NCBI GenBank assembly: GCA_913062575.1
Contig: CAJXVT010000002.1
Span: 1 to 64,000, forward strand
DNA length: 64,000 nucleotides
Direction: 5' to 3'
DNA from: an uncultured Flavobacteriaceae bacterium
GTDB taxonomy: Bacteria > Bacteroidota > Bacteroidia > Flavobacteriales > Flavobacteriaceae
The translations under genes were made by a program, and so were the position numbers. The notes below the pieces were generated by a model. That model was given only the letters and a program-made list of their open reading frames with translations. It did no database searches and was not told where the DNA came from. This document shows, piece after piece, positions 1 to 64,000 of this stretch; the stretch's first letter is position 1, and every line of letters begins with the position of its first letter.

Positions 1-234
1 ACATTACATTTAGGATTAGAAGGTGATTATAATAATATACATCCACATGGTAGATGTAATATAGATAATTGGATTGCTGGTGCATATTATAATAGTGAAG
101 AAAATGTTAGTGTTTATGTTGGTAAAATAATACCAAATGTAGATTATAATTGGGATTTAGAAATAGATAAGAATTTAAACTCTTTTGATTTTAATAAATT
201 CTCCAAATGTTTTCATCTTGACAATATCTATTAG
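1..234 (+). CDS. Hypothetical protein, C-terminal fragment (5' end outside window)
   Basis: Frame 1 is open from base 1 to TAG at 232-234: TLHLGLEGDYNNIHPHGRCNIDNWIAGAYYNSEENVSVYVGKIIPNVDYNWDLEIDKNLNSFDFNKFSKCFHLDNIY*. Absent from the ORF track because it has no start in the window. Confidence 0.55.
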   Translation, partial: TLHLGLEGDYNNIHPHGRCNIDNWIAGAYYNSEENVSVYVGKIIPNVDYNWDLEIDKNLNSFDFNKFSKCFHLDNIY

Positions 235-456
235 ACAGTTTTGTCAAATATACAAATATTTTTCAGATTTTCAATTGTCGCATGTGACTTGTGGTTTGCA
301 TTTTTTACTGATCTTATCTAATTGATATCCCTTCTGCAAAATACACTTTGCCCCTCCAGGGTATTGAAACTTCACCTCTCTACAGCATTCGTTTTCACTA
401 GTGTTCAATATTTAATTTCATCACCTTTTACAAGCTAAATAATAACTTTATTATTA

Positions 457-867
457 ATGGCTTTCCTGGCTTCAAAAAGCCTTAGACATAAAACTAAAAT
501 TATGTCAAAATTAAGTAAGAAAACATTTTTAGAAAATTACAGCTCGTTTCCGAATTTCCATAAAGAATTACTACATCAAGGTGGTGTAGAATGGTCTTTA
601 ATTAAAAAACATCCTCAAGATTATTATGCAGCAAATAGCGGATCAATTCCTGGTATGATTTATTTTTCAGAAACGGTAGCTTTTGCAAAAAAGCATCACT
701 TGAGCATATTGCAAATTCTTGATGAATTTGAATGTGATTGTGGTAAGCTAGAAAACAAACCTAGTCCGACAGATGAAACACAATATTTTAATTGGCTCTC
801 TTGGTTTGCTTGGGAATCGATGATGAGTGAAGTTATCTCTTTTGTAGAAACTAAAAAAACTGAATAA
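457..867 (+). CDS. Hypothetical protein (possible start at 502, MSKLSKKTF...)
   Basis: 136-aa ORF with non-random composition, followed directly by a strong hairpin. Family not recognised. Confidence 0.6.
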   Translation: MAFLASKSLRHKTKIMSKLSKKTFLENYSSFPNFHKELLHQGGVEWSLIKKHPQDYYAANSGSIPGMIYFSETVAFAKKHHLSILQILDEFECDCGKLENKPSPTDETQYFNWLSWFAWESMMSEVISFVETKKTE

Positions 868-870
868 ACT

Positions 871-908
871 AAGTACCCAATATATAAGAAATTATATATT
901 GGGTACTT
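871..908. terminator. Bidirectional intrinsic terminator-like hairpin
   Basis: Perfect 17-bp stem AAGTACCCAATATATAA / TTATATATTGGGTACTT with a GAAA loop, between convergent genes. Confidence 0.75.
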
Positions 909-933
909 TAACCCTCTTTACTTCTAGTATAAA

Positions 934-2211
934 CTAAGCAATATCTTCAGCCCATATTTTTGCTAATTGAACTCCATAATCAATAGGTTTTTTACCTATA
1001 TAATTTAAAAACATCTTTTCAGTTCCATGAGCAGTAATATTCATGAGCAAAGGTGTTGGGTATTTTTTTTGAGCGTAAAAGTTTGTTGCGAAAGACCTTC
1101 TACAAATATGAGAAGCAACTAATTTATACTTTGGATATTCACCTACCTCTAACCTCTTACTTTTCTCCCCCCTTAGACTTCCTTCAGTTAAATAAGTTAT
1201 CCCTGCACCTTTACAAACTATTTTAAGTCGCTTATTAAATAATGCTGAGTTACTATCTTTATTTTTACTAAAAATAGAAGGAAACTTACCACCTAAAGAA
1301 TCTAAAATAGATTTCACTTCTTTATGTATCGGTATTTGTACAATTTTTTTAGTTTTTTGCTGAGTTAATACTATAAATTCAAATCCATAATGCTCTTCTA
1401 TCATTGACATATTCATTCTCATTAAATCTGATACTCTTTGCCCTGTAAAACACCCAATTATTAACCAATTTTTAGCTGCCTCTAATAATTCATCTTTAAA
1501 TATTGTTTTTTTTATTTGTTCTATCTCTTTAAAAGTCAACGTAACCTTATATGACTCTGAAGTAAACCCCTTGAAATGCATTAATTGAGAACTAACCTCT
1601 ATATTATTTTTTTGAGCATCAGTACAAATTGTTTTCACTTCTTTTAAATACCTTCCTATTGTTCCTTCTGACAGCCTTTCTTCTTGATCTAAAAAATCTA
1701 TAAACAACTCCCTAAAGCTCAAATCAACATCTTTAACCTTCAGTCTTGTTTTAGTTTTTGCCTGAAACTTTATTAATTTATTAAGAATTGTAGTTCTCTT
1801 TTTTATTGTAGCCACAGACACTCCTTTTTTACCATCTTTACTAGTATTATATTTAAGGCTATCAATATATTTTTCAGTATAATCAATCAAATAATTAAAT
1901 TCCCTACCATCAGACTTGCCTAGACATTTAGCAATTGAGTCTTTAAGCCAAACAGAACTAATATCAACCCCATCTGTATTACTACTATTAAGCTCCTTTT
2001 CTATAAAAACTTCAAGATTCTTAAGGTCTACTTTTAAATTCTTGTTAAACGGATTGTTCGTTTTAGGGAAACCTGTTGATGAACTCCAATCTTTATAATC
2101 TATTGAATATCCTGTTTTCCTTTTATAAGAAATAGTCTTACTTAAAGATAGTCTTAAGTAAATTTGAGAATTAGTGGTTTTACCTTGTAAAATAAACTTA
2201 ATCTTTGCCAT
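934..2211 (-). CDS. Tyrosine-type site-specific recombinase / integrase
   Basis: 425 aa with catalytic-type motifs GCFTGQRVSDL (Arg I), SHICRRSFATNFY (HxxR) and a C-terminal Tyr (FLNYIGK); N-terminal SAM-like/arm domain. Adjacent to a tRNA/tmRNA-like 3' fragment. Confidence 0.9.
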   Translation of the reverse strand: MAKIKFILQGKTTNSQIYLRLSLSKTISYKRKTGYSIDYKDWSSSTGFPKTNNPFNKNLKVDLKNLEVFIEKELNSSNTDGVDISSVWLKDSIAKCLGKSDGREFNYLIDYTEKYIDSLKYNTSKDGKKGVSVATIKKRTTILNKLIKFQAKTKTRLKVKDVDLSFRELFIDFLDQEERLSEGTIGRYLKEVKTICTDAQKNNIEVSSQLMHFKGFTSESYKVTLTFKEIEQIKKTIFKDELLEAAKNWLIIGCFTGQRVSDLMRMNMSMIEEHYGFEFIVLTQQKTKKIVQIPIHKEVKSILDSLGGKFPSIFSKNKDSNSALFNKRLKIVCKGAGITYLTEGSLRGEKSKRLEVGEYPKYKLVASHICRRSFATNFYAQKKYPTPLLMNITAHGTEKMFLNYIGKKPIDYGVQLAKIWAEDIA

Positions 2212-2234
2212 CTTCTTTTTTTTACAAAGATAAA

Positions 2235-2256
2235 CATTTAGTCAGCATTTAGTCAG
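2235..2256. repeat. Tandem 11-bp direct repeat (CATTTAGTCAG)x2 upstream of integrase start
   Basis: CATTTAGTCAGCATTTAGTCAG read directly, 24 bp upstream of the integrase start codon. Confidence 0.7.
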
Positions 2257-2380
2257 CCAATCATGTACAACATTAAGCACTATTACACATTGGAAAGTAA
2301 AAAACCACTAAACACAAGAGTTTTAAAGGGGTTTTATAAAATTAAAAAATACGACTTGTACAATGATGTATAGCATTGTA

Positions 2381-2395
2381 GTCCCGGCGTCTCCA
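2381..2395 (+). other. Putative attachment-site remnant: 3' end of a tRNA/tmRNA gene (GTCCCGGCGTCTCCA)
   Basis: GTCCCGG-CGTCTCC-A fits the T-arm 3' strand, acceptor 3' strand and discriminator base. No tRNA/tmRNA body lies upstream, an integrase is adjacent and a terminator lies immediately downstream. Confidence 0.55.
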
Positions 2396-2403
2396 CAAAA
2401 AAC

Positions 2404-2438
2404 AAAAAACCTGTAAAATTTAATTTTACAGGTTTTTT
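2404..2438 (+). terminator. Intrinsic terminator
   Basis: AAAAAACCTGTAAAAT-TTA-ATTTTACAGGTTTTTT. Confidence 0.8.
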
Positions 2439-2506
2439 ACTTCTATAAATAATGTAATTTAAGGGTGTCTTTTACGACCAATTATTGAACTTAAAAACCT
2501 ACTTAA

Positions 2507-2956
2507 ATGACTTGGAAAGATGTAATTCATTTTGCTACAAACCAAAATCCAACACCAGACAGAACAGTTCTAAAAACTGATGCTGAATGGAAAACACAAT
2601 TAACAGAAGAACAATATCAAATTACCCGTTTAAAAGGAACAGAACGCGCTTTTACGGGAGAACATTGTTCTACCTATAAAACTGGGAAATACAATTGTAT
2701 TTGTTGTGATACGCCTTTGTTTGACTCGAGTATTAAATTTAACTCCAATAGTGGTTGGCCTAGTTTTACAGATCCTATTAAAGAAAACGCCATTAAATAT
2801 TTCAAAGACGCAACCCATGGAATGATTCGCGTTGAGGTTTTATGTAATGCCTGCGATGCACATTTAGGGCATGTTTTTCCTGATGGTCCAGAACCAAGCG
2901 GATTACGTTTTTGCGTGAACTCTGCTTCAATAGTATTAGAAACAAATGACAAATAA
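2507..2956 (+). CDS. msrB: Peptide-methionine (R)-S-oxide reductase MsrB
   Basis: CxxC motifs (CICCDTPLF, CNACDAHLGHVFPDGP) and catalytic RFCVNSASI. Confidence 0.95.
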   Translation: MTWKDVIHFATNQNPTPDRTVLKTDAEWKTQLTEEQYQITRLKGTERAFTGEHCSTYKTGKYNCICCDTPLFDSSIKFNSNSGWPSFTDPIKENAIKYFKDATHGMIRVEVLCNACDAHLGHVFPDGPEPSGLRFCVNSASIVLETNDK

Positions 2957-3485
2957 AAATTTAGAAACTGCCGTTGTTGGTAGTGGATGTTTTTGGTGTA
3001 CAGAAGCTGTATTTCAAGAAATAAAAGGTGTACAAAAAGTTGTTTCTGGATATTCTGGCGGCACTGTTCCTGGAGAACCAACCTATAGAGAAATTTGTTC
3101 TGGATTAACTGGACATGCAGAAGTTATCAAAATTACTTTTGATGCAAGTATCATTTCATTTGCTGAAATTATTGTCATTTTTATGACTACTCATGATCCA
3201 ACAACATTAAACAGACAAGGGGCAGATAGAGGCACTCAATACAGATCTGTAATTTTTTATCAGAATGAAACTCAACAAGAGATTTCGAAAGAAGTTATTA
3301 CACAACTATCTGGAGTTTTTGATGACAACATTGTAACCGAAATTAGTCCACTGACAATATTTTATGAAGCTGGAAATGAGCATCAGAATTTTTACAAGGA
3401 TAATCCAGAACAAGGATATTGTAATTATGTAATTACTCCCAAATTGAGTAAATTGAGGCAACTACACGCCGATAAGCTTAAATAA
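2946..3485 (+). CDS. msrA: Peptide-methionine (S)-S-oxide reductase MsrA
   Basis: GCFWCTEAVFQ active-site motif, GYSGG, EVIKITFD; overlaps msrB by 11 bp. Confidence 0.95.
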   Translation: MTNKNLETAVVGSGCFWCTEAVFQEIKGVQKVVSGYSGGTVPGEPTYREICSGLTGHAEVIKITFDASIISFAEIIVIFMTTHDPTTLNRQGADRGTQYRSVIFYQNETQQEISKEVITQLSGVFDDNIVTEISPLTIFYEAGNEHQNFYKDNPEQGYCNYVITPKLSKLRQLHADKLK

Positions 3486-3558
3486 ATGTTAAAAGAGGAT
3501 GCTTAATGTAAGATTTTCGAAAAACAAACGTCTATATAAATGATAAGAGTTTCTTATC

Positions 3559-3609
3559 ATTCTTTTTCATAGCAATTTTCCCGTTTCATTTATTTGGAAC
3601 GGGTTTTTT
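3559..3609 (+). terminator. Intrinsic terminator, copy 1 of a 51-bp repeat
   Basis: CCCGTTTC-ATTTATTT-GGAACGGG-TTTTTT hairpin at 3580-3609. Confidence 0.8.
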
Positions 3610-3764
3610 ATGCTTTTATTTATTTGAATCATTAAATAAATTTTTTGGTTCACCTAACCATAAGGACTAATCGTCTACGAGAATCACATTTTCGTCTAAT
3701 TATAATTATAATTTACCAATACCTCAATACCTTTAACATAGTAGTATTGGTATATACCAATATT

Positions 3765-3815
3765 ATTCTTTTTCATAGCAATTTTCCCGCTCCATTTATT
3801 TGGAGCGGGTTTTTT
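3765..3815 (+). terminator. Intrinsic terminator, copy 2 of the 51-bp repeat
   Basis: CCCGCTCC-ATTTATTT-GGAGCGGG-TTTTTTT hairpin at 3786-3816; 48/51 identical to copy 1. Confidence 0.8.
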
Positions 3816-4626
3816 TATATCTATGCGGATTTTCTCTAATTCCTTTTCTAAAAAGCTTACGTAGACCACTTCTTAGTTTAGTATCAATTTGCAACAATAC
3901 ATTTTTAAATTTTTGGTCTTTCTCTGCTCTAAACGAAGTAACATGAAAATTATCTGACTTCAATAATGGGTCTCTAGAAAAATAATAATTAGAAACGCAA
4001 CATCTAATATCCTCTACATCTACCTTGCCTACAGAATGCCATGAATTTTGGTGAGTTGCCATTACTACTAATCGATTAAATTTACTTGTAACAGTAGTTT
4101 TTTTATTTTTTAAACCATGCTGCCAGAGTTCTAAATTACCACCATTTTCAGCTTTCCAATTTGGCGTAACGTAATACAACAGGTTCAACACTCTCCACAA
4201 ATTTCTATCTTTATCATGAGAGTTGTCTAAGTGTGGATTTAAATAATTATTCTTGGTCATTAAAGACAATCCGCCAGCATACAAGTTACTGTCTGGTTTC
4301 AAACCTTCAATGTTACATATTTCTGAAATTAAACTCACCACCTCTGCTTCTTGAAAAGCATAAATTACTTCTTCTAATAAAGAATCATATTTATCCATTT
4401 GATAAGCTAAGTACTTATACTCTCTAATATTTTTCTTTTGAACCGTCTCTTCTAACTTTGGAAAACTATTATGTATTTGATTCACTAAGTCATCTGGCAA
4501 TACATCATCCAAATAAAAATAGCCAATAGTTTCTTTGTTTTGATGAAATTGCTTTTTCAAAACTTCTTTATTCGCTTTTAATTGACTTGCTATTAAATCA
4601 CCTATAAATTTTCTATTGTTACCCAT
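3796..4626 (-). CDS. 2-oxoglutarate/Fe(II)-dependent oxygenase (prolyl-4-hydroxylase-like)
   Basis: HxD motif (NPHLDNSH), distal His (WHSVGKV) and downstream Arg (DIRCCVSNYYF). Confidence 0.8.
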   Translation of the reverse strand: MGNNRKFIGDLIASQLKANKEVLKKQFHQNKETIGYFYLDDVLPDDLVNQIHNSFPKLEETVQKKNIREYKYLAYQMDKYDSLLEEVIYAFQEAEVVSLISEICNIEGLKPDSNLYAGGLSLMTKNNYLNPHLDNSHDKDRNLWRVLNLLYYVTPNWKAENGGNLELWQHGLKNKKTTVTSKFNRLVVMATHQNSWHSVGKVDVEDIRCCVSNYYFSRDPLLKSDNFHVTSFRAEKDQKFKNVLLQIDTKLRSGLRKLFRKGIRENPHRYKKTRSK

Positions 4627-5365
4627 TGATACGTTTTCTTAATAAGAATTTTACTATGATTACGAAGTAATGAAATAAACCAAAAACCAAAGAACTCTCT
4701 TTAATTTTAAGTGAACATTCTTCTTTATACAACGTCCAAGTTCCAGATTTAGAGATTCCTTTACCAGAACATTTAGCAATAGTTAAATCTGTTTTAAAGC
4801 ATTGTACCTTTTTTCGATATGCATTTAAATTAAAAGCATAATCTGCTAAAATTGTAAATTTTAGATCAAATTTATTCTTTTTAAAAAGCACTCTTTTATA
4901 AAAAGTTCCTTGATGATGCAACCCGTTTCTAATCCACATAGAAAAGTTCCATGAAGGATTTTTTATACTCTTTTTTTTACTGTAAATAAACGGAACATCA
5001 TCTTTATGATATTGTACTTTTCCTGCGATAATTGAAGTTTTGTTAGAAAAACTTAATTTAGAAAATTTAAAAAAAACATCAATGTTAAACAAACGATCAT
5101 CTGCTCCTAAAAAATACAACCATTTTCCTTTTGACAACTGAATCCCTTTATTCATGGCATCATATATTCCGTTATCTGGTTCTGAAATGTAATGAAAAGG
5201 TTCACTTAAAGTTTCTAAAAACGCTTGAGTTCCGTCATTAGAATTTCCATCAACGATCCAAACTTCAAAATCAGAAAATATTTGATATTGAATACTAATA
5301 ACACACTCTTTTAAATTCTCAAGATTGTTATAGGTTGGTATGATTATGGAAATTAACTTTTCTAT
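4619..5365 (-). CDS. Glycosyltransferase family 2 (N-terminus extended beyond the ORF track; apparent ATA start)
   Basis: In-frame upstream extension reads (ATA)EKLISIIIPTYNNLENLKECVISIQYQIFSDFEVWIVDGNSNDGTQAFLETL...GIYDAMNKGI, the classic GT2 N-terminus. The ORF track starts only at the internal Met at 5155. Confidence 0.8.
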   Translation of the reverse strand: MEKLISIIIPTYNNLENLKECVISIQYQIFSDFEVWIVDGNSNDGTQAFLETLSEPFHYISEPDNGIYDAMNKGIQLSKGKWLYFLGADDRLFNIDVFFKFSKLSFSNKTSIIAGKVQYHKDDVPFIYSKKKSIKNPSWNFSMWIRNGLHHQGTFYKRVLFKKNKFDLKFTILADYAFNLNAYRKKVQCFKTDLTIAKCSGKGISKSGTWTLYKEECSLKIKESSLVFGLFHYFVIIVKFLLRKRING

Positions 5366-5370
5366 GGTTT

Positions 5371-6471
5371 CTATTTAAAATAATTATCTAATTGTTCTTG
5401 TTCTTGTTCCCAACAAAATAGGTTTTTCGCTTTTTGTTGATGGAACTTTATCTTATCATACAGTTCTTTATTATTGAGTAACTCTTTAATTGCTTTGGCA
5501 ATGGTTTCTGGAGCATAATCTTTTACTACTACTCCAACATTGTGCTCTTTAACTACTCTTTTTATCTCTGGTAAACTACCGCAAATTATTGGCAGTTCTG
5601 CATGTATATAATCAAACAGTTTGTTTGGAAGTGAAAACTCAAAACTTAAGCCTAACGGCTCTTCCAACACCATTCCAATAGTTGCTAATTTAGTGTAGTT
5701 TGGTAATTCTTCATGCGGAATTCTACCTAAAAAATGAACTCGGTTTTCTAAGAGTTCTTCTTTTACAAATTGAATGAGTTCTGCTTCTACCTTACCATAC
5801 CCAATAATGACTAAATCTACATTCTCTAATAAATGCAATGCTTTTATCATTGGTTTAATTCCTCTTCCAGGGTTTAAAACACCTTGATATAAAACTGTTT
5901 TATGATTGGTTGGAAATTTAGCATCTACAGCTACAATCTCTCTTTCCAATAATGGAACGTTTCTAATAACGCCCATATTGGTTTTATATTTGTTATTGTA
6001 AAAATCAGCAATAGACTGACTTACCGTATATGAATTCTTGATTCTTGGCAGAAAAAAATCCTCTAGCTTTCGCCAAAATCCTTTTACAAAAGCTCTTCCT
6101 TGTAGTTCTGGTCCTTCAGAAAATAGTTCATGACTATCATAAATTAGTGTTGCCTTTTTAAATTTACTCGCTACAAAACAAGCAGGTAATGTATCTAAAT
6201 CATTTGCTAAAATATAATCGCATTTGTAAAACAACAATGTAAAGAACAACCGAAAGTTATACTCTGCATAAAACAGAAAATTATTATTAAACAAATGTTT
6301 TTTACGTTGAATAGCATAGGTTCTTTCTACTTGAAAAGTGGATGGTAAAACTCTACCATACACTAATGTATTAAAACCTTTATGTACTAAATAACTAGAG
6401 ATTTTATGCACTCTTTGATCGGTAGAAATATCGTTTGTAACAGCTACAAATATGTTCTTTTTCTCAATCAA
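5371..6471 (-). CDS. Glycosyltransferase (GT4-like / GT-B fold)
   Basis: YQGVLNPGRGI, HFLGRIPHEELPNYTK and ...SFEFSLPNKLFDYIHAELPII motifs. Confidence 0.88.
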   Translation of the reverse strand: MIEKKNIFVAVTNDISTDQRVHKISSYLVHKGFNTLVYGRVLPSTFQVERTYAIQRKKHLFNNNFLFYAEYNFRLFFTLLFYKCDYILANDLDTLPACFVASKFKKATLIYDSHELFSEGPELQGRAFVKGFWRKLEDFFLPRIKNSYTVSQSIADFYNNKYKTNMGVIRNVPLLEREIVAVDAKFPTNHKTVLYQGVLNPGRGIKPMIKALHLLENVDLVIIGYGKVEAELIQFVKEELLENRVHFLGRIPHEELPNYTKLATIGMVLEEPLGLSFEFSLPNKLFDYIHAELPIICGSLPEIKRVVKEHNVGVVVKDYAPETIAKAIKELLNNKELYDKIKFHQQKAKNLFCWEQEQEQLDNYFK

Positions 6472-6487
6472 AATAGTTTGGACTTAA

Positions 6488-7174
6488 TTAAACAGTTGCT
6501 TGCTGTACGACTTCAAATAATTCTCCGCCTTCACATTTAATTGTTTTTTGTTTGAATTTCACAATCAATGCATAATCATGTGTAGCCATTAAAATGGACT
6601 TTCCACTTTGATGAATTTCATTTAACAACTGCATAACTTCTAACGAAGTTTTTGGATCTAAATTCCCTGTAGGTTCATCTGCTAAAATTAAATCTGGATC
6701 GTTTAATAAGGCTCTGGCAATTGCAACTCTTTGTTGTTCTCCTCCAGAAAGTTCGAAAGGTTTTTTGTAGTCTTTGGTTTTCATGTCTACTTTTTCTAAA
6801 ACCTCATAGATTTTAGCCTTCATTTTTTCTTTGTCTTTCCAGCCAGTTGCTTTTAACACAAACAGCAAATTATCAAAGACAGTTCTGTCATTTAGCAATT
6901 TAAAATCCTGAAAAACAATTCCTATTTTTCTACGTAAAAACGGAATCTCTTTTTCTTTTAACTGCATTAAATCAAAATCTACAACCTTACCTTTTCCGCG
7001 CTTCAATTGTAAATATCCATACAGCGTTTTCATTAAACTACTCTTTCCACTTCCAGTTTTTCCTATCAAATAAAAAAACTCTCCTCTTTCTATTTTTAAG
7101 TTGACTTTAGAAAGCACCAAATTATCTCGTTGATAAATGTCTGCTTCCTCGATATGTAAAATTGCATCAGCCAT
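6488..7174 (-). CDS. ftsE: Cell division ATP-binding protein FtsE (ABC ATPase)
   Basis: Walker [10 protein letters not shown], signature [14 protein letters not shown], Walker [14 protein letters not shown]. Confidence 0.88.
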
Positions 7175-7354
7175 AAAAAGTAGTTTCTACAAACTTATCA
7201 TTTTATTGTGAGTTTAAAGAAATATTCAATGGATTAATCTTATACTATTTATACCTTTGATTTTAAGTTGATGCTAGATTTTTTAAATTTATATCCAACA
7301 AAATAAAAAAAACACCGTTATAGTTTTCAAATAGCCCAAAACCCTTAGAATAAA

Positions 7355-10300
7355 ATGAATCTTCGCTTTTTAAAAAAAATCGCTTTTTTAACAGTAATTA
7401 CTTTATACTCGGGTGTTATTTCTGCTCAACAATCTGAAATGAGCACAAATAGTTCTGCAGCTTACAATCATGCTATAAAGCTATACAACAATAAAGCCTA
7501 TGCTGCTGCTCAGAAATCTTTTAAGGAAGTTGCACTTACAACTGAAAGTGTTTCTACATTAAAATCAGATTCAGAATATTATACAGCAATGTGCGCCATT
7601 AAACTGAACCAAGTTGAAGCAGAAAAAATGGTGATGAATTTTGTTGAAAACAATCCAAATAGCAATAAAAAAGAAATGGCTTTTTTAAATGTTGGTAATT
7701 ATTATTTTGCAAACAAAAAAGCATCCTACTCTTTAAAGTGGTATTCAAAAGTAAACCGCAACATCTTATCTACTGCTAATAAGCAGGAGCTAGATTTTAA
7801 AATGGGTTATGCATTGTTAACTACCGGAAACTTAAAGTTGGCTAAAAACAAGTTTTTACCATTAATTAATGATGCCCGTTACGGAAACGATTCTAGGTAT
7901 TACTACGGATTTATTGCTTACAAACAAGAAGATTTTGATACTGCAGAAATGCATTTAACTGAAATTGCAAAACAAGCTTCTTATAAAACAGAAGTGACTT
8001 ATTATTTATTAGATATTAGTTTTAAAGATGGTCGTTTTGAAAAATGTATTGAAGTTGGGGAAAAACTATTAAAAGACCCAAAACAAAAAGAGAGATCAGA
8101 TATTTCTAAAATTGTTGGCGAGAGCTATTTCAACTTAAAAAAATACAAAGAAGCACTACCTTATTTAAGAGATTATAAAGGAAAACGTGGTAAATGGAAT
8201 AATACTGATTATTATCAATTAGGGTATGCGTATTATAAGCAGAACGATTTTGAAAACGCCGTAAAAAACTTCAATAAAATTATTGGAGGAAAAAATAACG
8301 TTTCTCAAAATGCCTATTATCATTTGGCAGAATGTTATATCTATTTAGAAAAAAAACCGGAAGCTTTAAATGCATTTAAAAGTGCTAGTGAAATGGAATT
8401 TGACCCTAAAGTTAAAGAAGATGCGTTTTTAAATTATGCCAAATTAAGCTACGAACAAGGAAACCCATATAAAAGTGTTGCAGAAGTATTACAAGATTTT
8501 TTAACAGCATATCCAAAATCACCTTATTATCAAGAAATTAATCAATTGGTGGTTACTTCTTATTTATACCAACAAGACTATCAAGGAGCTTTAGATTATT
8601 TAGCTAAAAAGAAAACTAGAGAAAACAGAGAATTAACAAAAGATGTTTCTTTTTATAGAGGAGTTCAATTGTTTAACCTTAAAAAGTTACAAGAAGCATA
8701 TCCTTTTCTTAATGCAGCAACTTCTTCTTCAGACAATACTATTAAAGTTTCTGCTGTCTATTGGAAAGCTGAAACTGATTTCCAGTTATCAAACTTCCAG
8801 AAATCATTAGATGGCTTTAAACGATTTAAAAGAATGTCTGGGGCATCAAAAATTGAAGAACATAAAACGATTGATTACAATATTGCATACAGTCATTTTA
8901 AATTAAAAGACTACACAAAGGCTGCCAAATCATTTAGCAGTTTTACTTCTAAAACAAAAGAAGACAATCCTTTAATAGATGATGCTAATATACGTTTGGC
9001 AGATTGTTATTTTGTAACAAAGAAATATGCAAATGCTATTAGAGCTTATGACAAAGTAATAAATAATTTAGGTATCGGCTCTGATTATGCTGTGTATCAA
9101 AAAGCTGTTAGTTATGGATTTTTAGGTGACAATGCTAAAAAAGTTAGCAACTTAACTGATTTAGTAACCAACTATGAATTCACAAGCTTACTTGATGATG
9201 CTTTATTTCAATTGGCAAACACCTATGTTGCTATGAAAGACAATGCGAAAGCACATACAACTTACAATACGCTAATCACAATTCACACAAGGAGCTCATA
9301 TATTCCAAAAGCATTGTTACGCCAAGGATTGGTATATTATAATGACAATGAAAACACACAGGCTTTAACAAAATTTAAAAAAATTGTAAGTGCCTATCCT
9401 AATTCTAATGAAGCTAGAGAAGCTGTTACCAATGCAAGAAATGTATATGTAGATTTGGGCCAGGTTGACCTATATGCTTCCTGGGTTAAAAATATTTCTT
9501 TTGTAAATGTTTCCAATTCAGATATCGATAATTCTACTTATGAATCTGCTGAAAACAAGTTCCTAGAAAACAATACCAATAAAGCGATTGAAGGGTTTAC
9601 AAAATACGTAAATGCTTTTCCGAATGGAATACATGCTTTAAAAGCTAATTTTTATTTAGCGCAACTATTCTCAAAAACAAATCAAGGAGATAAAGCTGCA
9701 CAATATTACAGGTTTGTAGTAGATCAAAATCAAAGTGAATTTAGCGAGGAATCTTTAAATAAATTATCTCAGATTTACTTAGAAGATGAAGATTGGGCAA
9801 GCGCGACTCCTCTTTTAATACGACTAGAGCAAGAAGCAAATTACCCGCAAAATATTTTATTTGCACAAAGTAATTTAATGAAAGGGTATTATCAAGACAA
9901 CTTATTTAAAGAAGCTGTTGACTATGCAGAAAAAGTATTGCAAAAAGATAAATTAGAAGAGAATGTTGAGTTTGATGCTAAGATAATTATTGCACGTTCT
10001 GCTTTTAAAACAGACGACTTAGAAAGAGCCGAAGAATTTTACAACGAAGTTGAACGCAATGCAAACGGAGAACTAAAAGCTGAAGCATTGTACTTTAACG
10101 CTTACTTTAAGAATCAAAACAAGAAATATAAGGAATCCAATAAGATCGTTCAGAAATTGATTGCAGATTATTCTACCTACAAATATTGGGGAGTAAAAAG
10201 TTATATCGTAATGGCAAAAAACCATTATGGGTTAAAAGATGCATATCAAGCAACCTATATTTTAGAGAATATAATTAAAAACTTCACCCAGTTTAACGAT

Positions 10301-10387
10301 GTTATTTTAGATGCTAAAAAAGAACTAACAAACATCAAAAACAACGAGGCAAAAACAAACGAATCTGTAACCCCAAACAACAACTAA
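7355..10387 (+). CDS. Large tetratricopeptide-repeat protein, secreted/periplasmic
   Basis: 1010 aa, signal peptide, many TPR-like repeats (e.g. YYQLGYAYYKQNDFENAVKNFNKI). Confidence 0.88.
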   Translation: MNLRFLKKIAFLTVITLYSGVISAQQSEMSTNSSAAYNHAIKLYNNKAYAAAQKSFKEVALTTESVSTLKSDSEYYTAMCAIKLNQVEAEKMVMNFVENNPNSNKKEMAFLNVGNYYFANKKASYSLKWYSKVNRNILSTANKQELDFKMGYALLTTGNLKLAKNKFLPLINDARYGNDSRYYYGFIAYKQEDFDTAEMHLTEIAKQASYKTEVTYYLLDISFKDGRFEKCIEVGEKLLKDPKQKERSDISKIVGESYFNLKKYKEALPYLRDYKGKRGKWNNTDYYQLGYAYYKQNDFENAVKNFNKIIGGKNNVSQNAYYHLAECYIYLEKKPEALNAFKSASEMEFDPKVKEDAFLNYAKLSYEQGNPYKSVAEVLQDFLTAYPKSPYYQEINQLVVTSYLYQQDYQGALDYLAKKKTRENRELTKDVSFYRGVQLFNLKKLQEAYPFLNAATSSSDNTIKVSAVYWKAETDFQLSNFQKSLDGFKRFKRMSGASKIEEHKTIDYNIAYSHFKLKDYTKAAKSFSSFTSKTKEDNPLIDDANIRLADCYFVTKKYANAIRAYDKVINNLGIGSDYAVYQKAVSYGFLGDNAKKVSNLTDLVTNYEFTSLLDDALFQLANTYVAMKDNAKAHTTYNTLITIHTRSSYIPKALLRQGLVYYNDNENTQALTKFKKIVSAYPNSNEAREAVTNARNVYVDLGQVDLYASWVKNISFVNVSNSDIDNSTYESAENKFLENNTNKAIEGFTKYVNAFPNGIHALKANFYLAQLFSKTNQGDKAAQYYRFVVDQNQSEFSEESLNKLSQIYLEDEDWASATPLLIRLEQEANYPQNILFAQSNLMKGYYQDNLFKEAVDYAEKVLQKDKLEENVEFDAKIIIARSAFKTDDLERAEEFYNEVERNANGELKAEALYFNAYFKNQNKKYKESNKIVQKLIADYSTYKYWGVKSYIVMAKNHYGLKDAYQATYILENIIKNFTQFNDVILDAKKELTNIKNNEAKTNESVTPNNN

Positions 10388-10400
10388 AGAGATTTAAACA

Positions 10401-12158
10401 ATGCGAAAAATTGTATTCACATTTTGCCTATGTACTTTAAGTACTATTGTATTTGCTCAAGACAAAAAAGAAACAGCAAAAGACACTATAAAACAAGTAA
10501 CTGTTAATGTTGTTACTTCATATACTCCAACCATTTCAGATGCTTTTAAAATCAAAAAGAACCCGAAAATTCAGTTAGGAGCAAAAGCCAAAAAGAAATC
10601 TGTAAAGTATCAGATATTTTCTGCGCCGGTTGCTTCTACCTTTATTCCTAAAAGCGGCGTTGCAAAAGGAATTAATATGGGCGTAAAAGAACGTTTGTAT
10701 AAAAATTATTTTGCTGCAGGTTTTGGAAATAATACCACACCTTTTGTAGAAATGTTTTTACATAGTGCAACAAGATTTGAAAGCGATTTTGGGCTATATG
10801 CTAAATATCTTTCATCAGAAAACAGTATTGAAACTACGCCTTTAAATAGTGATTTCTCTAATATGTCTTTTGGAGCTTATTACAAACAAGAAGAACGTTA
10901 TTTTACTTGGAAAGTTGAAGCAAACTACCAAAAAGAAGAATATAATTGGTATGGATTACCAAGTTCTATTACCTATACTCCAACAACAATTAGTGCAATT
11001 AACGAAGCACAATCCTATACCAATTTAGATGTGGAAACAGAAATCATCTTTGAAGAATTCTACCTTAATTCTGGTAAAGCAAATATGTCTTTCTTTTCTG
11101 ATGGAATTTCAAGTAAAGAATTGCGTTTTTCTTTACAACCACAATTTCAACTTTCTTTAAGAAATATCGGACGGAAATTCAACGATTTAATTTTAGATAC
11201 TTCTATAGATTATGTTAATGGAGAATTTGCGCAATCGTATAGTTCTGCAAATAAATTAGAACATAGTTTTTTTACCATAGGTGCGGCACCAAAATACAAT
11301 TTCGAATACAACGACTTTACAATTAAACTTGGAACAAAAATCTATTTCACATCAGATTTAGAGCACAAAATTAGTCAGGTTTACATCTATCCAGATGTAA
11401 ATATTTCATATCCATTATTAGCAAATTATGTAAATGCATATATTGGTGCTGGTGGTGATTTAAAAACGAATACTTACAAAGATTTCTCAGCAAACAATCC
11501 ATATGTCTCTCCAACATTATTTATTACTCAGACTAATAAAAAATATGAGTTCTTTGGAGGATTAAATGGTAAACTTTCTCCAAATGTGAGTTACGATTTA
11601 AAAGCAAGTTATAGTGATGAAGATGACAAAGCGTTATTTACTAGAAATAATTCGAAATCTACTGGAGTAAACTCTAGTGGCTTATTAGGTTATGAGTACG
11701 GAAATTCTTTTTCTGTAGTTTATGATGATGTAACAACACTTTCTTTTTCTGGAGAAATTACTGTTGATGTAAATAGAAATTTAGTTGTTGGAGCAAATGC
11801 AGAGTTTAACACATTTACCTTAACAAATCAGGCAGAAGCATGGAACTTGCCAACAATGAGTGCGGAACTTTTTGGTAATTACAAAAGAAATAAATGGTAC
11901 ACAAATATCAACCTGTTTCTAATTTCTGACAGAAAAGATGTGACTTTTAGTGGAATACATCCTTCTTCCATTAACGGAATTCAAACTTTAAAATCGTATG
12001 TTGATTTAAATATTAATGGTGGTTATCATTTTAATGATAAGTTTACAGCCTTTTTAAAACTAAACAATGTGTTGAATTCTGAGTACCAACAATTCAGCAA
12101 TTTCGATGTACAAGGGTTTCAAGTATTAGGAGGTGTTAGTTATAAGTTTGATTTTTAA
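10401..12158 (+). CDS. TonB-dependent receptor-like outer-membrane beta-barrel protein
   Basis: Signal peptide, alternating aromatic beta-strand pattern, C-terminal ...FQVLGGVSYKFDF; 13 bp after the TPR gene. Confidence 0.75.
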   Translation: MRKIVFTFCLCTLSTIVFAQDKKETAKDTIKQVTVNVVTSYTPTISDAFKIKKNPKIQLGAKAKKKSVKYQIFSAPVASTFIPKSGVAKGINMGVKERLYKNYFAAGFGNNTTPFVEMFLHSATRFESDFGLYAKYLSSENSIETTPLNSDFSNMSFGAYYKQEERYFTWKVEANYQKEEYNWYGLPSSITYTPTTISAINEAQSYTNLDVETEIIFEEFYLNSGKANMSFFSDGISSKELRFSLQPQFQLSLRNIGRKFNDLILDTSIDYVNGEFAQSYSSANKLEHSFFTIGAAPKYNFEYNDFTIKLGTKIYFTSDLEHKISQVYIYPDVNISYPLLANYVNAYIGAGGDLKTNTYKDFSANNPYVSPTLFITQTNKKYEFFGGLNGKLSPNVSYDLKASYSDEDDKALFTRNNSKSTGVNSSGLLGYEYGNSFSVVYDDVTTLSFSGEITVDVNRNLVVGANAEFNTFTLTNQAEAWNLPTMSAELFGNYKRNKWYTNINLFLISDRKDVTFSGIHPSSINGIQTLKSYVDLNINGGYHFNDKFTAFLKLNNVLNSEYQQFSNFDVQGFQVLGGVSYKFDF

Positions 12159-12190
12159 AAAGTTGCTAAAAAAAGTCTTATTTTAGACGA

Positions 12191-13336
12191 ATGTTAGCTA
12201 CTGTTTCTTATTATATTACTGCAATTGTTTGCTGTATCGCCGCTTTTGTAATTCAACGTATTTACTATAAAGAAAAAAGCAACAATGAATCTTCTATTTC
12301 TGTACAAGGAATTAAATGGTTTGCTTTGGCAATCTTTTCTTGGGGCGTTGGAGCACTAATTAACATTATCCTCATTGGCTTTTTCAATGTTTCTAGTCAA
12401 GGTTCATTAATCATCAGCTTGGGTGTTTTCTTTTCTTTATTGAATTCGTTATTCATCCTAATGTCTATTCCGTCTATAGAACATTATGGAAAGCGGAATT
12501 TAGTTATCAGAATTGTTGAACGTTTTTCAAACAAAGAAGTATTTATCCTTTTTGGAGGAATTCTTTTTATGATTTCTTCAGTTTTTCTAATTTCATTTTA
12601 CAGCAACAATCAAGACAATGCTAGCAGTAATGTAATTTGGTTAATTGATATTCCTTTTTCATTACTAGTCGCTTTTGCGCTGTTACAAGAATTAAATAAG
12701 GCCTTTAAAAATCGCGGAATGCGTTTTATGTATTTACCAACATTTGCTTTATTTACCTTAATTGTTGTAGCAGTTACACATAGGATCATTCCAATTGATC
12801 AAGCTGTGAATTGGTTTTCTGAAACTACTTGGTATTTGATTGGCGTTATTAGCGGATTATCATTCAAATTTTTATTCATCTTACTATTTATCATATTATT
12901 ATATAGCTGGAAGTTATTGGCAGAAAAAGAAGAACAACAATCAGAATTCATAAAAACAAAAGCATCAAAACTATCTTTAGAAAAAGAGAGAGAAAGCATA
13001 TTAATTGCAAACGAAAGTCATTTAGATACCATTAAGCATTTAAAACTAGATTTAAATCAGCAGAAAAAGAAGTACAAAAAACTTAAAAAAGCCTCTATTG
13101 TAGAGTTATCTGATCGACAAAAAGAAGTATTAGGGAACTTAGGAGTATGTGGAACTCAAAAATCTTATACAGAAATAGCTGAAGAAATGCATATTAGCAC
13201 GGATGGATTGCAAGCACATATTTACCAAATTAAAAAAGCGCTTAACATATCTGGTTCTGACGGAAAAGAGCAATTAATGCAATATGCTAAAGACAAAAAC
13301 CTATTAGAATTCGCTACAATTTCTTGCGATTCATAA
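12191..13336 (+). CDS. Membrane-anchored protein with C-terminal LuxR-like HTH
   Basis: About six N-terminal hydrophobic segments, a coiled-coil linker, then ELSDRQKEVLGNLGVCGTQKSYTEIAEEMHISTDGLQAHIYQIKKALNI. Confidence 0.7.
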   Translation: MLATVSYYITAIVCCIAAFVIQRIYYKEKSNNESSISVQGIKWFALAIFSWGVGALINIILIGFFNVSSQGSLIISLGVFFSLLNSLFILMSIPSIEHYGKRNLVIRIVERFSNKEVFILFGGILFMISSVFLISFYSNNQDNASSNVIWLIDIPFSLLVAFALLQELNKAFKNRGMRFMYLPTFALFTLIVVAVTHRIIPIDQAVNWFSETTWYLIGVISGLSFKFLFILLFIILLYSWKLLAEKEEQQSEFIKTKASKLSLEKERESILIANESHLDTIKHLKLDLNQQKKKYKKLKKASIVELSDRQKEVLGNLGVCGTQKSYTEIAEEMHISTDGLQAHIYQIKKALNISGSDGKEQLMQYAKDKNLLEFATISCDS

Positions 13337-13445
13337 TCTATGCTTAAGCACTACTTAAGTGTACATCCAAGAAAATTTCATCAATACGTAATCATACATT
13401 TTTAATTGATTCATGGCAACTTAGCCGAAATCAATTTTAAACAAC

Positions 13446-15005
13446 ATGAAAAAACTACTCTTTACATTCTGTGCATTATTAAGTAATACTTTTCTCTTTT
13501 CTCAAGAAACACCACAATCCTTAGATCAAAGAATAGATCAATCTTTTGGCAATGCAACCAGCTGGTTTACAGATGCTATTCTCGCAGAAATACCAATAAC
13601 AGAAAACATTGGCATTCCATGGGTGCTAATTGTATTAATTGCTGGAGCTGTTTACTTTTCAACCTACTTTAAACTCATCAATTTCAGAGGTTTCTTCACA
13701 GCAATTAATGTTGTTAGCGGAAAATATGACGAAGTCGATTCTCCTGAACAACAACCAGATATTCCAGAAACAATTAAAGTTGAAGGTGAGGGTGAAGTCA
13801 CACATTTTCAAGCTCTAACTGCAGCATTATCTGCAACAGTTGGCTTAGGAAACATTGCCGGAGTAGCAATTGCACTTTCTATTGGAGGTCCTGGAGCAAC
13901 TTTTTGGATGATTTTAGTTGGGTTTCTAGGAATGGCCTCTAAGTTTGTTGAATGTACTTTAGGAGTAAAATACAGAGAGATCGCAGCAGATGGAACTGTT
14001 TATGGTGGACCAATGTATTATCTTAAAAACGGATTAAAAGGACTCGGCTTAAGCAAATTTGGAAAAGCACTTTCTGTAATTTTCGCAATTATGTGTATTG
14101 GTGGTTCCTTTGGTGGTGGAAACATGTTTCAAGTAAACCAAGCATTTAAATTATTTGAATACGTAACTGGAGGGGAAGAAAGTTTTATTTACGGTCAAGG
14201 ATGGTTATTTGGTTTAGTGATGGCCATTTTTACTGGAATTGTAATTATTGGCGGAATCAAAAAAATAGCAAAAGTCACAGATAAAATTGTACCCATTATG
14301 GTAGTGGTTTATGTTTTGGCAATTCTTACGATTCTTGTTATGAATTATACTCAAATTCCAAATGCTATTTATCAGATATTTGATGGCGCTTTTAATCCAA
14401 CTGGAGTTGCTGGTGGGTTTGTTGGAGTACTAATTCAAGGATTTAGAAGAGGTGCTTTTTCAAATGAAGCGGGAATTGGCTCTTCATCAATTGCGCATTC
14501 TGCAGTAAAAACAAACTATCCTGCTAGTGAGGGGTTAGTGGCATTATTAGAGCCTTTTATTGATACTGTTCTTGTGTGTACAATGACGGCTCTAGCATTA
14601 ATTATAACAGGTCAACTAACCGCAGGAAGTGAGATTTCTTTTGAACAGGGAGTTATATTAACCTCTAAAGCATTAGAAAGCGGAATCTCTTGGTTTCCAT
14701 ATTTATTAACAGTTGCCGTAATCCTTTTTGCTTTTTCGTCAATGATATCTTGGTCATATTATGGATTCCAAGCTTGGTCTTATTTATTTGGACGAAAGAA
14801 AAGAACTGGAAATATTTACAAAATCATCTTTTGTGTTTTTACCGTAATTGGAGCAGCTGCAACCTTAAACTCTGTCGTTGATTTTTCTGACGCTATGATA
14901 TTTGCAATGATGGTTCCAAACATGATTGGCCTGGTATTATTAGCTCCAAAAGTAGTTAAAGAATTGAAACGTTATAAATTAGCTATTAGAGCAAAGAAAG
15001 CTTAA
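13446..15005 (+). CDS. Sodium:alanine symporter family protein (AGCS)
   Basis: FQALTAALSATVGLGNIAGVAIAL, GGPGATFWM, FRRGAFSNEAGIGSSSIAHSA. Confidence 0.93.
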   Translation: MKKLLFTFCALLSNTFLFSQETPQSLDQRIDQSFGNATSWFTDAILAEIPITENIGIPWVLIVLIAGAVYFSTYFKLINFRGFFTAINVVSGKYDEVDSPEQQPDIPETIKVEGEGEVTHFQALTAALSATVGLGNIAGVAIALSIGGPGATFWMILVGFLGMASKFVECTLGVKYREIAADGTVYGGPMYYLKNGLKGLGLSKFGKALSVIFAIMCIGGSFGGGNMFQVNQAFKLFEYVTGGEESFIYGQGWLFGLVMAIFTGIVIIGGIKKIAKVTDKIVPIMVVVYVLAILTILVMNYTQIPNAIYQIFDGAFNPTGVAGGFVGVLIQGFRRGAFSNEAGIGSSSIAHSAVKTNYPASEGLVALLEPFIDTVLVCTMTALALIITGQLTAGSEISFEQGVILTSKALESGISWFPYLLTVAVILFAFSSMISWSYYGFQAWSYLFGRKKRTGNIYKIIFCVFTVIGAAATLNSVVDFSDAMIFAMMVPNMIGLVLLAPKVVKELKRYKLAIRAKKA

Positions 15006-15045
15006 ACATTTTATGTAGCTTTATGCACTTAAAAAACAACAACCA

Positions 15046-16479
15046 ATGAAAAAACTATCTATCCTTTTTATGCTTGCAATATTTGTAATTGCTTGTGATC
15101 AAAAAAAAGAGACAAAAACAGTTTCAACTGAATTAACTGCTGAAGAAAAAACAGATAAAGCAAACATCAAAAAAATATTTGACACCGCTTTATTAAATGG
15201 AAAATCTTATGAATGGTTAAGAGATTTAACTACAAATGTTGGAGGAAGATTATCTGGTTCTCCAGAAGCAGCAATGGCTGTTAAATGGGGCGAAAAAGTA
15301 ATGAAAGAAGTTGGTTTAGATTCAGTTTGGTTGCAACCAGCAATAGTTCCACATTGGGTAAGAGGAGAAAAAGAAGTTGCTAATTATACCATTAATGGGA
15401 AAAAGGTTAACATAGCTATTGCTGCTTTAGGAAGCTCTATTGCAACTCCTTCAAATGGAATTACAGCAGAAGTTATAGAAGTAAAAAGCATTAAAGAAGC
15501 AGAAGCTTTGGGCGAAAAAGCAAAAGGAAAAATCATCTTCTTTAACAGACCTTTTGACAATACATTAATCAATACATTTAGAGCCTATGGCGGCTGTGTT
15601 GGACAACGAGTTAATGGAGCAAAAACAGTTGGTAAATTTGGTGCTCTAGCTGTTTTAGTCCGTTCAATGACAAATAAAATTGATGATTATCCACATACTG
15701 GAACTATGCAGTACGGAGATATTCCTAAAAGTGAGTATATTCCTACTGCCGCAATTAGTACAGTTGCTGCTGAAAGATTAAGTGATGATTTAAAAAATAA
15801 TCCTGCTTTAAAAATTTACTTTAAACAAAGTTGTAAGAACCTACCTAAAGAGAAATCGTTCAATGTTATTGGAGAAATTAGAGGATCTGAAAACCCTAAA
15901 AAAGTGATCGTTGTAGGTGGCCATTTAGATTCTTGGGATTTAGGTGATGGATCACATGATGATGGAACCGGAATTGTACAATCATTAGAAGTATTACATA
16001 TTTTTAAATCTAACAATATTAAACCTAAAAACACCATTCGTGTTGTTTTCTTTATGGATGAAGAGCAAGGTGGTGGTGGCGCAACTGCGTATGCAGATGC
16101 TGTTAAATTGACTAGTGAAAATCACTTAGGTGGTTTAGAATCTGATGCTGGTGGTCACACACCAAGAGGTTTTACGATTGATGCAAATTCAGGAAACACA
16201 AAGTTATTGAAAAGCTGGACGAAGCTATTAGCTCCTTATGGATTACATGACATTGGGAAAGGAGGAAGTGGAGCAGATATTGGTCCTTTAAAAGCAGAAC
16301 ACACAACGTTGGTTGGATACAGACCAGACTCTCAACGCTATTTTGATTATCATCATGCAGCTACAGATACTTTTGATAAAGTAAATAAAAGAGAACTAGA
16401 ATTAGGAAGTGCTTCTATGGCAAGTATGATTTATTTAATGGATAAATATTTAGAAAACCCAGATTCAGTTAAACAATAA
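15046..16479 (+). CDS. M28-family metallopeptidase (carboxypeptidase Q-like) lipoprotein
   Basis: GGHLDSWDLGDGSHDDGTGIVQS, FFMDEEQGGGGA, DYHHAATDTFDKV; lipobox FVIACDQ. Confidence 0.9.
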   Translation: MKKLSILFMLAIFVIACDQKKETKTVSTELTAEEKTDKANIKKIFDTALLNGKSYEWLRDLTTNVGGRLSGSPEAAMAVKWGEKVMKEVGLDSVWLQPAIVPHWVRGEKEVANYTINGKKVNIAIAALGSSIATPSNGITAEVIEVKSIKEAEALGEKAKGKIIFFNRPFDNTLINTFRAYGGCVGQRVNGAKTVGKFGALAVLVRSMTNKIDDYPHTGTMQYGDIPKSEYIPTAAISTVAAERLSDDLKNNPALKIYFKQSCKNLPKEKSFNVIGEIRGSENPKKVIVVGGHLDSWDLGDGSHDDGTGIVQSLEVLHIFKSNNIKPKNTIRVVFFMDEEQGGGGATAYADAVKLTSENHLGGLESDAGGHTPRGFTIDANSGNTKLLKSWTKLLAPYGLHDIGKGGSGADIGPLKAEHTTLVGYRPDSQRYFDYHHAATDTFDKVNKRELELGSASMASMIYLMDKYLENPDSVKQ

Positions 16480-16483
16480 AATT

Positions 16484-18106
16484 ATGAGAAAATATATCTT
16501 ATCACTTGCTATTATAGCAATTTTCGCTTCTTGTCAACAACAAGAAAAAGTAGATTTAATTGTAATCAATGCAAATGCATATACTGTAAACAACTACTTT
16601 GGCAAAGCAGAAAGCTTTGCTGTTAAAGACGGCAAGTTTATTGGAGTTGGCTCTAATGATGCCATCCAAAATAAGTTTGTAGCTACAGAAACTGTTGATG
16701 CAAAAAACCAAACCATTGTCCCTGGGTTGATTGATGCACATTGTCATTTTGCTGGTTTAGGGTTAAGTTTACAAAAAGTGAATCTTAGAGGCACTAAAAG
16801 CTATGATGAAATCTTAGAAAAACTAGTTGCATTTAAAAAAGAAAAAAACGCTGATTATATCACTGGTCGTGGTTGGGATCAAAATGATTGGGAAGTAAAA
16901 GTTTTTCCAACTAAAGAGAAATTAGACAAATTATTTCCAAATACACCTGTTGCAATTCGTAGAGTTGACGGACATGCTTTGTTGGTTAATGAAGCTGCTT
17001 TAAAATACTCAGGAATCTCTAGCACAAAATTCCCTAAAAACATAACTGGAGGAGAATTTATGCAGAAAAACGGGAAGTTAACTGGTGTGTTAATTGATGC
17101 GGCCATGCAATATATTAAAACTCCAAGTTCTACTAAAAAAGAAGCAATTCAAGGATTAATTGATGCTCAAAAAGTATCTTTTAGTTATGGACTAACTACT
17201 GTAAATGATGCAGGACTTGGCAGAGGAACCATAGAATTAATGGATAGTCTACAAAAAACTGGTGATTTAAAAATGAGAGTGTATGCAATGGTATCTGCTA
17301 GTCAACAAAACCTTGATTATTATCTAGGAAAAGGTGTTATTAAAACTGACAGATTAAACGTGCGTTCTTTTAAAGTATATGGAGATGGTGCTTTAGGTTC
17401 TCGTGGAGCTGCGATGAGAGACTCGTATAGCGATAGAGATAACCATCATGGAGCCTTGATTTATAAGCCAAAAAGATATGCAGAAATTGCAGCTCAAATT
17501 GCAAAATCTGATTATCAAATGAATACGCATGCCATTGGAGACTCTGCAAATACACATATATTGAAAACATACAAAGTAGCATTAAAAGACCAAAAAGATA
17601 GACGTTGGAAAATTGAGCATGCGCAGATTATTTCTCCAGAAGATTTTGATATGTTTGATAATATTGTGCCTTCTATACAACCAACACATGCAACTTCTGA
17701 TATGTATTGGGCAAAAGACAGAGTTGGTTCAAAACGTATGAAAGGTGCGTACGCATATAAAGATTTATTAAAGAAATACGGGAGCGTTGTTTTAGGAACT
17801 GATTTCCCAGTAGAAAGAGTAAGTACATTTTTAACATTTTCTGCTGCTGTAACACGTCAAGATACTGAAGGTTTTCCTGCTGGTGGATTTCAAATGGAAA
17901 ATGCATTAACCAGAGAGCAAACCTTAAAAGGGATGACTATTTGGGCGGCACACTCTAATTTTGAAGAAAACGAAAAAGGAAGCATTGAAGTTGGAAAATT
18001 CGCTGATTTTGTAATTCTAAATCAAAATATCATGACCGTTAAAGGTAGTGAAATACATAAAACAAAAGTTATTGCGACATATTTAAATGGAGAGAAGGTT
18101 TACTAA
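16484..18106 (+). CDS. Amidohydrolase family protein (YtcJ-like) lipoprotein
   Basis: GLIDAHCHFAGLG, GRGWDQNDWE, HAIGDSANTHIL, GTDFPVE. Confidence 0.9.
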   Translation: MRKYILSLAIIAIFASCQQQEKVDLIVINANAYTVNNYFGKAESFAVKDGKFIGVGSNDAIQNKFVATETVDAKNQTIVPGLIDAHCHFAGLGLSLQKVNLRGTKSYDEILEKLVAFKKEKNADYITGRGWDQNDWEVKVFPTKEKLDKLFPNTPVAIRRVDGHALLVNEAALKYSGISSTKFPKNITGGEFMQKNGKLTGVLIDAAMQYIKTPSSTKKEAIQGLIDAQKVSFSYGLTTVNDAGLGRGTIELMDSLQKTGDLKMRVYAMVSASQQNLDYYLGKGVIKTDRLNVRSFKVYGDGALGSRGAAMRDSYSDRDNHHGALIYKPKRYAEIAAQIAKSDYQMNTHAIGDSANTHILKTYKVALKDQKDRRWKIEHAQIISPEDFDMFDNIVPSIQPTHATSDMYWAKDRVGSKRMKGAYAYKDLLKKYGSVVLGTDFPVERVSTFLTFSAAVTRQDTEGFPAGGFQMENALTREQTLKGMTIWAAHSNFEENEKGSIEVGKFADFVILNQNIMTVKGSEIHKTKVIATYLNGEKVY

Positions 18107-18180
18107 TTCCTTTGTCATTCCAGTGGAAACAGGTATCCACAAGCAAATATAGATTGCTTATAAAGTGCAGAATGCTATAT

Positions 18181-18210
18181 AAAAAAGCGAACCAAATGGT
18201 TCGCTTTTTT
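18181..18210 (+). terminator. Intrinsic terminator
   Basis: AAAAAAGCGAACC-AAAT-GGTTCGCTTTTTT, perfect 13-bp stem. Confidence 0.85.
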
Positions 18211-18295
18211 CTTTTCCTAAATTTTTTTTTTCATTTAGGAAAAAGAATCAAAAATCTACTATCTTGCAGATCTTTAAGAAAAAACACCATTCATT

Positions 18296-18736
18296 ATGAA
18301 ATCACTTTTGTCAATATTATTTTTAGCGCTTTTTATTTCTTGTAGCTCTAACGAAGACGACTTTAGTATGGATAATGAAACCGAAATTCTTGAATATATC
18401 CAAAGTCATAACCTTACTGCTACAAAAACAAGCTCAGGTTTATATTATGTAATTACTGATCCAGGAACAGGAAATAAACCAAATCAGAATTCAACTGTAA
18501 CCGTAAACTATATCGGTAAATTTACCAACGGTAATACATTTGACCAAGGGCAAAATATAACTTTTAACTTACAAAATGTAATTCCTGGCTGGACAGAAGG
18601 CTTGACTTATTTTAATGAAGATGGTCAAGGCTTATTATTAATTCCTTCTCATTTAGGTTATGGTGCAAATGGCTCTAATGGAATACCAGGCGGATCCGTT
18701 TTAGTGTTTAATATCCATTTATTAGGGATTAACTAA
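18296..18736 (+). CDS. FKBP-type peptidyl-prolyl cis-trans isomerase lipoprotein
   Basis: VTVNYIGKFTNGNTFDQ, VIPGWTEGL, IPSHLGYGANG; lipobox LFISCSS. Confidence 0.9.
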   Translation: MKSLLSILFLALFISCSSNEDDFSMDNETEILEYIQSHNLTATKTSSGLYYVITDPGTGNKPNQNSTVTVNYIGKFTNGNTFDQGQNITFNLQNVIPGWTEGLTYFNEDGQGLLLIPSHLGYGANGSNGIPGGSVLVFNIHLLGIN

Positions 18737-18737
18737 A

Positions 18738-19499
18738 TCATTTTATTGATTTTATAAAATCTATAATTCCATTTACTCCAGTACTTTCTACGTTTTTTAT
18801 AAAAGCTGATCCTATGATTGCTCCATTTGCAAACTGACAAGCTGTATCAAAAGTTTTTTTATCAGAAATACCAAAACCAACAATTAAGTTACTTTTTAAA
18901 TTCATTGCTTTGATACGCTCAAAATAAGCTATTTGTTGATTGGAAATTTCTCCTTGTGCTCCTGTAATAGAAGAAGAAGCAACTACATAAATAAAAGCAT
19001 CAGTTAATGAATCAATTTTCTGAATGCGTTCATCTGATGTATGTGGTGTAATTAAAAATACATTTGTCAATCCATATTTTTGAAATAATTGCTGATAATG
19101 ATTTTCGTATTCTATCATTGGTAAATCTGGAAGAATCAATGTTTCAATTCCACAATCTACACAAGCCTGACAAAACTTGTCTTCTCCATACTTTAAAAGT
19201 TGATTCAAATACCCCATCAAAACTAAAGGAGTAGAATTGGTTTCTTTGATAGCTTTTAATTGCTCAAAGACAATATCTAAATTCATTCCGTTTTGCAAAG
19301 CTATTTGGCTACTATCCTGAATTGTAGGCCCATCTGCTAACGGATCAGAATATGGCAAGCCAACTTCTATAAAATCGACATTGCTTTTACTTAGTTCTGA
19401 AATGATTGTTTGTGTATCATTCAAGTTTGGAAAACCTGCTGTAAAAAAGATAGAAAGTAAGTTCTTTTTTTCTTGAAATAATTGATGTAGTCTATTCAT
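18738..19499 (-). CDS. trpA: Tryptophan synthase alpha subunit
   Basis: FFTAGFPNLNDT, DFIEVGLPYSDPLADGPTIQ, VGFGISDKKTF. Confidence 0.97.
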   Translation of the reverse strand: MNRLHQLFQEKKNLLSIFFTAGFPNLNDTQTIISELSKSNVDFIEVGLPYSDPLADGPTIQDSSQIALQNGMNLDIVFEQLKAIKETNSTPLVLMGYLNQLLKYGEDKFCQACVDCGIETLILPDLPMIEYENHYQQLFQKYGLTNVFLITPHTSDERIQKIDSLTDAFIYVVASSSITGAQGEISNQQIAYFERIKAMNLKSNLIVGFGISDKKTFDTACQFANGAIIGSAFIKNVESTGVNGIIDFIKSIK

Positions 19500-20293
19500 T
19501 AGTTCGTCAATATTAACTGTTTTTCTTCAATTTTAATAGCAATTGCATCCCATAATTGAATTCGCTGTTTTAAAGAGTCTTTTGCGATTGTTAAAACTTC
19601 ATTCCATTTTTGTTCATCTTTACCACACAATTCTTCAATCATTTTTAATGATAACGGACCGTGTTCATCTCCATCTAATTCTATATGTCGGTGTAAATAA
19701 TACCTTAGCTTCGTATAGTGCTCTTTTGCATCGGATTCTTCTGCATTTTTCACAATTTCTAAAAACATATCAGGGATTACATCTTCTCTTCCAAAAGTAA
19801 AAGCCGATGCAATTTTATGAGCTTGATTTGTATTAATTTGATCAAAAGTAGCCGTTACAAATTCTTTTACAGATGATAAAATTGCTACAGACCTCAAAGA
19901 ATCCTCAACCGAAACTCCTTTTTTTATCTCTTGGACAAAAACATTGACCTTAGACACATCTGCTCCAACTTCTTCCATTGCGTCTACATACATTTCATAA
20001 TGACTTCTCGGTTGTCCTAACTCATTGATATCACTTTCTTCTGCATGAACAATCTCATTAACAAATCTAGCTACAGAAGTATTCTCACTTGGCAACCACG
20101 GCACAGAAACACAGGTTAATTGTTGCTGTAATGCTTTTAACAGAGACATAAAATCCCATACTGCAAACACATGATTCTCCATGAAAACTTTCACATCATC
20201 AATGGACGAAAGTTTTGCATACAATACATGATTTTTCAGTTGTTCTCTTAAAGGGTTCAATTCCTTTTCTATAAATGCTATTTTAGTATTCAT
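19499..20293 (-). CDS. DUF3050-like protein (predicted heme-oxygenase-like fold) inside the trp operon
   Basis: [39 protein letters not shown] and [15 protein letters not shown] match my recollection of DUF3050; 1-nt TAATG overlaps with trpB and trpA. Confidence 0.8.
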
Positions 20294-21480
20294 TATGCCT
20301 CTAAATGATTGATATACGTTTCTAAATCTTTATCTCCTCTACCAGATAAATTCACTACAACAACCTGTTCTTTTTTCAAATCCATTTTTGGTAAAACGGC
20401 CAAAGCATGTGCACTTTCTAATGCAGGAATAATTCCCTCTATTTTCGTTAACTCATAAGCAGCATTTAATGCTTCTTGATCTGTAGCATTCATAAATTTC
20501 GCTCGCTTGGTTTCGTGTAAATAGGCATGTAAAGGTCCAACTCCTGGGTAATCCAATCCTGCAGAAATTGAATATGGCTCCACAATTTGCCCATATTCAT
20601 CTTGCATTAAAATAGTTTTACTACCATGAATTACACCGACATCTCCTAATTGAGAAGTAGCAGCACTTTCTCCAGAATCTACTCCTAAACCCGCAGCTTC
20701 AACAGCAATTAATACTACTTCTTCATCTTCTAAATAATGATAAAAAGCACCTGCGGCATTAGATCCTCCTCCAACACAAGCAATAATTGTATCTGGATTT
20801 TCTTTACCTGTTTGTGCTTTTAATTGCACTTTCATCTCTTCTGAGATTACAGCTTGCAAACGCGCAACCATATCAGGGTATGGATGTGGACCAACAACAG
20901 AGCCTATTAAATAATAAGTTTCAGGATGTTGAATCCAATATCTGATTGCTTCATTTGTAGCATCTTTCAACGTTTTACTTCCACTAATTGCCGGTATAAC
21001 AGTAGCTCCTAACATTTTCATACGAGCTACATTTGGAGCTTGACGTTTGATGTCAACCTCTCCCATAAACACCACACATTCCAAATTCATCAATGCACAA
21101 ACGGTTGCCGTTGCAACGCCATGCTGCCCTGCTCCTGTTTCCGCAATAATTTTAGTTTTCCCTAAATGTTTCGCCACTAAAATCTGACCAATGGTATTGT
21201 TTATTTTATGAGCGCCAGTATGATTTAAATCTTCTCGTTTTAAATAAATAGTAGCTCCATATTTTTCTGACAAACGTTTGGCTAGATACAACGGACTTGG
21301 CCTACCAACATAATGCTGCAATAGATCTTTATATTCTTTCTGAAAAGCATCAGATGATAAAATATCTAAATAATTATCTTCTAATTCCTTTACATTTGGA
21401 TATAACAATTCAGGAATAAATGCTCCACCAAATTGGCCGTAATATCCTTCTTTAGTTGGTTCGTATTTACTTTTCATCAA
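20293..21480 (-). CDS. trpB: Tryptophan synthase beta subunit
   Basis: [37 protein letters not shown]. Confidence 0.98.
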
Positions 21481-22129
21481 TTCTTAAATTTGATAAATTA
21501 TTTTTAAAATTTCTTAATTCTTCTACGTTTTTCAATGCGATATCTATTTCAAACCCACTATTTACATCCAATCCAATACAGTATTTTGAAGCTTCTGTTT
21601 TAAAAAAATCGTTGAGTGAATTTACATCTGTAAGTGATATTCCTCCACTCAATAAATACGGTTTTGTCCCGCTATAATTTGACAAAATCTTCCATGAAAA
21701 TTTTTCACCATTTCCTCCATGATATTTTCCTTTTGTATCGAATAAAAAATAATCACATACTTCTTCAAACTCTTTAGTTACTTCAAAATCAAAATCATCA
21801 TCAACAGAAAACACTTTTATGATTTCTATATTTTTATTGATGATTCCGTCTCTTTTCCGAACCTCTCTACAATAGCCAACGGTTTCTGTGCCTCCATGCA
21901 ATTGGACACAATCTAACTCATATTTATTTGCTATTTCAATGACATCACCGACCCAATCACTTACAAATACTCCTACTTTTTTTATCGTTTTTGGAATTTC
22001 AACAAAAGGAAAATCAACCACATTTCTAAGGGAGTTTTCATAAAAAATAAAACCTATAAAGTCAGGTTGAATTTTTAGTAATTCCGATATATTATCGGCG
22101 TCACGCATTCCGCAAACTTTTAACTTCAT
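21467..22129 (-). CDS. trpF: Phosphoribosylanthranilate isomerase
   Basis: [29 protein letters not shown]. Confidence 0.95.
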
Positions 22130-22131
22130 AA

Positions 22132-22917
22132 CTATCTAATTTGACTAATAAACTCTTGACAAGCAATTCCTGGATCTTCTTCTTTCATAAAATTCTCACC
22201 AATTAAAAATCCATGAAACCCATATTCTTTTAAACCTGAAATAATTTTAGGATCTGAAATCCCACTTTCAGAAACCTTTACACAAGTATCAGGAATCTGA
22301 TTTGCTAATAGAATTGAATTCTCTAAATCAACTTCAAACGATTTCAAGTTTCTATTATTAATTCCGATAATCTTATTATTCAATTCAATCTTATCTAAAT
22401 CTTCTTGAGTATGCACCTCATACAATACCTCCAAGCCTAAATCAGTAGCTAACTGTCCATAGTTTTTCAACTCTTGTTTTGTCAAACAAGCAGCAATTAA
22501 TAAAATTACATCTGCACCAATTGCTTTTGCTTCTACAATCTGAAATCCATCAACAATAAAGTCTTTACGTAAGATTGGTTTGATTTGATTTACAACTCTT
22601 GCCTCCATCAAATCAGCCATCGTTCCTCCAAAAAATGAAGTATCTGTTAAGATAGATTGTGCTGCTACATTTGCATCCAAATATCCATTTGTAACATCTA
22701 CAATTTTAGCCTTATCATTAATGACTCCCTTAGAAGGTGACTGGCGCTTAAACTCTGCTATGATTCCTGTAGAACCTACTTCTAACAACGACTTTTTTAA
22801 TGAAAGTGGCTGTCTCTGAAAATTTGGACTTGCTACCAATTTACTAACTGGAACTTCTGCTTTAATCTTAGCAACTTCCTTCTTTTTAAATGCGATTATT
22901 TTATCTAAAATTGTCAT
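22132..22917 (-). CDS. trpC: Indole-3-glycerol phosphate synthase
   Basis: IIAEFKRQSPSKG, ILRKDFIVDGFQIVEAKAIGADVILLI, GINNRNLKSFEVD. Confidence 0.97.
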   Translation of the reverse strand: MTILDKIIAFKKKEVAKIKAEVPVSKLVASPNFQRQPLSLKKSLLEVGSTGIIAEFKRQSPSKGVINDKAKIVDVTNGYLDANVAAQSILTDTSFFGGTMADLMEARVVNQIKPILRKDFIVDGFQIVEAKAIGADVILLIAACLTKQELKNYGQLATDLGLEVLYEVHTQEDLDKIELNNKIIGINNRNLKSFEVDLENSILLANQIPDTCVKVSESGISDPKIISGLKEYGFHGFLIGENFMKEEDPGIACQEFISQIR

Positions 22918-22918
22918 T

Positions 22919-23908
22919 TTACTTTTGTACTAATTTCGTTAAACTTTGTTTTGCTTTCAATCCAAAAAGCGATTCTTTAGCTTCTGCAAAAGTATCATGA
23001 AAAGATTTAGTATCATCAACAATTTTCAAAGCAAAAGCAGCATTTGTTAAAACTACATTGTTTTGCGCTTCAGTTCCTTTCCCTTCTAAAATTGTTTTGA
23101 AAATTTTTGCTGCATCTGCAACAGAGCTTCCTCCAAAAATATCAGATTTCTCAATGTTTTTAAACCCTAAATCTTCTGGAGTAATCAATTCTTCTCCTTG
23201 TTTTGTAAATAGTTTAAACGCACCTGTTAAAGAGATTTCATCGTAGCCATCTAATGCATGTACTATTCCGTAGTTAATCCCTTCTTCTTGCAATATATAA
23301 TTATACAACCTGGCAACTTCTAGATTAAAAGTTCCCAACATTTGATTTTGTGGCGAACTTGGATTTACTAATGGACCTAACATATTAAAAAACGTTTTTA
23401 GCTTCAACGCTTTTCTAGTTGGGCCAGCAGCTTTCATTGCTGGATGAAACTTTGGCGCATGTAAAAAACAAATATTTGCTGATTCTAATTGCTGCTTCAA
23501 AACATTTTCATCATTGGTGAATTCATACCCAAAACTGGCTAACATATCTGAAGAACCAGATTGTGAAGACACAGAATAATTTCCATGTTTCGCTACTTTT
23601 TGTCCCGTTCCAGCAACAATAAAAGAGGTTAATGTAGAAATATTAAAAGTATCTTTCCCGTCTCCACCAGTTCCAACAATATCAATCGTATTAAACTCAG
23701 ATAAATCTACTTTAATAGCCAACTCTAATAAGGCATTTCTAAACCCAGAAAGTTCATCTACCGTTATAGGACGCATCATGAACACCGTCATAAAAGATGC
23801 TAAATGTGCATCATTGTATTTGGCTGCTGCGATATTTATCAAGATCTCTTTGGCTTGTGATTTTGACAATGTTTTTTGCTGATATAAATCGTTTAGGATT
23901 GCTTTCAT
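22919..23908 (-). CDS. trpD: Anthranilate phosphoribosyltransferase
   Basis: DIVGTGGDGKDTFNIST, KHGNYSVSSQSGSSD. Confidence 0.97.
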   Translation of the reverse strand: MKAILNDLYQQKTLSKSQAKEILINIAAAKYNDAHLASFMTVFMMRPITVDELSGFRNALLELAIKVDLSEFNTIDIVGTGGDGKDTFNISTLTSFIVAGTGQKVAKHGNYSVSSQSGSSDMLASFGYEFTNDENVLKQQLESANICFLHAPKFHPAMKAAGPTRKALKLKTFFNMLGPLVNPSSPQNQMLGTFNLEVARLYNYILQEEGINYGIVHALDGYDEISLTGAFKLFTKQGEELITPEDLGFKNIEKSDIFGGSSVADAAKIFKTILEGKGTEAQNNVVLTNAAFALKIVDDTKSFHDTFAEAKESLFGLKAKQSLTKLVQK

Positions 23909-24483
23909 TTCTCCACAGTTTCTAAAAAGTTCCGAACTATTTGCTCTCCAACTTCTGTTAAAATAGATTCTGGATGAAACTGAACTGCAGAGACATTAAA
24001 TTCTTTATGTTGAATTGCCTGAATCTCTCCATCTTCATCAACCGCAGTAATTGCAATTGTTCTTGGGAAATTTTCTTTTGAAGCTATCCAAGAATGGTAT
24101 CTAGCTGCTTCAAATTTCTGTGGAATTCCTTTAAAAATATCTGCTTTACTTTCGATGATTTCCATTTCTGTAGCTACCCCATGAAACACTTCTCCCATGT
24201 TTTCAATCTGCCCGCCAAAAACTTCTGTAATTGCTTGCAATCCTAAGCACACTCCGAAAATTGGAATTCTTCCTGCATAAGTTGCAATTACATCTTTTAA
24301 GATTCCTGCTTCATCAGGAACTCCTGGTCCTGGAGATAACATAATTACATCATATCTCTCTATGTCTTCTAAAGCTATTTCATCGTTACGAAATACATCT
24401 GGTAAATTCCCTGTAATATCTTCTACCATGTGTACCAAATTGTAGGTAAACGAATCGTAATTGTCTAATATTAGTATCTTCAT
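23905..24483 (-). CDS. trpG: Anthranilate synthase component II (glutamine amidotransferase)
   Basis: LDNYDSFTYNLVH, SPGPGVPDEAG, FGVCLGLQAI, QFHPESILT. Confidence 0.97.
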   Translation of the reverse strand: MKILILDNYDSFTYNLVHMVEDITGNLPDVFRNDEIALEDIERYDVIMLSPGPGVPDEAGILKDVIATYAGRIPIFGVCLGLQAITEVFGGQIENMGEVFHGVATEMEIIESKADIFKGIPQKFEAARYHSWIASKENFPRTIAITAVDEDGEIQAIQHKEFNVSAVQFHPESILTEVGEQIVRNFLETVEK

Positions 24484-24531
24484 ATTATTGTTTAATCGTG
24501 TAATTGTTTACTGATAACTTTTTACTAAAAA

Positions 24532-25941
24532 CTAAATCTCCTCTGCTAAAAACAATGCCTTTTTCAACGCTGCTAATTTATTATTTACTTCTTGTAATTC
24601 TTTTTCTTCATCAGAATGGATGACAATTCCAGCACCAGCCTGGTAATACAACACATTATTCTTACTCACAAAAGAACGAATTGCGATGGCTAAATTTACC
24701 GAACCATCTAAACCTATGATTCCAACGGCACCTCCATAAAAACCTCTAGATTGATTTTCATACTGATCAATCAGTTGCATCGCTTTATATTTTGGCGCAC
24801 CACTTAAGGTTCCTGCCGGAAAAGTATCTCCAACAATAGTAATTGGATTTCCTTTTATTTTTCCTTGCACTGTAGAAACTAAATGTATCACATGGCTAAA
24901 ATATTGCACTTCTTTAAACACCTCAACTTTCACATTATCGGCATGCTTACTTAAGTCGTTTCTTGCCAAATCAACTAACATTACATGTTCTGCTGTTTCT
25001 TTTTTATCTTCTGAAAGCTGTTTTCCAAGTTTGATATCCTCTGCCATATCTCCAGTCCTTCTGAATGTTCCTGCAATTGGATTGATAATTGCTTTACCCG
25101 CATTGATTTTAATTTGTGCTTCTGGCGAAGAACCCATCAATTTAAAAGAACCATAATCAAAATAAAACAAATAAGGTGATGGATTTATAGAACGTAACGC
25201 TCTGTACACATTAAACTCATCACCTTTAAATTCTTGTTGAAATTGACGCGATAACACCAGTTGAAAGACATCACCACGTTTACAATGTGCTTTTGCTTTG
25301 ACAACATATTCTTTAAAATCATCATCTGTACAATTTGAAGTTTCATCTCCTTTAATTTCGAATTTCTGTGTATTAAACGTTTGTGCTTCAATGATAGTTT
25401 CAATTTCAGAAATTCTAGATTCAGTTCCTGCTTCTACATTTTCAATCAAAGTCATTTCATCATTAAAATGATTAATGGCAATAATAAACCGGTAAAAACT
25501 GTACTGCATTAACGGAATTTTAGATGGAGCGTCTTTAACAGTTAGTTCAATATTTTCAAAATACTGAACACTATCATAGGTTGTATATCCGTACAAACCA
25601 TTAAATGATTTTAGTTTTGCATTGCAATCCAAATCAATAGACTTTGAGAAATTGTCGAACAATTCATAAAAATTCTTATCGACAGCATATTCATCTATCG
25701 TTTCTCCTTTTTGAAATACAGAAAATTTATGATTTTCTACTTTCATTGTCACTATCGGCTCTATACAAATAAAAGAAAAACTTTCTTCTTTACTATGATA
25801 ATCTGAACTCTCTAACAATAAAGAATTGGCGTATTTGTCTCTAAATCTTAAATACAAACCAACCGGAGTTACGGTGTCTGAAATGCGAGTGGAACTTATC
25901 GTTTTAAATTGTAGTTTTTTCATAAATTCTTGTAATTGCAA
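24532..25941 (-). CDS. trpE: Anthranilate synthase component I
   Basis: QLVLSRQF, INPSPYLFYF, PIAGTFRRTGD, TFPAGTLSGAPKYKAMQLID. Confidence 0.97.
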   Translation of the reverse strand: MQLQEFMKKLQFKTISSTRISDTVTPVGLYLRFRDKYANSLLLESSDYHSKEESFSFICIEPIVTMKVENHKFSVFQKGETIDEYAVDKNFYELFDNFSKSIDLDCNAKLKSFNGLYGYTTYDSVQYFENIELTVKDAPSKIPLMQYSFYRFIIAINHFNDEMTLIENVEAGTESRISEIETIIEAQTFNTQKFEIKGDETSNCTDDDFKEYVVKAKAHCKRGDVFQLVLSRQFQQEFKGDEFNVYRALRSINPSPYLFYFDYGSFKLMGSSPEAQIKINAGKAIINPIAGTFRRTGDMAEDIKLGKQLSEDKKETAEHVMLVDLARNDLSKHADNVKVEVFKEVQYFSHVIHLVSTVQGKIKGNPITIVGDTFPAGTLSGAPKYKAMQLIDQYENQSRGFYGGAVGIIGLDGSVNLAIAIRSFVSKNNVLYYQAGAGIVIHSDEEKELQEVNNKLAALKKALFLAEEI

Positions 25942-26030
25942 AGCAAATGATAATTTGCCATGGCAATCTTTTTATTAATTAAGAGATTACTTCGTCGTAA
26001 ACTCCTCGTATTGACTTGTTCTTAAAAACA

Positions 26031-26060
26031 AAAAAGGCTTATCGTGAGATAAGCCTTTTT
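26031..26060 (-). terminator. trp attenuator terminator (hairpin 3:4) upstream of trpE
   Basis: Minus strand AAAAAGGCTTATC-TCAC-GATAAGCCTTTTT followed by TGTTTTT; perfect 13-bp stem, 4-nt loop, ~90 bp before trpE. Confidence 0.9.
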
Positions 26061-26098
26061 AATTATGTTATATATACATATAGGATTTTCCTCACTTA

Positions 26099-26143
26099 TC
26101 AGTTAAGAGAGTTCCACCACCATATGTTTTGTTGTTTCATCAT
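26099..26143 (-). CDS. trpL: trp operon leader peptide MMKQQNIWWWNSLN
   Basis: Minus strand ATGATGAAACAACAAAACATATGGTGGTGGAACTCTCTTAACTGA: three consecutive Trp codons in a 14-aa ORF, 38 nt upstream of the attenuator hairpin. Confidence 0.9.
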   Translation of the reverse strand: MMKQQNIWWWNSLN

Positions 26144-26150
26144 TGAGGTA

Positions 26151-26181
26151 CAAATGTATAATACATTTTTAAATGACCAAA
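26151..26181 (-). promoter_or_regulatory. Predicted trp promoter (TTTG-N19-TACATTTG)
   Basis: Minus strand TTTG GTCATTTAAAAATGTATTA TACATTTG matches the Bacteroidota -33/-7 consensus. An alternative -7 box TATATTTG lies at 26185-26178. Confidence 0.6.
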
Positions 26182-26380
26182 TATATTTTAAGAAAAATTT
26201 TTAAAAGCTAACAATTTATAAGATTTTTTATTGATTTTCATTTAAAAAATTACATATCACAATAGATATCACAATTAAAGTTATATTTTAAAACTAATAA
26301 TATAGATTTTGTTTTCATTCATCAATTAACACCCTTTATTTGCATCATAAATATAATTAGAATTATCAAAAAAGAAGATT

Positions 26381-28045
26381 ATGTGTGGAATTGTATGTGC
26401 GTTTGACTTGAAAGAAAAAGCAGCAACGCTAAGGCCTCAACTATTAGAAATGTCTAAAAAAATTAGACATCGTGGTCCAGATTGGAGTGGTATTTACAGT
26501 GATGATAAGGTTATTATGACGCATGAGCGTTTGGCTATTGTAGATCCAGCTTCTGGGCAACAACCGTTATTTAGTGAAGACAAAAAATTGATTTTAGCTG
26601 CCAATGGGGAAATTTACAATCATAGAAAATTGCGTAAACAACTTGATGGTACTTATAATTTTCAAACAGCTTCTGACTGTGAAGTTATTTTAGCTTTATA
26701 CAAAGAGAAAGGCGTAGATTTTTTAGATGACATGAACGGAATTTTCGGTTTCGCTTTGTATGATCTAGAAAAGGACGAATACTTCATTGCGCGTGATCAT
26801 ATGGGAATTATCCCTTTATATATTGGCTGGGATCAAAACGGAACATTCTATGTAGCTTCAGAATTAAAAGCATTAGAAGGCGTTTGTTCAAAAATAGAAT
26901 TATTTCCTCCAGGACATTATTTATCTAGTAAAGATGGCCAATTGGTACAGTGGTACAAAAGAGATTGGTCTGAGTATGATGCAGTAAAAGAAAACGAAAC
27001 AAGTATTACCGAAGTAAGAGAAGCGCTGGAAGCAGCAGTACATAGACAATTAATGTCTGATGTCCCTTATGGCGTGTTACTTTCTGGCGGATTAGATTCT
27101 TCTGTTATTTCTGCAATTGCTAAAAAATATGCGCAAAAAAGAATTGAATCTGATGACAAATCGGAAGCTTGGTATCCTCAATTGCATTCTTTTGCTGTAG
27201 GTTTAGAAGGTTCACCAGATTTGGCTGCCGCTCAAAAAGTTGCAGATCACATCAAAACAATCCATCACGAAATAAAATTTACAATTCAGGAAGGATTGGA
27301 TGCAATAAAAGATGTTATACACAACATTGAAACCTATGACATCACAACAATAAGGTCATCTACTCCAATGTATCTAATGGCAAGAGTTATTAAATCTATG
27401 GGAATTAAAATGGTCTTATCTGGAGAAGGTGCTGATGAAATTTTTGGAGGTTATTTATACTTTCACAAAGCGCCAAATGCTCAAGAATTTCACGAAGAAA
27501 CGGTACGTAAATTAGACAAGCTACACATGTACGATTGTTTGAGAGCTAACAAAAGTTTAATGGCTTGGGGAATTGAAGGTCGTGTCCCATTTTTAGATAA
27601 AGAGTTTATAGATGTTGCAATGCGCATCAACCCAGAAGATAAAATGATCAACGGAGAGCGAATGGAAAAATGGGTAATCAGAAAAGCATTCGAAGACATG
27701 TTGCCTGAAAGTGTTGCTTGGAGACAGAAAGAACAATTTTCTGACGGAGTTGGTTATGATTGGATAGACACATTAAAAGAAGTTGTTGACAATGAAGTGA
27801 CAGATGAGCAATTGGCAAACGCTAAATTCAGATTCCCAATTCAAACACCTCAAAATAAAGAAGAGTTTTATTATAGAACCATTTTTGAAGACCATTTCCC
27901 AAGCGATACTGCTGCATTAAGTGTTCCGCAAGAACCAAGTGTTGCTTGCAGTACAAAAATCGCTTTGGAATGGGATGAAGCTTTCAAAAACATGAATGAA
28001 CCATCTGGAAGAGCAATCTTAAACGTGCATGATGACGCGTATTAG
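26381..28045 (+). CDS. asnB: Asparagine synthase B (glutamine-hydrolysing)
   Basis: MCGIVCAFD N-terminal nucleophile Cys, RHRGPDWSG, LLSGGLDSSVIS, SGEGADEIFGGY. Confidence 0.97.
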   Translation: MCGIVCAFDLKEKAATLRPQLLEMSKKIRHRGPDWSGIYSDDKVIMTHERLAIVDPASGQQPLFSEDKKLILAANGEIYNHRKLRKQLDGTYNFQTASDCEVILALYKEKGVDFLDDMNGIFGFALYDLEKDEYFIARDHMGIIPLYIGWDQNGTFYVASELKALEGVCSKIELFPPGHYLSSKDGQLVQWYKRDWSEYDAVKENETSITEVREALEAAVHRQLMSDVPYGVLLSGGLDSSVISAIAKKYAQKRIESDDKSEAWYPQLHSFAVGLEGSPDLAAAQKVADHIKTIHHEIKFTIQEGLDAIKDVIHNIETYDITTIRSSTPMYLMARVIKSMGIKMVLSGEGADEIFGGYLYFHKAPNAQEFHEETVRKLDKLHMYDCLRANKSLMAWGIEGRVPFLDKEFIDVAMRINPEDKMINGERMEKWVIRKAFEDMLPESVAWRQKEQFSDGVGYDWIDTLKEVVDNEVTDEQLANAKFRFPIQTPQNKEEFYYRTIFEDHFPSDTAALSVPQEPSVACSTKIALEWDEAFKNMNEPSGRAILNVHDDAY

Positions 28046-28137
28046 AACACTATAAACAAGTCCGTTAACAACTATCAAAAACTTTTATCACTAATAACTT
28101 TTACTATTAGTAACTTTAGTAAAAATAAATTACTCAA

Positions 28138-31100
28138 ATGAAAATTAAAAAAGTACTTGTCGCAAACAGAGGTGAAATTGCAATTAGAATTTTTAGAGCC
28201 TGCACAGAAATAACCGTTAAAACTGTTGGTGTTTACACCTTTGAAGACCGGTATTCGTTGCATCGATATAAGGCAGATGAATCTTATCAAATTGGTGAAG
28301 ACAACGAACCTTTAAAGCCATACTTAAACATTGATGAGATTATTAGAGTTGCACTAGAAAGTGGTGCAAATGCGATTCATCCTGGGTATGGTTTTTTATC
28401 TGAAAATGCGAATCTAGCTCAAAAATGTGAAGACAATGGCATTATTTTCATTGGACCAAAAGTATCAGTTTTAAAATCTTTAGGTGATAAGATTACTGCA
28501 AAAAAGGTAGCATCTGCTAATAATATTCCAATTATCAGAAGTAACGAAAAACATTTGACTGATATTGAAACTGCTTTAAGTGAGGCTGAAAAAATTGGCT
28601 ATCCAATTATGTTAAAAGCTGCGTCTGGAGGTGGTGGAAGAGGAATGCGAGTGATTAGAAAACCTGATGAGTTGAAAGGCGCTTTTAATGAAAGCAAGCG
28701 AGAAGCTTTAAATGCTTTTGGAGATGACACTGTTTTTCTTGAAAAATTTGTAGAAAATCCAAAACATATAGAAATTCAAATAGTTGCCGATAATTTCGGA
28801 AATACAGTGCATCTTTTTGAACGTGATTGCTCTGTGCAACGTCGATATCAAAAAGTAATTGAATTTGCGCCTTCATTCGATTTAAAACAAGAGATAAAAG
28901 ATGCACTGTACAAATACGCTATAGACATTTGTAAAGCTGTTGATTATAATAATATCGGAACTGTAGAATTTTTAGTGGATGATGACGATTCTATTTATTT
29001 TATTGAAGTAAACCCACGAATTCAAGTTGAACACACTGTTACTGAAGTCGTTACAAATATCGATTTGGTAAAAACACAATTGTTTATTGCCGGTGGCTAC
29101 AAACTATCCGATCAACAAATAAAAATCACTAATCAAGAAGCGATAAAAGTTACTGGTTATGCCTTGCAATGTAGAATTACTACCGAAGATCCACAAAACG
29201 ATTTCAAACCAGATTATGGAGAAATCTCAATGTACAGAAGTGCTTCTGGTTTTGGAATTCGTTTAGATGCAGGTAGTGTTTACCAAGGTGCAATCATTTC
29301 ACCCTTTTTTGATTCTATGCTTGTAAAAGTTACTGCAAATAGCAGAACCTTAGATGGAGCTTGCAGAAAAGTTCGTAGGGCATTGGCCGAGTTTAGAATA
29401 AGAGGTGTTAAAACGAATATGCTTTTTCTTGACAACATACTAAAGCATGACACCTTTAGAAAAGGAGCTGTAACCGTTAACTTCATCAACCAAAATCCCG
29501 ATTTATTTGTTTTTAAAGCACCTACAAACAGAACAACAAAATTGATTACATATCTAGGAGATGTTATTGTTAATGGAAATGCCGATGTTAAAAAAATAAA
29601 CCCAACAAAAACATTTGTTAAACCAATCGTTCCAAAATTTGATACACATGGGGCGTATCCTGAAGGAACAAAAGATTTATTGACCAAACTAGGACCAGAT
29701 AAATTCTCTCAATGGTTAAAAAATGAAAAGAAAGTTCATTTTACTGACACCACAATGAGAGATGCTCACCAGAGCTTATTAGCAACCAGAATGCGGACTT
29801 TTGACATGCTAAAAGTTGCTGAAGGATATGCTAAAAGTAATCCTAACATTTTTAGTATGGAAGTTTGGGGCGGTGCAACTTTTGATGTGTGCATGCGATT
29901 TTTACAAGAAAACCCATGGGAACGTCTTCGATTACTACGTAAAGCAATGCCAAATGTATTGCTTCAAATGTTAATTAGAGGTTCAAACGGTGTTGGTTAC
30001 ACGGCGTATTCGGATAATTTAATTGAAAAATTCGTTGAACAATCTTGGGAAAACGGTGTTGATATTTTTAGGATTTTCGATTCTTTAAACTGGATGCAAT
30101 CCATAGCGCCTTGTATAGAACATGTACGTAATAAAACGAATGGTTTAGCAGAAGGCTCAATTTGTTATACTGGTGATATTTTAAATCCTAAAAACACAAA
30201 ATACAATCTTAAATATTACACAACTTTAGCAAAAGATATTGAAAATGCAGGTGCTCATATTCTTGCCATTAAAGACATGGCCGGCTTACTAAAACCGTAT
30301 GCTGCTTTCGAATTGGTATCTGCCTTAAAACAAGAAGTTAACATTCCAATTCATTTACATACTCATGATACATCGTCTATTCAATCAGCAACTTATTTAA
30401 AAGCTATTGAGGCTGGTATTGATGTTGTTGATGTTGCACTTGGAGGTCTATCTGGATTAACATCGCAACCTAATTTTAATTCGGTTGTAGAAATGATGAA
30501 ATTCAATGATCGAGAAAGTAATCTAAATATTGATTCATTAAACGAATATTCAAACTACTGGGAAACGGTTCGAGAATATTACTATCCGTTTGAATCTGGC
30601 TTAAAAGCAGGTTCTGGAGAAGTATTTAAACATGAAATTCCTGGAGGACAATATTCTAATTTAAAACCTCAAGCGCAGGCTTTAGGTTTGGAAGATCGTT
30701 TTCATGAAATCACCAAAATGTATGAAGATGTAAATCTTCTTTTTGGTGACATTATAAAAGTAACCCCCAGCTCGAAAGTAGTTGGAGATATGGCGCAATA
30801 TCTAGTAAGTAATCATTTAACGGTACAAGATGTGCTGGAACGTGGTGATACTATTTCGTTTCCACAATCTGTAGTAAGTTTCTTTAAAGGCGATTTGGGC
30901 CAGCCAGCTGGAGGCTTCCCTAAAGATCTACAGAAGTTAATATTAAAAGGCCAAAAACCATATACAGATAGACCAAATGCTCATATTGAACCATTGGACA
31001 TTGATAAAGAATACAAAGATTTTAGAAAAATATTTGAAAAAGATTTAAGCAGACCTATTGACATTACAGACTTCTTATCCTATAAACTATATCCAAAAGT

Positions 31101-31590
31101 ATTTACCGATGCCTTTAACAAGCATTTAAAATATGACAGTTTAATCAATTTACCTACCAAGAATTTCTTTTACGGAATGGAAAGGGGTGAAGAAATTGTT
31201 TTTGAATTAGAAAGAGGGAAAACCATATTAATCACCTTAGATTCAATTGGCAAACCAAATAAAGACGGAAAGGTAACGGTGTATTTTAAAGTAAATGGCC
31301 AAGGCAGATCTGTTCAAATAAAAGACGATTCGATAAAAATTGACAGGGTAGAACATGCTAAGGCTGATAAAAACGACCAAAAAGAAATAGGTGCACCATT
31401 ACAAGGATTATTATCTGCAATTTTGGTTAAAAAGGGTGAAAAAATTTCTAAAAACCAACCATTATTTATTATTGAAGCCATGAAAATGGAAACCACAATT
31501 ACAGCTATAGAAGACACAACGATTAAACAACTTGTTTTAAAATCTGGAGTGATGGTAAATTCAGAAGATTTAATTATCAAACTATCATAA
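28138..31590 (+). CDS. pyc: Pyruvate carboxylase
   Basis: Biotin carboxylase domain (VANRGEIAIRIFRAC), carboxyltransferase domain (DTTMRDAHQSLLATRMRT), C-terminal biotinyl motif IIEAMKMET. Confidence 0.97.
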   Translation: MKIKKVLVANRGEIAIRIFRACTEITVKTVGVYTFEDRYSLHRYKADESYQIGEDNEPLKPYLNIDEIIRVALESGANAIHPGYGFLSENANLAQKCEDNGIIFIGPKVSVLKSLGDKITAKKVASANNIPIIRSNEKHLTDIETALSEAEKIGYPIMLKAASGGGGRGMRVIRKPDELKGAFNESKREALNAFGDDTVFLEKFVENPKHIEIQIVADNFGNTVHLFERDCSVQRRYQKVIEFAPSFDLKQEIKDALYKYAIDICKAVDYNNIGTVEFLVDDDDSIYFIEVNPRIQVEHTVTEVVTNIDLVKTQLFIAGGYKLSDQQIKITNQEAIKVTGYALQCRITTEDPQNDFKPDYGEISMYRSASGFGIRLDAGSVYQGAIISPFFDSMLVKVTANSRTLDGACRKVRRALAEFRIRGVKTNMLFLDNILKHDTFRKGAVTVNFINQNPDLFVFKAPTNRTTKLITYLGDVIVNGNADVKKINPTKTFVKPIVPKFDTHGAYPEGTKDLLTKLGPDKFSQWLKNEKKVHFTDTTMRDAHQSLLATRMRTFDMLKVAEGYAKSNPNIFSMEVWGGATFDVCMRFLQENPWERLRLLRKAMPNVLLQMLIRGSNGVGYTAYSDNLIEKFVEQSWENGVDIFRIFDSLNWMQSIAPCIEHVRNKTNGLAEGSICYTGDILNPKNTKYNLKYYTTLAKDIENAGAHILAIKDMAGLLKPYAAFELVSALKQEVNIPIHLHTHDTSSIQSATYLKAIEAGIDVVDVALGGLSGLTSQPNFNSVVEMMKFNDRESNLNIDSLNEYSNYWETVREYYYPFESGLKAGSGEVFKHEIPGGQYSNLKPQAQALGLEDRFHEITKMYEDVNLLFGDIIKVTPSSKVVGDMAQYLVSNHLTVQDVLERGDTISFPQSVVSFFKGDLGQPAGGFPKDLQKLILKGQKPYTDRPNAHIEPLDIDKEYKDFRKIFEKDLSRPIDITDFLSYKLYPKVFTDAFNKHLKYDSLINLPTKNFFYGMERGEEIVFELERGKTILITLDSIGKPNKDGKVTVYFKVNGQGRSVQIKDDSIKIDRVEHAKADKNDQKEIGAPLQGLLSAILVKKGEKISKNQPLFIIEAMKMETTITAIEDTTIKQLVLKSGVMVNSEDLIIKLS

Positions 31591-31615
31591 ATAAGAAAAT
31601 AATTTTCTGACACTT

Positions 31616-31642
31616 AAAATCCTGCAAATGCAGGATTTTTTG
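31616..31642 (+). terminator. Intrinsic terminator after pyc
   Basis: AAAATCCTGC-AAAT-GCAGGATTTTTTG. Confidence 0.8.
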
Positions 31643-31757
31643 TTTTATATTAGCTAAATAGCCTATACATACTGAAACTGACAGATAGGTGACACTTAAA
31701 TGGCGTGTTAAAAACCAAGAATACGCTGTAGGTTTGTACCAACAAAAATGATGTAAA

Positions 31758-32321
31758 ATGAAACAGCAAACCATTAGAGAAAATTTAGTCTATCAAAGAA
31801 AGTTAAAAGGGTTTACTCAAGATGAACTTTCAGAAAAAACAACTGTTGGTGTTCGTACAATTCAGCGAATTGAAAAAGGAGAAGTGCAACCGCATTTACA
31901 AACTGTAAAATTATTAGCCGTAGGGTTAGACATTGATGTTGATGATTTAATTGTTCTTGACAATCCTAAAGAAGAAGTAATTGAACGAAAGTGGATCTTG
32001 TTACTACACTCTATACCTTTCTTCGGCCTCATCATTCCTTTTGGAAACATTCTATTTCCTATATTTCTTTGGATTCACAAAGCAAACGACAGTAAAACAT
32101 ATGACAACCACGGAAGATCAGTTGTCAATTTTCATTGCTCCATCATGCTCTATTTTATCATTTCATTACTCCTCTTTTTCCCTTTTCCAGGAATGAATTT
32201 CTTCTTAACTGCTGCGGTTGTTTTATTTGGCATTATTACAACCATCGTAAATATATTTTCAGCTTTAGATTCTGGCACCTATAAATACCCTCTTTCTATT
32301 CCTTTTTTGAAAGGAAATTAA
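31758..32321 (+). CDS. XRE-family HTH fused to a DUF4870-like membrane domain
   Basis: N-terminal IRENLVYQRKLKGFTQDELSEKTTVGVRTIQRIEKGEVQP; C-terminal hydrophobic segments with NHGRSVVNFHCSIMLYFIISLLL. Confidence 0.8.
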   Translation: MKQQTIRENLVYQRKLKGFTQDELSEKTTVGVRTIQRIEKGEVQPHLQTVKLLAVGLDIDVDDLIVLDNPKEEVIERKWILLLHSIPFFGLIIPFGNILFPIFLWIHKANDSKTYDNHGRSVVNFHCSIMLYFIISLLLFFPFPGMNFFLTAAVVLFGIITTIVNIFSALDSGTYKYPLSIPFLKGN

Positions 32322-32390
32322 CTTCATCCTTCTATCTCATTATTAACTAGAACTAACGATTAAGTTAGCTCTAATAACACCTATAAAAAA

Positions 32391-33230
32391 ATGAAAGCAT
32401 TTATTAATAAATACCCAATTACCTACAGGTACATTTTAGCAATTTTTCTTTTTTGTCTTGCCCTTTTTATCAGCGGATTACTAAATAAAGGGTTTATAAA
32501 ACAATATTTCCCTTTTGCCTCTACAATTTGTCTATTGATTGCTACTTGGGTACTGTTTAAAACTGACAATAAGTCTTTAGATTATATTGGTTTAAATTTC
32601 AAATCCAAAAGTCTTGCTTATCTCCCGTTAGGAATAGCAATAGGAGCTGGTGCATTTATACTTGCAAAATACCTAAGAGCAATGTACACTGGTGAAACAT
32701 TCAATATTAGCACCTCCATTAATTATAATTCAATCTTATATGGTTTGTATACAATATTACCTACTGTTGCAGTTGAAGAGTTTTTATTTAGAGGGTATCT
32801 TTTCAAAAAGACAATAGAAATAAGTTCTGTTATAAAAGCCAACATTATCTTTTCTATACTTTTTACGTTAATCCATGTTTTTGATAGTGGTGTAATAAAT
32901 AATACAGGTATGATTATTTTTCTAGTGATAAGTATTCCTGTTGGCCATTTATTGTTTGCAACGGCTTTACTCAAGTCAAAATCCTTATTTTTCCCTATCG
33001 GAATTCATTTAGGAAACAATTGGGCTACAAGACATTTAATTACCACCAGCAACGATGGTGAAAGCTTTTTTTTCATCACAAACAATGCTAGATTTGACAC
33101 CTGGTTTTCTTTTATCGTATTTATTCTATTATGGAATTTATTTTTCCTTTTTGTTACTTATATCATTTGGAAATGGAATGATTTCCCTTTTCAAAATCGA
33201 CTTAAAACAAGAAGGTTTTCACAATTTTAG
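32391..33230 (+). CDS. CPBP-family intramembrane glutamic endopeptidase
   Basis: VEEFLFRGYLFKK, FTLIHVFDSG, GIHLGNNW motifs; multiple TM segments. Confidence 0.85.
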   Translation: MKAFINKYPITYRYILAIFLFCLALFISGLLNKGFIKQYFPFASTICLLIATWVLFKTDNKSLDYIGLNFKSKSLAYLPLGIAIGAGAFILAKYLRAMYTGETFNISTSINYNSILYGLYTILPTVAVEEFLFRGYLFKKTIEISSVIKANIIFSILFTLIHVFDSGVINNTGMIIFLVISIPVGHLLFATALLKSKSLFFPIGIHLGNNWATRHLITTSNDGESFFFITNNARFDTWFSFIVFILLWNLFFLFVTYIIWKWNDFPFQNRLKTRRFSQF

Positions 33231-33476
33231 AGGCAAAACACAATGCTGAAATCTTGCTTTTGCGAGGTTTATTCATTTTATCAAAAATAGGCGCACAATC
33301 AGAAACTCAAAATCAAATACTAAGTGCTTTTTAAGCGATTTAAGACACTTTTAAGTAGTTAACAAATGTTCATAACCTGAAAACTAAAACATCAATTCTC
33401 TTTTAACGGATCTAATTTTTGCTTAAATTTGTTAGGTTAGATTTCGTCTTTTCAAGGCGATTTTTTTTGAACTTAA

Positions 33477-35435
<1,959 letters not shown>

Positions 35436-35456
35436 AATACAGGACTCATAACAAGG

Positions 35457-35485
35457 AAAAACACACCATAATTGGTGTGTTTTTT
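35457..35485 (+). terminator. Intrinsic terminator after gyrB
   Basis: AAAAACACACC-ATAATT-GGTGTGTTTTTT. Confidence 0.8.
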
Positions 35486-35554
35486 ATTTTCTTATTATAT
35501 TAGCATACCAAAGACTCCAAAAAAACAACATTTATTAACTTAACTTATACAATC

Positions 35555-36562
35555 ATGAAAAAGTATATTTTGATTTTTATTAGTGTATTCACATTAAGTT
35601 TTAATGCAAAAGCACAAGACGGGATTGAAAACATTTTACTCACCAGTGTCCCCGATGCAAACAAACTAATACAAGGGTATTTTGCCCCAGCAATGGAAGG
35701 TTTTACTTTTGCAATGAACAATGGCTGGTATCACACAGCTAAAGTTCACAAAGTACTAGGGTTTGACCTAACTGTAGGAGTAAGTGCTGCATTGATACCT
35801 TCATCTAAAGAAGTTTTCACAGTATCAGGACTAACCTCTGTAACAGGAGGCTCATATACTGGACCAACATTTGCAGGATCTGGAAACGGAAACACAGTTA
35901 CAGTAAATAGCACTGTAAATGGAAACCCAGTATCTACTTCACTAACAATGCCAGATGGAATTGCTAGTGACTTACCTTTAAAAGCTGTACCAGCACCAGT
36001 TGCTCAATTAAACATAGGGTTACCTTTTAAAATGGAGGCTATGATACGCTACTTTCCTGAAACTGATTTAGGAGATGATGGTGGCAAAGCAAAAATGCTA
36101 GGCTTAGGTATTAAAAAAGAGATAACTAGCTGGTTTGGCCCATTAGACAAACTACCATTACATGTATCTCTATTAGCTGCATACACCTCTATGGATGTTA
36201 GTTACGATTTTACAGGTTCAAGTGACATTAATGTTAGTAATGGAAGTAATGCTGCATTATCCCTAAAAGCCTACACAGTACAAGCAATCGCTTCTTTAAA
36301 TTTTCCTTTTATAAATATTTACGGTGGTGTTGGATATGGAAGCGGAAGTTCTACTTTAACTATGAGCGGCCAATATACTCCTATTTATAATGGAACTCCA
36401 GGAACTGTATTAAATGACCCTATTGGTTTAGATTTTGATGCAAGTGGCTTTAAAACAACTATTGGAGCAAGAGTTAGCTTATGGTTTTTAAAAATATTTG
36501 CAGATTACACCTTACAAGAATACAATACGCTTAGCTTAGGTATTGCATTAAGTATTAGATAA
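35555..36562 (+). CDS. DUF6588-like secreted/outer-membrane protein
   Basis: Signal peptide; ...PDANKLIQGYFAPAMEGFTFAMNNGWYHTAKVHKVLGFDLTVGV; barrel-like C-terminus. Confidence 0.7.
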   Translation: MKKYILIFISVFTLSFNAKAQDGIENILLTSVPDANKLIQGYFAPAMEGFTFAMNNGWYHTAKVHKVLGFDLTVGVSAALIPSSKEVFTVSGLTSVTGGSYTGPTFAGSGNGNTVTVNSTVNGNPVSTSLTMPDGIASDLPLKAVPAPVAQLNIGLPFKMEAMIRYFPETDLGDDGGKAKMLGLGIKKEITSWFGPLDKLPLHVSLLAAYTSMDVSYDFTGSSDINVSNGSNAALSLKAYTVQAIASLNFPFINIYGGVGYGSGSSTLTMSGQYTPIYNGTPGTVLNDPIGLDFDASGFKTTIGARVSLWFLKIFADYTLQEYNTLSLGIALSIR

Positions 36563-36582
36563 TATTTAAACAAGATAGCTTT

Positions 36583-36613
36583 AAAAAAGACTACGAATTT
36601 CGTAGTCTTTTTT
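36583..36613 (+). terminator. Intrinsic terminator
   Basis: AAAAAAGACTACGAA / TTTCGTAGTCTTTTTT. Confidence 0.85.
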
Positions 36614-36692
36614 AGTTTCCTTCAGGCTTAGTTTTCAATTATTTATAGTACTTTTGTGCCACAAAATTTATTCAACACAAAAAAACATAAAT

Positions 36693-37619
36693 ATGAAAGT
36701 AACAGTTGTAGGAGCAGGTGCCGTTGGCGCAAGTTGTGCAGAGTATATCGCAATTAAAAATTTCGCTTCAGAAGTAGTAATTCTTGACATCAAAGAAGGA
36801 TTCGCAGAAGGTAAAGCAATGGATTTAATGCAAACCGCTTCTTTAAATGGGTTTGACACTAAAATTACCGGAACTACTAGTGATTATTCTAAAACTGCAA
36901 ATTCTGATATTTGTGTAATTACTTCTGGGATCCCAAGAAAACCAGGAATGACTCGTGAAGAATTGATCGGAATTAATGCAGGAATTGTAAAAATGGTTTC
37001 TTCAAGCTTAATTGAACATTCTCCAAATACAATTATCATTGTGGTTTCTAACCCAATGGATACAATGACATATTTGGTTCACAAAACTACTGGAATTCCT
37101 AAGAATAGAATTATTGGAATGGGTGGAGCTTTAGATTCTGCACGTTTTAAATACAGATTGGCAGAAGCATTAGAAGCACCAATTTCTGATGTTGACGGAA
37201 TGGTAATTGGTGGACATTCTGATAAAGGAATGGTTCCTTTAACTCGTTTAGCGACTAGAAACTCTGTTCCAGTTTCTCAGTTTTTAACTAAAGAAAGATT
37301 AGAACAAGTTTTACAAGACACTAAAGTTGGTGGTGCTACATTAACTGGATTATTAGGAACTTCTGCTTGGTATGCTCCAGGTGCTGCAGTTTCTGGATTG
37401 GTTCAAGCAATTGCATGTGATCAAAAGAAAATATTCCCTTGTTCTGTATTATTAGATGGAGAATATGGATTAAACGACTTATGTATTGGAGTACCTGTTG
37501 TATTGGGTAAAAACGGAATCGAAAGTATTGTTGAAATTGAATTAAGTGATGCTGAAAAAGCACAAATGCAAGATTCTGCAAAAGGAGTTAAAGCAACTAA
37601 CGGATTGTTAGAATTGTAA
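36693..37619 (+). CDS. mdh: Malate dehydrogenase (start corrected from 36654)
   Basis: MKVTVVGAGAVGASCAEYIA Rossmann motif. The ORF-track TTG start at 36654 falls inside a TACTTTTG -7 box (36649-36656), so ATG at 36693 is preferred. Confidence 0.95.
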   Translation: MKVTVVGAGAVGASCAEYIAIKNFASEVVILDIKEGFAEGKAMDLMQTASLNGFDTKITGTTSDYSKTANSDICVITSGIPRKPGMTREELIGINAGIVKMVSSSLIEHSPNTIIIVVSNPMDTMTYLVHKTTGIPKNRIIGMGGALDSARFKYRLAEALEAPISDVDGMVIGGHSDKGMVPLTRLATRNSVPVSQFLTKERLEQVLQDTKVGGATLTGLLGTSAWYAPGAAVSGLVQAIACDQKKIFPCSVLLDGEYGLNDLCIGVPVVLGKNGIESIVEIELSDAEKAQMQDSAKGVKATNGLLEL

Positions 37620-37640
37620 TTCACCCTTTTACATATAAAT

Positions 37641-37668
37641 AAAAAACCAGCCAATTGGCTGGTTTTTT
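37641..37668. terminator. Bidirectional intrinsic terminator
   Basis: Perfect 28-bp palindrome AAAAAACCAGCCAATTGGCTGGTTTTTT between convergent genes. Confidence 0.9.
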
Positions 37669-37670
37669 AT

Positions 37671-38183
37671 TTATAAAGAATATCGAAATCCATAAACCTG
37701 AACTCCGCTTTTTTCAAAATCAATTTCCGGAAAACGGACAAACCCCATTCGTTCATACATTTTCCAAGCAACCATCATGTATTTTGTTGAGTGAATTACC
37801 AAATGAGAAAAACCTTCTTTTCCTGCCTGCTCAAAGCAAGCATTGACCAACAACTTACCTAATCCTTTTCCTCTAATTTTAGGATTCACAGCTAACAATC
37901 TAAAAGCCGCAGCTTGTTGTTTATGAGTTGATTCTTCCCCCGCTCCATAATAGTTCAAATCTCCAAAATACACCAACCCTCCATCAATCTTTCCTTTATT
38001 AGAAATAGCTACGAATAATTTAGTGTTTGGAGAGTTCAAAAAATCACCAACATTACGCAAACTATTATAATAATCTGGAATTTCAGTTGGACTTGGAAAT
38101 CCTTCAAGCCGAGAATACACATCAACCATCAATTCTCCTAATTGAGAATATTCTGACGACTTTGCTTCTCTAACAATGTGCAT
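37671..38183 (-). CDS. GNAT-family N-acetyltransferase
   Basis: RLLAVNPKIRGKGLGKLLVNACFEQA acetyl-CoA binding motif. Confidence 0.88.
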   Translation of the reverse strand: MHIVREAKSSEYSQLGELMVDVYSRLEGFPSPTEIPDYYNSLRNVGDFLNSPNTKLFVAISNKGKIDGGLVYFGDLNYYGAGEESTHKQQAAAFRLLAVNPKIRGKGLGKLLVNACFEQAGKEGFSHLVIHSTKYMMVAWKMYERMGFVRFPEIDFEKSGVQVYGFRYSL

Positions 38184-39860
38184 TTATGACAATCCCGAAA
38201 TGACACCATTATTATCAATAGTCATTCCTTCAGACGCAGGTCTAGCAGGTAACCCTGGCATGCGCATCATTTTCCCTAAAATAGGAATGATGAATTGCGC
38301 TCCTGCAGCAATCTCTATTTCTCTTACAGTAACTGTAAAACCAGTAGGTCTACCAATTAAATATTCATTATCTGAAAAAGACTTTTGTGTTTTCGCCATA
38401 CAAACCGCAAAATCATTAAACCCCAAACGATCAATTCTTCGCAAGTTTAATTGCGCTTTTTTACTGTATTCTACTTTAGCAGCACCATAAATCTCTTTAG
38501 CAATTATTTCAATTTTCTCTTTTACAGGGCTTTTCCAATCATACAAAGGCTTAAATTGTGTTGCTTTATTTTCAACAACATCTGCAACTGCCTCAGCTAA
38601 GTTCTTAGTTCCTTCTCCTCCTTTTGCCCATCCTTCAGAAAGAACTGCATCCACGCCTAAAGCAGAACACATTTCTTTAATCAAATTCACCTCTTCATCA
38701 GAATCAGAAACAAAAGAATTAATTGCCACAACTGGCTCTATATTAAATTTACGAATGTTTTCTATATGCTTTTCAAGGTTTTTAAACCCATCTTTTACTC
38801 TTTCTAAATTTGGAGTATTGTATTCTTCTTTCTTTGCCCCACCATGATGACGCAACGCTCTTATCGTTGCAACTAACACCACACATTTAGGGTTTAATTC
38901 TCCAAAAGAAGATTTAATATTTAAGAATTTCTCAGCACCTAAATCAGCACCAAAACCTGCTTCTGTTACCACATAATTAGATAATGACAATCCCATTTTA
39001 GTTGCCAATAAGGTGTTTGTTCCTTGTGCTATATTTGCAAAAGGTCCACCATGAATAATTGCAGGGTTTTCTTCTAATGTTTGCACCAAGTTTGGTTTAA
39101 TAGCATCTTTTAATAAAATAGCCATTGCATTTTCTGCATTTAAATCGCGTGCAAAAATCGGTTTCTTATCGAACGTAAATCCGATAAAAATATCCCCAAG
39201 ACGTTTTATAAGGTTTTCAAAATCTGTTGCCATACAAAGTATGGCCATTACTTCTGATGCTGGAGTAATATTGAACCCATCTTGTCTGGGTACTCCGTTT
39301 GCAGTTCCACCTAACCCGATAGTAATATCTCTTAAAGCTCTATCATTCATGTCGATTACACGTTTCCATAAAATAGTACGTGCATCAATATTTAAGTTAT
39401 TTACTTTACTCTGTAAATTATTGTCAATCAGAGCAGATAATAAATTATTTGCTTTCTCAATCGCATTAAAATCACCAGTAAAATGCAAATTGATGTCTTC
39501 CATCGGCACTACTTGAGAATAACCTCCACCAGCAGCTCCTCCTTTAATTCCAAATACAGGCCCTAAAGATGGCTCTCTTAAAACCACAGTTGCTTGTTTT
39601 CCTATTTTATTTAGCCCTTCTGTAAGACCTATAGAAACAGTTGTTTTTCCTTCTCCTGCAGGAGTTGGAGTTAAAGCTGTAACCAACACTAAGTTGTTGT
39701 TTTTTATTTTCTCTTCATCAATTAAACCCAAAGGCAACTTGGCTTTGAATTTACCATACATTTCCATTGTATCCTCCCCTACATTTAATTTTGCTGCAAT
39801 TTCTTTAATATGCACTAGGGTTTTAGCTTGTGCAATTTCTATATCCGATAGATGAGCCAT
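38184..39860 (-). CDS. fhs: Formate--tetrahydrofolate ligase
   Basis: TPTPAGEGKTTVSIGL, REPSLGPVFGIKGGAAGGGYSQV. Confidence 0.97.
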   Translation of the reverse strand: MAHLSDIEIAQAKTLVHIKEIAAKLNVGEDTMEMYGKFKAKLPLGLIDEEKIKNNNLVLVTALTPTPAGEGKTTVSIGLTEGLNKIGKQATVVLREPSLGPVFGIKGGAAGGGYSQVVPMEDINLHFTGDFNAIEKANNLLSALIDNNLQSKVNNLNIDARTILWKRVIDMNDRALRDITIGLGGTANGVPRQDGFNITPASEVMAILCMATDFENLIKRLGDIFIGFTFDKKPIFARDLNAENAMAILLKDAIKPNLVQTLEENPAIIHGGPFANIAQGTNTLLATKMGLSLSNYVVTEAGFGADLGAEKFLNIKSSFGELNPKCVVLVATIRALRHHGGAKKEEYNTPNLERVKDGFKNLEKHIENIRKFNIEPVVAINSFVSDSDEEVNLIKEMCSALGVDAVLSEGWAKGGEGTKNLAEAVADVVENKATQFKPLYDWKSPVKEKIEIIAKEIYGAAKVEYSKKAQLNLRRIDRLGFNDFAVCMAKTQKSFSDNEYLIGRPTGFTVTVREIEIAAGAQFIIPILGKMMRMPGLPARPASEGMTIDNNGVISGLS

Positions 39861-40013
39861 TCTTAACTATTTTGATTAATTATTTTTTTTATTTGGGCTA
39901 GTAAATATATAAAAAATTAACACTTAAATATCTTCCTTTTTTTTAAAGGTTTGAAAAACAAGAATCTTATCATACAAATATGCCAAAACAATTGGTTACT
40001 CTTCTTTGAAATA

Positions 40014-40021
40014 CTATATTT
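40014..40021 (+). promoter_or_regulatory. Predicted secDF -7 box TATATTTG
   Basis: TTG-N20-TATATTTG upstream of the start at 40063. Confidence 0.45.
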
Positions 40022-40062
40022 GCACGTTTTTACAAAGAAGTCGATTAAAATTATAAGAGAAG

Positions 40063-43000
40063 ATGCAAAACAAAGGACTAATCAGATTATTCGCTATCCT
40101 TTTTGGAATAGTAAGTTTATACCAACTATCATTTACCTATTTCGCAGGGAATATTGAAGATGATGCAAAAGCATATGCCAAGGCAAAAGTTACCGATAAT
40201 GACGGTAAAAAATTAGCCGCTTTTGAGAAAATATATTTAGACAGTATTGGAAACATTAAAACTGTTGATTTAGGCTTTACTAATTATAGTTACAACGAGA
40301 TTAGAGACAAAGAGATGAATCTAGGTCTTGATTTAAAAGGTGGAATCAACGCAATCTTACAAGTTTCTGTAAAAGACATCTTAATTGGATTGTCTAACGA
40401 ATCTAAAAACACTGCTTTTAGACAAGCTTTAGTAGCTGCAGATGCAGCTCAAAAAAACAGTTCAGACACGTATTTAAACTTATTCTTTATTGAATTTGAA
40501 AAAAACGCAAATGGAACAAAATTAAGTGACCCTTCAATTTTTGGAACTAAAAACCTAGCCGATAAAGGAATCAACTTTAATAAAACAAATAATGAAGTTA
40601 AACCAATCATTCAAAAAGAAATTGACAATTCTATAAATACTGCATTTGAAGTATTACGTAGTAGAATTGATAAATTTGGTGTTGCTCAACCTAACATTCA
40701 ACGTTTAGGGAACTCTGGAAGAATTCAAATTGAATTACCAGGAGCTAAAGATATTGCTCGTGTAAGAAGATTATTAGAAAGCACAGCTAAATTACAATTC
40801 TGGGAAGTATATACTAACGAGGAGATTATTGCATTTTTTATCTCAGCGAATTCAAAAGTTACTGAGATTTTAAAAGATGAAAACACTTCAGCTATTGACA
40901 CAATCAAGAAGAAAGACAATATCGACAACTTGTTAGGAGGAAAAGATTCGACTCAAGTGAATACTCAAAAAAGCTTGTTCACATACCTATCTCCAGCCTA
41001 CGGTCAAGGATACCCGAGAAGTTCTACTGTTGCAACAGCTAAGGTTTCTGATACCGCAAGAGTTAATCAATTATTAGCTACTAAAGAAGTAAGAGATTTA
41101 TTACCAGCCAACTTAAGATATGTTAAGTTTTTATGGGATTATAAAGGATTTACTCCAGGACAACAAAATGGACAACCAGCATTATCTGGTGCAAATAGTA
41201 TTGAAAGAATTAATTTATATGCAATTAAATCTAACAGAAAAGACAAAGCGACAATTGAAGGTGATGTAATTGTTGATGCTTCTCAAGAATTTGACCAATT
41301 AGGAAGCAAGCCTGAGGTTAGTATGACAATGAACAGTACAGGTGCTAAACAATGGGAGAAAATGACTACTGATAACGCAGGAAACTTTGTTGCTGTAGTA
41401 TTAGATGATTATGTATATACAGCTCCATCTGTAAATCAACCAATTATTGGTGGTAGAACTTCTATCTCTGGAGGATCAATGACTATTACTGAAGCACAAG
41501 ATATTGCGACTGTATTAAAAGCTGGTAAACTACCTGCTGCTGCTAGAATTATTGAATCTGATGTTGTTGGACCATCTTTAGGACAAGAATCTATTGATAA
41601 ATCTTTCAACTCTTTTGGATTGGCAATTGCATTGGTATTAATCTGGATGTTCTTTTACTACGGAAAAGCTGGATTATACGCAAACGTTGCATTGATCGTA
41701 AATATCTTATTCATATTCGGAATTTTAGCATCGTTTAGTGCTGTGTTAACATTGCCTGGAATTGCAGGAATTATCTTAACAATAGGTATGTCTGTAGATG
41801 CCAACGTAATTATTTTTGAAAGAATTAAAGAAGGATTAAGAGGTGGTAAAGGATTAAAATTAGCAGTTGAAGATGGATTTAGTGTAAAAGGAGCTTTATC
41901 TGCAATTATTGATGCCAACATTACTACTTTATTAACAGGTATTATTTTATATGTTTTTGGAACAGGACCAATTAAAGGATTTGCATTGACATTAATGATT
42001 GGTATTGCAACATCATTATTTACTGCTGTATTTATTACACGTATGTTAATTGATGGAGCTGTAAACAAAAACAGCAACTTAACTTTTAATACTTCAATTA
42101 CTAAAAACTGGTTCCAAAGAATCAATATTGAATTTTTAAGAAAACGTAAAATTGGATATATTGTATCTGGTGCAATAATTCTTGGTGGAATCATTTCTAT
42201 TTTTTCTCCAAGTATGGGATTAAAACAAGGAGTTGATTTTAAAGGAGGTCGTTCTTATGTTGTTCGTTTTGATCAACCAATGAATGCTACTAAAGTAAGA
42301 AACGAATTGACAACTGTATTTATTGGAGCGCCAGAAGTAAAAACTTATGGAGCATCTAACCAGTTAAAAATCACTACTGCTTTTAAAATAGATGATGAAG
42401 GAATTACCGCTGATGAAGAAGTACAAACTGCTTTATACAATGGATTAAAAGCACATTTAGGAAATACTACCTACGAAAACTTCAAACCTGGATTTGAAAA
42501 AGCTGAAAACGCAAGTGGTATTATGAGTGCTAGAAAAGTAGACCCAACTATTGCAGATGATATTAAAACATCAGCATTATGGGCCGTAATAGGTTCTTTA
42601 ATTGTAGTATTCTTATATATTCTACTACGTTTTAGAAAAGTATCATTTAGTATTGGTGCTGTAGTTGCGGTATTCCACGATGTATTAATCGTACTAGGGA
42701 TCTTCTCTATCTTATACAAGGTTATGCCATTTGATATGGAAATCGGACAATCATTTATTGCTGCAATTCTAACTGTTGTTGGATACTCTCTGAATGATAC
42801 CGTGGTAATTTTTGATAGAATTAGAGAGTTTGCTGGACTACATAAAAATTGGAAATACACTGAAGTTGTAGACAAAGCCTTAAGTAGTACTTTAGGAAGA
42901 ACAATCAATACATCTTTAACAACATTATTAGTAATGTTATCTATCTTCTTATTTGGAGGAGATTCTATTAAAGGATTTATGTTCGCATTAATTATTGGTG

Positions 43001-43080
43001 TTGTAGTAGGAACCTACTCTTCATTATTTATTGCAACTCCTGTAATGTTTGATACTTCTAAAAAAGAAGAAATAGAATAA
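40063..43080 (+). CDS. secDF: Fused protein translocase subunit SecDF
   Basis: LGLDLKGGINAILQV, GMSVDANVIIFERIKE, second half GVDFKGGRSYVVRF and GYSLNDTVVIFDRIRE. Confidence 0.97.
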   Translation: MQNKGLIRLFAILFGIVSLYQLSFTYFAGNIEDDAKAYAKAKVTDNDGKKLAAFEKIYLDSIGNIKTVDLGFTNYSYNEIRDKEMNLGLDLKGGINAILQVSVKDILIGLSNESKNTAFRQALVAADAAQKNSSDTYLNLFFIEFEKNANGTKLSDPSIFGTKNLADKGINFNKTNNEVKPIIQKEIDNSINTAFEVLRSRIDKFGVAQPNIQRLGNSGRIQIELPGAKDIARVRRLLESTAKLQFWEVYTNEEIIAFFISANSKVTEILKDENTSAIDTIKKKDNIDNLLGGKDSTQVNTQKSLFTYLSPAYGQGYPRSSTVATAKVSDTARVNQLLATKEVRDLLPANLRYVKFLWDYKGFTPGQQNGQPALSGANSIERINLYAIKSNRKDKATIEGDVIVDASQEFDQLGSKPEVSMTMNSTGAKQWEKMTTDNAGNFVAVVLDDYVYTAPSVNQPIIGGRTSISGGSMTITEAQDIATVLKAGKLPAAARIIESDVVGPSLGQESIDKSFNSFGLAIALVLIWMFFYYGKAGLYANVALIVNILFIFGILASFSAVLTLPGIAGIILTIGMSVDANVIIFERIKEGLRGGKGLKLAVEDGFSVKGALSAIIDANITTLLTGIILYVFGTGPIKGFALTLMIGIATSLFTAVFITRMLIDGAVNKNSNLTFNTSITKNWFQRINIEFLRKRKIGYIVSGAIILGGIISIFSPSMGLKQGVDFKGGRSYVVRFDQPMNATKVRNELTTVFIGAPEVKTYGASNQLKITTAFKIDDEGITADEEVQTALYNGLKAHLGNTTYENFKPGFEKAENASGIMSARKVDPTIADDIKTSALWAVIGSLIVVFLYILLRFRKVSFSIGAVVAVFHDVLIVLGIFSILYKVMPFDMEIGQSFIAAILTVVGYSLNDTVVIFDRIREFAGLHKNWKYTEVVDKALSSTLGRTINTSLTTLLVMLSIFLFGGDSIKGFMFALIIGVVVGTYSSLFIATPVMFDTSKKEEIE

Positions 43081-43102
43081 AAATTATAGACAACTATAAA
43101 TC

Positions 43103-43135
43103 AACCGTTTTGAACAAAATTCAAAACGGTTTTTT
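43103..43135 (+). terminator. Intrinsic terminator after secDF
   Basis: AACCGTTTTGAA-CAAAA-TTCAAAACGGTTTTTT. Confidence 0.85.
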
Positions 43136-43159
43136 CATTCAATAACGTATCTTTGCAAA

Positions 43160-43711
43160 ATGAGCACAATAAAACTACATGATTTGCATTTTAAACCTTT
43201 TATAAAGGAAGAAGAAATCAATAGTATTGTTCAAACTTTAGTACAACAAGTACAGGAAGATTGCAAAGGAGAAACACCATTGTTTATAGGGATCTTAAAC
43301 GGTTCTTTTATGTTTGTTTCTGACTTTGTAAAATCCTATAAAGGAGATTGTGAAGTTTCATTTGTAAAGTTAGCTTCTTATGAAGGCACATCTACAACTG
43401 ATAAAGTAAAACAACTTCTTGGTATCAATGAAAATATAGAAGGTAGAACTGTTGTTATTTTAGAAGACATTATAGACACAGGAAACACCTTACAAGAAAT
43501 ATATAACATTTTTAAAGACAAAAAAGTAAAGCAATTAAAAGTTGTAACCTTATTCTTTAAACCAGATGTATTCAAAAAAGAATTACCAATAGATTATATT
43601 GGAAAAAGTATTCCAGATAAATTTATTGTAGGCTATGGTCTAGACTATAATGGCTTAGGAAGAAACAAGCCAGCCATTTATCAATTATCAACAACACAAC
43701 ATAAGAAATGA
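43160..43711 (+). CDS. hpt: Hypoxanthine phosphoribosyltransferase
   Basis: VVILEDIIDTGNTLQEI PRPP motif; LNGSFMFVSDFV. Confidence 0.93.
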   Translation: MSTIKLHDLHFKPFIKEEEINSIVQTLVQQVQEDCKGETPLFIGILNGSFMFVSDFVKSYKGDCEVSFVKLASYEGTSTTDKVKQLLGINENIEGRTVVILEDIIDTGNTLQEIYNIFKDKKVKQLKVVTLFFKPDVFKKELPIDYIGKSIPDKFIVGYGLDYNGLGRNKPAIYQLSTTQHKK

Positions 43712-44280
43712 AAAACATTGTATTATTTGGACCTCCAGGAGCAGGAAAAGGTACACAAGCAACACTATTAAAAGAAAAGTATAGTTTAATTCATATTTCA
43801 ACTGGTGATGTATTCAGATACAACATCAAAAACGAAACAGAATTAGGGCTATTAGCAAAAAAATATATGGATGAAGGAGATTTAGTTCCTGATGAAGTGA
43901 CCATTAATATGCTAAAAGCTGAAGTAAACAAAAATGCTGGCGCTAATGGATTTATCTTTGATGGATTTCCAAGAACAGAATCTCAAGCAATAGCATTGGA
44001 TGCTTTTTTAGAGGAGAAAGGAGAAAAAATAAACGGAATGGTCGCTTTAGAAGTTTCTGAAGATTTATTAGTTGCTCGTTTATTAGAAAGAGGAAAAACA
44101 AGTGGACGAACAGATGATACTGACGAAAGTAAAATCAGAAATCGTTTTAACGAATACAATACAAAAACAGCAGTTTTAAAAGATTATTATCAAGCTCAAG
44201 GGAATTATTACGGAGCTGATGGTGTTGGTAGTATTGAAGATATCACAAACCGTTTAGCTGACGTTTTTGACAAGCTATAA
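43708..44280 (+). CDS. adk: Adenylate kinase
   Basis: LFGPPGAGKGTQA, HISTGDVFR, FDGFPRTESQA; 4-bp overlap with hpt. Confidence 0.97.
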   Translation: MKNIVLFGPPGAGKGTQATLLKEKYSLIHISTGDVFRYNIKNETELGLLAKKYMDEGDLVPDEVTINMLKAEVNKNAGANGFIFDGFPRTESQAIALDAFLEEKGEKINGMVALEVSEDLLVARLLERGKTSGRTDDTDESKIRNRFNEYNTKTAVLKDYYQAQGNYYGADGVGSIEDITNRLADVFDKL

Positions 44281-44356
44281 ACAAGTGTTTATGCGTTAAA
44301 TCGTTTATTTATCAAAAGTAAACCATTAAACAAATCGACATATAAACAATAGAGAG

Positions 44357-45346
44357 ATGACTGAAGGAAATTTTGTTGACTACATAAAAGTATTTGCTTC
44401 TTCTGGAGATGGTGGTAGTGGATCTATGCACTTACACAGAGAGAAGTTTATTACAAAAGGTGGTCCAGATGGTGGAGATGGCGGACGCGGAGGCCATATT
44501 ATTATTCGCGGTAATAAAAGTCTGTGGACATTATTTCACTTAAAGTTTAGAAAACACTTTAGAGCAGATCCAGGAGGTTCTGGAAGCAAAAGTAGAAGTA
44601 CTGGACACGATGGTAAAGATGTGTATGTAGATGTACCTTTAGGAACTATTATTAGAGACGCAGATACTAATGAAATTCTTTTTGAAGTAACTGAAGAAGG
44701 ACAAGAAATTGTAATGCTACGTGGTGGAAAAGGTGGCTTAGGAAACTGGCACTTTAAGTCTTCTACAAACCAAACTCCTAGATACTCACAACCAGGAATG
44801 GAAGGAGCTGAAGGATGGTTTTTATTAGAGTTAAAATTATTAGCTGATGTTGGTTTAGTTGGATTTCCAAATGCTGGAAAATCTACTTTATTATCAGTAA
44901 TTACTTCAGCAAAACCAAAAATTGCTGATTATGCTTTTACAACACTAAAACCAAATTTAGGAATTGTAGAATACCGCAATTATAAAAGTTTTGTAATGGC
45001 AGATATTCCAGGGATAATTGAAGGTGCTGCTGAAGGAAAAGGATTAGGACATCGCTTTTTACGTCATATTGAACGTAATTCGACCTTATTATTTTTAATC
45101 CCGGCAGATAGCGATGACATCAATAAAGAATACAACATTCTATTGAACGAATTAAAAACTCACAACCCAGAATTATTAGATAAAACAAGATTGCTTGCAA
45201 TTTCTAAAGATGACATGTTAGATGATGAATTGAGAGCAGAAATCTCTAAAGAATTACCTACTGAGATTCCGCATATTTTCTTTTCATCAATAGCACATAC
45301 AGGCTTAATGGAATTGAAAGATAAATTATGGCAAATGTTAAACTAA
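44357..45346 (+). CDS. obgE: GTPase Obg/CgtA
   Basis: Glycine-rich OBG domain, [38 protein letters not shown]. Confidence 0.97.
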
Positions 45347-45368
45347 CCTGTTTAGTTTTACAACTTTT

Positions 45369-45404
45369 AAAAAATAGATTTTCGGAAACGGAAATCTATT
45401 TTTT
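45369..45404. terminator. Bidirectional intrinsic terminator
   Basis: AAAATAGATTTTCG-GAAA-CGGAAATCTATTTTTT between convergent genes; overlaps the 3' end of the minus-strand CDS. Confidence 0.75.
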
Positions 45405-45884
45405 ATTTACAACAATTTGTATTGGTATTTGATATTGTGTAGCAACCGGAATACCTCTTTTTGTTGCAGGAAATAGTTTTGGTAAATTCTGCACACTAAC
45501 ACGAATCAAACTATCAATAACTGGAATAGTTATTTTTAAAGAGTCAGAAACAGCTATTTTGTTTGCAATTGTATTTCCTTTATTATCAATCACAACAACC
45601 AATTGAATGGTTTCATTAATTGCTTTTCTGACTTCTAACTTATGTTTGGATAGACTTTCTGAAATGTGTTTGTGAATTGTAATTCTAAAGCATTTGTCTT
45701 TCGCTGCTTTTTCAAAAATGGAATCGCAAACAGCAAAAGATGGAGAAACATCCACAGAATTGAAATCTATAATTGTATCTACTTGTTGCAACTGAGACTT
45801 CTTCTTCAAATTGAAAAAATCACAAGATGTACAAATACTAATTAATAGAAAAAGAGAAATTATCCGAAATCGCATGTTGTTCAT
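45396..45884 (-). CDS. Lipoprotein with TonB_C-like C-terminus
   Basis: Lipobox SICTSCD; C-terminus LPKLFPATKRGIPVATQYQIPIQIVV resembles TonB_C. Confidence 0.65.
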   Translation of the reverse strand: MNNMRFRIISLFLLISICTSCDFFNLKKKSQLQQVDTIIDFNSVDVSPSFAVCDSIFEKAAKDKCFRITIHKHISESLSKHKLEVRKAINETIQLVVVIDNKGNTIANKIAVSDSLKITIPVIDSLIRVSVQNLPKLFPATKRGIPVATQYQIPIQIVVNKK

Positions 45885-45931
45885 TTACAAAGTAAAAGTA
45901 CAATTTAAAACTTGTTCAAAAAAACAAACAA

Positions 45932-47185
45932 CTACCCTACTTTTTCACCTTTTAAAAACAGCTCTTTTTTAATTTCTTTCATCCTTTTTTTAACAAAAGC
46001 AGTTATATCTTTATCCTTTTCTTCAAAATCCATCACATAGTTATCATACAAGTTATACGCAATTTTTTTATCCTTGTAAAAAGAATCTGAAGTCAATGCC
46101 AATTGATAAGACACTTTATATCTTTTTCTATTTTCTACTAAAGATTTCTTAAACATTGCAATAGCCATTTTTGATTGTTTCATTTCTAAATACAACAACC
46201 CTAGGCTGTAATATTCTTCGTCTCTTCTTTTCTTACCTTTAGTTGTTGATCTAAAATAGCTAAACATCGCTTTTCTAAGCTTTTTCTTTTCCTTATATAT
46301 ATGACCTAAATACAAGTCTATTTTAAAATCTTCTTTATCTAATACTTGTGCTACTTTAAAATTCACCTCTGCTAAATTCAACGAGTCAATATTAAAATAA
46401 GACCGACCCAACATTTTTTTGTTATATAAATCGTTTGGATTTATTGAATCTAATATTCGCAATCTGACAATTGCTTTATCGTATTTTTCACTTCTAAAAA
46501 GGTCATTTATTTTCAACTTGTTTAAGTTGATGTGTAAACTATCTAACAACAATCCTTTATCCATAAATAACCGAGAAGAATCCTTTTTCCTTAATAACGA
46601 AAATGTTTTTGCCAATTGATATACCGACTTAATATGAGTACTATCACTTTTAAAAGCTCTTAGAAAATTATCTAACATTCCATTCCCATCTGCTTTTCTA
46701 GCAGCAATTAGCCCTAATTTATAGTGGTAATTAGGATTACTAGGATCATCTTTAGAAAGTGAACTAAAAACCGCTTCTGCTCTCTTAATATTATTAACAG
46801 ATAGATACAGTTTCCCTAATTGATATCTGATGATTAAATTATCAGAATCTTTTTCTAATAGAGGTTCATAAATTTTAATCGCTTTTTTGTATTTCTTTAA
46901 TGTTCGATACGAATTTGCTAGCAATAATTGAACCTTAAAAGAATCCTCAAAATGCAGTGACCTATTAAAATACACAATGGCATTTTTAAAATCATCTATT
47001 GAAGCATAAATAGCGCCTATTTTATAATTAGACACATTTTGTAATGTATCTAATGCTTTTAAATTGGATAACGCCAAACGGTATCTTCCTTTTTCTAACA
47101 AACTATCTGCATGAGAAAAAGTAGAAGTTTGCGCTCCTACTTTTATACTCACACATACTACTAATAGTATATATAACTTTTTCAT
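45932..47185 (-). CDS. Tetratricopeptide-repeat protein
   Basis: Signal peptide and repeated TPR-like helices (e.g. LIIRYQLGKLYLSVNNIKRAEAVF). Confidence 0.85.
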   Translation of the reverse strand: MKKLYILLVVCVSIKVGAQTSTFSHADSLLEKGRYRLALSNLKALDTLQNVSNYKIGAIYASIDDFKNAIVYFNRSLHFEDSFKVQLLLANSYRTLKKYKKAIKIYEPLLEKDSDNLIIRYQLGKLYLSVNNIKRAEAVFSSLSKDDPSNPNYHYKLGLIAARKADGNGMLDNFLRAFKSDSTHIKSVYQLAKTFSLLRKKDSSRLFMDKGLLLDSLHINLNKLKINDLFRSEKYDKAIVRLRILDSINPNDLYNKKMLGRSYFNIDSLNLAEVNFKVAQVLDKEDFKIDLYLGHIYKEKKKLRKAMFSYFRSTTKGKKRRDEEYYSLGLLYLEMKQSKMAIAMFKKSLVENRKRYKVSYQLALTSDSFYKDKKIAYNLYDNYVMDFEEKDKDITAFVKKRMKEIKKELFLKGEKVG

Positions 47186-47199
47186 AAATAACTATTATC

Positions 47200-48753
47200 T
47201 TATTCTACAACAAAAGAAATTGGCAACGTATATTTCACCCCAACTGTTTTACCTCGTTGTCTACCTGGTTTCATTTTAGGTAATAAACTAGCAACTCGCA
47301 ACGCTTCCTTTTTTAATATTGGATGTGGCGCTCTAGCGTTTATATCTACTATTTCTCCTGCTTCATTTATTTTAAAAAAGATAACTATCTTCTTTTCCCC
47401 TTTTGATAGCCCTAAGTTTTTAGTGAGGTCTACATTAAAGTTTCTCTGGAATGTATTTCGGGTTTTTTCGTTTAAACAGTTAATCCTTTCCTCTCTAGAC
47501 CCATTTTCACAACCTGGATAAACGGGCACCTCTTCAATGATTGAAAGCGGCACTGTGTTATTTGCTAAATCTACTATTTGTATTTTTCTTTTCATTTTAG
47601 AAAAATCAATAATATCAGCTATAGTAACCCTTCCATTATTTTTTCTATATAACACTAATTCTGCAATACCATCAAGATATTTAATTCCATGAATCTTTTC
47701 TTTATAAACATCATATTCTTTTCTCTCTGTTTCAGACAAGTTATGATAAGATATTAAGACTCCTTCAGGAATACCAGTACCAATATAATTATCAGTGAAA
47801 GTCTCTTTTTTACCAAAATACTTTTTAACCTCACCTCTAAGCTCCACAAATCTAACTTGGGTTTCCTTTTTTGCTACAGTTTGAATCTCTTCCATCTGAT
47901 TTTTCTCACAAGAAGTGTACAGTAACATACTTGCTAATAAAGGCAACAGCAACAAGTACTTTGCTTTTTTAATTTGTTTTGATTTGTTCTTTGTCATCAT
48001 AGTAATTCTTTTTTTAATGAGTGAATGTTTGTAAAATTGATTGACAAACGAAATGTTTTCAACCTGAAAAGTTTGGGCTAGTAGATTGTTGAAATAATCG
48101 TGTTTTTCGGTAGTTTTTACAACTTCAGAATCTGTAATATATTCGTGTAATAATGTTATTCTTTGCTGATAGAAATAAATCATTGGATTAAACCACATGA
48201 CTACTCTTAACAATTCGAAGAATAATAAATCTAAAGAGTGCTTTTGTTTGCTGTGAATTAACTCGTGTTCTATGATCTGCTCTTGTTTTTCTTTAGAGAT
48301 CTCTTTTCCTAAAAAAATGAAATTAAAGAAAGAAAACGCGTTGGTTTTTTGAGGTAACAATACCAATTTATAAAAGACTTTGTTTATGGTTTCATTCTTC
48401 AGAATTAATTGTCCAATCTTAAAGAGTTTTACTAAAAAGATACCCATACACAAAACAACTCCTAACCAAAATACCAAACTCAAATAATTAATAGAACCTT
48501 CTGTATAAAAAGAAGTTTGTTCTAGTATACTTTGAGGAGAGAGCATTATTTCTGGTAGAAAGATCATAATCTCTTCTGGAACTGCTTTTTGTAATGTCGG
48601 AATTTTAATCAATGGCAACACAAAAGAGATAATTGGAGTGCCCAATAAATACCATCTGTTGTATTTGTGAAATGTTTCTTTACTTAAAAAGAAATCATAC
48701 ACTGCTAAAAAAAGCACCTGAAATAATACTACTTGAATGATATACGTAATCAT
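47200..48753 (-). CDS. M56-family (BlaR1-like) metallopeptidase with C-terminal TonB_C domain
   Basis: HELIHSKQKHSLD zinc-protease motif in a multi-TM N-terminus; C-terminal IFFKINEAGEIVDINARAPHPILKKEALRVASLLPKMKPGRQRGKTVGVKYTLPISFVVE. Confidence 0.9.
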   Translation of the reverse strand: MITYIIQVVLFQVLFLAVYDFFLSKETFHKYNRWYLLGTPIISFVLPLIKIPTLQKAVPEEIMIFLPEIMLSPQSILEQTSFYTEGSINYLSLVFWLGVVLCMGIFLVKLFKIGQLILKNETINKVFYKLVLLPQKTNAFSFFNFIFLGKEISKEKQEQIIEHELIHSKQKHSLDLLFFELLRVVMWFNPMIYFYQQRITLLHEYITDSEVVKTTEKHDYFNNLLAQTFQVENISFVNQFYKHSLIKKRITMMTKNKSKQIKKAKYLLLLPLLASMLLYTSCEKNQMEEIQTVAKKETQVRFVELRGEVKKYFGKKETFTDNYIGTGIPEGVLISYHNLSETERKEYDVYKEKIHGIKYLDGIAELVLYRKNNGRVTIADIIDFSKMKRKIQIVDLANNTVPLSIIEEVPVYPGCENGSREERINCLNEKTRNTFQRNFNVDLTKNLGLSKGEKKIVIFFKINEAGEIVDINARAPHPILKKEALRVASLLPKMKPGRQRGKTVGVKYTLPISFVVE

Positions 48754-48755
48754 AG

Positions 48756-49118
48756 CTATTCTTTTTTATTAATCTCCTTCAATACACTTTCCAATTCAGA
48801 AATATCCATATCATTTTTCTTTACAAAAAACGAAACCATACTTTTAAACGAACCTCCAAAATAGCCATCCATTACTTTATGCAATGTTTGGTTGCTATAG
48901 ACATCTTTTTCTATTAAAGGAAAATACACATAGCCTCTTCCTATTGATTTATGACTTACAAATTCTTTGGTTTCTAAGATTCTTATAATGGTAGAAACAG
49001 TATTATATGCTGGTTTCGGGCTCGGTAATTGCTCAATAACTTCTTTTACTGAAGCTTCTCCTAAACTCCACAACACTTGCATAAACTGTTCTTCTGCTTT
49101 TGTTAATTGCTTACTCAT
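48756..49118 (-). CDS. BlaI/MecI/CopY-family transcriptional repressor
   Basis: LTKAEEQFMQVLWSLGEASVKEVIEQLPSPKPAYNTVSTIIRILETKEFVSHKSIGRGYVYFPL. Confidence 0.95.
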   Translation of the reverse strand: MSKQLTKAEEQFMQVLWSLGEASVKEVIEQLPSPKPAYNTVSTIIRILETKEFVSHKSIGRGYVYFPLIEKDVYSNQTLHKVMDGYFGGSFKSMVSFFVKKNDMDISELESVLKEINKKE

Positions 49119-49122
49119 CTTT

Positions 49123-49187
49123 AACTAATTTATTAGTTCAACACCGCAAATATAACTAAATATTTAGTTTAAACTAATTTCTTAGTT
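49123..49187. promoter_or_regulatory. Three BlaI-type operators overlapping the promoter of the BlaI-M56 operon
   Basis: AACTAATTTATTAGTT (49123-49138), AACTAAATATTTAGTT (49154-49169, perfect palindrome), AACTAATTTCTTAGTT (49172-49187); minus-strand -7 box TATATTTG at 49154-49147. Confidence 0.8.
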
Positions 49188-49402
49188 AAAAATAAATGGT
49201 AACAAACTTTTTGTATTTTCGTCTTATACTCAATGGATTTAGTTTTTTGGTGGTTTTTGCGCATATATTTTTTTCTTTGTTAAGACAAAATTTTTAAGCA
49301 TAGCCTCGTTATGGTTTCAAATTTTAACGAAGAGAAAGGGAAAAAGAAAAAGTAAAAAAACCGAAAAGCTATGTGCATTGAGTATATTATAGAAAAATAG
49401 CA

Positions 49403-49903
49403 ATGGACATACTTTTACTTTTCTTAGGATTCATCTTTGTTTGCTTAGGGATTATTGGTGCCTTTTTACCAATACTGCCTGGCCCATTAACAGGTTGGGT
49501 TGGCTTATTACTTTTACACTACACAAGTGCTGTGCCAAAAGATTGGACATTTTTAGGAATCACTTTAGCAGTTGCTATTGTAGTTTGGATTGTAGATTAT
49601 TTTATTCCCGCAATGGGAACAAAACGATTTGGAGGAAGTAAATATGGCGTTTACGGAACTATGATTGGATTGATCATTGGACTCTTCTCTCCCATTCCAT
49701 TCGGCATGTTGATTGGTGCTTTTGTAGGTGCATTTATTGGAGAAACAGTCTTTGACAAGAAAACCACAGACAAAGCTCTAAAAGCATCTTTTGGATCTCT
49801 TTTAGGGTTTTTAGTATCTGCAAGTATAAAACTAGGTGTTGGTGTGGTCTATTTTTGGTTTTTTATCAGCACTTTTTGGGAATATAAGTCTGCTTTCTTT
49901 TAA
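49403..49903 (+). CDS. DUF456 domain-containing membrane protein
   Basis: LGIIGAFLPILPGPLTGWVGLLLL, GSKYGVYGTMIGLIIGLF, GAFIGE motifs. Confidence 0.88.
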   Translation: MDILLLFLGFIFVCLGIIGAFLPILPGPLTGWVGLLLLHYTSAVPKDWTFLGITLAVAIVVWIVDYFIPAMGTKRFGGSKYGVYGTMIGLIIGLFSPIPFGMLIGAFVGAFIGETVFDKKTTDKALKASFGSLLGFLVSASIKLGVGVVYFWFFISTFWEYKSAFF

Positions 49904-49914
49904 AAGTTAATCAC

Positions 49915-50024
49915 AAAAAAAAAGCGTCCCATCTCAGGGAAGCTTTCCATTGGTTAACAAAACCACGACACTTTTATGAAAGTGCCAAAACAACACAACT
50001 AAATGCTACTTATTAAAAAGCAGC
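49915..50024 (-). ncRNA. Candidate structured sRNA (unannotated)
   Basis: Minus strand: promoter TTG-N19-TATATTCG (50057-50028), hairpins at 50024-50005, 49986-49967 and 49965-49951, then a terminator at 49946-49921 with T tail; no ORF on this strand. Confidence 0.6.
49921..49946 (-). terminator. Intrinsic terminator of the sRNA candidate
   Basis: Minus strand AAAGC-T-TCCC TGAGAT GGGA-C-GCTTT followed by at least 6 T. Confidence 0.7.
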
Positions 50025-50099
50025 CTGCGAATATACAAGCTTTTTATGAACTGACAAGTTTTTTATTTAAAAAAATATAAATTTCTAATTCAATCCAAA

Positions 50100-50130
50100 T
50101 TGCTTTATTCTCTTTTTGATTGTATCTTTG
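50100..50130 (+). promoter_or_regulatory. Predicted lysS promoter (TTG-N20-TATCTTTG)
   Basis: TTG at 50100-50102, TATCTTTG at 50123-50130; Bacteroidota consensus. Confidence 0.65.
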
Positions 50131-50166
50131 GCGCTTAATTAAAACATCCTATAAACAAAAGGCATT

Positions 50167-51861
50167 ATGCAATTATCAGAACAAGAAGTTGTAAGACGAG
50201 AAAAGCTATCAAAATTACGCGCATTAGGGATCAATCCTTACCCAGCGGACTTATTTCCAGTAAACCATAATTCGAAACAGATTAAGGAGAACTTTGCTGA
50301 AGATAAACAGGTAGTTATTGCTGGTCGTTTAATGTCAATTAACATTCAAGGGAAAGCTTCTTTTGCGCAATTACAAGATTCTGAAGGTAAAATTCAAGTA
50401 TACTTTAATAGAGATATCATTTGTGAAGGAGAAGACAAAACAAAATACAATGACGTCTTTAAAAAACTATTAGATTTAGGAGATTTTGTTGGTATTGAAG
50501 GGGAGTTATTCACCACTAAAGTAGGCGAAAAAACAGTTAGAGTTAACGATTTTACATTATTAAGTAAAGCCCTAAAACCGCTTCCATTACCTAAAGAAAA
50601 AGACGGTGTTGTGTTTGACGCTTTTACTGATCCAGAAATGCGTTACAGACAACGTTATGCAGATTTAGCAGTAAATCCACATGTAAAAGAAGTATTCATT
50701 AAAAGAACAAAATTGTTCAACGCAATGCGTAATTTCTTTAATGAATCTGGTTATTTTGAAGTTGAAACTCCAGTTTTACAACCAATTCCTGGTGGAGCGG
50801 CAGCAAGACCATTTATCACACATCACAATTCATTAGACATTCCGTTATACATGAGAATTGCAAATGAGTTATACCTAAAACGTTTGATTGTTGGTGGTTT
50901 TGATGGGGTTTATGAGTTTTCTAAAAACTTCAGAAATGAAGGAATGGACAGAACACACAATCCAGAATTTACAGCCATGGAAATCTATGTAGCTTACAAA
51001 GATTACAATTGGATGATGGATTTCTGTGAACGCTTGTTAGAGCATTGTGCTATTGCCGTAAACGGAACCACAAAAGCAATTTTTGGAGAACACGAAATTG
51101 ATTTTAAAGCTCCATACGCAAGAATTACAATGGCAGATTCTATCAAACACTTTACAGGTTTTGATATTACAGATAAATCAGAAGATGAAATTCGTACTGC
51201 TGCAAAAGGCATGGGAATTGAAGTGAATGACACCATGGGTAAAGGGAAATTGATTGATGAGATTTTTGGTGAAAAGTGTGAAGGAAACTATATACAACCA
51301 ACATACATTACAGATTACCCAAAAGAAATGTCTCCTTTATGTAAAGAGCACAGAGACAATCCAGAATTAACAGAGCGTTTTGAATTAATGGTTTGTGGTA
51401 AAGAAATTGCCAATGCATATTCTGAATTGAATGATCCTATTGATCAAAGAGAACGTTTTGAGGACCAATTAAAATTAGCTCAAAAAGGAGATGATGAAGC
51501 AACTGAGTTTATCGATGAAGATTTCTTAAGAGCATTAGAATACGGAATGCCTCCAACATCTGGAATGGGAATTGGAATGGATCGATTAATTATGTTCTTA
51601 ACTAACAATCAATCAATTCAAGAAGTATTGTTCTTTCCTCAAATGAGACCAGAGAAAAAAGCGCCATCAGTTGAATTGAATGATGAAGAAAAAGCAGTGC
51701 TAGCCATCATTGAAAAAGCAGAAAAAATCGACTTAAACGAGTTAAAGACTGTTTCTGGTTTATCTAACAAGAAATGGGACAAAACTATTAAAGGTTTAAC
51801 AAAAAAAGAAGTTGCAAAAGTTTCTAAAACAGACGAAGGTTTGTTTGTAGAAGCTATCTAA
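50167..51861 (+). CDS. lysS: Lysine--tRNA ligase
   Basis: FNAMRNFFNESGYFEVETPVLQPIPGGAAARPF, RNEGMDRTHNPEFT, GMPPTSGMGIGMDRL. Confidence 0.97.
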   Translation: MQLSEQEVVRREKLSKLRALGINPYPADLFPVNHNSKQIKENFAEDKQVVIAGRLMSINIQGKASFAQLQDSEGKIQVYFNRDIICEGEDKTKYNDVFKKLLDLGDFVGIEGELFTTKVGEKTVRVNDFTLLSKALKPLPLPKEKDGVVFDAFTDPEMRYRQRYADLAVNPHVKEVFIKRTKLFNAMRNFFNESGYFEVETPVLQPIPGGAAARPFITHHNSLDIPLYMRIANELYLKRLIVGGFDGVYEFSKNFRNEGMDRTHNPEFTAMEIYVAYKDYNWMMDFCERLLEHCAIAVNGTTKAIFGEHEIDFKAPYARITMADSIKHFTGFDITDKSEDEIRTAAKGMGIEVNDTMGKGKLIDEIFGEKCEGNYIQPTYITDYPKEMSPLCKEHRDNPELTERFELMVCGKEIANAYSELNDPIDQRERFEDQLKLAQKGDDEATEFIDEDFLRALEYGMPPTSGMGIGMDRLIMFLTNNQSIQEVLFFPQMRPEKKAPSVELNDEEKAVLAIIEKAEKIDLNELKTVSGLSNKKWDKTIKGLTKKEVAKVSKTDEGLFVEAI

Positions 51862-51904
51862 GACTTCGCCATTCTGAATTAAATTCAGAATCTCATAAAA
51901 GCAT

Positions 51905-51937
51905 AAAAGGAGTTACAACAATGTAGTTCCTTTTTTT
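51905..51937 (+). terminator. Intrinsic terminator after lysS
   Basis: AAAAGGAGTTAC-AACAAT-GTAGTTCCTTTTTTT. Confidence 0.7.
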
Positions 51938-52008
51938 ACGTTTAAAAACTAGCAAAATCCGATACGAGAATCAAAAAAATAAATTAAGTTTGACAATCAA
52001 TTAGAATT

Positions 52009-52956
52009 ATGATTCGTAGAATATTCCTTTTTAGTTTCACATTACTCCTTTTTACTTCTTGTTTAGAGAGTGAAATCAACTATATAAATCAATCAGATAA
52101 CCAACAGCGCTATAACAGTCAGATTTTTGAAACTGTAAGCATCTCAACAGATGTCAGATATGGAGCAAATGTTACTTTAAGTGGTGCTACTACTGGTTTA
52201 TTTATGGATATTTATCAGCCAGAAAATGACATTGAAGTAAACAGACCTGTGGTTATTTTGGCTCATGGAGGAAGTTTTATTTCTGGTGACAAATCAGATC
52301 TATCTGAAATTGCAACCTTTTTAGCAAAGGCAGGCTATGTTGTTGCATCAATGAATTATCGCTTTTTAGATGTTTCTCCTACTCAATTAACATACAAACA
52401 AGCAGTACTAAATGCTGTTGTAGATATGAAAGCGGCTGTTCGTTTCTTTAATAAAGATATTGCTGAAAACAACACGTATAGAATTGATGCTAGCAATGTA
52501 TTTATTGGCGGATATTCTGCCGGAGCAATTACAGCATTACATTATGCCTATGTAAATAATGATAATGAATTAGTTACAATTGGCGGAAGTACTTTTGTTG
52601 ATTATGTAAATTCAAAAGGCGGGTTGGAAGGAATGAGCGGAAACGAAACCTACTCATCAGAGATAAAGGGAGTTATCAATATTTCTGGCGCATTATTCAA
52701 TTCTAATTTCATTAACTCTAACGAACCTATATTATATAGTATTCACGGAACAGATGATGAAGTTGTTCCTTTTTTACAAGGAGATCTAAGCAGTACAGGA
52801 ATTACTGCAGATGGCTCAAGCTTATTGCATCAATACGCAACTTCAATTGGATTAACCAGTCAATTAAAAACGATTGAAAACGGGAAACATGATGCTTTTT
52901 TAGACTGTAATTCTTGTGATGTAGAAATAAGAACATTTCTGTTTTCTCAGTTGTAA
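52009..52956 (+). CDS. Alpha/beta hydrolase (carboxylesterase-like) lipoprotein
   Basis: VILAHGGSFISGDKS, GGYSAGAIT nucleophile elbow, GTDDEVV, GKHDAF; lipobox LFTSCLE. Confidence 0.88.
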   Translation: MIRRIFLFSFTLLLFTSCLESEINYINQSDNQQRYNSQIFETVSISTDVRYGANVTLSGATTGLFMDIYQPENDIEVNRPVVILAHGGSFISGDKSDLSEIATFLAKAGYVVASMNYRFLDVSPTQLTYKQAVLNAVVDMKAAVRFFNKDIAENNTYRIDASNVFIGGYSAGAITALHYAYVNNDNELVTIGGSTFVDYVNSKGGLEGMSGNETYSSEIKGVINISGALFNSNFINSNEPILYSIHGTDDEVVPFLQGDLSSTGITADGSSLLHQYATSIGLTSQLKTIENGKHDAFLDCNSCDVEIRTFLFSQL

Positions 52957-53017
52957 TTTTTAACAAAAAATTAATTCAATTTTTTACTACCTTTCAAAAC
53001 ACTAACTAACTACCGTT

Positions 53018-55210
53018 TTGAAAAAAATTTTATTACTAATTTTTACAATTAGCTGCACTTTACTATATGCTCAAAAAACAAAACAAGTTTTTGTAAACCA
53101 TATAGAATCCCCAATTATTATTGATGGAAAACTAAATGAGTCTGACTGGAATGAAACCAAGTCTACCTCTAACTTTTGGCAATATTTCCCTACAGATTCT
53201 TTACAAGCAAAAAATCAAACAGAAATTAAAATGATGTTTGATGATAAGAACTTGTATATCGGAATTAAAGTAAACTCGGCTTCTAACAAATACATTGTTC
53301 CTTCTTTACGAAGAGATTTTAGAGCTTCTGGAAATGACAACATCACCCTTCTTTTTGATACTTTTAATGATGGTTCTAATGCATTTTTCTTTGGAACAAA
53401 TCCGCATGGAGTGAAACGAGAAGCGTTGCTTTCTGGTGGAGGAACAGATTTAAGAGGGTTTAACATGGCTTGGGACACCAAATGGAATTGTAAGACAACA
53501 ATCCATGCAAATTATTATATCTCAGAAATTGCAATCCCATTAACGGCTTTTAAGTTTAGAGAAGGCGAAACAAAATGGCGTTTTAATAGTTATCAATTCG
53601 ACACCCAAGACAATGAAAGGAACACCTGGATGAATATTCCACAAAATCAGTGGATTTTTAACTTGGCATATATGGGAGAAATGATTTTTGAAAAACCTTT
53701 AGGAAAATCAAAAGCGCCAATTGCTATTATTCCTTATATAAATGCTTTTTCTGGAAAGGATTTTGAAAATAACACTTCTATTAACGATGTGAAAATTGGT
53801 GGTGATGCAAAATTTGCCATTGGTAATAGCATGAATTTAGATCTTACTTTTAATCCAGATTTCTCTCAAGTAGAAGTAGATCAACAAACAACTAACTTAA
53901 CCCGTTTTGAAGTATCACTACCAGAACGTAGACAGTTTTTTATTGAGAATAGCGATTTATTTGGTGATTTTGGAAATGGCAGAGATGGCAATCCTTTTTT
54001 CTCAAGAAGAATAGGAATTGCAAGTGATAAAGACGGAAACTCAATTGAAAACGGAATTGTTGCTGGAGCAAGACTAAGTGGAAAGCTAAATAATAATCTT
54101 CGTTTAGGGATTCTAAGTGTGCAAACAGAAGAAGATATTGCTAATGAAATTCCGGCTACTAATAACTCGGTTGTTGCCGTACAACAAAAATTATTTAGCA
54201 GATCTAATATTAGCTTTTTGTTTATCAATAAGCAAGCAACAAAAGACTATACATTTTTAGCAAAGGAAGACAAATTCAATAGAGTTATTGGAGTTGATTA
54301 TAATTTAGCCTCCAAAGACAATACTTGGAATGGTAGATATTACATTCATAAATCTTTTTCTCCAACTTCAAACGGCAAGGATATTTCTGCAGGAATATCG
54401 ACAGAATACAACTCGCGTGATTTTAAAATTAGATTAAGTGGCTTGTATATTGAAGATGATTTTAGATCAGATTTAGGTTTTATAAGAAGAACAGATATCT
54501 TTAAGATAAATCCGAATTTCGAGTATACAATGTATCCTAAAAAAGGAAACATCCAAAAGCATTCACTTTCTGTAACTCCAATATTTATTTGGAAACCAGA
54601 ATTAGATTACGAAAATTCAGATTATGTAATTATTAGTCAATGGAATATCAGCTTTAAAAACTCATCAGAATTATCCTTTTCTATGTTCAATAGATATACG
54701 TATTTATATAATGGATTTGATCCAACTAGAACTGATGCAACTCCATTACAAGGAAATCAAGGATATTCGTATACAAGTTTTGAAGCCAAGTATCGCTCAG
54801 ACATGAGAAAGCAATTTTATTTTGATATCTCTCCTTCTATTGGACAGTTTTATAATGGAAAAAAATATTCTATTGAAGGTCGTTTAAATTGGAGGTTACA
54901 GCCTTATTTCCAAACAAACGTACAAATTAATTACAACTATATAAACTTACCAAGTCCATATCCAACAGCATCAATTTGGTTGATTGGGCCACGATTTGAT
55001 GTTACTTTTAATAAAAATTTATTTTGGAATACGTTGATTCAATACAGTAATCAACAAGAAAGCTTAAGTGTAAACTCTAGAATTCAATGGCGTTTTGCTC
55101 CATTGTCTGATTTATTTATTGCATACAATGATAATTACGACACCAATGCTCCATTAAGCCCTCGTTTTAGATCTATTAATTTAAAACTTTCATATTGGCT
55201 CAATCTGTAA
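53018..55210 (+). CDS. DUF5916-like protein with N-terminal CBM9-like domain (TTG start)
   Basis: IESPIIIDGKLNESDWNETKSTSNFWQYFPTD; NPDFSQVEVDQQTTNLTRFEVSLPERRQFFIENSDLF; C-terminal barrel strands. Confidence 0.88.
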   Translation: MKKILLLIFTISCTLLYAQKTKQVFVNHIESPIIIDGKLNESDWNETKSTSNFWQYFPTDSLQAKNQTEIKMMFDDKNLYIGIKVNSASNKYIVPSLRRDFRASGNDNITLLFDTFNDGSNAFFFGTNPHGVKREALLSGGGTDLRGFNMAWDTKWNCKTTIHANYYISEIAIPLTAFKFREGETKWRFNSYQFDTQDNERNTWMNIPQNQWIFNLAYMGEMIFEKPLGKSKAPIAIIPYINAFSGKDFENNTSINDVKIGGDAKFAIGNSMNLDLTFNPDFSQVEVDQQTTNLTRFEVSLPERRQFFIENSDLFGDFGNGRDGNPFFSRRIGIASDKDGNSIENGIVAGARLSGKLNNNLRLGILSVQTEEDIANEIPATNNSVVAVQQKLFSRSNISFLFINKQATKDYTFLAKEDKFNRVIGVDYNLASKDNTWNGRYYIHKSFSPTSNGKDISAGISTEYNSRDFKIRLSGLYIEDDFRSDLGFIRRTDIFKINPNFEYTMYPKKGNIQKHSLSVTPIFIWKPELDYENSDYVIISQWNISFKNSSELSFSMFNRYTYLYNGFDPTRTDATPLQGNQGYSYTSFEAKYRSDMRKQFYFDISPSIGQFYNGKKYSIEGRLNWRLQPYFQTNVQINYNYINLPSPYPTASIWLIGPRFDVTFNKNLFWNTLIQYSNQQESLSVNSRIQWRFAPLSDLFIAYNDNYDTNAPLSPRFRSINLKLSYWLNL

Positions 55211-55288
55211 TTCCTTTAACATTTTTTTAAGATTCTTCATCAACAGAATCGTTAACTTCGAAAATTAAATTAACCACAAATAATAATC

Positions 55289-57730
55289 ATGACAAAAAAA
55301 ATCTTATCTCGGCTACTAATAGCTTTGTTTGTTTTTGGTGTTTCTTTTAATGCTGATGCTCAGCGTAAAAAGAAAAGAAGCAAAAAGAACGCTAAAGAAA
55401 CTGTAAAACCAGTTCCAAAACCAAAACCTAAAAAAGGAGCAATCCAACCTTATAATAAAGTTGTAACTAAAGATCACAAAACAGACAAAGGTTTGTTTAG
55501 TGTTCATACAAAAGACGAAAAATACTTATTCGAAATTCCTAATGACTTATTAGGACGAGAAATGTTAATGGTAACAAGAATTGCTAAAACTGCCAACGGA
55601 ATTGGATTCGGTGGAGGAAAAGCAAACACACAAGTTTTACGTTGGGAGAAAAAAGGTAAGAAAATTTTATTACGTGTTGTTTCTCACAATGTAGTTGCAG
55701 ATAAAGGTTTACCTGTACACGAAGCAGTTGCAAACTCTAACTTTGAGCCTGTCTTATTCTCATTCCCTATCAAAGCATTTAATAAAGAAGCTGGAGCAAC
55801 AGTAATTGATGCTACTACTTTATTTTCTACAGATGTTGCGGCTTTAGGGTTCCCAACAAGTAGTAGAAAAAGATACAAAGCATCTAGAATGGATGCAAAA
55901 CGTTCTTTTATAGAAAGAATTAATAGTTACCCAAAAAATATCGAAATTAGACATGTAAAAACCTACGCAGCTAACGCAGCTCCTTCAAACAGAAGTTTAG
56001 GTTCTATTTCTTTAGAAATGAGTAACTCTATGATTTTGTTACCAAAAGTTCCAATGAAGCGTCGTTATTTTGACGATAGAGTTGGATGGTTTGCACGTTC
56101 TCAAGTAGACTATGGAGAAGCAGATCAAAAAAGTAAAACACTTAGATATTTAGACAGATACCGTTTAGAAGTAAAAGATGAAGACATCGCTAAATTTAAA
56201 AGAGGTGAATTGGTTGAGCCTAAAAAACAAATTGTTTATTATGTAGATAGAGCAACTCCAGAAGAATGGGTTCCTTTTATCATTCAAGGTGTAAACGATT
56301 GGAATGTTGCTTTTGAAGCCGCTGGTTTTAAAAATGCAATTATTGCAAAAAGAGCACCAACAAAAGAAGAAGATCCAGAATATAGTCCAGAAGATGTTCG
56401 TTATTCTGTAATTCGTTATTTAGCTTCTCCGATTCCAAATGCTAACGGACCTCACGTAAGTGATCCAAGATCTGGAGAAATTTTAGAATCAGATATCAAC
56501 TGGTACCACAATGTAATGTCTTTATTACAAGGATGGTTCTTTGTACAAACTGCAGCAATAAATCCAGAAGCTCAAAAAGTTGGATTTAAAACTGAAGTAA
56601 TGGGAGAATTAATCAAGTTTGTTTCTTCTCATGAATTAGGACATACGTTAGGATTACCTCACAATATGGGATCTAGTTCTGCATACCCTGTAGATTCTTT
56701 ACGTTCTGCAACATTTACAAAAAAATTCGGAACAGCACCTTCTATTATGGATTATGCTCGTTTTAATTATGTAGCACAACCTGGTGATAAAGGGGTTGCT
56801 TTAATGCCAAATATTGGTGTCTATGACAAGCACGCAATTAACTGGGGATACAGGCCTATTTTAGGAAAAACTGCAAAACAAGAAAAACCAATTTTAGATA
56901 GCTGGATTTTAAAACATGCAGGAGATCCTTATTACCGTTTTGGAAGACGTAATGGTATTGACCCAAGTTCTCAAACAGAAGATTTAGGTGATGACGGAAT
57001 TAAAGCTAGTAATTATGGAATTGCTAATTTAAAACGTATTGTTCCTAACTTGATGAAATGGACAGCTAAAAAAGGAGAAAACTACTCTGATTTAAAAGCA
57101 ATGTATGGTCATGTACTTTCTCAATACGGAAGATATAATGGGCATGTTACAACTATTGTTGGTGGTGTAATTGAAGACAATAAAACTGCAGATCAAGCTG
57201 GAGTAATTTATACGCAAGTAACTAAAGCTCGTCAAAAAGCAGCTGTTAAGTTTTTGAATGATCAATTATTTAACACACCAACTTGGGTAATTAATAAAGC
57301 TATAATTGATAGAACAGAGTCTTCTGGAGTTTCTGACAGAATAAAAAATCTACAATCTAGAACTTTAAGAGGTCTTTTAAGCAGTAGAAGAATGGTTAGA
57401 ATGATAGACAACCAAACACTGAATGGATCTAAAGCATATACTGTTTTATCTATGATGTCTGATGTACGTAGAGGAGTTTGGGCAGAATTATATTCTAGAA
57501 AATCTATTGATACTTATAGAAGAAATTTACAAAGAACACATATTGGTGTCTTAGGAAATTTAATGACTAAAGGATCAGATATTTCTGATGTAAAACCAAT
57601 TGTAAGAGGTGAATTAAATAGAATCAAACGCGATACTAAAAGAGCGATTGCTTCTGCACCAAATACACTTACAAGATATCACTTACAAGATATTGTAGAA
57701 AGAATTGATGCTATTTTAGACCCTAAATAG
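55289..57730 (+). CDS. Zinc-dependent metalloprotease (DUF5117/DUF5118-type)
   Basis: SSHELGHTLGLPHNMGSS (HExxHxxGxxH-like) and SIMDYARFNYVAQPGD (Met-turn). Confidence 0.92.
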   Translation: MTKKILSRLLIALFVFGVSFNADAQRKKKRSKKNAKETVKPVPKPKPKKGAIQPYNKVVTKDHKTDKGLFSVHTKDEKYLFEIPNDLLGREMLMVTRIAKTANGIGFGGGKANTQVLRWEKKGKKILLRVVSHNVVADKGLPVHEAVANSNFEPVLFSFPIKAFNKEAGATVIDATTLFSTDVAALGFPTSSRKRYKASRMDAKRSFIERINSYPKNIEIRHVKTYAANAAPSNRSLGSISLEMSNSMILLPKVPMKRRYFDDRVGWFARSQVDYGEADQKSKTLRYLDRYRLEVKDEDIAKFKRGELVEPKKQIVYYVDRATPEEWVPFIIQGVNDWNVAFEAAGFKNAIIAKRAPTKEEDPEYSPEDVRYSVIRYLASPIPNANGPHVSDPRSGEILESDINWYHNVMSLLQGWFFVQTAAINPEAQKVGFKTEVMGELIKFVSSHELGHTLGLPHNMGSSSAYPVDSLRSATFTKKFGTAPSIMDYARFNYVAQPGDKGVALMPNIGVYDKHAINWGYRPILGKTAKQEKPILDSWILKHAGDPYYRFGRRNGIDPSSQTEDLGDDGIKASNYGIANLKRIVPNLMKWTAKKGENYSDLKAMYGHVLSQYGRYNGHVTTIVGGVIEDNKTADQAGVIYTQVTKARQKAAVKFLNDQLFNTPTWVINKAIIDRTESSGVSDRIKNLQSRTLRGLLSSRRMVRMIDNQTLNGSKAYTVLSMMSDVRRGVWAELYSRKSIDTYRRNLQRTHIGVLGNLMTKGSDISDVKPIVRGELNRIKRDTKRAIASAPNTLTRYHLQDIVERIDAILDPK

Positions 57731-57756
57731 TTCTAAAAATTTTAAATTATATTTTT

Positions 57757-57789
57757 AAAGTCCCTCCTTTTGGAGGGACTTTTTTTTTG
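57757..57789 (+). terminator. Intrinsic terminator
   Basis: AAAGTCCCTCC-TTTT-GGAGGGACTTT + T8. Confidence 0.9.
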
Positions 57790-57844
57790 CAGAATAAAAT
57801 ATTTGCTGAAAAAGTATTCTATATTTGCACCTCTAATATTATTC

Positions 57845-58792
57845 ATGAACCAAACGCTTCTTTCTTCTCCGTTACAAGGATTTACTGATTTTAAATTCAG
57901 GAATGCTTTCAATCATTTCTTTGGCGGAATAGATACATTCTATTCTCCTTATATTCGATTGAATGGAAAAATGGTTATTAAAAACTCTTACAAAAAAGAT
58001 ATCCTTCCAGAGAACAATTCAACTCTAGAAGTGATTCCTCAAATCATTACCAATGATGTTGATGAGTTTTTATTTGTATCAAAATACGTACAAGAATTAG
58101 GCTACAAAGAATTGAACTGGAACTTGGGCTGTCCATATCCAATGGTTACAAAACGCGGCATGGGTTCTGGATTGATTAATGATGCAGAAAAAATCAACAG
58201 TATTCTTCATAAAATACATAATGAGTCTGATATTATTGTTTCTATGAAAATGCGAATGGGTTATGAAAATCCAGAAGAGATTTTAGATGTATTACCTATT
58301 TTGGATACCTATCCACTAAAAAACATTGCAATTCATGCTCGTATTGGAAAACAACTCTATAAAGGCGGAACGAATTTAGAAGCCTTTCAACGATGTTTAG
58401 ATAATAGCAAACACCTAATCTACTATAACGGAGATATTACTTCTGTAAAAGCGTATAAAGAACTGAAAGAGCGTTTCCCTACAATCAATCACTGGATGAT
58501 TGGCAGAGGATTAATTGCTGATCCTTTTTTACCGTCAATGATTAAAAATAACACGTCAGAATATCCAAAAAATAGAATTGAAATATTCAGTGAATTTCAT
58601 GATCGAATATTTGAAGAATACGATGCTGCTCTTTCTGGGCCAACGCCGATAAAAATGAAAATGCTAGGTTTCTGGGAGTACTTTTCAAAGAGTTTTGAGA
58701 ACCCTCAAAAGACCTATAAAAAAATTAAGAAGGCTTCGAATGCACAGTCGTACCAAACGGCGGTAAAAGAGATTATCAAGCAAGCAAAGTAA
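57845..58792 (+). CDS. dus: tRNA-dihydrouridine synthase family protein (start corrected from 57770)
   Basis: NWNLGCPYPMVTKRGMGSGL, VSMKMRMGYE, IHARIGKQLYKG, YYNGDITS. The called TTG start lies inside a terminator; a TATATTTG -7 box lies at 57820-57827. Confidence 0.9.
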   Translation: MNQTLLSSPLQGFTDFKFRNAFNHFFGGIDTFYSPYIRLNGKMVIKNSYKKDILPENNSTLEVIPQIITNDVDEFLFVSKYVQELGYKELNWNLGCPYPMVTKRGMGSGLINDAEKINSILHKIHNESDIIVSMKMRMGYENPEEILDVLPILDTYPLKNIAIHARIGKQLYKGGTNLEAFQRCLDNSKHLIYYNGDITSVKAYKELKERFPTINHWMIGRGLIADPFLPSMIKNNTSEYPKNRIEIFSEFHDRIFEEYDAALSGPTPIKMKMLGFWEYFSKSFENPQKTYKKIKKASNAQSYQTAVKEIIKQAK

Positions 58793-58819
58793 TCATTTTT
58801 AGAAACTCTAAAAACAAAT

Positions 58820-59797
58820 CTATTTCAACCTGAATTGCATTTCAACAGGCAAATGGTCTGAAGCTTCTCCAAACTGTTTTAAAACTTTACCATTAACATA
58901 TTCAATAGAATTTGTTGTGTAAAATATATAATCTAAGCGTTCAAACGGGTTTTTAGAATTGAAAGTCAATTCATATTTTTCACTAGAAAAAGCAGCATTA
59001 CCAACATTTGGAAACTTAAATACTTTTTCTATTGCAGCATCTTTATTGGTAGGGTCGCTATTAAAATCTCCTAATAGAATTGTTGGGTTTGTAGCTGCAT
59101 ATTTCTGAAACAACTCTAGTACTACAACTAATTGTTTCTCTCTGGTGTTTTTATCAAAAGCTTCTAGATGAACATTGATTAGCACCACTTCTTTTCCGTT
59201 TAAAACCACTTTTACAACTTGCGCCAATCTATCAAGGTACAAAGCATCTCTATAAAATGGATTATCCGCTACACGCTCTAACACAATTCTCTCATGATCT
59301 AATAGTGGATATTTACTTAAAATAGATTGTCCAGAAACTACCTTCCCAAAATGCATGCTTGGTGGCCAATACGGAAATGGTACATATGTCTCATCCCAGT
59401 TCACCGTTTTTGCAATATAATTGTATCCTAATGCAGCAATTTTATTTTGCTGATTTACATGATAGGATCTTGAGGCATTAAAATCAATTTCTTGAAATGC
59501 TATAATATCTGGATTTACTTTTGCCGTTTCTGATAATACTTTTTCTAAATTTTTATCGAACAACTCTTTCGGCTTCGCAACAGGCAAATTATTTGTCATT
59601 CCACTTAAATACCCAATATTATACGTTACAATACTAAATATTGAATCGTTTTCAGGCACTATTTTATCTTCTAATTTTATCAGCTTGGCATATTCACTTT
59701 TTTCTAATGTTGGTGATGAGGCCCAAAAGAAAAACACAATGGCAGCAATAATTAACAAGATTATAAATCGCAATAAAAATTTATAAATTTTTCTCAC
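58820..59797 (-). CDS. Endonuclease/exonuclease/phosphatase family protein
   Basis: IVTYNIGYLSG, IIAFQEIDFN, VVLINVHLEAFDK, ILLGDFNSDP, SDHLPVEMQF. Confidence 0.92.
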   Translation of the reverse strand: MRKIYKFLLRFIILLIIAAIVFFFWASSPTLEKSEYAKLIKLEDKIVPENDSIFSIVTYNIGYLSGMTNNLPVAKPKELFDKNLEKVLSETAKVNPDIIAFQEIDFNASRSYHVNQQNKIAALGYNYIAKTVNWDETYVPFPYWPPSMHFGKVVSGQSILSKYPLLDHERIVLERVADNPFYRDALYLDRLAQVVKVVLNGKEVVLINVHLEAFDKNTREKQLVVVLELFQKYAATNPTILLGDFNSDPTNKDAAIEKVFKFPNVGNAAFSSEKYELTFNSKNPFERLDYIFYTTNSIEYVNGKVLKQFGEASDHLPVEMQFRLK

Positions 59798-61422
59798 TAT
59801 TCTTCATTTTTATTAAAGTCTTCAACTGCTTTTTCAATAACCAGATCAATTCTTTTCTGATCAATATTGTATTTCATATCTAAGCCCTTCTTTTCTGGAA
59901 AATTCTCGATCATTAATGTAGAAGATGGGAATGCGAAATCTACTCCTAAGGCTTTTGCTAATTTAACAATTGCCATATGCAATCTATGTTTAGATGATTG
60001 TTCTGTTCCCCATTCTAGTGATTTAAAATACACATTGACCATAATTAATAAGGCAGAATCTCCAAAGCCAGAAAACTCGACATTATAAGATTCTGTTCGT
60101 GTTTGAGGATGTGCAATAATTATCTCTCGCAACCCTTTTACAAAAGCCTCAATCAATTCTGGCGGTGTATCATAACGCAAACCAAGGTTTGTTTTGTACC
60201 TTCTGTATAAACGCAATCCTTTATTATTAATCACTAATTCTGATAACTTGCTATTCGGGATTTGATAAATAGAAGTATCAACAGCTCTAATCCTTGAAGA
60301 CCTAAATCCAACTTCTTCAACAGAACCAACAACTTCTCCGGCTTCAATCCAATCTCCGATATGAAATGGTTTGTCTAAGAAAATCATAAATGTCCCTATC
60401 AAATTCTTTACCGTATCTTGTGATGCTAATGCAACAGCCAAACCTCCAATCGAAGCTCCTGCTATAACAGTAGTTGCGTCAAACCCAAAGAGAGTTAGCA
60501 TCTTTAATGCTCCTACAAGAATTACAATTCCTGTTAAAAAATTGTTTAAAATAGGCACTAACTGGTCATCTAATTTACCGTGTGTTTTTTCAGTAAACTC
60601 AGCATACACATGCATAATTACTTGAACCAATTTTAAAAACACATAAATCCAAAAAACAGTAGTTGAAATATCCAACCCTAAGAAAACCGCTTTATTTACT
60701 TCTAAACTAAATTGTAACGAAGGAAATATTTTAGCGATAAAACTAAAGGCTATTAATAAACTTATTGGGTGTGCTAATTTCTTTAACACATTGGCAATTG
60801 CCAATCCATCATTTTTCACAAAATAAGTATGTATCTTCTTTAAGATAAAATAAATGATACGTTTAAAAATAGCATGCAATAAGAAACTTAGAAATAATAA
60901 AATTAATACTCCAATAAATTTCCAAATTTCAATATCAAAGAGTTTTTCATGCCCGAAATTTGGTACTAACTCCTCTAGCTTTAAAACATACCAAGGAAAC
61001 ACATCATTATAAATTTTATCAAGGTTTTGAATAGTTTCTGCAGAATAATACCAATTTCCGTTTACTTTTTCAACAGAAATCAATGGCATTCTCTCTGGAA
61101 ACAACACATACTTACTTAAAGCTGTAGAGAAATTTATAGAATCTTTATAATTAGTGCTTTTAGGAATCGTTTTAAAATCTACAAACAAGCCTTTACCATC
61201 TAATATTTGTTTCAACATTATGACCGCTTTTTGCGGATCCTCAGTAGCATTTGGTAGTATAACTTTTGCTGCATTTTCTGGTTGATACGAATCTTTTTGT
61301 AAAAAATACAAGTGTGTATATACAGTTGAATTTGGACTTTTTAGATTTACTCTAATTGAATCTTGTGCTGTAACTATTGAAGAAATCAATAGAAAAAGAA
61401 GTACTAATCTTTTCATTTTCAC
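59797..61422 (-). CDS. Mechanosensitive ion channel (MscS) family protein
   Basis: GASIGGLAVALASQDTVKNLIGTFMIFLDKPFHIGDWIEAGEVVGSVEEVGFRSSRIR. Confidence 0.95.
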   Translation of the reverse strand: MKMKRLVLLFLLISSIVTAQDSIRVNLKSPNSTVYTHLYFLQKDSYQPENAAKVILPNATEDPQKAVIMLKQILDGKGLFVDFKTIPKSTNYKDSINFSTALSKYVLFPERMPLISVEKVNGNWYYSAETIQNLDKIYNDVFPWYVLKLEELVPNFGHEKLFDIEIWKFIGVLILLFLSFLLHAIFKRIIYFILKKIHTYFVKNDGLAIANVLKKLAHPISLLIAFSFIAKIFPSLQFSLEVNKAVFLGLDISTTVFWIYVFLKLVQVIMHVYAEFTEKTHGKLDDQLVPILNNFLTGIVILVGALKMLTLFGFDATTVIAGASIGGLAVALASQDTVKNLIGTFMIFLDKPFHIGDWIEAGEVVGSVEEVGFRSSRIRAVDTSIYQIPNSKLSELVINNKGLRLYRRYKTNLGLRYDTPPELIEAFVKGLREIIIAHPQTRTESYNVEFSGFGDSALLIMVNVYFKSLEWGTEQSSKHRLHMAIVKLAKALGVDFAFPSSTLMIENFPEKKGLDMKYNIDQKRIDLVIEKAVEDFNKNEE

Positions 61423-61528
61423 GAATATAAAATTTGTTAATCGAATGTTAAAAAAACAATCAAAGTTAAACCTTTTGAAAACTTCTTGGTCATAGTAGCA
61501 TAATAATTAATAATTAAATTTTTTAAAG

Positions 61529-62140
61529 ATGAAAAAAATAGCATTAGTATTAGTATTTATATTGACAGTTTCAGCTGGATTTTCGCAGCAAAGAAAAAGA
61601 ATGGTTCGTAAAACAGATAAGATGTCTACTGAACAGAGAACAACTTTAGCTGTAAAGAAATTGACTTTAGCACTAGACTTAGATCAAAGTCAGGCTAAAA
61701 AAGTTCAAAAGCTGTATTCTAAAATGGCAAAAGTTAGAATGGAAAAAGGGGCTAAAATGAAAAAAGAAGGAATGGTGAAGAGAGAAAAGATGATGAAAAT
61801 AAAAAAAGCTAGTAAAGATACTGAAGACTTCAAAAAAAGAGTAAAAAGAGCTGTTGAAAAAGGGGAGTTAAAGAAAGAAGACTTGGGAAGAATGCGAAGA
61901 AATGGAAGAGGAAACGGAAGAGATTTTGATTCAGCAAATAAAACCTTAGACATGATGATTGCTCATCAAACAGAGATGAAAAAAATCTTAACGAAAGAGC
62001 AATTTGCAACCTATAAAAAAATGCAAAAGCGTAGAGTTAAGGCTGCCAAGGGTAAACGATCTAAAATGGTTCATAAAAAAGGGAAGATGGCTAAAAGAAG
62101 TAAAATGACCAAGCACACAAAAGTAAAAAAAAGACACTAA
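61529..62140 (+). CDS. Secreted Lys/Arg/Met-rich protein (Spy/CpxP- or DUF4890-like)
   Basis: Signal peptide; LTLALDLDQSQAKKVQKLYSKMAKVRME and ILTKEQFATYKKMQKRR (LTxxQ-like); polybasic C-terminus KRSKMVHKKGKMAKRSKMTKHTKVKKRH. Confidence 0.65.
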   Translation: MKKIALVLVFILTVSAGFSQQRKRMVRKTDKMSTEQRTTLAVKKLTLALDLDQSQAKKVQKLYSKMAKVRMEKGAKMKKEGMVKREKMMKIKKASKDTEDFKKRVKRAVEKGELKKEDLGRMRRNGRGNGRDFDSANKTLDMMIAHQTEMKKILTKEQFATYKKMQKRRVKAAKGKRSKMVHKKGKMAKRSKMTKHTKVKKRH

Positions 62141-62154
62141 AGCATTAAGTGTTT

Positions 62155-62174
62155 TGATTGATTGATTGATTGAT
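62155..62174. repeat. Tetranucleotide microsatellite (TGAT)x5
   Basis: TGATTGATTGATTGATTGAT read directly. Confidence 0.9.
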
Positions 62175-62212
62175 AAAAAACCCAATGTTTGTGAGAGTTA
62201 CATTGGGTTTTT
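62175..62212. terminator. Bidirectional intrinsic terminator
   Basis: AAAAACCCAATGT-TTGTGAGAGTT-ACATTGGGTTTTT between convergent genes. Confidence 0.8.
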
Positions 62213-62728
62213 CTATTCTTTAAACCAACCAGAATATTTTACATAATTATTTGCAATTCTATCTATTTCTCCAGAAATTAATTCTTCTGAAATATCTTTT
62301 ACTTTTTTAGCTGGCACTCCAGCATAAATACTTCCACTTTCTACACGAGTATTTTTAGTAACTACGGCTCCAGCAGCAATAATTGAATTGCTTTCAATTA
62401 CACAATCATCCATAATAATACTTCCCATACCAACCAACACATTGTCATGAATTGTACAACCATGCACAATGGCATTATGACCAATAGACACATTGCTTCC
62501 TATTGTAGTTGGCGACTTTTGATATGTTGCATGAATTACAGCTCCGTCTTGAATATTTACTTTATCACCAATTTTAATAAAATGAACATCTCCTCGAATC
62601 ACTGCATTATACCAAATACTACATTCTTTTCCTAAAGAGACTTCTCCTACAATAACTGCATTTTCTGCAATAAAACAATCTTCTGGAATTTGTGGTGTAT
62701 TACCATTTACAGTTTTAATAATTTTCAT
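62213..62728 (-). CDS. Gamma carbonic anhydrase family protein (left-handed beta-helix)
   Basis: WYNAVIRGDVHFIKIGDKVNIQDGAVIHAT, IGHNAIVHGCTIHDNVLVGMGSIIMD. Confidence 0.93.
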   Translation of the reverse strand: MKIIKTVNGNTPQIPEDCFIAENAVIVGEVSLGKECSIWYNAVIRGDVHFIKIGDKVNIQDGAVIHATYQKSPTTIGSNVSIGHNAIVHGCTIHDNVLVGMGSIIMDDCVIESNSIIAAGAVVTKNTRVESGSIYAGVPAKKVKDISEELISGEIDRIANNYVKYSGWFKE

Positions 62729-62738
62729 TCAAAATGAA

Positions 62739-63599
62739 TTATTTAATTGTTAATTGTTGCCCAATACTAAGCGTATTATTAGATAACTTATTATCTTTTT
62801 TAATCTTTTGAACTGAAGTATTGAGCTTTCTAGCAATAGAGTATAATGTATCTCCTTTTTTAACGATATAAGTCGATTTTGAAATTTTCTTACTTGAAGA
62901 TGAAGCACCAACTTTTACTGATACAACTACAGGTTTCCTTTTTTGCCTTTTATACTTTTTTAAATCTTTCTTTTTCACCTTATCAAACGCATATAATTTA
63001 TATGTTTCAATAATTTTAATTAGCTTATTTGGGTATTTTTTGTCGGTAGCATAACCTGCTTTTTTTAAACCTTTTGCCCATCTTTTATAATCTGATGTTC
63101 GATATGTAAATAAAAACGCATAGCGTTTTCTTCCAGTCAAAAACTCTGAATGATCATTATACGATTGTTCTACATAATTATATTTTCTAAAACAATCATC
63201 CTTTTTATCATCATCATGATACACTCGTTGGCCTTTCCAACCTCTATGACATTTAATTCCGAAATGATTATTAGATTTAGAAGCCAAAGTACTTCTACCA
63301 TTTCCAGATTCTAAAATTCCTTGCGCCAATGTAATACTAGCCGGAATTTTATATTCATGCATTTTTATGACTGCTAATGGAGCGTATCTTTTTATATAGG
63401 TTAAAGTGTATTTATTAAGTTTTGGGTTCTTCTTTGTAAGGTTCTTAACGTGTGATTTTTGATTTACAGAAGGTAGTTTTTTTGTAGTAACCTGTTTATT
63501 TGAACTCTTCTTTCTAGAATTAACTACGTTTCTATTGGAGCCACAGCTTATGATAAAAAGACTAATAAATGCTATAAAAAAGTAGGATTTGAAGCTCAT
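62739..63599 (-). CDS. Glucosaminidase with C-terminal LysM domain
   Basis: IPASITLAQGILESGNGRSTLASKSNNHFGIKCH; LysM YIVKKGDTLYSIARKLNTSVQKIKKDNKLSNNTLSIGQQL. Confidence 0.93.
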   Translation of the reverse strand: MSFKSYFFIAFISLFIISCGSNRNVVNSRKKSSNKQVTTKKLPSVNQKSHVKNLTKKNPKLNKYTLTYIKRYAPLAVIKMHEYKIPASITLAQGILESGNGRSTLASKSNNHFGIKCHRGWKGQRVYHDDDKKDDCFRKYNYVEQSYNDHSEFLTGRKRYAFLFTYRTSDYKRWAKGLKKAGYATDKKYPNKLIKIIETYKLYAFDKVKKKDLKKYKRQKRKPVVVSVKVGASSSSKKISKSTYIVKKGDTLYSIARKLNTSVQKIKKDNKLSNNTLSIGQQLTIK

Positions 63600-64000
63600 T
63601 AAATATGTATTAATTCTTGATTTTTTTTAGTCAACTTCTGATTAAATCCTTCAATACCCTGAATTCCACCAGTATGAATCGCTAAAATGTTACTATTTTC
63701 TGAAAAATAGTTCTTTTTAATTAAATCAACAATTCCAAACAGCATTTTTCCTGTATAAATTGGATCTAGCTGAATATCCGTTTCTTTTTTGAATTGGTTT
63801 ATAAAAGAAATCAACTCAGAATTGTACTTGGCATATCCGCCAAAATGATACTCATCAATCAATTTCCAATTCTTATTTTGGTAGATAAAATGTTGAATTT
63901 CTTTTGACAAAAAATCACCCTTTAACGCGGGGAAACCTAAGATTTTTTGTCCAAAACTAGCTGAGTTTATGAGCCCAGAAATAGTTCCTCCAGTTCCAAC
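63599..64000 (-). CDS. PLP-dependent enzyme (ACC deaminase / D-cysteine desulfhydrase-like), N-terminus outside window
   Basis: Frame stays open to the window end: VGTGGTISGLINSASFGQKILGFPALKGDFLSKEIQHF...; PLP phosphate-binding GTGGT; C-terminal LAIHTGGIQGIEGFNQKL. Confidence 0.85.
   Translation of the reverse strand, partial: VGTGGTISGLINSASFGQKILGFPALKGDFLSKEIQHFIYQNKNWKLIDEYHFGGYAKYNSELISFINQFKKETDIQLDPIYTGKMLFGIVDLIKKNYFSENSNILAIHTGGIQGIEGFNQKLTKKNQELIHI

Follow-up and report, generated by a model that had tools for sequence, protein, structure and literature searches.

A predicted ribosome-mediated attenuator of the Bacteroid-trp family upstream of the trp operon of an uncultured Flavobacteriaceae bacterium

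The region preceding the trp operon of this uncultured flavobacterium raises the question of which type of control element it contains, and whether such an element is unusual among Bacteroidota. In the window (i.e., the whole stretch of DNA analyzed, 64 kb in length) the trp operon, trpEGDCFB-(DUF3050)-trpA, is intact and located entirely downstream of the element, with the divergently oriented asnB (26381, plus strand) on the other flank. The element combines a Trp-rich leader with a switchable stop signal and, therefore, transcription probably continues into the operon only under tryptophan shortage. With a probability of about 0.9, it represents a ribosome-mediated transcription attenuator of the trp operon belonging to the Bacteroid-trp family. 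Its features are listed below, "genus" referring to the genus of the source organism (58 loci) and "family" to the Flavobacteriaceae.

26177-26181, minus strand: putative -33 element TTTGG; the T-rich/TTG position is conserved at -35 to -33 in the genus
26151-26158, minus strand: -7 promoter element TACATTTG (TAnnTTTG), showing no variation when 57 loci of the genus are aligned on it
26144-26146, minus strand: predicted 5' UTR of about 3 nt; the transcription start is predicted near 26146-26145 from published spacing
26143-26031, minus strand: whole attenuator, 5' of trpE, comprising leader ORF, 1:2 hairpin and terminator
26099-26143, minus strand: leader peptide ORF ATGATGAAACAACAAAACATATGGTGGTGGAACTCTCTTAACTGA, encoding MMKQQNIWWWNSLN followed by a stop; 14 codons, Trp codons at 26122-26114
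26104-26111, minus strand: segment 1, CTCTCTTA, after the Trp codons
26090-26100, minus strand: segment 2, GATAAGTGAGG, partner of segment 1 or of the terminator loop/5' arm
26075-26085, minus strand: outer 1:2 helix, 3' strand (approximate, around CCTATATGT), partner of the Trp-codon region
26031-26060, minus strand: intrinsic terminator (3:4), AAAAAGGCTTATC-TCAC-GATAAGCCTTTTT, 13 bp, T-rich tail at 26030-26024
24532-25923, minus strand: trpE, first gene of the operon, with its ATG at 25923
18738-24483, minus strand: remaining operon, i.e., trpG, trpD, trpC, trpF, trpB, a DUF3050 gene and trpA

The gene between trpB and trpA (19499-20293, minus strand) encodes a DUF3050 protein (PF11251, E 1.5e-101) with weak similarity to Haem_oxygenas_2.

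Family assignment and distribution

The Rfam family RF01692 (Bacteroid-trp, "Bacteroidete tryptophan peptide leader RNA"), originating from Weinberg et al. 2010 (PMC2864571), matches positions 26163-26048 over the full length of its model (1-131) with 52.6 bits (gathering cut-off 49), and is the sole Rfam family above its cut-off within the window. BTnc231 and other sub-threshold Rfam matches were rejected as comprising essentially the terminator hairpin alone. The element shares with RF01692 the phylum, the place before trp genes, the Trp-codon leader, the 1:2 hairpin and the start of the terminator. However, the consensus structure of the model comprises only the long 1:2 hairpin, stops within the terminator 5' arm, and lacks the loop-directed 2:3 pairing as well as the -7 promoter box. 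In Flavobacterium psychrophilum, another member of the Flavobacteriaceae, the same element precedes the trp operon and is compared to E. coli attenuation in passages of PMC6414381, and clues for leader-peptide attenuation 5' of amino-acid operons are given in parts of PMC9723704. Because of the RF01692 match and these reports on F. psychrophilum, the kind of element is already known: by sequence comparison it is to be regarded as a well-supported, unexceptional representative of an established attenuator family, previously recognized in Flavobacteriaceae. The first-pass annotation had considered such attenuators best documented in Proteobacteria, implying an unusual occurrence in Bacteroidota; this view is not supported, since the element is RF01692 (PMC2864571; passages of PMC6414381 and PMC9723704).

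Matches to RF01692 were obtained in 58 of 60 genus genomes (E <= 0.5), in 211 of 300 sampled family genomes (E <= 0.001; 173 of 237 genera), and in 27 of 388 genomes drawn from the class, several of these belonging to other families. Among 20 RF01692-negative family genomes checked, 13 contained a strong full-length trpE match together with upstream sequence, and in 12 of these 13 a WW or WWW leader ORF is located close 5' of trpE, in most cases with a -7 box 4-15 nt 5' of its AUG. Thus, the RF01692 model under-calls, and almost all of the sampled family genomes that possess a bona fide trpE carry the element, including those missed by Rfam.

Leader ORF, hairpins and terminator

A WW(W) ORF was found in 168 of the 175 loci fetched, accompanied in 167 of these 168 by a terminator situated between the leader ORF and the first structural gene. 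Four weak second RF01692 matches (L148-L151, E 0.09-0.35) lack a WW leader and were left out as chance matches. Of 167 loci, 159 encode three consecutive Trp residues (WWW) and 8 encode two (WW), while the peptide is variable between loci outside this run, with 2 to 9 or more codons following WWW.

This variability bears on the possibility that attenuation is real, and that the released leader RNA and/or peptide additionally act in trans, in the manner of rnTrpL/peTrpL of Sinorhizobium meliloti. There, a 14-aa trp leader peptide is encoded by an RNA starting at the AUG (leaderless), and trans roles have been shown (PMC7298713). The format agrees, i.e., a terminated RNA of ~110-120 nt starting beside the AUG and a 14-aa peptide, but conservation of the peptide does not extend beyond WWW, and such an additional function is considered very improbable here.

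Segment 1 (CTCTCTTA) forms 7 of 8 pairs with TAAGTGAG (26098-26091) of segment 2 (GATAAGTGAG), which overlaps or just follows the leader stop codon. Of 160 loci, 158 show this 1:2 pairing in their minimum free energy (MFE) structure, and in 144 of 160 the Trp codons pair 3' of segment 2 to form the outer helix, as in the Rfam structure. Pair types in 1:2 differ by clade, the pair at the base before GTGA being, for instance, U-A within the genus but G-C outside it; pair counts come from anchored counting, a mixed-clade MAFFT alignment shifting segment 2 by 2 nt between clades. When segments were swapped between loci, the 1:2 duplex was more stable with the locus's own partner across all loci (-6.81 versus -4.62 kcal/mol, sd 0.16), in the genus (-6.63 versus -6.09, sd 0.15) and in non-genus loci (-6.89 versus -5.45); all such swaps retain shared ancestry. 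Within the genus, compensatory changes were found in 0 of 15 hairpin pairs, because the hairpins are nearly invariant there.

The terminator stem is perfect over 13 bp and followed by TGTTTTT. The region as a whole has an RNA MFE of -33.3 kcal/mol, whereas shuffled versions average -16.45 (z = -5.6) and none of 200 folded as well. TCAC forms the loop in 54 of 74 leader-region hairpins versus 0 of 25 other terminator-like hairpins from the same loci; thus, it is not a generic terminator loop.

Several claims of the first-pass annotation are borne out by these data: the WWW leader ORF before trpE is read directly at 26143-26099 (minus strand), the pairing of segment 1 with segment 2 is present over 7 of 8 bp and recurs, as a 1:2 hairpin, in the MFE structure across loci, and the perfect 13-bp terminator with T tail is found at 26060-26031 (minus strand). 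It had also suggested checking relatives for conservation of TGG runs and for covariation of the stems. The former is evident from the WWW and WW counts given above; the latter is seen as clade-level pair changes and as higher stability of own over swapped duplexes, but not within the genus.

A plain terminator before trpE, preceded by a short ORF arising by chance and devoid of Trp sensing, would be compatible with the strength of the terminator on its own. It is nevertheless very improbable, since the WWW ORF, segment 1, segment 2 and the loop are jointly conserved across numerous genera (173 of 237 matched in the family) and the leader is also found before trpE in genomes where trpE served as query. 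Equally slight is the chance of a TnaC-like arrest peptide, with free tryptophan being sensed by the nascent WWW peptide instead of the ribosome stalling for lack of Trp-tRNA: the Trp residues are conserved in a short peptide, but its non-W residues and its length past WWW vary, conservation is confined to RNA-pairing positions, and the operon is biosynthetic rather than catabolic.

Between the terminator and trpE, a repeat-like string, TACGAGGAGTTTACGACGAAG, is located at 25990-26010 (minus strand). Similar strings also occur 3' of the terminator in the genus members L043, L123 and L125. A multicopy element was rejected, as the assembly contains one copy. In another genus member (L134), the terminator loop is flipped from TCAC to GTGA on an unchanged stem, as if the top of the hairpin had been inverted; its segment 2 is GTGGG, and loop pairing is weak and shifted.

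Partner of segment 2 and predicted switching

The first-pass annotation had proposed GATAAG:CTTATC as the 2:3 pairing, i.e., pairing of segment 2 (GATAAG at 26100-26095) with the terminator 5' arm. This pairing (6-7 bp) is indeed available and represents the MFE antiterminator in the source genome, whichever of the three Trp codons the ribosome occupies (-9.2 kcal/mol at the loop end, and also with six nucleotides of the 3' arm made). However, the full six-base match occurs in only 1 of 58 genus loci, namely that of the source genome, while five bases match in 34, four in 14 and three in 9; outside the genus, the match of segment 2 to the 5' arm is mostly 3 nt or less, or absent.

Conserved instead is the match of segment 2 to the terminator loop: GTGA:TCAC is paired in all 58 loci of the genus and in 94 of 95 others. 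The segment 2:loop helix has a mean length of 6.5 bp, compared to 2.3 bp with segment 2 shuffled. In the genus it takes the form GTGAG(A):(T)CTCAC and reaches into the 5' arm, whereas outside the genus, in most of the family, it takes the form GTCGTGA:TCACGAC or TCGTGAA:TTCACGA and reaches into the 3' arm. Across all loci, own pairings are slightly longer than swapped ones (6.54 versus 6.27 bp; 0 of 2000 swaps as long), a signal which lies mostly between clades: among non-genus loci it is weak (71 of 2000), and the genus by itself does not show it (478 of 2000). Judging from these pairing patterns, the conserved partner of segment 2 is the terminator loop plus flank, rather than the 5' arm via GATAAG:CTTATC.

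Transcripts of 154 loci were folded at successive lengths, with the 3' edge of the ribosome placed 15 nt from the P-site base. At some length, the antiterminator was the MFE structure in 148, 151 and 151 of the 154 loci with the ribosome at Trp codon 1, 2 and 3, respectively. For a ribosome placed at the stop codon the count was 0 of 154, and for RNA devoid of a ribosome 38 of 154. The stalled-versus-stop contrast is largely geometric, because segment 2 lies underneath the ribosome in the stop-codon state. Moreover, 62-74 % of loci still passed with segment 2 shuffled and 77-81 % with the loop shuffled, so that the percentage for the stalled state is only moderately above chance. The modelled folding thus reproduces the logic of attenuation, in a test that is loose. 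Since the complete terminator is thermodynamically favoured over the antiterminator, antitermination must be kinetic.

The following sequence of events is proposed. Transcription would start about 3 nt before the leader AUG, so that translation of the peptide would begin almost at the 5' end of the RNA. Given ample Trp-tRNA, the ribosome would reach the stop codon and cover segment 2, allowing the terminator to form before trpE. Under a shortage of Trp-tRNA, it would stall on UGGUGGUGG and break the 1:2 hairpin; segment 2, thereby freed, could pair with the terminator loop (GUGAG:CUCAC) and/or the 5' arm (GAUAAGU:GCUUAUC), which would block nucleation of the terminator and let trpE be read. 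In the absence of translation, the 1:2 hairpin would form and termination would be the default.

5' end and relation to known attenuators

The distance from the end of the -7 box to the leader AUG is 7 nt here, likewise 7 nt in 46 of 58 and 6-9 nt in 57 of 58 genus loci; elsewhere in the family the gap is bimodal (about 4-12 and 14-23 nt). By comparison, a box with a gap of 4-9 nt precedes only 1 of 51 ORFs of at least 100 aa in the window. The consensus of the Rfam model 5' of the AUG does not include the TAnnTTTG box, and the promoter-spacing pattern is therefore unlikely to be a selection artefact. This box class was defined in F. psychrophilum at -12 to -5 (parts of PMC9723704), and a distance of 4-5 nt between box and transcription start has been reported (PMC6847099). 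From the published spacing, the leader AUG would fall about 2-3 nt after the transcription start, a point absent from the first-pass annotation. Hence, the trp leader mRNA is predicted to be near-leaderless, with a 5' UTR of about 3 nt, in contrast to most flavobacterial mRNAs, which are leadered: leaderless mRNAs account for 5.5 % in F. psychrophilum (parts of PMC9723704). In F. johnsoniae, 87 % of leaders are longer than 10 nt. The leaderless trp leader of the alphaproteobacterium S. meliloti provides a precedent for near-leaderless geometry in another phylum, the RNA starting exactly at the AUG there and ~3 nt before it (predicted) here.

In E. coli trpL, it is the 5' arm of the terminator (segment 3) that serves as partner of segment 2, and the leader is well leadered and equipped with a Shine-Dalgarno site. 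The element studied here shares with trpL the tandem Trp codons, the four-segment 1:2 / 2:3 / 3:4 logic and the terminator before trpE, but differs in that segment 2 has its conserved partner in the terminator loop, to which most of the family adds the 3' arm. The E. coli-type geometry originally proposed for this locus is, accordingly, retained with respect to the Trp codons, the 1:2 hairpin and the terminator, and revised with respect to the conserved 2:3 partner, which is the loop. The passages on the F. psychrophilum trp leader in PMC6414381 and PMC9723704 contain no discussion of leaderless geometry or of the 2:3 partner, and no description of either sub-feature, the near-leaderless leader ORF or the loop-directed antiterminator, was found in the literature searched.

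Ribosomes of Bacteroidota lack Shine-Dalgarno recognition. One may speculate, at roughly even odds, that the reading of the genus attenuator from near-leaderless RNA and the loop-invading antiterminator helix of the family constitute a distinct variant suited to such non-Shine-Dalgarno ribosomes. The predicted near-leaderless geometry offers a testable case of how ribosomes of Bacteroidota load fast enough for attenuation, and the conserved pairing with the terminator loop offers a concrete mutational target for antitermination in this phylum.

In four loci from other families of the class (L152, L154, L156, L165), segment 2 reads CGTAAGG, and the terminators are longer and GC-rich, with loops of ACTT, ACCT or CTT.
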